36,821 nt of DNA, taken from contig CAJOGQ010000015.1 of NCBI GenBank assembly GCA_905234125.1, positions 1 to 36,821 of the forward strand, written 5' to 3'. The stretch's first letter is position 1. Every line of letters starts with the position of its first letter. This document shows positions 1 through 36,821 of the stretch, one piece after another. The DNA comes from an uncultured Bacteroidaceae bacterium. GTDB lineage: Bacteria; Bacteroidota; Bacteroidia; Bacteroidales; Bacteroidaceae. A program made the translations under genes and the position numbers. A model generated the notes under the pieces. It saw only the letters and a program-made list of their open reading frames with translations, ran no database searches and was not told the DNA's origin.

Positions 1-1
1 T

Positions 2-136
2 CTGCCTATCAGTACGCCTCCTAACGCCATCGCCCACTCGACTGGCTTGGTGAAGCAGAACGAGATGCTGAAGGTCGGCATCGTCATCGGTATCGTCGGC
101 ATGTTGCTGGGATACTTCACGTTGAGACTGATGTAA
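2..136 (+). CDS. C-terminal end of a DASS/SLC13-type sodium:anion symporter (partial)
   Basis: Only the last 44 residues are inside the window; the gene begins upstream. The visible reading contains LPISTPPNAIAHSTG, which matches the conserved substrate/sodium-site loop near the C-terminus of divalent anion:sodium symporters (dicarboxylate, sulfate or phosphate uptake). It is followed by one hydrophobic helix (GIVIGIVGMLLGYFTL) and a stop at 134-136. The family would place it in the inner membrane. The substrate cannot be told from this fragment. A strong intrinsic terminator candidate lies about 170 bp downstream at 309-356, and the DNA between looks rearranged. Confidence 0.75.
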   Translation: MPISTPPNAIAHSTGLVKQNEMLKVGIVIGIVGMLLGYFTLRLM

Positions 137-149
137 TTCATCATATATT

Positions 150-248
150 ATTCTTTATTCGTTTGCCGTGCTGGCAATGAGCATGGCTATGTTCACATCA
201 TGTAGCAGTGATGATGCTGCGCGAAGAACCGATATAATGCTCATGTGA
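150..248 (+). pseudogene. Relic of a lipoprotein N-terminus
   Basis: Plus-strand codons from about 159 read SFAVLAMSMAMFTSCSSDDA and then a short tail to a TGA at 246-248. This is a typical Bacteroidetes lipoprotein signal peptide: hydrophobic stretch, lipobox-like FTSC, and an S/D-rich tether after the cysteine. There is no start codon in the expected place just upstream, and the reading stops about 15 residues after the cysteine. It is therefore a broken 5' end. It may belong to the lipocalin-like 3' fragment at 496-705, since such proteins are lipoproteins, but the two are in different frames and are separated by unrelated DNA. Confidence 0.5.
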
Positions 249-308
249 TAGTTAAGGAATCAGGAAAATCAGTTCAATCGTTCCGCAGGAACTTGTTCTT
301 ATAAAAGG

Positions 309-356
309 AAATCGAGGAATGACCAATGGCCATTTCTCGATTTCTCTTTTTCTCTT
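309..356 (+). terminator. Intrinsic terminator candidate
   Basis: The arms 309-321 and 331-343 (outer AAATCGAG with CTCGATTT, inner GAATG with CATTT through one G-T pair) form about 13 bp of stem with a short loop. A T-rich run follows at 343-356. It could end transcription from the anion transporter, although 170 bp of relic sequence lies between. Confidence 0.55.
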
Positions 357-403
357 TTCTCTTTTTACGGGCGTTTGCGGAAGCGGGCAGAGCCCTAAAT
401 GAT

Positions 404-497
404 GTGTCCATGTGGGCGATGAAGCCGATGGTGGGCACGTGCCGGTCGGTGTTGGCGGGCAAGGTGGCGTAGAGGTAGCCGAGGTCATCGAGGTGGA
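404..497 (-). repeat. 94-bp partial duplicate of pepT
   Basis: Positions 404-497 match 1812-1905 inside pepT without gaps and with only three mismatches (417, 444 and 486), in the same orientation. The copy covers pepT codons of about residues 49-80, including the zinc-binding HMDT motif. The sequences on both sides share nothing with pepT. This is therefore a small fragment placed 1.4 kb from its parent, too short to encode anything by itself. The high identity suggests a recent event. Confidence 0.85.
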
Positions 498-705
498 GGA
501 CTACCAGTTCAACGCCGATGGCACGGGCTACTACGAGCGGTACTGTCTGGACGACGAGCTTCTCGTTGCTGTAAAGGCCGTTCGTGACGATGACACCTTC
601 CACTACACCATCGACGGCTACACCATCACCATCACGGGCGACATACTGATTTGGTACAGATGGCAGATGGCACGTAATTTTTTTCGTGCTTTTTTGCCCT
701 TATAA
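496..705 (+). pseudogene. C-terminal fragment of a lipocalin-like lipoprotein
   Basis: Plus-strand codons from about 496 read [16 protein letters not shown] and then [15 protein letters not shown], ending at a stop at 703-705. The alternating pattern ([10 protein letters not shown], then F-Y-x-I-DG-x-TITIT) resembles the small lipocalin-like lipoproteins common in Prevotella and Bacteroides. The open frame extends left into the antisense of the pepT duplicate, where the translated residues make no sense, so the natural N-terminal part is missing. It is probably not expressed as a working protein. The family assignment rests on the motif pattern only. Confidence 0.45.
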
Positions 706-737
706 TTTGCTCATTTGAAAAAAAATGCTTACCTTTG
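706..737 (+). promoter_or_regulatory. Consensus promoter without a gene
   Basis: TTTG at 706-709 and TACCTTTG at 730-737 are 20 bp apart, a full match to the Bacteroidetes sigma-70 promoter. Transcription would start near 744 and run through an A-rich leader-like stretch (738-804). It then enters the 3' end of pepT on the antisense strand. No plus-strand coding region follows. Confidence 0.6.
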
Positions 738-805
738 TAGTCAAATAGAGGAGCACACAAAAAGGGCTAACTTAATATATACCAACTCAATATAAAAACA
801 AAGAT

Positions 806-2050
806 TTAAGCCTGCTGTCCCTGCGCCGCGAGGCGACAGATGTTCACGACCACCTGCATGGCCTTCTCCATGCTCTGGATGGGGAGGAACTCGTGAGGGC
901 CGTGGAAGTTGATGCCCCCGGCGAAGATGTTAGGACAAGGAAGACCGCGGAAAGAGAGCTGGGCGCCGTCGGTTCCGCCGCGAATGGGCTGGACGACGGG
1001 GGTGATGCCGGCTTCGGTCATGGCCTGACGGGCGATGTCGATGATGTGCATCTTGGGCTCGACCATCTCGCGCATGTTGTAGTACTGGTCTTGGAGGACG
1101 AGCGTGGCGGTTCCCTCTCCGTACTTCTCGTTGATGGTGTCGATGTGCTCGGCCAGCTCGGTCTTGCGGCTGACGAAGTATTCGCTGTCGTGGTCGCGGA
1201 TGATGAAGGAGAGCTGGGCATGCTCGACGGTTCCGCAGAGGGCTGTAAGGTGGAAGAATCCTTCATAACCCTCGGTCGTCTCGGGGGTTTCGTCGGCGGG
1301 GAGCATGCTGACCAGCTCGGTGGCGATGCGGACAGCGTTGACCATCTTGTCCTTGGCATAGCCAGGATGGACGGAACAGCCGTTGATGGTCACCTTGGCG
1401 GAGGCTGCGTTGAAGTTCTCGAACTCTAACTCGCCCACCTCGCTGCCGTCCATCGTGTAGGCGAAGTCGCATCCGAAGCGCTCCACGTCGAAGTGGTGGG
1501 CTCCGAGACCTATCTCCTCGTCGGGGTTGAAGCCCACGCGAATGGTGCCGTGGGGGATGTCGGGGTGCTCCTGCAGATAGACCATGGCTTGGACGATTTC
1601 GGCGATGCCAGCTTTGTCGTCGGCTCCGAGCAAGGTGGTTCCGTCGGTGACGATGAGGTCTTCGCCGATGTGCTGGAGGATTTCGGGAAAGCGCTCGGCA
1701 GAGGTGACGATGGCCGTACGGGTGTCGGTGGCGGGCGAGAGGATGATGTCGGTTCCGTCGTAGTTGCGGACGATGCGCGGATGGATGTCCTTGCCCGATG
1801 CGTCGGGGCTGGTGTCCATGTGGGCAATGAAGCCGATGGTGGGCACGTGCCGATCGGTGTTGGCGGGCAAGGTGGCGTAGAGGTAGCCGAGGTCGTCGAG
1901 GTGGACGTCGTACAGACCTTCGCGGATGAGCTCATCCTTGAGATACTGTGCAAAGACGCGTTGCTTCTCGGTGGATGGCGTCGTGTCGCTGTCTTCGGAC
2001 GACTGGGTGTCGAAGGCGACGTAGTTGAGGAATCGTTCTACTATATTCAT
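806..2050 (-). CDS. pepT: Peptidase T (tripeptide aminopeptidase), M20B
   Basis: A cytoplasmic zinc aminopeptidase that removes the N-terminal residue from tripeptides. The 414-residue length fits the family. Metal-site motifs are visible: H77-M-D79 (GFIAHMDTS), the bridging aspartate in GADDKAG (D144), the catalytic/ligand glutamates in FNPDEE (178-179), D201 in [10 protein letters not shown], and a late histidine in NFHGPHEF. The start at 2050 gives [10 protein letters not shown], the usual N-terminus. The frame stays open 35 codons further upstream but only through the end of the neighbouring gene. The start lies one base after the stop of the aminopeptidase C gene, so the two are probably cotranscribed and translationally coupled. 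Both would finish peptide breakdown to amino acids. Part of this gene is duplicated at 404-497. Confidence 0.95.
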
Positions 2051-2051
2051 A

Positions 2052-3437
2052 TTATTCTTCTGAACTGAACATGGGATCCCAGCATGGCAGGAGGATGGGC
2101 TTCTGTTGGCTGGCCTGGAGAATCTTTTCGGTGGCGTACTTCTTGTTGATGACAAGGCGGAACATGTAGTTGTCGAACCACTCGTCGGTCATGATGATGT
2201 GACCTTGGTGACCGTTACTGGCGCCCCAGGAGTTCTCGACCTCCCACTTGATGGGCTTGCCCTGCTCGTCAAGGTCGACGGCCTTGAGGGTCATGGCGTG
2301 GGTGGAGCCGGAGTCGAAGGAACGGATGCGTTGGGCTTTGTCCATGCCGAAACGGACACCGAAAATGGACTCGAAGTCGTAGTTGCGGAGGTCGGCGATG
2401 CCACGCTTGCGGTCGAGGAACTTGGAGACGTCGCAGGAGAAGTACATCATGGTGCTGTCCTTGATGGAGGCGATGGCGACCTGCTTGATGTCGTCCATGG
2501 GCACATTGAGGTAGAGCCAGTTGTGGCCGTCGTAGGTGTGGCGGTCGTACTGAATCTCGTAGGTCTTCCAGTAGTCGCGCGATGGGTCGTTCATCAGCAT
2601 GATGTAGTCGTTCTGGAGGTCGAGGCCGATGAACTCCTCGTAGAAGGAACGGGGCGTGTACTTCTTGGGGGGATAGACCGTGCGTCCGTCGCTGTCGCGC
2701 GGAGCCCAAGTGAACTCCGTGACGGGCGTGCCGAGTCCGAGGGTGAGCATGTGGTAAATCTCAGAGAGGAACTTCTCCTTCTGCTCCTGCAGGGTCTTGT
2801 CGTTGGCCTTAGCGTCGGCACGGAGAGCGAGGGCGTCCTCACGGAGTTTGCGACGGAGGAACTGGGTGAACTGGCTGGTGTTGTTGGACGTGTAGGTCTC
2901 TGGCATCACGCCCTTTGGCACGAGTCCGTACTTGGCCACGAGGTCGGCCACGCCCGTGAACGTGCCGCCGTCGGAGAGGGGATTCTGGAAGAGCCACATC
3001 ACGGTCTGGTCGTCCATGGGCTTCTTGCGAGTGTCGATGATGGCCTGGAGGAAAAGGTTGGCCTTCTCCAGCTGGTCGTAGAAGAAGAGGTAGTTCTGCG
3101 AGAACTCCATCCCTTCGGGCAGGTGTTGTTCACGAATCATCTTGGCACGAAGCATGTTCATGCCCGTGAAGAGCCAGCACCGTCCGGAAGATGCCTGGTC
3201 GGTGATGCCCTTAGAGGGAACGGAGTTGGAGAAGTAGGTGTCCTGCTCCACCTGGTTGTCCTGATTGAGTGCCATCGCCGACACGGGACCAGCAGCGAGG
3301 GCGTTCTTGACGGCTCGTTCCGTGCCCGAAAGGGTGTTCTGCTTGGCAAATCTGTCAAGCATGTCTTGGGTGATGTTTTGTGCAGAGGCTCCGATGGCCG
3401 AACACAGCATTGTGAATGCAAAAAGTCTTTCCTTCAT
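2052..3437 (-). CDS. Aminopeptidase C / bleomycin hydrolase-type C1B cysteine peptidase, exported
   Basis: A papain-fold aminopeptidase of 461 residues. The catalytic cysteine is C87 in QASSGRCW, the histidine H380 in GSTHAMT, and the asparagine N402 in VENSWG. The order and spacing are those of the C1B family. Residues 1-20 ([20 protein letters not shown]) form a signal peptide ending in AQ, so the protein is probably periplasmic, unlike the cytosolic enzyme of Firmicutes. That start (3437) is preferred over one 26 codons upstream, because the upstream residues are charged and would bury the signal peptide. It is first in a two-gene operon with pepT, one base apart. A poor -7 candidate on the minus strand lies at 3473-3480 (TAATTTCG, one mismatch). 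Confidence 0.92.
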
Positions 3438-3523
3438 GTTGGTTTTTGTGTTAGAATGATGTTTTCTGGGTGCGAAATTAGGAAAAATCCGTGTAATGGC
3501 ATCGTTTATTCGCATTTTATTGC

Positions 3524-3531
3524 TACCTTTG
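3524..3531 (+). promoter_or_regulatory. -7 element for the polysaccharide cluster
   Basis: TACCTTTG, a perfect -7 box, lies 83 bp before the sugar transferase start. No TTTG is found at the usual -33 position. Transcription would start near 3538 and leave a leader of about 77 nt. The divergent gene on the other side is the exported aminopeptidase. Confidence 0.55.
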
Positions 3532-3614
3532 CCCGATTTTTGTAAAAATTAATGAAATAAATGTGAAAGAGTTTCGTTATATGTAATATATAAACGGACA
3601 AAAGAACTGATCAG

Positions 3615-4226
3615 ATGGGCTTAGATAAAGATACATCCAACATAGATGGAATGAACGGGCTGGAGAGGGCGTTGAAGCGTGTGGGAGATGTCTTGGGAGC
3701 AATACTACTGCTGGTGGTGCTGTCTCCTCTTTATTTATATATATATGTGAGACAGCGGATGGACGGGTCTGGTCCCGTCATCTACAGCCAAGAACGCATA
3801 GGACAAGGCGGGAAACCATTCAAAATATTCAAGTTCCGCACGATGGTGGTGGATGCCGAAAAAGACGGCGTACCCCAGCTGGAACAGGATGATGACCCTC
3901 GCCTGACAGAGTTCGGCAAGGTGTTGCGCAAGCATCATTTAGACGAGCTTCCCCAGATATGGAACGTGTTGAAGGGGGACATGTCCTTTGTTGGCTATCG
4001 TCCTGAACGTCAGTATTTCATCGACAAAATCATGGAACAAAATCCCGACTACCGGCTTCTGTATCAGTCCACGCCTGGCGTCACCTCGCTGGCCACCATC
4101 GAGAATGGCTACACGGACACGATGGAGAAGATGTTGCGGAGACTCGACATGGATCTCGATTATCTGCGAAACCGGAGCCTGTGGATGGACGCCAAAATCA
4201 TTTTCAAGACAATATTCAATCTCTAA
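3615..4226 (+). CDS. Initiating sugar-phosphate transferase of polysaccharide synthesis (PF02397 type)
   Basis: Bacterial sugar transferases move a sugar-1-phosphate from a UDP-sugar to undecaprenyl phosphate, the first committed step in making a lipid-linked repeat unit. The 203-residue protein is the short form: one membrane segment (about 22-44, VGDVLGAILLLVVLSPLYLY), then a cytoplasmic catalytic domain. Typical motifs are ERIGQGGKPFKIFKFRTM, the acidic stretch after it, LRKHHLDELPQIWNVLKGDM, and PGVTSLATIENGY near the end. It opens the polysaccharide cluster, 45 bp before the export gene. The first ATG (3615) is used; a second at residue 13 is possible. The sugar is not predictable from sequence alone. 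Confidence 0.92.
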   Translation: MGLDKDTSNIDGMNGLERALKRVGDVLGAILLLVVLSPLYLYIYVRQRMDGSGPVIYSQERIGQGGKPFKIFKFRTMVVDAEKDGVPQLEQDDDPRLTEFGKVLRKHHLDELPQIWNVLKGDMSFVGYRPERQYFIDKIMEQNPDYRLLYQSTPGVTSLATIENGYTDTMEKMLRRLDMDLDYLRNRSLWMDAKIIFKTIFNL

Positions 4227-4271
4227 CACAATACTATCATTGTTTAATATCTTAATCACTATACCATCATC

Positions 4272-6830
4272 ATGAAGATGTCTTATCTTAGAAAACTCCT
4301 TTTCACTTTGGGACTTTCAATCCTTGCTGTGTCGGCATACGCTCAGTCAATGTCGGACGAGCAGGTGATCAGATATGTGCAACAGGAACAGGAGAAGGGC
4401 TCGACCCAACAGGAGATTGTGACCAAACTGCTGCAGCGCGGTGTGACAACCGACCAGTTGCGCCGTATCCGCAAGAAGATTCAGGCCGAACAGGAGAACT
4501 TGGGTGCCCAAGATCTGTTGGGACGCAACCAGCAGACGTCGAGGACCCGTCAGCGTCAGGAGAAGCAGGAGAAGGCCGAGCCTCTGCAGAAACGGAATCA
4601 GTACATGATTCAGTCGCAGATGCGCGCACAGAACCGTTTCTATGGCACGAAAGAGGAACGTGAGCAGGCTTTGAACGACGAAATCGAGTTCATGGACATC
4701 GACTCACTCATCTACTATCAGAACTTCTTCAAGGATGAGAGTGAAGTGTTCGGACGCAATATCTTCAACAACCAGATGCTGACCTTCGAGCCTCCCATCA
4801 ACATGGCCACACCAGCGAACTATCGTCTGGGTGCAGGCGATGAGGTGTTTATCGACTTGTGGGGTGCATCGCAGGAAAGTTTCGAGGCAACCATCTCTCC
4901 CGACGGGGTCGTAGTGATAGAAGGCATCGGCCCCTGCAAGATTGGTGGCATGAGCGTGTCGGAAGCGACAGCTTATCTGCGTTCGCGTCTCGGCAAATAC
5001 TATGCGGATACCGAGATTTCGTTGGCTGTGGGCAACACGAGAAGCATCCAAGTGCAGGTTTTGGGCGAAGTGAATGTGCCTGGAACCTACACGCTGAGTG
5101 CCCTCTCATCGGCTTTCAATGCTCTTTATGCGGCAGGTGGTATCAGTGACATTGGTACGTTGCGCGACATCAAGGTATATCGCCAAGGACGTTCCATCGC
5201 CTCCATCGACGTGTATGACTACATCCTGAACGGCAATTCGAGTGGTGATGTACGGCTGAACGACAACGATGTTGTGGTCGTGGGAGCTTATGAGGCTTTG
5301 GTGGACATCCGAGGCAAGGTGAAGCGTCCGATGTTCTACGAGATGAAGAAGAACGAGAGCTTGTCCACTTTGTTGCGATATACGGGTGGTTTCACAGGCG
5401 ATGCCTATAAGAAGAGCATCCGCGTGACGCGTAAGGATGGTGCTGAATACTCCATCCACACGGTGGGTGAGTTCGATTGGAGCAACTTTACGATGGCAGA
5501 CGGTGACTCCGTATTTGTGGACAGCGTGGTGGCTCGCTATTCGAACATGGTGGAAGTTCGTGGTGCCGTCTTCCATAGTGGCATGTATCAGATGGACGGC
5601 AATATCAATACGGTGAGAGAATTGGTCAACGCTGCAGAAGGACTTCGTGAGGACGCCTTCACCGCCCGTGCCGTGATGCACCGTCAGAAGGAAGACTTGA
5701 CATTGGAGGTCTTGGCGGTGGACATCAGGGGCATCATGAATGGCTCTGTGGCCGATGTGCCTCTCCGCAAGAACGACGTGCTGTTCATTCCCAGCAAACT
5801 GGATATGACTGGTGAACAGACGCTGAGTATCACCGGTGAGGTGAATTACCCTGGTGTGTATGTTTACGCAGCAAATACAACGGTGGAGGATCTGGTGCTT
5901 CAGGCTGGTGGTCTGACCGATGCAGCATCTATCGTGAAGGTGGACGTGTTCCGACGTATTGACGACCCCACTGCTTTGGTGGATAATGAGACGATGACAG
6001 AGACCTACACGTTTGCCTTGAAAGATGGTTTTGTAGTGGATGGTGAGCCAGGCTTCACCTTGCAACCTTACGACCAGGTGGCTGTCCGCAAGAGCCCATC
6101 ATACGCAGAACAGCAGAACGTGACCATCTCAGGAGCCGTCAACTTTGAAGGCACCTATGCGATGACGAACAAGAACTACCGTTTGAGTGACTTGATTAAA
6201 GCTTGTGGAGGATTGAGTTCGTTGGGCTATGCAAAAGGTGCTCGTCTGGAAAGAAGAATGACCGAAGAGGAGCGTCAACAGCAGGAGGCCTCACTCAGAG
6301 CCTCGCAGATTGCGCTGTACGAGGAGTCGATGCAGGGTAATAACCAAAACTTCGACCTGAACCGCGCTGACTCTCTGTTGCTCATGAAACTGGATATTGG
6401 TACATCCTTCCCTGTGTCTATCGACTTGGATAGAGCCATCAGCAGTCCTGGATGTGAGGAAGATATCGTGCTGAGAGAAGGTGATAGGGTCATTGTGCCT
6501 CAGTATTCTTCCATCGTGAAGATCAGTGGCGATGTGATGTATCCTATCTCCATGAACTACAAGAAGGGAGAATCGCTCAACTACTACATCAAGCGTGCCG
6601 GTGGTTATGGTGACAATGCCCGTAAAGCCCGCGTTTATGCCATCTATATGAATGGTGCGGTGGAACTGCTGAATCACCGAAGTAAGAAGGCTGTCGAACC
6701 TGGCTGTACGATTGTGGTGCCGTCGAAGAAGCAGAAGCAGAAGATGACTACTGCCGAATACGCTGCTATGGGTACATCGGCCGCATCTATCGCAACCATG
6801 ATGGTGACGATTGCCAATATTCTTAAGTAA
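4272..6830 (+). CDS. Polysaccharide export protein with poly-export domain and six SLBB motifs
   Basis: A Wza-like outer-membrane polysaccharide exporter. The N-terminus MKMSYLRKLLFTLGLSILAV ends in SAYAQ, a signal peptide without a lipobox cysteine. Residues 25-140 are charged and helical, rich in Q, E, K and R. A poly-export domain follows at about 180-253 (YRLGAGDEVFIDLWG). Six SLBB-like repeats begin near residues 260, 344, 427, 519, 617 and 749, each with the pattern V/I-x-G-x-V-x-x-P/G-x-Y. A hydrophobic segment (about 833-850) ends the protein. At 852 residues it is much longer than E. coli Wza (about 380), mainly through extra SLBB repeats, as is common in Bacteroidetes. It lies between the sugar transferase and the Wzz-like gene. 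Confidence 0.93.
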   Translation: MKMSYLRKLLFTLGLSILAVSAYAQSMSDEQVIRYVQQEQEKGSTQQEIVTKLLQRGVTTDQLRRIRKKIQAEQENLGAQDLLGRNQQTSRTRQRQEKQEKAEPLQKRNQYMIQSQMRAQNRFYGTKEEREQALNDEIEFMDIDSLIYYQNFFKDESEVFGRNIFNNQMLTFEPPINMATPANYRLGAGDEVFIDLWGASQESFEATISPDGVVVIEGIGPCKIGGMSVSEATAYLRSRLGKYYADTEISLAVGNTRSIQVQVLGEVNVPGTYTLSALSSAFNALYAAGGISDIGTLRDIKVYRQGRSIASIDVYDYILNGNSSGDVRLNDNDVVVVGAYEALVDIRGKVKRPMFYEMKKNESLSTLLRYTGGFTGDAYKKSIRVTRKDGAEYSIHTVGEFDWSNFTMADGDSVFVDSVVARYSNMVEVRGAVFHSGMYQMDGNINTVRELVNAAEGLREDAFTARAVMHRQKEDLTLEVLAVDIRGIMNGSVADVPLRKNDVLFIPSKLDMTGEQTLSITGEVNYPGVYVYAANTTVEDLVLQAGGLTDAASIVKVDVFRRIDDPTALVDNETMTETYTFALKDGFVVDGEPGFTLQPYDQVAVRKSPSYAEQQNVTISGAVNFEGTYAMTNKNYRLSDLIKACGGLSSLGYAKGARLERRMTEEERQQQEASLRASQIALYEESMQGNNQNFDLNRADSLLLMKLDIGTSFPVSIDLDRAISSPGCEEDIVLREGDRVIVPQYSSIVKISGDVMYPISMNYKKGESLNYYIKRAGGYGDNARKARVYAIYMNGAVELLNHRSKKAVEPGCTIVVPSKKQKQKMTTAEYAAMGTSAASIATMMVTIANILK

Positions 6831-6879
6831 TGGAATCATGTTCTCAAGAAACCTTGTGAAGGAATTGTGATTGATTAAC

Positions 6880-7959
6880 ATGCAAATGAAAGAAAAGATG
6901 GAAGCAAAGAAAGATGGTGCAAAGATTATAGAGATGAGTAAAGTTTGGAAGGCCGTTTGGCTGAAGAGAAAACTTTTCTTGTGGGTGTGGCCGATTGTGT
7001 TTGTCGCGTCATGCATTTGGATTCTGCCTCAACCCCGATTCTATCTGGCCTCAGTCTCGTTGGCACCAGAAACCAGCGGTACTGATATCGGCGGAGGTTT
7101 GTCGTCCATCGCTTCGTCTTTTGGCATCAATATCGGAGGCATGGAATCGACAGATGCCATTTATCCTCTTTTGTATCCTGATTTGTTTGAATCTCCTCAG
7201 TTCACGGTGAGTCTGTTGGACATCCATGTGACCACAGCCGATGGGGAAATCAGCACCGACTATTACACCTATCTGAAGAAGCATCAGAAGCAGAATTGGC
7301 TGACGAAGCCCTTCACGGATTTCACCCGTTGGATTGGTGAGCAGTTCGAGGATGAGGATGAGGGTGCTGTCGCTGATGCCAGCGAGGTGAATGCTTTCAG
7401 AATGTCGCGCAAGGACTATGAATTGGTGACTGATATTCAGGAGAGAATCACTTGTGCGGTGGACAAGAAGACCAACGTCACCACCATTACAGTGCAAGAT
7501 CAGGACGCCCTTGTTTGTGCCATTTTGGCTGATTCTGTCAAGCAACGTCTGCAGGATTTCATCATTCAATACCGAACCAGCAAGGCTCGTCTGGATGTGG
7601 ACTATTATCAGCATCTGACAGATAGCGCCCGTATTGAGTACGAGAAGGCCGTACATGAATATTCTGACTATTGCGACTCTCACAAGAATGTGATTATGCA
7701 GGCTTATCTTTCGAAACGTGATGAGATGGAGGAGCGTGTGCAATTAAGGCTGAGCACCTATCGTGCCATGAACACCCAGTTGGAGGCCATGCAGGCAAAG
7801 GTGCAGGAATGTACACCTGCTTTCACCACGCTGAAGAGCGCTTCCGTTCCTGTGAAGCCAGCAGGACCTAAGCGTATGATTTTTGTGGGTGTCATGCTGA
7901 TTTTGGCCACTTTCGTCACAGCCTTGTATGCCGCTCGCGATGTCATCCGTCAAAAATAG
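6880..7959 (+). CDS. Wzz-type chain-length determinant (polysaccharide copolymerase)
   Basis: An inner-membrane protein of 359 residues that would set glycan chain length and contact the exporter. It has a cytoplasmic basic N-terminus, a first membrane helix (about 32-50, KLFLWVWPIVFVASCIW), a large periplasmic helical part, and a second helix near the end (about 333-352, MIFVGVMLILATFVTAL). The end is short and basic (RDVIRQK). There is no tyrosine-kinase domain, so this is the short form. ATG 6880 is chosen; a TTG at 6871 and an ATG at 6886 are alternatives. It lies 49 bp after the exporter and 62 bp before the flippase. The acidic cluster EDEDEGAVADASE (about 150-162) is unusual. Confidence 0.85.
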   Translation: MQMKEKMEAKKDGAKIIEMSKVWKAVWLKRKLFLWVWPIVFVASCIWILPQPRFYLASVSLAPETSGTDIGGGLSSIASSFGINIGGMESTDAIYPLLYPDLFESPQFTVSLLDIHVTTADGEISTDYYTYLKKHQKQNWLTKPFTDFTRWIGEQFEDEDEGAVADASEVNAFRMSRKDYELVTDIQERITCAVDKKTNVTTITVQDQDALVCAILADSVKQRLQDFIIQYRTSKARLDVDYYQHLTDSARIEYEKAVHEYSDYCDSHKNVIMQAYLSKRDEMEERVQLRLSTYRAMNTQLEAMQAKVQECTPAFTTLKSASVPVKPAGPKRMIFVGVMLILATFVTALYAARDVIRQK

Positions 7960-8021
7960 GACGTGAGCTTTGCATGGGCAAGCCATCCGCCAGAAATTAA
8001 CATCTTAATTGCTGATAGACG

Positions 8022-9353
8022 ATGCACTTTATCAACAATGCAAACATATCTGAAAAGAAGAAAAGGGCTTTGAAGAATATCGCCTGGGCCATGGGTGGCA
8101 AGGTGGCGAGTTTGCTGAGTGTGTTGGTGGTCGGCATCATCGTGGCACGATACTTGGGTGAGGAGAAGTATGGCATCATGAACTATGTCATCAGTTTCGT
8201 CGCCATCTTTCAGGTCTTTGCCGACTTTGGACTTGACCTGATACAAATCCGTGAAGAATCCAAAGAACCTTCCATGCGCGACAAAATCATCGGCACGACG
8301 TTTGCCCTGAAGTTATGTTTCGCTCTCATTGCCTTCATCGCTATCTTCTTTGTGGCGTGGTTCATGGAGGATGACCTGTCTATACGTATATATATAATGA
8401 TATACGCTTGCTCTGTGATTCTGAACACAACATGGGTGTCGCGCAATCACTTCACGTCCATAGTCTGGAATGAGTATGTGGTCAAGACAGAAATCTCCCG
8501 CACGCTCATCGGCATGCTGGTCAAGATTGTGCTGGTGTGGCTGAAGTTGCCACTCATCTGGTTCATCTGTTCCTTGGTGCTCGATTCAATCCTTTTGGCT
8601 ACGGGCTACACCATGTCGTATTCCTCGAAGATTGGTTCCATCAAACGTTGGTCTTTCGACAAATCTTTGGCGCGTTACATGATCAAGCAGTCGTTTCCTC
8701 TGCTCCTGTCAGGGGCAGCCATCGTCATCTACAATCGTATCGATCAGGTGATGATTGGCAATATGATGGTGAATAAGGCTCATCTGGGCATCTATTCTGT
8801 CGCCATCCGTTTCACGGAAATACTTGTGTTTGTTCCGACCATCATTGCACAGACCGTCACTCCCATGTTGGTGGAGACTCGTCGAGTGAGTCTGGAACGG
8901 TATGAGAAAATGTCTCGCGTATTCATGAATATAACGGTCGTCACTTGCATTTTGCTTGCCATTCTCGTCAGCCTACTCTCTTATCCTATCGTCTATTGCA
9001 CATTCGGTGCCACCTACATCGGAGCATCCTCCGTGCTTTCCATCATGGCTTTCAAGGTGGTTGGCGATGCGTTGTCCCAAACGTCCGGGCAATTGATGGT
9101 GATAGAAGGAATCCAAAAGTACGCTTCCATCCGCAACCTCATCGGATGTGCCACATGTGTGGTGTGCAACTGGTTCTTTATCAGACGATATGGCATCCAT
9201 GGTGCGGCGTATGTGGCGCTTATCACCATCTTCGTGTCGGGCACTTTGGCCGATTTCTTCATTCCCATTTATCGGAAAATCTTCTATAAACAAATAAGCG
9301 CCCTCTGTCTCGGATGGAAGGACATGCTTCAGATAAAAACTTTGTTGCGATGA
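8022..9353 (+). CDS. Wzx-type oligosaccharide flippase
   Basis: A 443-residue polytopic membrane protein with about 12-14 hydrophobic helices. It starts with a basic segment (EKKKRALKNIAWAMGGK) and the typical first helix with SLLSVLVVGIIVARYLG, followed by EKYGIMNYVISF. The conserved mid-protein IDQVMIGNMMV, with a flanking GIYSVA, is characteristic of the MOP/MATE-fold polysaccharide flippases. It would turn lipid-linked repeat units to the periplasmic side. Its stop overlaps the next gene's start (ATGA at 9350-9353), which suggests coupled translation. Confidence 0.9.
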   Translation: MHFINNANISEKKKRALKNIAWAMGGKVASLLSVLVVGIIVARYLGEEKYGIMNYVISFVAIFQVFADFGLDLIQIREESKEPSMRDKIIGTTFALKLCFALIAFIAIFFVAWFMEDDLSIRIYIMIYACSVILNTTWVSRNHFTSIVWNEYVVKTEISRTLIGMLVKIVLVWLKLPLIWFICSLVLDSILLATGYTMSYSSKIGSIKRWSFDKSLARYMIKQSFPLLLSGAAIVIYNRIDQVMIGNMMVNKAHLGIYSVAIRFTEILVFVPTIIAQTVTPMLVETRRVSLERYEKMSRVFMNITVVTCILLAILVSLLSYPIVYCTFGATYIGASSVLSIMAFKVVGDALSQTSGQLMVIEGIQKYASIRNLIGCATCVVCNWFFIRRYGIHGAAYVALITIFVSGTLADFFIPIYRKIFYKQISALCLGWKDMLQIKTLLR

Positions 9354-10363
9354 TGACATTTACACAAATATGCAGTGGAATCAGGGCACGTCTTCCGCTT
9401 GCCCTCCAGTTCCTTATCGAGACGCTCTCCTATTGGCGACGTCTCTGCCGATACAATGCGAGCATCCGCACAGATCGTGACATCCGCAAGATGCAGTACA
9501 CGCTCCTGAGAGAGACGCACGTCATCGAAAAGGGCATGTCCATGCAGAATCCACGTCGTGGTTTCGGACAGGAGAAGGTGAGGGCGCTGATGGAACGTCT
9601 GCGCAAATACAATCGCATCTACGGTTCGCTGGAGAAGGACTTCCTCTACCGTCCCCTCACGACCATCAAGTCCTACTTCGCTTTTCAGCACAAGGAGCAG
9701 GTGGATGTGTCGGAGTTGGAAACGCTGTATGCCAAGTTGTGTGAAGAGGCTGGCATCTCCGCCGACAGCCTCTCCTTGCCAGCAGGCATCAAGACAAGTA
9801 CTGCTGATGCATTGAAGCAAGAGGCGAGAAGTGACTTCTCTTCTTTGCTTTATGGCCGACATTCCATCCGATACTTCAAGGAAGAACTACCCTCCAAGGA
9901 TATGTTGGATGAGGCACTCACGTTGGCTTCACGCACCCCCTCTGCATGCAATCGGCAGGCTTGGCACACCCACATCTACTTTGGTGACGAGTGCCACGAA
10001 CTGCTTCGGATGCAAGATGGTTGCAAGGGCTTCTTCCAAGACATCCCCTGTTGCATCGTAGTCACTGCCGACATGAAAGGATTCCTCGGCCATGAGCCTT
10101 TCCAATGCTATGTCGATGGTGGACTCTATGCCCAGAACCTCATCAACGCCCTCCACTTTTTAGGGCTCGGTTCTATCCCGCTTTCCTGCGGATTCATGAG
10201 CGACAAGCTCCTCCAGATGCAGAAGCGTTTCGACATTCCTGACAACGAGGTGATGGTTGTCATTATCGGAACGGGCTACATGACCGACGAGGTGAAGTTC
10301 GCCGTGTCCGATCGCCAGCCTACCCATCTCACCAACGTTTATCATTCCCCTCCACTTCCATAA
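9350..10363 (+). CDS. Nitroreductase-family protein of the polysaccharide cluster
   Basis: The C-terminal two thirds (about 150-337) resembles the FMN-binding nitroreductase fold: RHSIRYFKEELPSKD with the typical R-x-S-x-R-x-F, then SRTPSACNRQAWHTHIYF (flavin region), and VDGGLYAQNLINALHFLGLG later. The first 150 residues are basic, helical and not recognised. Nitroreductase-like proteins recur beside pyruvyl transferases in exopolysaccharide clusters, but their reaction there is not established, and I cannot name a substrate. The start is taken at 9350 (a second ATG follows at 9353), inside the flippase stop. The frame is open 12 codons upstream, but only within the flippase gene. Confidence 0.8.
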   Translation: MMTFTQICSGIRARLPLALQFLIETLSYWRRLCRYNASIRTDRDIRKMQYTLLRETHVIEKGMSMQNPRRGFGQEKVRALMERLRKYNRIYGSLEKDFLYRPLTTIKSYFAFQHKEQVDVSELETLYAKLCEEAGISADSLSLPAGIKTSTADALKQEARSDFSSLLYGRHSIRYFKEELPSKDMLDEALTLASRTPSACNRQAWHTHIYFGDECHELLRMQDGCKGFFQDIPCCIVVTADMKGFLGHEPFQCYVDGGLYAQNLINALHFLGLGSIPLSCGFMSDKLLQMQKRFDIPDNEVMVVIIGTGYMTDEVKFAVSDRQPTHLTNVYHSPPLP

Positions 10364-10379
10364 CTCTCATTCAAACACC

Positions 10380-11705
10380 GTGTATTTCGTTCCGCTGATA
10401 TATTTCTCATGCCTCACCTACTACCTATGGAGTAGGCACAAGGTTTTTGATGTGGCCGTTTATATGTCCACACTCTTCACCATCACCTCGCTTTGTTGTG
10501 TGCTGATGGTTGTGGGCGGTTTCATGTCCCAAAACAGTGGCGTGCTCTTCGATGGATGGGATCCCGACTTCGGCATCATTCCCACGATACTTTACTGCGG
10601 ACTCATCACCGTCACGATTTTGCCTTTCTCCTTCATCCGTCCTGAAAAGCTGGAGGACATCGGCAATGTTCACCGCTGGATTGTTCTGGGCTTCACCCTC
10701 TTCATCGTCCTGCAGGGCGTGTTGATGTACTACCTCGTGGGTGAGTTCGTTTCCGACCTGCTCAATGGCGACTTCAAGTTTCTGAAGGATTCCCACTATT
10801 CGGGCGACATCTCGCCAGCCGATGCCAAGATGCTCACCTTGCCTGGTCCCTTGCAGGCCATGTTCCTGCTGAGTTTCACGACCCTGCTTGCCCTTCCGCT
10901 CTTCTTCTACTACTCTTGTGTGGAGAAGCGGAGCCTGTGGCTCACATCACCACTCCTGCTCGTATCCATCAGCCCCATTCTTCGAGGCGTGTTGATGGCC
11001 GACCGAACCGAAATCATCCACTACGGACTGATGTTCTTCTTCTGCGTCGTGTTCTTCCAGCATTTCATCACGAAAAAGGTGCGCAACTTCCTCCTGGCAC
11101 TTGGTGTGCCCACGTTGGCCATCGGAATGGTCTATTTCATTGCCGTGTCCGCCTCCCGATTCGAGGATGACGAGGAGGGTGCCGGCGGTAGTGTGCTTGA
11201 GTATGCAGGTCAGTCTTATGCCAACTTTTGCTATTTTTACGACAACCACAACCCCGACCTCTACTACATCGAGCGCGAGCTCCCTATCATCTCCTACTTC
11301 CTGCTCGATAATCAGTATGTTGACACCAAGGAAGAGCGCACCGCCAAGGAGGGATTTTTCGTTGGCGTGTTCGCTTCCCATGTCGGTTCGTGGATGCTCG
11401 ACCTCGGCGTGGTAGGGGGCATATTCCTCAGCTTAGCCTTTGCCGGACTCTGTTGCGTGGTCATCTGGCGATACGACCGAACCTCGTTCGATGTGGGCGA
11501 CGTCCTGATGCTCTACACGCTTGGCGCCGTTCCCACATTCGGCATCTTCTACTACCGCTACTATTCCATCGCAACCGCCGTCGTCTATGTCGCGGCTGGT
11601 GCCCTCTATCTATGTTCCAAGATTGATTTCGTATGGAAGCGTGACGAGGTGGACACCCAGATGCATCCTGCCGATTCCGAAACCTCAGAACTTCTACAGT
11701 CATGA
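10380..11705 (+). CDS. Wzy-like repeat-unit polymerase
   Basis: A 441-residue integral membrane protein with many hydrophobic helices and one large soluble loop in its second half (about 260-340, from SASRFEDDEEGAG to LLDNQYVDTKEERTAKEG). That layout is typical of O-antigen/oligosaccharide polymerases, which join repeat units in the periplasm. Family members diverge strongly, so the call rests on topology and position more than on motifs. The start is a GTG at 10380 (reading VYFVPLIYFS), 16 bp after the nitroreductase stop. The end overlaps the pyruvyl transferase start by four bases (ATGA at 11702-11705). Confidence 0.75.
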   Translation: MYFVPLIYFSCLTYYLWSRHKVFDVAVYMSTLFTITSLCCVLMVVGGFMSQNSGVLFDGWDPDFGIIPTILYCGLITVTILPFSFIRPEKLEDIGNVHRWIVLGFTLFIVLQGVLMYYLVGEFVSDLLNGDFKFLKDSHYSGDISPADAKMLTLPGPLQAMFLLSFTTLLALPLFFYYSCVEKRSLWLTSPLLLVSISPILRGVLMADRTEIIHYGLMFFFCVVFFQHFITKKVRNFLLALGVPTLAIGMVYFIAVSASRFEDDEEGAGGSVLEYAGQSYANFCYFYDNHNPDLYYIERELPIISYFLLDNQYVDTKEERTAKEGFFVGVFASHVGSWMLDLGVVGGIFLSLAFAGLCCVVIWRYDRTSFDVGDVLMLYTLGAVPTFGIFYYRYYSIATAVVYVAAGALYLCSKIDFVWKRDEVDTQMHPADSETSELLQS

Positions 11706-12883
11706 GATACTTCTTCCCCATACATCTCGATGGTGGCAACCGTGGATGCGAAGCCATCGCCAAGGGTTCAGCCCTTCTGATTGGTGCTCCAGCCGACCAG
11801 CTCTTCGGCTATTGTCGCGATGTGGCGCTCGACCGCCGTCTTGGCCTCGACCGCTACCTCCAGCTTGTGCCCTGCCAACGTGAGTCCTTCGTGGTCGACA
11901 AGTCCCTCGGACTCATCAACCGTCTTTTCCACACCACCAAGACCCTCGAGGCGCGACTCCTCTATCCCTACCGAACCTTCCTCCGCCTCATGACGCCGCA
12001 GGACATCATGATTTCCACCGGTGGCGACATGCTCTGCTACGACGACAACGAGGTCATCTTCACCAACAACCTCCTCCATGCCCAAGGAATGAAGACCATC
12101 CTTTGGGGCTGTTCGATGGGGCCAGAGAACATGACGTCAGCCAAGCGCCAGACCCTCTTCAACTTCTCTCTCATCTACACCCGCGAGTCGCTCACCTACA
12201 ACTACTTCCGTCAGCTCGGCCTACCCAACGTTTGTCTCCTGCCCGACCCGGCCTTCATCCTGCCAGACGACCCCTGCACCCTTCCTCCCTGCTTCAGCGG
12301 CGACAAGAAGGTCATCGGCCTCAACGTCAGCAACTACGTGATGGGAGGCATGCGTCTCGACGGACGTTTCGGTCAGGAAGTCCTCAGTCTCATCCGTCAG
12401 ATTCTCCTCAAGACCGACTACCACATTCTCCTCATCCCCCACGTCACCTGGAACGACGGACGCATCAATCAGGACGACCGCGAGATGGCACGCCTCATTC
12501 GCGATCACTTCGCCCCCGGACGCATCTCCATTCTCGACATCGACGTCCTCAACTACTGCCAGATTCGCCACGTCATCTCCCGTTGTCATCTTTTCATTGG
12601 AGCCCGTACCCATGCCGTCATTTCCGCCTACGCCATGTGCGTGCCCACCATCGCCCTCGGCTATTCCATCAAGTCCCGCGGTATTGCTCTCGACCTCGGC
12701 CTCGATGCCCAGCTCGTCTGCAACTGTCGTGACTTCACCCCCGGCGACCTCCTCCATTCTTTCCACTATCTCGACACCCATGCCAACGACATCCGCGCCC
12801 ATCTCCAAGCCCTCATGCCCGACTACAAACAGCGCACCTACCAGATTCGTGAACATCTGGCAGGACTGCTCAAGCGTGACTAA
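11702..12883 (+). CDS. Polysaccharide pyruvyl transferase family protein
   Basis: Matches the CsaB-like pyruvyl transferase family (PF04230), which attaches pyruvate from phosphoenolpyruvate as a ketal on a glycan sugar and so adds negative charge. Visible marks are the N-terminal DGGNRGCEAIAKGS, the ISTGGDMLCYDDNE segment (about 101-114), LWGCSMGPENM, and the C-terminal ARTHAVISAYAMCVPTIALG typical of the GT-B-like fold. The 393-residue length fits. It is the last gene of the plus-strand cluster, coupled to the polymerase by a four-base overlap. It ends 21 bp from the convergent queF. Its codons are strongly C-ending, more so than the first genes of the cluster; clpB in this window is similar, so this alone does not show transfer. 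Confidence 0.87.
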   Translation: MRYFFPIHLDGGNRGCEAIAKGSALLIGAPADQLFGYCRDVALDRRLGLDRYLQLVPCQRESFVVDKSLGLINRLFHTTKTLEARLLYPYRTFLRLMTPQDIMISTGGDMLCYDDNEVIFTNNLLHAQGMKTILWGCSMGPENMTSAKRQTLFNFSLIYTRESLTYNYFRQLGLPNVCLLPDPAFILPDDPCTLPPCFSGDKKVIGLNVSNYVMGGMRLDGRFGQEVLSLIRQILLKTDYHILLIPHVTWNDGRINQDDREMARLIRDHFAPGRISILDIDVLNYCQIRHVISRCHLFIGARTHAVISAYAMCVPTIALGYSIKSRGIALDLGLDAQLVCNCRDFTPGDLLHSFHYLDTHANDIRAHLQALMPDYKQRTYQIREHLAGLLKRD

Positions 12884-12904
12884 TCTGTATTTGAAAGCCG
12901 ATGA

Positions 12905-13366
12905 TTAAATGGCGTGGTGCAAGAGACGGTACTGCGCCATCTCTTCGTATTTGGTGCTGGGGCGTCCGTAGTTGGCGTAGGGATAGATGCTGATGCCGCC
13001 GCGGGGGGTGAAGATGCCTGTGACTTCGATGTAGCGGGGATCCATGAGGCGGATGAGGTCTTTCATGATGATGTTGACGCAGTCCTCGTGGAAGTCGCCG
13101 TGGTTGCGGAAGGAGAAGAGGTAGAGCTTGAGGGATTTGCTCTCCACCATGCGCTGGTCGGGCAGGTAGGAGATGCGGATCTCTGCAAAGTCGGGCTGGC
13201 TGGTGATGGGGCACAGGCTGGTGAACTCGGGACAGTTGAACTGAACCCAGTAGTCGTTCTCGGGATGTTTGTTCTGGAAGGTTTCCAGCACTTCAGGGGC
13301 GTAGTCCTGACGGTATTCGGTCTTCTTGCCGAGGGCGGTGAGACCTTCTTGTTCTCTTGAAGTCAT
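12905..13366 (-). CDS. queF: 7-cyano-7-deazaguanine (preQ0) reductase, short type
   Basis: Reduces the nitrile of preQ0 to preQ1 with NADPH in queuosine synthesis. The 153-residue size is that of the single-domain enzyme. Catalytic cysteine C52 and aspartate D59 are seen in [13 protein letters not shown]. The QueF motif is E75-S-K-S-L-K80, and the substrate-side H93-E94 lies in NHGDFHED. The start at 13366 (MTSREQEG) fits the family; the frame is open 63 codons further upstream, but only across the end of queC. It is last in the minus-strand operon, 17 bp after queC. Confidence 0.95.
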
Positions 13367-13383
13367 AGGTGTTGTTGATGGAG

Positions 13384-14073
13384 TTAAAGGGACGATAGAT
13401 ATTTCTTGAGTCCTTGACGGCGGAGTTTGCAGGCAGGACATTCGCCACATCCGTCGCCTTTGACGCCGTTGTAGCAGGTAAGGGTTTCGTTGCGCACAAG
13501 GTCGAAAACGCCGAGTTCGTCGGCCAGTTTCCAGGTCTCGGCTTTGTCTATCCACATCAGCGGGGTGTGGATAACGAACTGCTCGTCCATCGCCAGGTTG
13601 AGGGACACGTTGAGCGAACGGATGAAGGAGTCGCGGCAGTCGGGATAGCCTGAGTAGTCGGTTTGTGAGACGCCGGTGACAAGGTTCATGATGCCGTGCT
13701 CGCGGGCATAGACAGCGGCGATGGCGAGGAAGAAGAGGTTGCGGCCTGGCACGAAGGTGTTGGGAGGCGTGATGCGTCCGTCGGGCATGTCGGGCGAGGG
13801 AGTGGGAGGCTCTTTGTCCATGATGATGGATGTATCGGTGAGGGAGCAGCCTGTGCTGAGCTCGCTGATGAAGGAGACGTCTTTCTCCTCGAAGGGAACG
13901 CCTGCACGCTCGGCTATGCCACGGGCAATGTCAACTTCCACCACGTGTTTCTGGCCATATCGGAAGCAGAGGGCGCGCACTTCGTCGAAATGCTTCTTCG
14001 CCCAAAAGAGGCATGTGGTGCTGTCCTGTCCGCCTGAATAGACGACCAGCGCTTTTCTGTGATCGAGAATCAT
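13384..14073 (-). CDS. queC: 7-cyano-7-deazaguanine synthase
   Basis: Converts 7-carboxy-7-deazaguanine to preQ0 using ammonia and ATP. The 229-residue protein opens with the ATP-pyrophosphatase P-loop SGGQDSTT (13-20). Near its end are the zinc ligands C200, C209, C212 and C215 (CGECPAC). The start [15 protein letters not shown] at 14073 overlaps the transporter stop by four bases (ATGA). An upstream extension of 100 codons is only the other frame of the transporter gene. The earlier steps (queD, queE, folE) are not in the window. Confidence 0.95.
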
Positions 14074-14756
14074 ATTTCTTTTATCTTGAAGATGTTGTAG
14101 GATATGTTGGTGTCGTACACGCTGACGCCTTCGTGGCGCTTGACGTACTTGACGACTTGGGTGGTGAGGGGCAAGACGATGATTTCGTAGAGGGTCTTGG
14201 CCGACACCTGGAGAATCATCATCTTGACCAATTCGCTGGCCGGCATCAGACCGCCAAACGCGAGCGGGAAGAAGATGAGCGAGTCGGCGCCTTCGCCCAA
14301 CAATGTGGAAAGGATGGCGCGCAGTGAGAAGCGACGCTCCTGATGGCGCAACTTCATGCGGCTCATCACCCATGCGTTGAGGAACGATCCGACGAGGAAG
14401 GCGATCAGACTGGCTGTGGCGATTCGCGGAGCCAATCCGAAGACGAACTGGAATGCCTCTTCACCTTCCCAAAATGGCGGTGAGGGGATGACGGTGGCGA
14501 TGGCGCCCATTGCCACGACGAAGAAATTCATGAGAAATCCCATCCAGATGATGAGACGGGCTTTGCGGAATCCCCACACCTCGGCGATGCAGTCGTTGAG
14601 GATGTAGGAAACGGGGAAGACAATCACTCCCGCTGTCAGAGGAAACGGCCCCACTTGCAGGATTTTCGTTCCAAGCAAGTTGGAAGTCACGAGACAGACA
14701 CAAAAAAGTATCCCCATCAACATGAAGGATACGCTGACCATACTGTTTGTTTTCAT
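14070..14756 (-). CDS. yhhQ: Queuosine precursor transporter (YhhQ/VUT family)
   Basis: An inner-membrane carrier of 228 residues with about six hydrophobic helices. Family marks are SNLLGTKI near the N-terminus, [20 protein letters not shown], and [14 protein letters not shown] in the fourth helix region. Homologues import preQ0/preQ1. It sits first in an operon with queC and queF, which supports the role and suggests that salvage and synthesis are turned on together. The start at 14756 ([11 protein letters not shown]) is chosen because the promoter at 14831-14861 and a structured leader lie in the 57-codon open stretch upstream. Confidence 0.9.
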
Positions 14757-14814
14757 TTGTTCTTGTTTTGTACGAGGTGGACCTTCAACGACTGAAGGTT
14801 TTTCAAGCACTCGG
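14757..14814 (-). promoter_or_regulatory. Structured leader of the queuosine operon, possible preQ1-type pseudoknot
   Basis: Read on the minus strand from the predicted start near 14824, the leader holds an outer stem (CCGAG-UG at 14814-14808 with CACCUCG at 14779-14773). Inside it is a perfect hairpin (CCUUCA with UGAAGG, 14798-14782). In addition, CUUG in the first loop (14807-14804) can pair with CAAG in the A-rich tail (14765-14762), just before the ATG, making an H-type pseudoknot. Known preQ1 switches are H-type pseudoknots before queuosine genes. I see no match to the preQ1-I consensus, so a ligand is only inferred. Confidence 0.35.
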
Positions 14815-14830
14815 ATTTGTAAATCGGCTG

Positions 14831-14861
14831 CAAAGGTACGATTAAGTGAGAAGAATACAAA
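14831..14861 (-). promoter_or_regulatory. Promoter of the queuosine operon
   Basis: On the minus strand, TTTG (14861-14858) and TACCTTTG (14838-14831) are 19 bp apart, a full match to the Bacteroidetes consensus. Transcription would begin near 14824. It lies in the 325-bp gap between the transporter and the plus-strand fusion gene. The rest of the gap is A/T-rich with no coding sign. Confidence 0.75.
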
Positions 14862-14996
14862 ATTGAATAAAGAAAAAATGAAGTGGAGAATTGAAAAAAC
14901 GAAGTCAATAATGAAAAAAAGGGGCATAAGACAAGAAAAATGAGGAAAAAGAACAACTTCAATCCGTCATTCCTTCCATTCTTCATTCTTTATTCT

Positions 14997-15004
14997 TACC
15001 TTTG
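14997..15004 (+). promoter_or_regulatory. -7 element of the fusion-gene operon
   Basis: TACCTTTG, 78 bp before the start at 15082, with no TTTG at -33. Just upstream (14967-14996) the repeated TTCCATTCTTCATTCTTTAT resembles the ATTCCTCATTCC-type junction repeat at 36121-36209. Confidence 0.55.
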
Positions 15005-15081
15005 CAACATTCTAATGAGATAAGTGTTTGGTGTTTCACCATTTTTCTTGTGTTTTTAATTTTCTAATCATCTAATTCTGT

Positions 15082-17595
15082 ATGAATGGCATCGATAACA
15101 AGGCTATAGACTGTTTCGTGGTCTATGCTGACGCAGAAACGACATTGGTCACGTTGAAGCAGTTGAGCGAGGAGCCTTTGGTGAATAAAATACATGTGCT
15201 GATGCAAGGGAATGAGCCTTGTCCTTTCATGGGGTGTGAGGTGCTGAGAGTGGACAACTACCTGAGCTCTCACACGCTGAAAACAATTGTGGCGATGCTG
15301 GCTGCGCCTTACGCTTTGGTGTGCATCAAACCCACCGCCATCCATTTCGGCTATCAGGCCATCAGCAGAATGGTTTCGGTGGCGGAGAGCGTTGACCCCG
15401 CAATGGTCTATTCCGACCGCATGCTACTGAAGAACGGCGAGCCTGTGAAGTGTCCCACGATGGACTTCTACTATGGCAGTGTGCGCGATGATTTCGATTT
15501 CGGTTCTGTTCAGCTGATTAACGCCACGAACCTGAAGAAATATGTGGAGGAGAATCCTGATGCCGATTACAAATATTCAGGCTGGTACGACCTGCAACTC
15601 TTTTCCCTGCGTCGCAAACGCATCGCTGCCTTGTTCCATATCCGCGAATTTCTCTACTCGGAAGTGGAGCAAGACTTGCGCAAGAGTGGCGAGAAGCAAT
15701 TTGATTATGTGGATCCTCGCAATCGTGAGGTGCAGAAGGAACGTGAACTGGTTTGCACACAACACCTGAAACAGATTGGCTCCTACATCGAGCCTGAGAG
15801 CATTGTGGATGTGTCGGTCGAGCGTTATGACTTTGACCGCGAGGCATCCGTCATCATCCCTGTCAGAGATCGTGTCAAGACCATCGAGGATGCCATCAAG
15901 AGCGCTCTGTCACAGCGCACCACGTTCGAATTCAACGTGATGGTGGTGGACAATCATTCCACTGATGGCACGACGGAGGTGATTCAGAAGTTGGCATCGG
16001 AGGATTCGCGTGTTGTCCACATCATCCCAGAACGCAGAGACCTGCGCATCGGTGGTTGCTGGAGTCTCGCTTTCAACGACTTGCGTTGCGGACGCTTTGC
16101 CGTGCAGTTGGACAGCGACGACCTCTACAGCGGAACGGACACTCTGCAACGCATCGTCGACAAGTTCTATGAAGAGCATTGCGGAATGGTGATTGGTTCC
16201 TATCGCATGTGCAACTTCCAACTCGAGACCCTGCCCCCTGGCCTCATCGACCATCGTGAGTGGACGCCAGAGAACGGCCACAACAATGCCCTGCGCATCA
16301 ACGGTCTGGGCGCTCCGCGCGCTTTCTTCACGCCGTTGCTCAGAAAGATTGGCATGCCCAACACTTCCTACGGAGAAGATTATTCTGTAGGTCTGGCTTT
16401 CAGCCGTAAGTATAAGATTGGCAGAATCTACGACGAACTGTACCTCTGCCGTCGTTGGGAAGGCAACAGCGACGCATCTCTGACGCCTGACAAAGTCAAT
16501 CGCAACAATATTTATAAGGACAGCCTGCGCACGATGGAAATCATCGACCGTCGCCGACTGAACGAATATTGGCAGAATGGTGCCACGAACGAGAACGCAA
16601 ACTCCTTGTTCGTCTCTCAGCTGGCAAATTGGAAAACTGCTCGCGAACGCTACGACCAGCTGGCTCATGTAGCAGTCAGCGAGTTCGACATCGATGGATG
16701 CCGTCTGATGGCACAATACAATCCTGCACGCATCGTCTCGACAGGGGCAAACGTTGACCCAGAAACCATCAAGCGCCGTCCTTGCTTCCTTTGCGATGTG
16801 AACCGTCCAGAAGAGCAGAAAAGCTTCCCCATGCTGAAGAAGTATCACCTTCTGCTGAATCCGAATCCGATTCTTCCCAAGCATTTCACCATCCCATTGC
16901 GCCACCATCGCAAACAGCGGATTCTGGAGTATTACGAAGACATGATGGAGATAGCTTCACAGTTGAGCGAACTCTTCGTCTTCTACAATGGTCCGCAATG
17001 TGGAGCCAGCGCGCCCGACCACATGCACTTCCAGGCAGGTAGCCGAGGGGTTGTGCCTTTGGAGCGCGATTGGTCGGAGCTTTATCAGCCTTACCTCTCA
17101 CGCATCTGGCCTATCAGCGAGGAAGAGTATCTGGAAGCCATGAAACTCTACATGGTGGCAGACAGCACGGGCGTTTTCAGTCTGCGCAACTATCTGTGTC
17201 CAGGCGTGGTGATCATCACTCGCACACCTCATGCCAACAAGATTCTTTTTGAGAAGATATACCAATCGATGCCTATCCCTGACGGACAATACGAACCGAT
17301 GATGAACATCATGGCTTGGTCGCAGTCGAGTTCGACCGATGGCTACGAGCGCATCGTCAGCATCATCATACCCCGTTCGAAGCATCGTCCTGATTGCTAT
17401 TTCAATGAAGGCGACGAGCAGGTGGTGGTGAGTCCAGGAGCGCTCGATATGGGCGGAATGGTCATCACCCCTCGCGAGGAAGACTTCAAGAAGATGGACG
17501 GAGAACTGGCCAAATCCATCATTCAGGAGTGTGCGTATTCACTTGACGACGAGCTCAGTATGATTGTAAAGTTCAAGGGGGGGAGGGTAAAATAG
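15082..17595 (+). CDS. Three-part fusion: two GT2-like domains and a DUF4922 (HIT-like phosphorylase) domain
   Basis: An 837-residue protein without signal peptide or membrane helices. Residues 1-230 look like a worn GT-A fold (VYSDRMLLKNGEPVKCP). Residues 250-480 are a full family 2 glycosyltransferase: ASVIIPVRDR, VMVVDNHSTDGT, the nucleotide-sugar acidic motif D344-S-D-D347, and GEDYSVGL. Residues 560-837 match DUF4922: a cysteine pair in RRPCFLCDVNRP, then H647-M-H649-F-Q651 in a HIT-like arrangement related to nucleotide-sugar phosphorylases. The gene heads a tight operon with SpoIID (36 bp later) and two AmpG-like carriers, so a role in handling peptidoglycan sugars is possible. Reaction and substrate are unknown. 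Domain borders are estimates by eye. Confidence 0.8.
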   Translation: MNGIDNKAIDCFVVYADAETTLVTLKQLSEEPLVNKIHVLMQGNEPCPFMGCEVLRVDNYLSSHTLKTIVAMLAAPYALVCIKPTAIHFGYQAISRMVSVAESVDPAMVYSDRMLLKNGEPVKCPTMDFYYGSVRDDFDFGSVQLINATNLKKYVEENPDADYKYSGWYDLQLFSLRRKRIAALFHIREFLYSEVEQDLRKSGEKQFDYVDPRNREVQKERELVCTQHLKQIGSYIEPESIVDVSVERYDFDREASVIIPVRDRVKTIEDAIKSALSQRTTFEFNVMVVDNHSTDGTTEVIQKLASEDSRVVHIIPERRDLRIGGCWSLAFNDLRCGRFAVQLDSDDLYSGTDTLQRIVDKFYEEHCGMVIGSYRMCNFQLETLPPGLIDHREWTPENGHNNALRINGLGAPRAFFTPLLRKIGMPNTSYGEDYSVGLAFSRKYKIGRIYDELYLCRRWEGNSDASLTPDKVNRNNIYKDSLRTMEIIDRRRLNEYWQNGATNENANSLFVSQLANWKTARERYDQLAHVAVSEFDIDGCRLMAQYNPARIVSTGANVDPETIKRRPCFLCDVNRPEEQKSFPMLKKYHLLLNPNPILPKHFTIPLRHHRKQRILEYYEDMMEIASQLSELFVFYNGPQCGASAPDHMHFQAGSRGVVPLERDWSELYQPYLSRIWPISEEEYLEAMKLYMVADSTGVFSLRNYLCPGVVIITRTPHANKILFEKIYQSMPIPDGQYEPMMNIMAWSQSSSTDGYERIVSIIIPRSKHRPDCYFNEGDEQVVVSPGALDMGGMVITPREEDFKKMDGELAKSIIQECAYSLDDELSMIVKFKGGRVK

Positions 17596-17631
17596 AAGGC
17601 TCGGCCGGGAACGCGCGTTAGAAAGGCTTGT

Positions 17632-18819
17632 ATGGGGCAAGAAAGGGCTGTCAAAGTTGGCATAGTAAAGGCCAAAGAACTTAGCGTGGTTTTCCATTCG
17701 GCTTATCTGCTGAATGGAAAATCTGTAGTGGGGGCACATGTCTTCACTTTGGCTGATGTGGGATGCCATTTCGTGCCTCAGGCTTCGGATGCTTCTTTCA
17801 CCCTGAAGGACGTGGTGATTGGCATCGGTTTCCATTGGGAGAGGAAAGAAGAGCAGACATTTTGTGGCGAGTTGGTGCTGATGGAAGAAGACGGAATGTT
17901 GAGAGCCGTGAATGTGGTGCCAGTCGAGACCTATCTCACCAGCGTCATCAGTAGTGAGATGAGTGCCAACGCCTCCCTCGAACTGCTCAAAGCCCATGCC
18001 GTCATCTCTCGCAGTTGGGTGATGCGCATGATGGAGAGCCCACGCGCAGGACGATTACCTTCTCTCGATACAGACACCTCCCAACTCTCAACTATCCACA
18101 TTCGTTGGTATGACACACAGAACCACACAGGTTTCGATGTCTGCGCCGACGACCATTGCCAACGCTATCAGGGCATCACGCGCCAGAGCAATCCACAAGT
18201 GGTGAAGGCGATTGAGGCGACTCGTGGACAGGTGCTGACATACGAAGGGGAGATTTGTGACACACGTTTCTCGAAGTGCTGTGGGGGAATGACGGAGGTG
18301 TTTGAGTCGTGCTGGGAGAATGTGCATCATCCCTATCTTGTGGCAAAGCCAGACCCCTACTGCAACACGCACGACCAACGCATTCTCTCGCAGGTCTTGA
18401 ACAACTACGACCAAGAGACGCACGATTTCTATCGATGGACGGTTTCCTACACGACGGCTGAACTTTCAGCCCTCATCCAGAAGAAATCAGGCATTGACTT
18501 CGGGCAGATTCTTGACCTTGTGCCGATGGAACGTGGTGCCTCTGGCAGAATCATCACGCTCAAAGTGGTGGGTGAAAAGCAGACGATCATTGTGGGCAAG
18601 GAATTGGAAATACGCAAATGGCTGAGCGAGTCGCATCTCTACTCGTCAGCTTTCGAGGTGGAGAAGACCACCGATGGCTTCATTCTGCATGGAAAAGGTT
18701 GGGGACACGGTGTGGGACTCTGCCAGATAGGTGCCTCTGTGATGGGCGACCAAGGCATCCCCTATACAGAGATATTGAGTTTCTACTATCCTCATGCTGA
18801 GCTGACGAATCTATGGTGA
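17632..18819 (+). CDS. SpoIID/LytB-domain protein (putative lytic transglycosylase)
   Basis: 395 residues. SpoIID proteins cleave denuded peptidoglycan glycan strands. The probable catalytic glutamate is in VISSEMSANASLELLKAHAV (about residue 107), followed by the family's AVISRSWVM. The C-terminal GKGWGHGVGLCQIGA is the family signature. Several cysteines and histidines (CADDHCQ, FSKCCGGMTEVFESCW, DPYCNTHDQR) may bind metal. The N-terminus (MGQERAVKVGIVKAKELSVV) shows no signal peptide or membrane helix, although the substrate wall is outside the cytoplasm. It lies between the fusion gene and the AmpG-like carriers, and its stop overlaps the next start. Residues 149-156 (SQLSTIH) are encoded by a copy of the CAACTCT repeat. 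Confidence 0.85.
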   Translation: MGQERAVKVGIVKAKELSVVFHSAYLLNGKSVVGAHVFTLADVGCHFVPQASDASFTLKDVVIGIGFHWERKEEQTFCGELVLMEEDGMLRAVNVVPVETYLTSVISSEMSANASLELLKAHAVISRSWVMRMMESPRAGRLPSLDTDTSQLSTIHIRWYDTQNHTGFDVCADDHCQRYQGITRQSNPQVVKAIEATRGQVLTYEGEICDTRFSKCCGGMTEVFESCWENVHHPYLVAKPDPYCNTHDQRILSQVLNNYDQETHDFYRWTVSYTTAELSALIQKKSGIDFGQILDLVPMERGASGRIITLKVVGEKQTIIVGKELEIRKWLSESHLYSSAFEVEKTTDGFILHGKGWGHGVGLCQIGASVMGDQGIPYTEILSFYYPHAELTNLW

Positions 18820-20160
18820 AGACAAGCAGAAAAGTAAGAATGAGCAGCGGCAACCCTCTCTCCTTCTTCAAGGGGAGCGAAGGAAGTTTCAGCCATCAAC
18901 TGTCCAACAGTTCGTGGCTCTGGATTCCTGGCCTGTTCGTTACTGAGGAGATAGCCTCGACGGTGGTCATGTATGTGGCCTTGCTGATGTTCCTCCAGTT
19001 TGGTGCCAGCGAGGTGACGGCATCCGTGCAGAGCGCCCTACTCTTTCTGCCCTGGGTGACGAAATCCTATCTCTACAGCAAAGTCAGGAAGTCGGCATCC
19101 TTCAAGACATACCTGCACATCGTTGAGATTCTCATGTTCCTTTGCCTGATGGGCGTGGCCATCTACATCTCTGAGGCCAAAGTGCAGGTGTGGGTGCTCT
19201 TCGCCTTCCTTTTCGTGCTCTCCCTGCTCTGCGCCTGGCACGAGATGCTCTCACGGCTCTACTACAGCCGGATGCTCATCCCCCTTCAGCAGCAACTCTT
19301 CTTGGGCACCAAACAGTTCTCGTCACAGGTGGCTCAAATCATCACCTACGGCGTGCTCATCATTGTGGCAGGCTTTTTCGAGGTCTTCTTCCGCAGCTAT
19401 CAGAAGGCGTGGGCGATGGAGAGTTCCTTGGTGGCAGGCAGTTTCCTGCTCTTTCTGGCATTGAACCTTTTCTTCTTTCCCTATCTGAGAATCTACAGCC
19501 CTTATCGGCATGAGACTTTGGCCAATGCCATGAAGAATGAATGGCAGGTGCTTGCCCGCATCCGACAGAAACCCCATGTGACAAAAGTCCTGCTCACGCT
19601 CTTCCTGCTCCTGTTGCCCCAAGCACTCATGTTCAACACCCGCCTGTTCTTCCTGCTCAATCAGACGGATGAAGGCGGATTGGGATGTTCTGTGCAGGAT
19701 GTAGGTTTTGCGCAGGGAACCATTGGCGTGATTGCCTTCTCCATCGGCATCGCCTTGGGACGCATTCTGATGAAACGCCTTGGGAAGGGAGAACTCTTCT
19801 GGCCAACCGCTGTGGCGCTCACGCTCTCTCCCCTATCCTACTTGGTGATGGCCTTCTATCCACCCGTGAACAACATGTTCTACCTCTGTTGCATGACCTT
19901 CTTTGCCCAGCTGTGCTTTGGCTTCGGACTCAATGCTTGCGACGCATACATATCCTACATCTCCGAACAACGCTACCGCAATGTGACGAACTTTCTCTAT
20001 GTGCCAATGGTGGCGAGCCTGATGCTGGTGCCGATGGCTCTCTCTGGGTGGCTCTGCAAGACACTCGGCTATCACACCTATTTCATGCTCTGCGTGGCCA
20101 TCGCCCCTGTCGCTTGGCTGGTGCTGGCATGCTGTCGAACAAAAAAAATACTTATAAAAG

Positions 20161-20168
<8 letters not shown>
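18813..20168 (+). CDS. AmpG-like MFS carrier, first copy
   Basis: A 451-residue major facilitator protein with about 12 hydrophobic helices. The pattern PWVTKSYLYSKVR near residue 70 resembles the loop between helices 2 and 3 of AmpG-type muropeptide permeases. It is followed two genes later in the same operon by a related carrier. AmpG brings anhydro-muropeptides into the cytoplasm for recycling. Here the substrate is inferred from family likeness and from the SpoIID neighbour. The start at 18813 overlaps the SpoIID stop by seven bases; GTG 18816 and ATG 18840 (MSSGNPLSFF) are alternatives. The first helix begins near residue 37. Confidence 0.75.
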
Positions 20169-21459
<1,291 letters not shown>

Positions 21460-21468
21460 GCACCAACA

Positions 21469-21698
21469 CCGAACCGTGCAAAAAATGGGCTGTCCTTTGT
21501 CCCAATTGTCACGCTCTCGGTTGAAGCCTGTTGAGCCAGTAGCTCAAAGCCGTTGAGCCGTAAGCACAAAGCCGTTGAGGTAGTAAGACAAAGCCGTTGA
21601 GGCAGTAGCTCTTCCATCTCCGTCGTACCACCTCTAAAACACATTTCATCAAGCGTGACAATTGGGACAAAGGACAGCCCATTTTTTGCACGGTTCGG
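21469..21698. repeat. 230-bp palindromic element: perfect 47-bp inverted repeats around four 22-bp units
   Basis: The arms 21469-21515 and 21652-21698 are perfect reverse complements over 47 bp. The 136-bp centre has a core GCCGTTGAG at 21549, 21571 and 21593 (22-bp period), plus a variant with one extra T at 21526. The element fills the gap between two convergent genes, with 9 bp left on one side and 6 bp on the other, so its transcript could act as a two-way terminator. It has no credible coding region. The length, perfect ends and internal repeats resemble a miniature mobile or REP-like element. Confidence 0.85.
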
Positions 21699-21704
21699 GC
21701 GACA

Positions 21705-23732
21705 TCACTTCATCCGCTTGAGCAGTTCAGCCAATGCATCGAGGTTTTGCGGGTCGGCATTGACGTTGAGAATGGTGCCGTTGCGGTCGATGAGCTTGTA
21801 GGTGGGGAAGTAGGTGACACCAAGATAGTGCTCGATGGCTGTCTGCTGGGCTTTGGGCAGGTTGTAGTGGACGACGTTGTCGCCTTCGACCCGATACTCC
21901 TTGATGACATTCTTCCAAGACTCGTCGCTGGAGTTGTTGGCGAGGTAGAGATAGACGATGTCGAAGTCCTTCAGACGCTCGTATTCCTCCTGCGAGTGGG
22001 AGAGGCGCTGTTTGCAGGGACTGCACCACGTGCCCCACACATCGAGCAGGATGATTTTGCCTTTGTACGGCTCGATGATTTTGCGAAAAATCTTCTCTCC
22101 GTCGCTCATGTCCTCGAGAGCTTCGTTCGACTTGAGATTGTCAGCATGGGTCAATGTGCGCTGGCCGATGTTCACGTAGCTGTCGTTCTTGGCTTGAAGC
22201 ACCTTGCGTGCCAAGGGCAAGTGGATGTGCTCGTCGGCAAGGGCAAGAAGGTCGGCGCTGAGTGGCTTGCGACTCCAATCGAGCTGCTGGATGAGGTATC
22301 GGCAGAGGTAGATGTCTTGTGCCGTCTCTGACCATCCGAGGGCATCCAGCTCCTGAATGATTTGCTTCAGCTCATTCAGCGTGAATCTCTCCAAGTAGTA
22401 GTCTTCAAATTCTGGGTTTCGGCTCTGAATCTCGAGGACGGCCTTCACGAAGTCATTCTCGCCAAACTCGTCATCAATCTCCTTCCGGAGGCTGTCGGGG
22501 GCGTTTTTCCTCTTCTCATTGTAGGCCGGATATGCCTCGTCATAACGTCTGATGGCTTCTTTGTCTTTAGCCGACAGCTTGAAAAGCCCGTCCTTCTCAG
22601 CTGCGCTTAAAATCGACATCATCGTGTGGTCGAGCTTGTCCTGAACATGCATCTGCAGATAGGCACCGTAGTCACGCATGAAGTAGGAGAAGCCATAATC
22701 GGTCAACGTGTAGGGCTCTGCAAATTCCTTCCAATAGTCCTCATCGACGGTCTTGATGTATTCCTCTGGCAACGCAAAATCGGGTACGAAATACATGCCC
22801 TGCATCAGGGCGCAGGCATTGTCAATCAGGAAGACCTGACGGAAGTAAGCACGATAGCGTTCTGACAGCGTGGGATGCTCTTTGCACATATTGTCCAGCT
22901 CCTGCATCTTCGTCTTTGTCTGCTTCGTGATGTTGTCAAGAATATTCATCACGCCACCCATCGCCTCCAGTTCAGAAGACCCATATCCATAACTCGAAAT
23001 GTAGTGCGCGTTGATTTCGTTCTGCAGACGGGCGTTCTTGCCCATGAAGAGCTTCTTGTCTTCGGCTGGGTCAATCAGCATGAAATAGGTCTCGTTGGGT
23101 TCTGCCACGAGCATCGTCGTCCTATTGCCTATCTCTATATAAAGCTGTGTGGTGTTGATGATGGGCATCCGAAGGGTGAAATGACCCTCGGCATCGATGG
23201 GAGCCGTGAATGTCTCTTGCTGGTCGGTGAAGATGTTGGTGGTCTGAACCACAGCCTCGTCTTTGTTTCCACCGTCCTCTGCGACATGCTCTCTCAGCCA
23301 ATTGACGATGTCTGATTTGGATAGAATCCAGCCGACAATGGTCACGCTGTCACCCTCACGATAGTGGTTGTCGGCAAAGGTGGCAAGTGGGTCCTTTTCT
23401 GGGTAGTCGGGCAGGAACTTTTCGTCGATGAAACTGCATTCAGCCTTCACATCGCCGATGGAGACCATGCGCTTTCCATCCACGTCAGGCTCCATCTTCA
23501 CGACCAATCTCTCGCCGTCGTTCTCAGCCAGAATGGTATAGGCGTCCTCCTTGTCTGTCTGCGAGATGATGTCCCACACCTTGCAGTCATACACCACTTT
23601 TCCTTCTGTAAAACCTATCAGCCATTCGCCCGTCTGATTGTTGCGCCAATAGGTATCAGAAATGCTATCGGTCTGGCATCCCCACAGCGTGAAGAGCACC
23701 ACAACCGATAGCATTGAACACAATTTCTTCAT
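21705..23732 (-). CDS. Large TlpA/ResA-like thioredoxin lipoprotein
   Basis: 675 residues. The signal peptide ends in the lipobox FTLWGC with C19 as the lipidated residue. Residues 120-230 contain a beta-rich part (TFTAPIDAEGHFTLRMP) like the N-terminal domains of Bacteroidetes thiol oxidoreductases. A long helical middle (about 240-530) is not recognised. The C-terminal thioredoxin domain (about 540-675) has the active site W-C570-S-P-C573-K, preceded by IILLDVWGTW, and the cis-proline region VTYFPTYKLIDRNG. It would act in the periplasm as a thiol-disulfide reductase. It follows the small lipoprotein by 13 bp on the same strand and ends against the palindromic element. Confidence 0.88.
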   Translation of the reverse strand: MKKLCSMLSVVVLFTLWGCQTDSISDTYWRNNQTGEWLIGFTEGKVVYDCKVWDIISQTDKEDAYTILAENDGERLVVKMEPDVDGKRMVSIGDVKAECSFIDEKFLPDYPEKDPLATFADNHYREGDSVTIVGWILSKSDIVNWLREHVAEDGGNKDEAVVQTTNIFTDQQETFTAPIDAEGHFTLRMPIINTTQLYIEIGNRTTMLVAEPNETYFMLIDPAEDKKLFMGKNARLQNEINAHYISSYGYGSSELEAMGGVMNILDNITKQTKTKMQELDNMCKEHPTLSERYRAYFRQVFLIDNACALMQGMYFVPDFALPEEYIKTVDEDYWKEFAEPYTLTDYGFSYFMRDYGAYLQMHVQDKLDHTMMSILSAAEKDGLFKLSAKDKEAIRRYDEAYPAYNEKRKNAPDSLRKEIDDEFGENDFVKAVLEIQSRNPEFEDYYLERFTLNELKQIIQELDALGWSETAQDIYLCRYLIQQLDWSRKPLSADLLALADEHIHLPLARKVLQAKNDSYVNIGQRTLTHADNLKSNEALEDMSDGEKIFRKIIEPYKGKIILLDVWGTWCSPCKQRLSHSQEEYERLKDFDIVYLYLANNSSDESWKNVIKEYRVEGDNVVHYNLPKAQQTAIEHYLGVTYFPTYKLIDRNGTILNVNADPQNLDALAELLKRMK

Positions 23733-23745
23733 TGGAAATCAGCGA

Positions 23746-24318
23746 TTAGATGCCGAGCTTGCCCTTCACGGCGTTGGCGGCATTGTCGATGGCCTTGCCT
23801 GCTTCCTTCTTGCCACTCTCGACAGCGCTGTTGGCTGCATCAGAAGCAGCATTGGCGGCATCGTTGGCTGCATCAACTACAGCATTCTTGGCATCTTCAG
23901 TAGCGTTGGCCACGTCTACAGGAATAGCATCGACAGCTGAAACGATGTTGCTCAGAGTCGAGTTGTTGGAAGTGAACTGAGAAATCTTCTCCTTGTGCTC
24001 TCTGATGAACTGCTGAAGCTTGGCGATGTAAGACTTGGCCTCATCAAGCTTGCCTTCTTCCTGAAGCTTGGCGATGTAAGCCTGAGCCTTCTGAAGCAAA
24101 GACTGAGCCTGCTCAACGTTATTGTTCTCAAGGGCATTGGAGAGCGCGCTGATGGTGGCAGTCACGTCAGCCTCGACACCATTGGCCTCTGGAGCTGCCG
24201 TCACGATAGTGTCTGCATTGACAGAGTCGATGTCCACATCACCCTTGCCTGTGCCGTTGCATGAAGTAGTGAACGAAATGGCCACAAGAGCCACGATACC
24301 AAAGAAAATCTTTTTCAT
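23746..24318 (-). CDS. Small helical lipoprotein, alanine-rich C-terminus
   Basis: 190 residues with signal peptide MKKIFFGIVALVAISF and lipobox TTSC (C20). Residues 50-120 form charged helices with an internal duplication (AYIAKLQEEGKLDEAKSYIAKL), visible also in the DNA as two copies of AAGCTTGGCGATGTAAG (on the plus strand). The C-terminal 70 residues are alanine-rich and periodic (DAANDAANAASDAANSAVES), predicting a long amphipathic helix of LEA or apolipoprotein character. Function unknown. It is first in a two-gene transcript with the thioredoxin lipoprotein. Confidence 0.8.
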   Translation of the reverse strand: MKKIFFGIVALVAISFTTSCNGTGKGDVDIDSVNADTIVTAAPEANGVEADVTATISALSNALENNNVEQAQSLLQKAQAYIAKLQEEGKLDEAKSYIAKLQQFIREHKEKISQFTSNNSTLSNIVSAVDAIPVDVANATEDAKNAVVDAANDAANAASDAANSAVESGKKEAGKAIDNAANAVKGKLGI

Positions 24319-24366
24319 TTTGCTTTTAGTTTTGATGAGTTAAACAATTATTTTACTAAACCGGGG

Positions 24367-24395
24367 CAAAGATAGCGAGTTTTTCACTAACTTTG
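24367..24395. promoter_or_regulatory. Back-to-back -7 boxes for divergent lipoprotein genes
   Basis: TATCTTTG on the minus strand (24374-24367) and TAACTTTG on the plus strand (24388-24395) are both perfect TAnnTTTG boxes pointing away from each other. Only 13 bp lie between them. No TTTG stands at either -33 position. The two promoters could not be occupied by polymerase at the same time. Confidence 0.55.
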
Positions 24396-24420
24396 CACCT
24401 TGAAATGAAATATTGAATCG

Positions 24421-25782
24421 ATGAAAAGAATTTTAACACATATTTTCGCCATTTGTATCATGATAATGGCAATCTCATGCGGTGAAGACCGCACTTGGCA
24501 GTATGAGGAAAAGACGCAGCACAACCATTGGATTCATGAGCTGATGTCAGAGCACTATCTGTGGGCAGACACGGTGGCGAGGATGGAACTGGGATGGAAG
24601 GATTATTTTGCGACGCCCAGCGATTTCCTTTCGAAACTGACAAGCAAGAGCGGACATGGAGACTCGTGGTCGTATGTGGAAGTGGACACGCTGACGGAGG
24701 ACAGCCACGAGAGAGGTTATTTCAACCACTACAATTCGTATGGGATGGATTTCACGATGATGACTGACCCCACAGGACAAACCACGAGGTCGATGCTGAG
24801 GGTGGTGACGGTCTATCGTGATAGTCCTGCCGACAGGGCTGGCTTGTTGCGAGGTGACTTCATCTGTCTGCTTGACGGCAACAAAATCACGACGCAGAAC
24901 GTGTCGAAGCTGACGAAAGGAGGGGCACGGACGTTGGAGGTGTGCCACATCGCTGTCAACGAGGAAGATGGCAGTTTCTATTGGGCAGACACGGTGGAGG
25001 TGGCGATGCATGCATCGGAGTATGTGGAGGATGTGGCGTTCCCTGTCTCATCGGTCATCAATGCAGAGGGCACTTTGGTGGGCTATGTGATGTGTACGCG
25101 CTTGGTGCCCTACCCCATCGAAAACGCTCAACTGTCAAACACCAACTCCTACGAGAATGATCTCGACGACATCATGAGGCAGATGAAATCGGTGGGTGTG
25201 GATGAATTGGTGCTTGACCTGCGCCTGTGCAACTACGGAACCCTCGACATGACTCAACGATTGGCCAGCTATGTGGTCAGTCCTGAAGCCCTGAATGGGA
25301 CGTTCGCCAAGACCTTCTGGAATGAGAACCTGACCAGCAACAATCAGGTGATTCCCTACGACACCTCTGTGGGCAATCTGGGTCTGAAGCGCATCTACAT
25401 CCTGACGGGCGACTACACACAAGGTGCCAGCGAATGGCTCATCCATGCTCTCCAACACTCGATGGGCGAAGAAAATGTCATCCTGATTGGCGACCACACC
25501 AAGGGGCAGAACGTGATGACGCAGGAGGTAGGCGATGAGTATTATGTGCACCTCTTCCCTGTAGTGGCCTACGTGGCCGATGGGGCTGGCGACTATGATT
25601 ACGGAAGCATCTCACCTACCATCGAAGAGGATGAATTCTCCTATCTGGCTTTGGGCGATTATGGTACAGCGGATGAAATTTTGCTATACAGAGCCATTCA
25701 AAACATCCTCGGAATCAGCCAGAATGACAGCAAAGAAGAGGAAGAATCGGACAAAACGGCAGAAGAGGAAGATATGGAATGA
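24421..25782 (+). CDS. S41-family (C-terminal processing peptidase-like) lipoprotein, probably catalytically altered
   Basis: 453 residues with lipobox MAISC (C20). Residues 35-120 form an N-terminal helical domain, 120-200 a PDZ-like part (VYRDSPADRAGLLRGDFI), and 215-430 the S41 core (DELVLDLRLCNYG, RIYILTGDYTQGASEW, VILIGDHTKGQNV). In the family the catalytic serine lies three residues before the glutamate of the S-A-S-E motif; here that position is G335. The catalytic lysine of the T-x-G-K segment aligns with Q363, though K361 is nearby. It may be a non-proteolytic binding protein. The C-terminus is very acidic (SKEEEESDKTAEEEDME). It is followed by clpB after 51 bp. Confidence 0.8.
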   Translation: MKRILTHIFAICIMIMAISCGEDRTWQYEEKTQHNHWIHELMSEHYLWADTVARMELGWKDYFATPSDFLSKLTSKSGHGDSWSYVEVDTLTEDSHERGYFNHYNSYGMDFTMMTDPTGQTTRSMLRVVTVYRDSPADRAGLLRGDFICLLDGNKITTQNVSKLTKGGARTLEVCHIAVNEEDGSFYWADTVEVAMHASEYVEDVAFPVSSVINAEGTLVGYVMCTRLVPYPIENAQLSNTNSYENDLDDIMRQMKSVGVDELVLDLRLCNYGTLDMTQRLASYVVSPEALNGTFAKTFWNENLTSNNQVIPYDTSVGNLGLKRIYILTGDYTQGASEWLIHALQHSMGEENVILIGDHTKGQNVMTQEVGDEYYVHLFPVVAYVADGAGDYDYGSISPTIEEDEFSYLALGDYGTADEILLYRAIQNILGISQNDSKEEEESDKTAEEEDME

Positions 25783-25792
25783 GAGTTGCTGA

Positions 25793-25830
25793 GGCACTTG
25801 GTCGAAACGTGAAACTAAAAACCAAGTGCC
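25793..25830 (+). promoter_or_regulatory. Hairpin directly before the clpB start codon
   Basis: GGCACTTGGT (25793-25802) and ACCAAGTGCC (25821-25830) are perfect 10-bp inverted arms with an 18-nt loop. The second arm ends three bases before ATG 25834. In RNA it could hide the ribosome landing site; in DNA it could be an operator. It is unlike the CIRCE element in sequence and spacing. Confidence 0.5.
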
Positions 25831-25833
25831 ATT

Positions 25834-27921
25834 ATGAACAACAACTATCAGAACAATCAAAACCAGCAACCGACTGGTAAAGAGGTTCTTGAAAGATATG
25901 CAACGAACCTCGTGGAGAGAGCCAAGAATGGAAAGCTTGACCCTGTCATCGGTAGAGACGAGGAAATCAGACGAATCCTCCAAATCCTTAGCAGAAGGAC
26001 GAAGAACAATCCTATCCTTATCGGCGAACCAGGTACGGGTAAGACCGCCATCGTGGAGGGGCTTGCCAGACGTATCGTCAGAGGCGATGTGCCTGAAAAC
26101 CTGAAAGATAAGCAACTCTATTCGCTCGATATGGGTGCGCTCATCGCTGGCGCCAAGTATCAGGGTGAGTTCGAGGAGCGACTCAAGGCCGTTGTCAAGG
26201 CGGTGGTGGAGAGTCAGGGGCAAATCATCCTCTTCATCGACGAGATTCACACCCTTGTGGGAGCAGGTCAGACCAGTGGTGCGATGGATGCCGCCAACAT
26301 TCTGAAGCCCGCATTGGCTCGTGGCGAATTGCGTTCCATCGGTGCCACCACGCTCGACGAGTATCAGAAGTACTTCGAGAAGGACAAGGCTTTGGAACGT
26401 CGATTCCAGACCGTGATGGTCGATGAGCCCGATGTGCAGTCGTCCATCTCCATCCTGCGAGGACTGAAGGAGCGCTACGAGAACCACCACAAGGTGCGTA
26501 TCAAGGACGAGGCCATCATCGCCGCAGTCGAACTCAGCAACCGTTACATCACCGACCGATTCTTGCCCGACAAGGCCATCGACTTGATGGACGAGGCTGC
26601 CGCCAAGCTCCGTATGGAACGTGACTCCGTGCCTGAAGAGATTGACGAACTCAGCCGACGCCTGAAGCAGATGGAGATTGAACGCGAAGCCATCAAGCGT
26701 GAGGGCGACAAGGAGAAGCTTGCTGAACTCAACAAAATCATCGACACCCTCAAGGCCGATGAACAGAAACAGCGTGCCAAGTGGGAAGGAGAAAAGGCTC
26801 TCCTGAACCAAATCCAGAGCGACAAGCAGCAGATTGAACAACTGAAGTTCGAGGCTGACAAGGCTGAGCGCGAAGGAAACTACGGACGTGTGGCAGAGAT
26901 TCGCTACGGCAAACTCCAGCACTTCGAAGAGGACATCAAAGCCGTGCAGGCCAAACTCGCCGAGGCTCAGGGTTCGCAAGCCCTGGTGAAGGAAGAAGTG
27001 GAGAGCGAAGACATTGCCGACGTGGTGAGCCGCTGGACAGGCATTCCCGTGAGCAAGATGCAGACCTCCGAGCGAACCAAACTCATCCATCTGGAGGAGG
27101 AACTCCACAAGCGTGTGATTGGTCAGGACGAAGCCATCAGAGCCGTCAGCGATGCCGTACGCCGTAGCCGTGCAGGACTCCAAGACCCCAAGCGACCCAT
27201 CGGAAGCTTCATCTTCTTGGGAACCACGGGCGTAGGAAAGACCGAACTCGCCAAGGCTCTGGCCGACTACCTCTTCGACGACGAGACCATGATGACCCGC
27301 ATCGACATGAGCGAGTATCAGGAGAAGTTCAGCGTCACCCGACTCATCGGTGCGCCTCCAGGATACATCGGCTATGAAGAAGGCGGTCAGCTCACAGAGG
27401 CTGTGCGCCGCAAGCCCTACAGCGTCGTGCTCTTCGATGAGATTGAGAAGGCGCATCCCGACGTGTTCAACACCCTCCTGCAGGTGCTCGACGATGGCCG
27501 TCTGACGGACAACAAGGGACGTGTGGTGAACTTCAAGAACACCATCATCATCATGACGAGCAATGCCCAGCGCGACCAGCTCAGGAGCATCTTCCGTCCT
27601 GAGTTCCTCAACCGAATCGACGACATCATCACCTTCTCGCCGCTCAACGAAGCAGAGATCCAGCAGATAGTCCGTCTGCAAGTCGACAAGGTCACCAAGA
27701 TGGTCGGACAGAACGGCATCACGCTCCAAGTCACGGACGACGCCATCCGTCTCATTGCCCGTGCAGGCTTCGACCCACAGTTCGGAGCACGTCCTGTCAA
27801 GCGCGCCATTCAGGACAAGCTTCTCAACGAACTTTCCAAACGCATCATCGGTGGAGAGATAGACCACGAGAAGCCCGTCACTGTCAAAGCAAACGGCGAT
27901 GAACTGACCTTTGAACAGTAA
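25834..27921 (+). CDS. clpB: ClpB-type disaggregase lacking the N-terminal domain
   Basis: 695 residues instead of the usual 860. ClpB solubilises aggregated proteins with DnaK as a ring of ATPases. Both AAA modules are complete at their key sites: GEPGTGKT (64-71), FIDEIH (134-139), pore tyrosine Y109 in GAKYQGEFE, coiled-coil M domain (about 265-385), GTTGVGKT (463-470), FDEIEKAH, pore loop [13 protein letters not shown] and sensor-2 GARPVKR. The Clp_N domain is absent. In its place is a 14-residue N/Q-rich start ([14 protein letters not shown]). In the second module, only ten residues separate TSN (575-577) and RPEFLNRID, against about 30 in E. coli ClpB. The M domain argues for ClpB rather than ClpA or ClpC. 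A strong terminator follows. Confidence 0.9.
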
Positions 27922-27942
27922 ACGCCCACATATAGTAAAAAG

Positions 27943-27979
27943 AAAAGCCACCCGTGCTCGCAAGCATAGGTGGCTTTTT
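27943..27979. terminator. Two-way intrinsic terminator between clpB and the DUF5606 gene
   Basis: AAAAGCCACC (27943-27952) pairs with GGTGGCTTTT (27969-27978). The stem extends inward through GTGCT/AGCAT with a 4-nt loop, giving about 15 bp. T-runs on both strands make it work in both directions for the convergent genes. Confidence 0.9.
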
Positions 27980-27999
27980 AGGTGCAATAAAATTGGGGC

Positions 28000-28461
28000 T
28001 TAGGCTTTCTCCTCAGCCTTCTCTTCTTTTGCTTCTTCCTCTTCAGAATTGTCGTCATCCTTTGTGACCTCGAAGTCGGTGTAGCCGTCGGCAGTGAGGA
28101 TGTTGTACCAAGAGAGCACCTTGCGCATGTCAGAGACACGGACGCGATCAACGTCGTAGTTGGGGAGCACCTTGGTGAAGAAGGCGATGATTTCATCCTG
28201 CGTGGCCTTCTTGGGAGAGAGCGTAAGGGGTTCAGCACCGTAGTTGGCCTTGATGGACTCAAAGACGGAGCCAAGAGAGACCTCACTGTCGTCGTTGGTG
28301 TAGATGGAGATGTCGCCAAGGGAGACCACGCGGTCGGTTCCAAAGGCAGGGATGCGCTTCTTCTGTGCATCAACGGTTTCTACGATAAGGCTCTTGTTGC
28401 CTCGTGAGATGAGTTTGTAAAGTCCGGGCTTGCCGGAGATGGCAAGAATTTTCTTGATCAT
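28000..28461 (-). CDS. DUF5606 family protein
   Basis: 153 residues. The conserved start (MIKKILAISGKPGLYKLISR) followed by RIPAFGTDRVVSLGDISIY is the mark of a Bacteroidetes-specific family of unknown function. About 130 residues are globular, and the tail is a low-complexity acidic/lysine stretch (NSEEEEAKEEKAEEKA). It has no signal peptide or membrane segment, so it is cytoplasmic. It lies four bases after coaE and is the last gene of the nusB operon. Confidence 0.85.
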   Translation of the reverse strand: MIKKILAISGKPGLYKLISRGNKSLIVETVDAQKKRIPAFGTDRVVSLGDISIYTNDDSEVSLGSVFESIKANYGAEPLTLSPKKATQDEIIAFFTKVLPNYDVDRVRVSDMRKVLSWYNILTADGYTDFEVTKDDDNSEEEEAKEEKAEEKA

Positions 28462-28465
28462 AGTT

Positions 28466-29119
28466 TTATTTACAATTTGACAATTTACTATTTACTATTT
28501 TATGGGGGTACTTTTCTATTTGGGTGAGGAGTTGGTCGATTTGTGTGTCCAGGTCGGTGCCGTCATTGAGGATGACATAATCGGCTCTGGAACGTTTTTC
28601 ATCTTCGTCCATCTGCTGTGCCATGCGGGCTTGGATTTGCTCAGCTGTAGCCTGATCGCGTTGGATGGCTCGCTGGAGACGAAGGTCATGGGGAGCATAG
28701 ACTTCAATGGTGACATCAACGGTGTCTTGGAATCCTGACTCGAAGAGCAGGGCACATTCCTGAGCAACGACGGAACTCTCCTGCTGTTCTGCCCATCGAA
28801 GGAAGTCCTGACGGACAACAGGATGGACGATGGCGTTCACTTGGGCGACGTGAGTGGAAAGAGCTGAATGGGCATCGTGAGTGGAATGGGTTCCTTCGCC
28901 AAAGAGGTAGGAGGCGATGCGTGGTTTGTTCAACTCATTATTTATATATATATCGTCGCCGATGAGCTGAGTGAGCTGCTGACGGATGACAGGACTCTCA
29001 ATCATCAATCGCTTGGCCTCATCATCGCAATGATAGACGGGGATGCCTCGTCGCTGTAGCAGACGGCAAACGTATGTTTTGCCACTGCCGATACCTCCTG
29101 TGATGCCGATACGTATCAT
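28466..29119 (-). CDS. coaE: Dephospho-CoA kinase
   Basis: Phosphorylates dephospho-CoA at the ribose 3' hydroxyl with ATP, the last step of coenzyme A synthesis. The P-loop GITGGIGSGKT is at residues 5-15, and the C-D-D motif in VYHCDDEAKRL follows. The lid and HPVVRQDFLRW segments are present. At 217 residues it is slightly long. Residues about 75-90 (GTHSTHDAHSALSTHV) seem to contain a nine-residue insertion flanked by an 11-bp direct repeat (28849-28859 and 28876-28886, 27 bp apart). The last eleven residues (KIVNSKLSNCK) come from an A/T-rich repeat-like stretch. The start overlaps the ybbR stop by four bases. Confidence 0.93.
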   Translation of the reverse strand: MIRIGITGGIGSGKTYVCRLLQRRGIPVYHCDDEAKRLMIESPVIRQQLTQLIGDDIYINNELNKPRIASYLFGEGTHSTHDAHSALSTHVAQVNAIVHPVVRQDFLRWAEQQESSVVAQECALLFESGFQDTVDVTIEVYAPHDLRLQRAIQRDQATAEQIQARMAQQMDEDEKRSRADYVILNDGTDLDTQIDQLLTQIEKYPHKIVNSKLSNCK

Positions 29120-30096
29120 TCTGTGGTTTGTTCTATGACGTACTCGACGGTTTCAGGCGAGACACGCAGGTGACGGATATGGTCTGGCTGTTGGCGGATA
29201 TCAAGCTTGCAGCGTTTGGAACCAGCGATGGCATCTTTGTAGTCAACCACAAGCAGGAAATCGCTGGGAGTGATGGACTCGTAGAGGGTGGCGCTGACGA
29301 GGAAGGTGACTGTGGCCTTGAGTGGGAAGGTGCGCATGATTTTGTTGTTGGGCACGTTCTCGCTGTAGATGGGCACTTGCAGAGTCTTATCTGTGAAGAT
29401 GTCCACGCAGACCTCAGCATCGATGGAGTCTGGAATGGCTTTGGCACCACGAGGCACGAGGAGCGCAAGGCGGGTGTGGAGCGTGTCTTCAAGTTCGTTG
29501 AAGGTGAAGTTTTCAGTCTTCACGCTGTTGATGCTTCCATAGATGTGCTTGGGAGCATATATATCAACGGAATCAGGATGAAGGATTGTTCCACAAAGAT
29601 AACGTCCAGCAGTGGTGCTGATGCGACCGTTGAAGATGACGGGCACACGCTTGTGCTGCCCATTGGAATAATAGACCTCTATCTTATTAGGAGAGGTGGA
29701 CTTGAACGTCATGCCTTGCGGTTTGTCCTTCATGACGGCACGCTTGAGCACGTTGGCATCGAGGAGAATCTTACCAGACTTCTGATTGACCTCCTTGAAG
29801 GGAATACGAACCTCGTAGGTGTCGTTGAGCATGAACTTGTAGTAGAAAGCGTTCCAACCCTTGCTGGTGTAAGTGACACTGATTTCAGAAGGCAAGTCGC
29901 TGGTGTAAACCACATCCTTGGGCAGGTTTTCAATCTTCAGTTTGTAGGACAATGAGACTTCTGTAGTCTCTTGAATGGACTGCATGAACCAGAAGATGAT
30001 GGACACGACGAGAAAGACGAGGAACACAAGAAAGTCGCGTTCGATTTTCACCAACCGCAACCTCCTGAATATCACTTTGAAGAAGTCGGAAGACAT
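29116..30096 (-). CDS. YbbR-domain membrane protein (CdaR-like)
   Basis: 326 residues. One membrane helix near the N-terminus (about 22-40, FLVFLVFLVVSIIFWFMQS) is followed by a periplasmic part made of YbbR-like beta repeats (KIENLPKDVVYTSDLPSEIS, and further repeats near 140 and 230). In Firmicutes, YbbR/CdaR proteins control a diadenylate cyclase; in Bacteroidetes the role is less clear. No cyclase gene is nearby. It lies between yajC (8 bp) and coaE (four-base overlap). Confidence 0.88.
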   Translation of the reverse strand: MSSDFFKVIFRRLRLVKIERDFLVFLVFLVVSIIFWFMQSIQETTEVSLSYKLKIENLPKDVVYTSDLPSEISVTYTSKGWNAFYYKFMLNDTYEVRIPFKEVNQKSGKILLDANVLKRAVMKDKPQGMTFKSTSPNKIEVYYSNGQHKRVPVIFNGRISTTAGRYLCGTILHPDSVDIYAPKHIYGSINSVKTENFTFNELEDTLHTRLALLVPRGAKAIPDSIDAEVCVDIFTDKTLQVPIYSENVPNNKIMRTFPLKATVTFLVSATLYESITPSDFLLVVDYKDAIAGSKRCKLDIRQQPDHIRHLRVSPETVEYVIEQTTE

Positions 30097-30104
30097 GCGC
30101 GTGC

Positions 30105-30428
30105 TTACTGCTGTTGGGGCTGTTGGCTTCCCTCGGCATAGACATAGTTGCGGTCAATCTGCACAGTCACACCCTTAGCAATCTCAATGGTGAGATAGGG
30201 CTGACCTTCGTTGAGCGACTTGACTGTGCCATACACGCCACTGGCTGTGATGACCCTACTGCCGATAGCAAGGCTCTTACGGAAGTTCTCGATTTCTTTC
30301 TGACGCTTGCGCTGGGGTTTGATCATGAAGAAATAGACGATGGCGAACATTGCCACAATCATGATAATCATGCTCCAGTCGAAGCCTCCTTTGGTAGCAC
30401 CTTGTGCTGCTTGAATCAAAGTAAACAT
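30105..30428 (-). CDS. yajC: Preprotein translocase subunit YajC
   Basis: 107 residues. A single membrane helix (about 18-36, DWSMIIMIVAMFAIVYFFMI) is followed at once by the signature KPQRKRQKEIENFRKSL and a small basic domain (GSRVITASGVYGTVKS). It is an accessory subunit of the SecDF-YajC complex in the inner membrane. The C-terminus is glutamine-rich (EGSQQPQQQ). It is separated by 85 bp from nusB upstream and 8 bp from the YbbR gene downstream. The 85-bp gap holds a 9-bp hairpin (30487-30506) without a T-run. Confidence 0.93.
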   Translation of the reverse strand: MFTLIQAAQGATKGGFDWSMIIMIVAMFAIVYFFMIKPQRKRQKEIENFRKSLAIGSRVITASGVYGTVKSLNEGQPYLTIEIAKGVTVQIDRNYVYAEGSQQPQQQ

Positions 30429-30513
30429 AGTCTTATTGTTTATTATTATTTATTTTTTCGAATTGTCGTTCTCAAGTTTTCTTTATGACGTTATTAGAAT
30501 AGCGTCACTTTGG

Positions 30514-31440
30514 TCAGTCCTTTGTCAGGATGTGGTCATGCTTGAGCATCTGTGCCACAGCATCGATAATGCCATTCACATAACCCGCACTCTTGGGCGT
30601 GCTGTAGTACTTGGCTATCTCCACGTATTCGTTAATGGTGACGGAGATGGGAATCAGCGGAAAACTAAGCAACTCGGCCACAGCTATCTGCATGATGATG
30701 ACATCCATGTAGGCCAGACGGTTGAACTCCCAGTTCTTCACACACTTGCCAATCAGCGAACGGTAGTACTCGTCGTTCATGATGGTTCGACGGAAAAGAC
30801 GTGTGGCAAACTCCTGATCCTCGATGTCCTTGTACTCAGGCACGAGTTCCTGATTAGCGCCGTTAGCAGGGTCAAAACGCTTGATGGTCTTGAGCACGAA
30901 CGTATCCACCACATCGCGGTCGTCGTTCCAGTAAAGACTCTGCTCCTCAAGGATGTCGTCAATGCGCTCATCCTTCATGACGATGTTTTTGTAGAGTTTG
31001 CGCCACAGTTCACGATCGTCAGCGTAAGTCACCTTGTCCATCGCCATATATTCTTTGTAGTAGTCACTCTGAATGATGTCGTTGTAGAGCTTCTTCACGT
31101 AGTCCATATCATTGTCCCACGTTTTTTTCTTCGTATCCACAAACTCCTGCAGCTGGTGGTTGATTTCCAACTGCGACGTGAACTGGTTGTCAGCAAAACG
31201 ATGGCTCACCACCTCATCGATGTGACCCACCTTGTTCATGTGCTCCTTGTGCTCCACCTGCAGGAATGCGTAGCGAGCCACGCTCACCATCAGCAAGAGC
31301 ATGTAGTTATAGAGATCGTATGCTTTGGAGAGGCTGAAAAGGAGTTCCTTTTCTGCTGTGTCTATGTTTTTGCCACTGTTCTGATAAAATGCGTACATGA
31401 GTTGCACGATTTTCAGACGAATGAGTGTACGGTTAATCAT
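30514..31440 (-). CDS. nusB: Transcription antitermination protein NusB, long Bacteroidetes form
   Basis: 308 residues, about twice the E. coli protein. The N-terminal two thirds are helical (MINRTLIRLKIVQLMYAFYQ). The C-terminal third carries the recognisable NusB fold region (RLAYMDVIIMQIAVAELL, then ISVTINEYVEIAKYYSTPKS and YVNGIIDAVAQML). It binds boxA RNA with NusE during rRNA transcription. The long form is normal for Bacteroidetes. It heads the minus-strand operon; a perfect -7 box (TAAATTTG) lies at 31555-31548. Confidence 0.92.
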   Translation of the reverse strand: MINRTLIRLKIVQLMYAFYQNSGKNIDTAEKELLFSLSKAYDLYNYMLLLMVSVARYAFLQVEHKEHMNKVGHIDEVVSHRFADNQFTSQLEINHQLQEFVDTKKKTWDNDMDYVKKLYNDIIQSDYYKEYMAMDKVTYADDRELWRKLYKNIVMKDERIDDILEEQSLYWNDDRDVVDTFVLKTIKRFDPANGANQELVPEYKDIEDQEFATRLFRRTIMNDEYYRSLIGKCVKNWEFNRLAYMDVIIMQIAVAELLSFPLIPISVTINEYVEIAKYYSTPKSAGYVNGIIDAVAQMLKHDHILTKD

Positions 31441-31547
31441 AAGTCAAAAAACTCTTTTTTTGTATGCCTTAATATATATAATATGTATGGTTTGTCAAAG
31501 TCACGAGTTGATTTGTTAACTTTTGCTTTGCTTGCTTATTTTGCGTG

Positions 31548-31555
31548 CAAATTTA
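31548..31555 (-). promoter_or_regulatory. -7 element of the nusB operon
   Basis: TAAATTTG on the minus strand, about 108 bp before the nusB start, with no clear -33 TTTG. It lies in the 261-bp divergent gap to the PUR-type gene. The rest of that gap is A/T-rich and holds only a weak plus-strand candidate (CTTG 31627-31630, CAATTTTG 31651-31658, 20 bp apart, one mismatch each). Confidence 0.45.
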
Positions 31556-31701
31556 GTGATTTTCTATGAAAAATGAGGTGTTTTTGCATGAATGATTGCT
31601 CGAAAGTGAAAAAAACGCTCATTTTTCTTGTGTAAACCAAAAAAAAGCAACAATTTTGTGGCAGTTTTTCAAATCAATTAAATTAACAACAAAGATTTTT
31701 T

Positions 31702-32115
31702 ATGGGTGAGACAGAAAAAGACTTGATCTACTCAGAAGGTATCAAGGCTGGCAAGCGCATCTACTATTTTGATGTGAAGCAGAGCAGAAACGGTGACAAG
31801 TACATTGCCATTACGGAGAGTAAGAAAATCAATGAGGGAACAATGGACAACCCTCACTTTGTGTTTGAGAAGCACAAGCTGTTCTTATATAAGGAGGACT
31901 ATGAAAAGTTTGTTGATGCTCTGAATCGTACTCTTGGTGTGGCCAAGGGCGAAATCTCTGTGGCAGAACTTCGTGCACAACAAGAGGCCACTCAGGAGGC
32001 TGAAGCACCTGCTCAGACAGAAGCATCATCCGAACCCGCTGTTGCTGCAGAACCTGCTGAAGAGGACAAGAGTGAGAAGAAGAGCTTCCTTGACAAAATG
32101 AAGGACATCTTCTAA
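31702..32115 (+). CDS. DUF3276/PUR-domain nucleic-acid-binding protein
   Basis: 137 residues. Residues 1-80 match the bacterial PUR-alpha-like family: IYSEGIKAGKRIYYFDVKQS, then GDKYIAITESKK and HFVFEKHKLFLYKEDYEKF. PUR repeats bind single-stranded DNA or RNA. Residues 90-125 are a low-complexity A/E/P/T linker, and the end (KKSFLDKMKDIF) forms a short amphipathic helix. It is cytoplasmic and widespread in Bacteroidetes; its cellular target is not known to me. A hairpin terminator candidate follows. Confidence 0.85.
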   Translation: MGETEKDLIYSEGIKAGKRIYYFDVKQSRNGDKYIAITESKKINEGTMDNPHFVFEKHKLFLYKEDYEKFVDALNRTLGVAKGEISVAELRAQQEATQEAEAPAQTEASSEPAVAAEPAEEDKSEKKSFLDKMKDIF

Positions 32116-32132
32116 AACATGTGAATTGGTGG

Positions 32133-32161
32133 CTTTGCCCGTTCCAAAAGGACGGGTAAAG
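32133..32161 (+). terminator. Hairpin after the PUR-type gene
   Basis: The arms 32133-32145 and 32150-32161 pair (CTTT-g-CCCGT-t-CC with GG-ACGGG-t-AAAG) around an AAAA loop. There is one bulged T and no clear T-run, so termination may be incomplete. Confidence 0.45.
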
Positions 32162-32200
32162 TCATCTAATCATTCTTCAAAACTGAAAAAAACGGGTAAA

Positions 32201-32234
32201 ACTTTTGTGGGTTCCCGCAAAAGTCGTACCTTTG
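32201..32234 (+). promoter_or_regulatory. L25 promoter overlapped by a 24-bp dyad
   Basis: TTTG (32204-32207) and TACCTTTG (32227-32234) are 19 bp apart, a full consensus. A palindrome, ACTTTTGTGGG (32201-32211) with CCCGCAAAAGT (32214-32224), covers the -33 box and most of the spacer. Transcription would start near 32241, so the dyad is not in the L25 message and may be an operator. Confidence 0.65.
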
Positions 32235-32240
32235 TGCCGC

Positions 32241-32367
32241 TTTTTTGGGCAACACCTTAGCCCTCCCCCTGTTTGGAGGGTCTTCGTGTGATGGCGAATT
32301 AAGCGCAATAGAGGGGAGTATGCTCCTCCAAAGACTTAATTTATAGTAACACAAAAACATTTCAACA
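32241..32367 (+). promoter_or_regulatory. Structured 5' leader of the L25 gene
   Basis: About 127 nt. First hairpin: CCCTCC (32261-32266) with GGAGGG (32275-32280); this piece resembles the ends of the palindromic element in menG. Second structure: an outer AATTAAG/CTTAATT stem, with GAGGGGAG/CTCCTC inside, between about 32296 and 32342. Self-regulation by the ribosomal protein is possible but only inferred. Confidence 0.4.
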
Positions 32368-32970
32368 ATGAAAGAAATCACAATCAATGCCCAGACTCGT
32401 ACAGAGTATGGCAAGAAGGCGAGCAAAGAACTTCGCCGTGCAGGCCAGGTTCCTGCTGTGTTTTATGGTGTGGAGAAGGACGAGAAGGGTCTTCCCGTAG
32501 CCAAGTCTATCAAAGTGTCAGAGAAGGAACTTGCCAAGTTGCTCTACACGCCTAACGTGTACATCGTCAACCTCAATGTTGACGGCAAGTCAGTAAAGGC
32601 CATCCTGAAGGATCTTCAGTGCGACTTCGTAACTGACCGTCCAGTACACGTTGACTTCTACCAGATCACAGAGGACAAGCCTGTTGTGTTCGAGATTCCT
32701 GTGAAGCTCAATGGTCTTGCTGAAGGTGTACGTGCCGGTGGTAAGCTCACCCTCAACGTGCGCAAGCTCGCTGTGAAGGCTCTCTACACTCAGTTCCCAG
32801 ACACCCTCGACATCGATGTGACCAACCTCGCATTGGGCAAGTCCATGAAGGTGGGCGAGCTCTCTTACGAAGGTCTCGAAATCATCACCTCGAAGGAAGT
32901 GGTTGTTTGCGCTGTTCGCATGACTCGTGCCGCTCGTGCAGCCGCCGCTGAGTCTGAATCTGCAGAGTAA
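32368..32970 (+). CDS. rplY: Ribosomal protein L25, long (Ctc/TL5) form
   Basis: 200 residues, with the 5S-rRNA-binding L25 domain first ([20 protein letters not shown], then VPAVFYG, and the end near residue 95 with HVDFYQI). The second, beta-rich Ctc domain (about 96-185) contains [18 protein letters not shown]-like residues ([18 protein letters not shown]). The C-terminus is alanine-rich ([15 protein letters not shown]). It binds 5S rRNA in the large ribosomal subunit. It has its own strong promoter and a long leader, and is followed by pth, a common pairing. Confidence 0.96.
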
Positions 32971-32992
32971 TTCCACACAAGATTGAACCTAT

Positions 32993-33032
32993 GAGGGTGT
33001 ATCGGCGGTCGTCAGACCCTTGGTACACTCTC
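32993..33032 (+). terminator. Hairpin after the L25 gene
   Basis: GAGGGTGTA (32993-33001) pairs with TACACTCTC (33024-33032) through one G-T pair; a small GGTC/GACC stem lies inside. A T-rich stretch follows. It may end or weaken transcription between L25 and pth. Confidence 0.4.
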
Positions 33033-33119
33033 TTCATTTGTATCATATTACACATTATATATAAGATGTGGCTAATAGACTGGTTGCTACACCGCAAAAC
33101 CGAAACGGAAGACAATAGC

Positions 33120-33683
33120 ATGAAATATTTGATCGTTGGACTTGGCAACATCGGCAGTAAATACCAAGGAACCCGCCACAACATCGGATTCCGACTCATC
33201 GACGCCTTTGCCAAGAAGCAGGGCGTGGAATGGATGGACAAGCGCTATGGAGCCATTGCCCAGACACGTGTGAAGAACGCAGAACTCACCCTCCTCAAGC
33301 CCTCCACCTACATGAATCTCTCTGGTCAGGCCGTTCGCTACTGGGCACAACACGAGAAGATTCCAGTGGAGAACATCCTCGTGCTGGTGGATGACCTCAG
33401 CCTGCCCGTCGGCAAAATTCGCATGCGTGGCAGTGGTAGCGATGGCGGACATAATGGGCTGAAGAACATCGCCTCGTGCATGATGACCCAAAACTATGCA
33501 CGCATCAAATTTGGCATTGGCAACGATTTCCCCAAGGGAACTCAAATAGATTTCGTGCTTGGCCAGTTCACTGACGAGGACGACAAACTCATCGAAGAGA
33601 AACTTGACTATGTGGGCGAGATGATCAAGAGTTTCTGCCTGCAGGGACTTGATCGCACGATGAACCAATACAACAAGAAATAG
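33120..33683 (+). CDS. pth: Peptidyl-tRNA hydrolase
   Basis: Frees tRNA from peptidyl-tRNAs dropped by the ribosome. The 187-residue length is standard. Key residues are N10 (VGLGN), catalytic H20 (GTRHNIGF), N66 (STYMNLSG), D91 (LVDDLSLP) and N112 (GGHNGLKNI). The start at 33120 gives [10 protein letters not shown], the family's usual N-terminus. The frame is open for 43 more codons through the hairpin region after L25, but that stretch is not like any pth. It is followed one base later by the S4 protein gene. Confidence 0.95.
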
Positions 33684-33684
33684 C

Positions 33685-34116
33685 ATGGAAGCAAGACTCG
33701 ATAAATGGCTGTGGGCAGCTCGCATCTTCAAGACGCGCTCCATAGCAGCCGACGCCTGTAAGAACGGGCGCATCACCATAGCTGGCGTGAAGCAGAAAGC
33801 CTCCAAGATGATCAAGGAAGGTGACATCATCGAGGTGCGCAAGCCTCCCATCACCTACGCATTCCGTGTGCTCAAGGCCATCCAGAACCGTGTGGGGGCT
33901 AAATTCGTGCCAGAGGTGTTAGAGAATGTCACTTCGCCTGACCAACTCGAACTTCTTGAGATGAACCGCATCAGTGGTTTCGTTGGCAGAGCACGTGGTA
34001 CAGGCCGTCCCACCAAGAAAGAACGACGCGAATTGGATGATTTCATCCAGCCTGCTTTCTTTGGCGACTTCGACTTCGATTTTGACGATGATGACGAGGA
34101 GGATGAAGAAGGTTAA
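33685..34116 (+). CDS. S4-domain RNA-binding protein, Hsp15-like
   Basis: 143 residues. The S4 domain is at 1-60 (MEARLDKWLWAARIFKTRSI, with GRITIAGVKQKASKMIKEGD). The start is the typical HslR pattern R-L-D-K-W-L-W. Hsp15 recycles stalled 50S subunits carrying peptidyl-tRNA, which fits the place one base after pth. The middle part is basic (RARGTGRPTKKERREL). The end is a run of aspartate and phenylalanine, then acid (FGDFDFDFDDDDEEDEEG), unlike E. coli Hsp15. Confidence 0.9.
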   Translation: MEARLDKWLWAARIFKTRSIAADACKNGRITIAGVKQKASKMIKEGDIIEVRKPPITYAFRVLKAIQNRVGAKFVPEVLENVTSPDQLELLEMNRISGFVGRARGTGRPTKKERRELDDFIQPAFFGDFDFDFDDDDEEDEEG

Positions 34117-34169
34117 CAAACTTCAATAGATTTTTTCTCTTTTACTTTTCTCTTTTCGCCGAATATTCG

Positions 34170-34177
34170 TACCTTTG
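34170..34177 (+). promoter_or_regulatory. -7 element four bases before phoH
   Basis: TACCTTTG ends at 34177 and the phoH ATG begins at 34182. A start point at the usual distance falls on or next to the ATG. The upstream part is T-rich but lacks a TTTG at -33. Confidence 0.5.
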
Positions 34178-34181
34178 CACC

Positions 34182-35159
34182 ATGATTGAGAAAATGATTG
34201 TTTTGGAGGACATTGACCTCGTAACGTTCTATGGGGTGCAGAATGTTCACCTGCAAATGATTAAGGCACTGTATCCGAAGCTCAGGATTGTGGCTCGTGG
34301 CAACATCATCAAGGTGATGGGCGACGAGGAGGAGATGTGTGCGTTTGAGGAAAACATCCTGAAGATGCAGGAGCATTGCGCCAAGTACAACTCGCTGAAT
34401 GAGGAGGACATCCTGCAGATTGTGAAGGGAGAAGTACCCAACGGACACGCAACAGACGGAAACGCCATCTGCTACAGCGTGACGGGCAAGGCAATTGCAC
34501 CACGTTCTGAGAATCAGAAGACGCTGGTGGATGCCTACCACGACTGCGACATGCTCTTCGCCATCGGCCCTGCAGGTTCTGGCAAGACGTACGTATCGAT
34601 TGCGCTGGCCGTTAGAGCCTTGAAAAACAAGGAAATACGAAAGATCATCCTGTGCCGACCAGCTGTGGAGGCTGGTGAGAAGTTGGGATTCCTGCCTGGC
34701 GACATGCGCGAGAAGATTGACCCCTATCTGCAACCACTCTACGATGCCTTGCAGGATATGATTCCTGCACAGAAACTGACAGAGTATATGGAGCAGAACG
34801 TCATCCAGATAGCCCCATTGGCTTTCATGCGAGGCAGGACGCTGAACGATGCTGTCGTCATTCTCGATGAGGCACAGAACACGACCACCCAGCAAATCAA
34901 GATGTTCCTCACCCGCATGGGACAAAACACGAAGATGATCATCACAGGCGACCTGACACAGATAGACCTGCCACGCAATGTGAAGAGTGGACTGAAGGAG
35001 GCAAAAGAAGTGCTGAAGGACGTGAAGGGCATCGCCTTTGTGGAGATGGACGAAAGAGACATCGTGCGACACAAGTTGGTGACGAGAATCGTGAATGCGT
35101 ATCATCAGTATGAGAGCGAGACGAAATATCCACTGTTCAACGAAAACAAGACTGAATAA
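34182..35159 (+). CDS. PhoH-family ATPase
   Basis: 325 residues. The N-terminal part is about 1-100. The PhoH ATPase core follows: Walker A GPAGSGKT (129-136), then [20 protein letters not shown], and Walker [12 protein letters not shown] (about 226-236). The conserved RGRTLNDA and [10 protein letters not shown] are present. PhoH-like proteins are linked to RNA metabolism and often stand near ybeY, which is not seen here. MIEK at the first ATG looks like the N-terminus I know from relatives; ATG 34194 is the alternative. It is followed by purC after 17 bp. Confidence 0.92.
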
Positions 35160-35176
35160 TTAAATATTGTAAGACA

Positions 35177-36124
35177 ATGGCTAAAGCTTTAACAAGAACG
35201 GATTTCAACTTCCCAGGACAGAAGGAAGTGTATCACGGCAAAGTCCGTGACGTGTACAACATCAACGACGACCTGATGGTAATGGTCGCTACCGACCGCA
35301 TCTCTGCCTTCGACGTGGTGCTTCCCAAGGGCATTCCTTTCAAGGGTCAGGTGCTGAATCAGATTGCAGCAAAGTTCCTCGATGCCTCTGCCGACATCGT
35401 TCCCAACTGGAAACTCGCCACACCCGACCCTATGGTGACTGTGGGTCTGAAATGTGAAGGTTTCCGTGTGGAGATGATCATTCGTGGTTATTTGACTGGC
35501 TCTGCCTGGCGCGAATACAAGGCTGGCAATCGCACACTCTGTGGCATCACCCTGCCTGATGGCATGAAGGAAAATCAGAAGTTCCCAAAGCCCATCATCA
35601 CCCCCACCACCAAGGCTGACGAAGGTCACGACGAGAACATCTCGAAGGAAGAAATCATCGCTCAGGGTCTGGTAAGCAAGGAGGACTATGAGGTGATGGA
35701 GAAGTACACCTATGCCCTCTTCGACCTCGGCACGAAGATTGCGAAAGAAAAGGGACTGATCCTTGTGGACACGAAGTATGAGTTTGGCAAGCGTGACGGC
35801 AAGGTCTATCTCATCGATGAAGTTCACACGCCTGACTCCAGCCGTTATTTCTATGCTGACGGCTACGAGGAGAAGTTTGCTAAGGGCGAGCCTCAGAAGC
35901 AACTCTCGAAGGAATTTGTGCGCCAGTGGCTCATCGACCACAATTTCATGAACCAGCCTGGTCAGGTGATGCCAGAAATCACAGACGAGTATGCTGAGTC
36001 GGTCAGCGACCGCTACATTGAACTCTACGAGCACATCATCGGCGAGAAGTTCGTGAAGGAGACGAGCGACGAGGACATCGCCAAGCGCATCGAGAAGAAT
36101 GTTCTTAATTATTTGAATAATTAG
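35177..36124 (+). CDS. purC: SAICAR synthetase
   Basis: Joins CAIR and aspartate with ATP in purine synthesis. 315 residues, the longer Bacteroidetes/eukaryote-like form (E. coli has 237). Motifs: [54 protein letters not shown], and [14 protein letters not shown] (about 216-229), the catalytic metal-binding segment. It seems to share a transcript with phoH, 17 bp upstream. No other purine gene is near. Confidence 0.96.
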
Positions 36125-36209
36125 GAATGTGGAATTAGGAATGAGGAATTGATACTTTGTCAACAGCAGAACATTCCATTCCTCATTCCAAATTCCTAAT
36201 TCCTCATTC
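36120..36209. repeat. Imperfect inverted repeat of GGAATTAGGAATGAGG type between purC and menG
   Basis: The left arm (36120-36151) contains AATTAGGAATGTGGAATTAG. The right arm (36173-36209) is nearly its reverse complement, with about 25 nt between. Each arm also repeats the unit GGAAT(T/G)AGGAAT within itself. It fills almost the whole 88-bp gap and could act as a terminator-like stem after purC. A T/C-rich relative lies at 14967-14996. Confidence 0.6.
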
Positions 36210-36212
36210 AGT

Positions 36213-36821
36213 ATGTACCAGCAGGAGCAGATAAAGCCATACGGCGACGAAGGCACGAAGCGTGAACAGGTGGAGCAGATGTTCGATAACATCGCCCACT
36301 CTTACGACACGCTCAACCACACGCTCAGCTTCGGCATTGACCGAATCTGGAGGAAAGCCGCCATTGACCATCTGAAAAAGACCCTCCCCTCACCCTCCCT
36401 ACAGGGAGGGAGTAGTATCTCTGCTAACAAAGAAACAAGCGGACAAGGTAACTGCCCCCTCCCTTTAGGGAGGGCAGGGGGAGGGTCTTCCATCCTCGAC
36501 ATTGCCACAGGCACTGGCGACTTCGCTATCCTTGCTTATGAAAAGCTGCACCCTCAACGCATTGTTGGTTGCGACATCAGCGAGGGAATGATGGACATCG
36601 GACGCAAGAAGGTGGCTGAACTGGGACTCTCCGACAAGATCACTTTCCAGAATGAGGATTGTGCCCACATGTCGTTTGCCGACAACACCTTCGATGCCGT
36701 CATTTCAGCTTTTGCCCTGCGCAACTTCCAGAACCTCGACGAGTGTTTGAAGGAGATGCATCGAGTGCTGAAAGAGGACGGACACTTATCTGTTGTGGAT
36801 CTCTGCACCCCTGTCTCGTTT
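36213..36821 (+). CDS. menG: Demethylmenaquinone methyltransferase with in-frame repeat insertion (partial, runs off the window)
   Basis: The first 203 residues are in the window. The enzyme methylates demethylmenaquinone with SAM, the last step of menaquinone synthesis. The N-terminus is normal ([39 protein letters not shown]). SAM motif I is [12 protein letters not shown] (94-105), and later motifs are [18 protein letters not shown] and [16 protein letters not shown]. Between K56 and S92 lie 37 extra residues, rich in P, G and S, encoded by a palindromic element (36378-36489) that keeps the frame. Relatives have only a few residues there. Whether the enzyme works is not known from the sequence. 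The reading frame is open to the edge. Confidence 0.9.
36378..36489. repeat. 112-bp palindromic element inside menG
   Basis: The two ends are near-perfect reverse complements (AAGACCCTCCCC... at 36378, ...GGGGGAGGGTCTT to 36489), about 33 bp each with one indel and a few changes. Each arm has its own inner palindrome (CCCTCCCTACAGGGAGGG at 36393-36410; CCCTCCCTTTAGGGAGGG). In RNA this gives two hairpins or one long stem. No stop codon occurs in the menG frame. Confidence 0.85.

Follow-up and report, generated by a model that had tools for sequence, protein, structure and literature searches.

A palindromic element within menG of a Bacteroidaceae bacterium is probably a short copy of a palindrome-ended, DUF559-encoding mobile element

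The Rickettsia palindromic elements (RPEs) were reportedly described by Ogata et al. in 2000 and 2002. In the accessible parts of three papers, RPEs are dispersed palindromes of ~100 to 150 bp that belong to several families and lie in frame in unrelated conserved genes, with analogues in Wolbachia and Methanocaldococcus jannaschii (PMC2229807, PMC10969869, PMC2996958). As far as the available excerpts go, the GTAG/CGTC REPs and REPtrons are likewise palindromes, some of them within genes (including repair genes such as uvrA) but mostly intergenic; RAYT is their proposed mobilizer, although CGTC REPs reportedly have no dedicated transposase (PMC3733652). In the excerpts at hand, PARCELs are coding sequences with dyad symmetry that are apparently mobile and occur as domain repeats, largely in membrane proteins (PMC2996958), MITEs are short inverted-repeat copies that have both ends in common with a longer coding copy (PMC2229807, PMC10969869), and the Vsr-like (EDxHD) homing endonucleases include I-Bth0305I (PMC3943268).

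Here, we analyzed a 36,821-nucleotide stretch of DNA from an uncultured Bacteroidaceae bacterium (the window), which ends within menG, a gene of the vitamin-K pathway. The menG reading frame starts at position 36213 and stays open through a palindromic element, termed family A (Table 1), up to the window end; its best NCBIfam model was UbiE (E 7.2e-49), whose whole-protein cut-off the score does not reach, as the window end truncates the gene. The element is an imperfect palindrome with 39-nt inverted arms (85% complementary) around a 34-nt gap, and each arm holds one 18-nt inner palindrome. As RNA, it folds into a single long stem-loop (-76.7 kcal/mol, z -8.8) that none of 200 shuffles matched, and as DNA it reaches -34.8 kcal/mol (z -6.3). 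Arm complementarity together with RNA folding relative to shuffles argues against a chance palindrome, and with 112 bp and a stable stem-loop (z -8.8), the element is a palindrome of the 100- to 150-bp kind described for RPEs. A sequence-only reading had proposed exactly such a palindrome, with inverted ends, inner palindromes, and a menG frame open on both sides, and our analyses bear it out.

Table 1. Positions of the palindromic element, its parts, and its host gene in the window
Feature	Position	Strand	Remark
Family A palindromic element (112 bp, MITE-like)	36378..36489	+	in frame; menG codons 56-92 plus one base
Left arm: end AAGACCCTCC and inner hairpin	36378..36416	+	
Right arm: inner hairpin and end GGAGGGTCTT	36451..36489	+	
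Left inner palindrome CCCTCCCTACAGGGAGGG	36393..36410	.	
Right inner palindrome CCCTCCCTTTAGGGAGGG	36457..36474	.	
Asymmetric center between arms	36417..36450	+	place occupied by the DUF559 gene in the long copy
Host menG/ubiE (demethylmenaquinone methyltransferase)	36213..36821	+	truncated by window end; UbiE model

Upon reading the menG site in 15 loci of the genus, we found the full element in our genome only; nine loci carry a short plain linker (G009, G034, G017, G010, G003, G002, G014, G025, and G029), so relatives do not all share the insert, and five carry a different GC-rich insert or remnant (G020, G013, G026, G006, and G023). The AAIDHL-to-LDIATG distance is 40 residues in the window MenG, 37 of them element-derived, versus 10 residues in the nearest relative by MenG identity (G009). 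Thus, the 37 added residues of the sequence-only reading are present, but on balance MenG is 30 residues longer; it lacks about seven host codons relative to G009, and the insert is for this reason not a clean 37-residue insertion. Host codons are likewise replaced rather than simply interrupted at ArgRS, and a search for target duplications, comparing filled with other sites of CTP synthase, MenG, and ArgRS, met diverged flanks and replaced codons. The ArgRS site was read in 10 of 13 fetched relatives' loci, and the insert was present in none of them. A 37-residue insert is far too short for an intein, and an Rfam scan of window positions 31000 to 36821 yielded no match at gathering thresholds, and hence no self-splicing intron of the kind carried by homing elements. 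Upstream of menG, the spacer following a purC-like gene (36120 to 36210) is AT-rich and contains ATTCCTAATTCCTCATTCC-type repeats in both orientations; translated text similar to this spacer also precedes menG in G009 (L034).

A search of our genome (84% complete) revealed further full copies on contigs C18 and C39 and partial copies on C10, C58, C76, C51, and C78, i.e., several dispersed copies per genome, as is the case for RPEs; the expectation of several copies was correct, and the concern that the element might have no other genomic copies is removed by those on several of our own contigs. Pfam identified the hosts RecG, ABC transporter, UvrA, MnmA, and U32 peptidase, and by reading we recognized a TPR-like protein, nadA, and a sufE-like gene. 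The supposed shortened relative in the L25 leader (32261 to 32284) did not hold up: the genome search did not recover it at E<=10, and the matches there in a permissive local search were no longer than 10 to 11 nt (E 0.72 to 2.8). Beyond our genome, the hairpin CCCTCCCTNYAGGGAGGG occurs in at least 19 of 45 genus genomes, with at least 50 copies in G037 (at least 53 when counted on the other strand), and its reversed control had no match in any genus genome, among the matches listed. The exact end-plus-hairpin pattern matched 40 stretches across 84,980 species genomes, all in records of Bacteroidales, Bacteroidaceae, or Prevotellaceae bacteria, several of them from rumen, reticulum, or reindeer. 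Carriage in the plasmid or phage collections was considered as well and dismissed, as the family A element had no match there at E 1e-5. Among the matches listed, G037 is the richest in CCCTCCCTNYAGGGAGGG hairpins, those fetched lying mostly outside genes; one of its regions (G037:C111:17845-18111) holds five hairpins in tandem within 270 bases.

To assess coding position, we trained a codon model on 316 long ORFs, used it to score coding-likeness, and defined near-full copies as those of 95 nt or more. The 50 unique near-full copies come mainly from the DNA-searched genomes (our own, G003, G002, G007, G017, and G005) and partly from pattern matches; 23 are from the single genome G003, and G028 and G041 were hardly sampled. 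Thirty-nine of the 50 lie in sense orientation and in one and the same frame within ORFs of at least 150 aa that have coding-like flanks, and the peptide of this frame includes ...PLPxGRxxGGS. One copy is antisense (L127, in a CobB/CobQ-like protein), six are too short or under the coding score (L091, L087, and L122 nonetheless lie in long sense ORFs), and four have no open spanning frame. When all 115 unique family A places were considered, 36 were in frame and had coding sequence to the left and right, 42 had a coding flank on one side, and 32 had none; the others comprised three frameshifts (L126 and L009, which read as gene junctions, and L097), one place with opposite strands, and one with the same frame and a stop. 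Two of the 36 in-frame places lack the usual peptide, namely, the antisense copy L127 and the fragment L077. The 12 regions fetched from G037 hold mostly short hairpin copies outside coding ORFs. Because one antisense frame is free of stops in 31 of the 40 tested copies, frame openness alone hardly explains the 39:1 sense bias, and the copies are not independent, because several are orthologous. In dinucleotide shuffles, the frame stays open in 17% of cases per copy.

For the 40 alignable copies among the 45 with a recognizable start, the peptide is well conserved, and length differences preserve the frame. Third codon positions account for 64 of 119 single changes in the center, and first positions lead in the arms (17/35 and 44/87); the rough omega is 0.68 overall. 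Judged by these substitutions, coding constraint in the arms is not separable from palindrome constraint, and third positions do not predominate there. These data bear on whether the insert is skipped by translational bypass, or removed from RNA or protein, such that MenG would be made without it. The mRNA would indeed carry a very stable hairpin, yet a skipped element need not be open, whereas 39 of 50 copies are open in one frame; moreover, third-position changes lead in the center, and the Rfam scan described above also speaks against removal. On account of the frame and the third-position excess, we rejected bypass as highly improbable, and we infer from the sequences that the insert is translated in its host proteins.

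According to Pfam, full or partial family A copies reside in CTP synthase, ArgRS, AlaRS, UvrA, RecG, MutS2, RsgA, RlmN, a transcription-repair factor (UvrB_inter + CarD_TRCF), a Mur ligase/alanine racemase fusion, MurB, DAP epimerase, ATP synthase (PF00231, which we take to be the gamma subunit), MnmA, and RNase H; the hosts L107, L069, and L149 matched no family in a Pfam scan. In-frame insertion into unrelated conserved genes, as in RPEs, is thus found here (39/50 copies; hosts by Pfam), and the in-frame dispersed copies support the proposal that the menG insert is a comparable protein-coding palindromic element. The records that carry the pattern are uncultured or MAG, and the genus genomes are drafts, which would suit an assembly artifact in which repeats were mis-joined into genes of metagenome-assembled genomes. 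We rejected this reading as exceedingly improbable, because the same (orthologous) host sites are filled in several separately assembled genomes with diverged flanks, and reading frames are preserved.

Two further families, B and C, behave like family A, i.e., they lie in frame in genes. Family B was detected in at least 28 and family C in 11 of the 45 genus genomes. Of the top-matching copies that reach 60 nt or more, coding-like ORFs hold 24/25 in family B and 23/25 in family C, in both orientations; this sample is biased, as the queries were themselves coding copies. Likewise, 19 of 20 chosen longer B variants lie in coding-like ORFs, and the twentieth reads through a SpoU-like protein (by reading) but is under the threshold. 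Family B is lineage-restricted within the bacterial family, because its end pattern (one mismatch allowed) was found in 26 of 399 genomes and 4 of 30 genera. Many B-type ends occur in a second genus of the family (g21; genomes G126, G141, and G281).

The two partial matches on contig C76 (2029 to 2070 and 2495 to 2535) proved to be the two ends of one 507-bp palindrome-ended element between nadA and mnmA (C76:2029-2535, L006), which encodes a complete 123-aa DUF559 protein (E 3.9e-34). Its left end is 90% identical to bases 2 to 42 of the menG element (over 41 nt) and its right end 93% identical to bases 70 to 111 (over 42 nt); thus, as in MITEs, both ends of the short copy are common to a longer coding element in the same genome. 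By reading, nadA ends within the left hairpin, and mnmA may start within the right part. The same arrangement recurs in G026 (L074, 505 bp), and a long form of G003 (L128) has an entire short A copy for its left end. Long forms also exist for the other families: a 533-bp form in G012 (L267) has B-type ends (DUF559 E 2.6e-35), and one in G014 (L253) has C-type ends plus an extra C copy (DUF559 E 1.4e-32), with a relative in G003 that is split across two loci (L137 and L138). The right end of family B differs between short and long forms. Six DUF559 places were found by local search of the fetched genus loci, and A-, B-, or C-type ends flank each of them on both sides; all six lie in loci fetched for repeats, and the co-occurrence is thus subject to ascertainment bias. 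The inverted-repeat score of four of five long forms is far above that of local controls, and that of L253 slightly so (25 vs 22). Against PDB, the C76 DUF559 protein is close to 3hrl, "Endonuclease-Like Protein" (E 1.6e-19), and weakly similar to 3r3p, "Mobile intron protein" (E 0.0031), which we take to be I-Bth0305I; DUF559 itself is, we assume, labeled Vsr-like.

On this evidence, the menG insert is probably a short, non-autonomous, MITE-like copy of a palindrome-ended, DUF559-encoding mobile element, which would have moved via DUF559 and been kept where it is in frame. As judged from the sequences, the DUF559 enzyme may move these elements, and short copies presumably use it in trans. In such a scheme, the DUF559 endonuclease would cut DNA, in cis or in trans, whereupon element DNA would be copied or moved to new sites. 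Gene-breaking insertions would be lost by selection; the survivors would keep an open, unshifted frame and occupy permissive linkers, where they would be translated as a Pro/Gly/Ser-rich loop of little or no function. An occupied linker could later be re-invaded, swapped between families by recombination at similar ends, or emptied by deletion.

Alternatively, the elements could be REP/RPE-type repeats moved by RAYT (a Y1 tyrosine transposase), with DUF559 as a mere passenger. Their shape and size resemble REP dimers, of which RAYTs are the proposed mobilizer according to the part of the source at hand (PMC3733652), and Y1_Tnp matches exist in some genomes, the strong ones in L349 (G037) and L350 (G020) lying between inverted repeats; RAYT elements thus also exist in the genus. 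However, those repeats are of other sequence, not one of the nine Y1 loci is enclosed by A, B, or C ends (i.e., no RAYT was found flanked by these repeats, as it would be in a REPtron), and DUF559 genes do sit between such ends. Moreover, Y1_Tnp was found at E<=0.001 in 3/9 genomes and 5/12 others, and it is missing from G002 (99% complete) and from our genome (84% complete), both of which carry family A. RAYT is therefore not supported as the mover, and we regard this alternative as unlikely. One CCCTCC hairpin lies ~600 bases from the Y1 gene of L349.

The 129 coding copies cluster into 77 host sites, of which 10 hold two or three families in different species (raw count). Such multi-family sites are found in CTP synthase (three families), UvrA, RecG, RsgA, ATP synthase, and a Mur ligase fusion; two others lie in MutS2 and two in other hosts. 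At the CTP synthase linker (15 loci read), family B is present in G025, G036, and G013, family C in G017 and G038, and G003 carries an A copy and, after it, the tail of a B copy; nine of the 15 loci have no such insert. One of these nine is G014 (L227), whose site, GAACAGACCCTCGACTTC, is exactly what a G003-like site would become through deletion between two of its CCCTC repeats. We compared 21 hand-picked, non-independent pairs from 10 sites, and in 18 of them, the two element copies resemble each other more closely than does either of the 300-nt flanks; in the G003/G017 pair, for instance, the element is 100% identical over 110 nt versus 83% and 91% for the flanks.

Recurrence at the same site could also stem from homing or gene conversion between orthologues, including interspecies transfer, rather than from repeated transposition. 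The weak similarity of DUF559 to the mobile-intron protein 3r3p, the A/B hybrid at CTP synthase, which suggests recombination, and the 18 of 21 chosen pairs in which the element outdoes its flanks all point in this direction. Still, 77 site clusters in many unrelated genes also require that elements reach new locations, and the presence of different families at a single site does not amount to simple homing of one element. We consider homing or conversion in place of transposition possible but somewhat doubtful; it may supplement movement of a DUF559-encoding element instead of replacing it.

The position of the inserts within host proteins was examined by phmmer against PDB chains, in which host alignments break at the insert: residues 183/236 of the CTP synthase query correspond to chain residues 128/132 around the insert, 236/268 to 259/260 for UvrA, and 424/470 to 434/446 for ArgRS, and in RsgA, the insert separates the GTPase domain from an N-terminal segment that matched weakly. 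These alignments fit linkers or turns at the sites of CTP synthase, UvrA, ArgRS, and RsgA. The surface loop that the sequence-only reading had envisaged in MenG is thereby supported only indirectly, through alignments of other hosts to solved structures.

With RPEs, compared by their published description in the parts available rather than by RPE sequences, the elements share palindrome size, dispersal, in-frame insertion, and the existence of several families. They differ in that they occur in another phylum and in a gut lineage, in a gene-borne share of 39/50 versus "nearly half" of RPEs in the available part of one source (PMC10969869), in that several families use single host sites, and in that long forms encode DUF559, whereas the accessible parts of the RPE literature mention no such parent (PMC2229807, PMC10969869, PMC2996958). 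Unlike in REPtrons, the enclosed gene is DUF559; unlike PARCELs, our elements are single inserts, many of them in housekeeping enzymes; unlike in MITEs, the long form encodes an endonuclease domain instead of a known transposase; and unlike Vsr-like homing endonucleases, to which the nuclease domain is weakly related and which also often reside in conserved genes, they have palindromic ends and many unrelated sites, and no intron or intein was seen. In the accessible portions of the open-licence literature, we found no prior report of such elements in Bacteroidota, nor of DUF559 or Vsr-like homing enzymes with palindromes or repeats. Coding palindromes as such are already known; the link to a likely DUF559 parent did not appear in the literature searched. 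The long form in the same genome, together with those of families B and C, provides a concrete, testable candidate for how coding palindromes spread, and the system suggests a role for DUF559, still of "unknown function" in Pfam. Selfish-looking DNA has repeatedly lengthened essential enzymes by ~30 to 40 residues at the same linkers, which amounts to a natural experiment in how proteins tolerate insertions and evolve.

Outside this lineage, tblastn with the DUF559 protein matched 40 plasmid records, of which we examined 23 loci; the 17 left out were further Azospirillum (6), Sinorhizobium (2), Pseudomonas aeruginosa (3), Neisseria (2), E. coli (2), Aliivibrio, and Streptomyces. Unlike the DUF559 places of the genus, these loci were not picked for repeats. 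Six of the first 12 outscored every one of 69 control windows. A score limit of 32 was then chosen with the results for these 12 already in view; under this limit, 15 of the 23 loci pass, being flanked by inverted repeats that outscore all 78 same-locus control windows. The other eight fell short: one (L372) beats its controls at a lower score, and seven do not. Some of these loci are related to one another: a single Sphingomonas strain contributed three, and hpa gene clusters harbor three of the four from Deinococcus. In Cyanobacteriota, Deinococcota, and Alphaproteobacteria, many repeats take the form of CCCCTCCC...GGGAGGGG hairpins, and one such hairpin, when searched, was found at six places within its plasmid. 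We judge the chances to be about even that DUF559 endonucleases with inverted GC-rich hairpins on both sides constitute a widespread, unnamed class of mobile elements in Bacteroidota, Cyanobacteriota, Deinococcota, and Alphaproteobacteria, whose deletion derivatives would be one origin of the GC-rich palindromic repeats that are so common and, within this gut genus, would have become protein-coding inserts that repeatedly colonize, and exchange at, permissive linkers of essential enzymes.

On the cyanobacterial plasmids of L354, L363, L368, L369, and L372, DUF559 lies beside BREX-like (PglX, BrxC), DUF1156, or DUF499 genes; one long annotated coding region of L369 contains both the DUF559 match and its inverted repeats. 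On other plasmids, DUF559 sits within operons, i.e., between sufB/sufC (L361), paaD/paaZ (L359), or transhydrogenase genes (L367), as expected of a mobile element.
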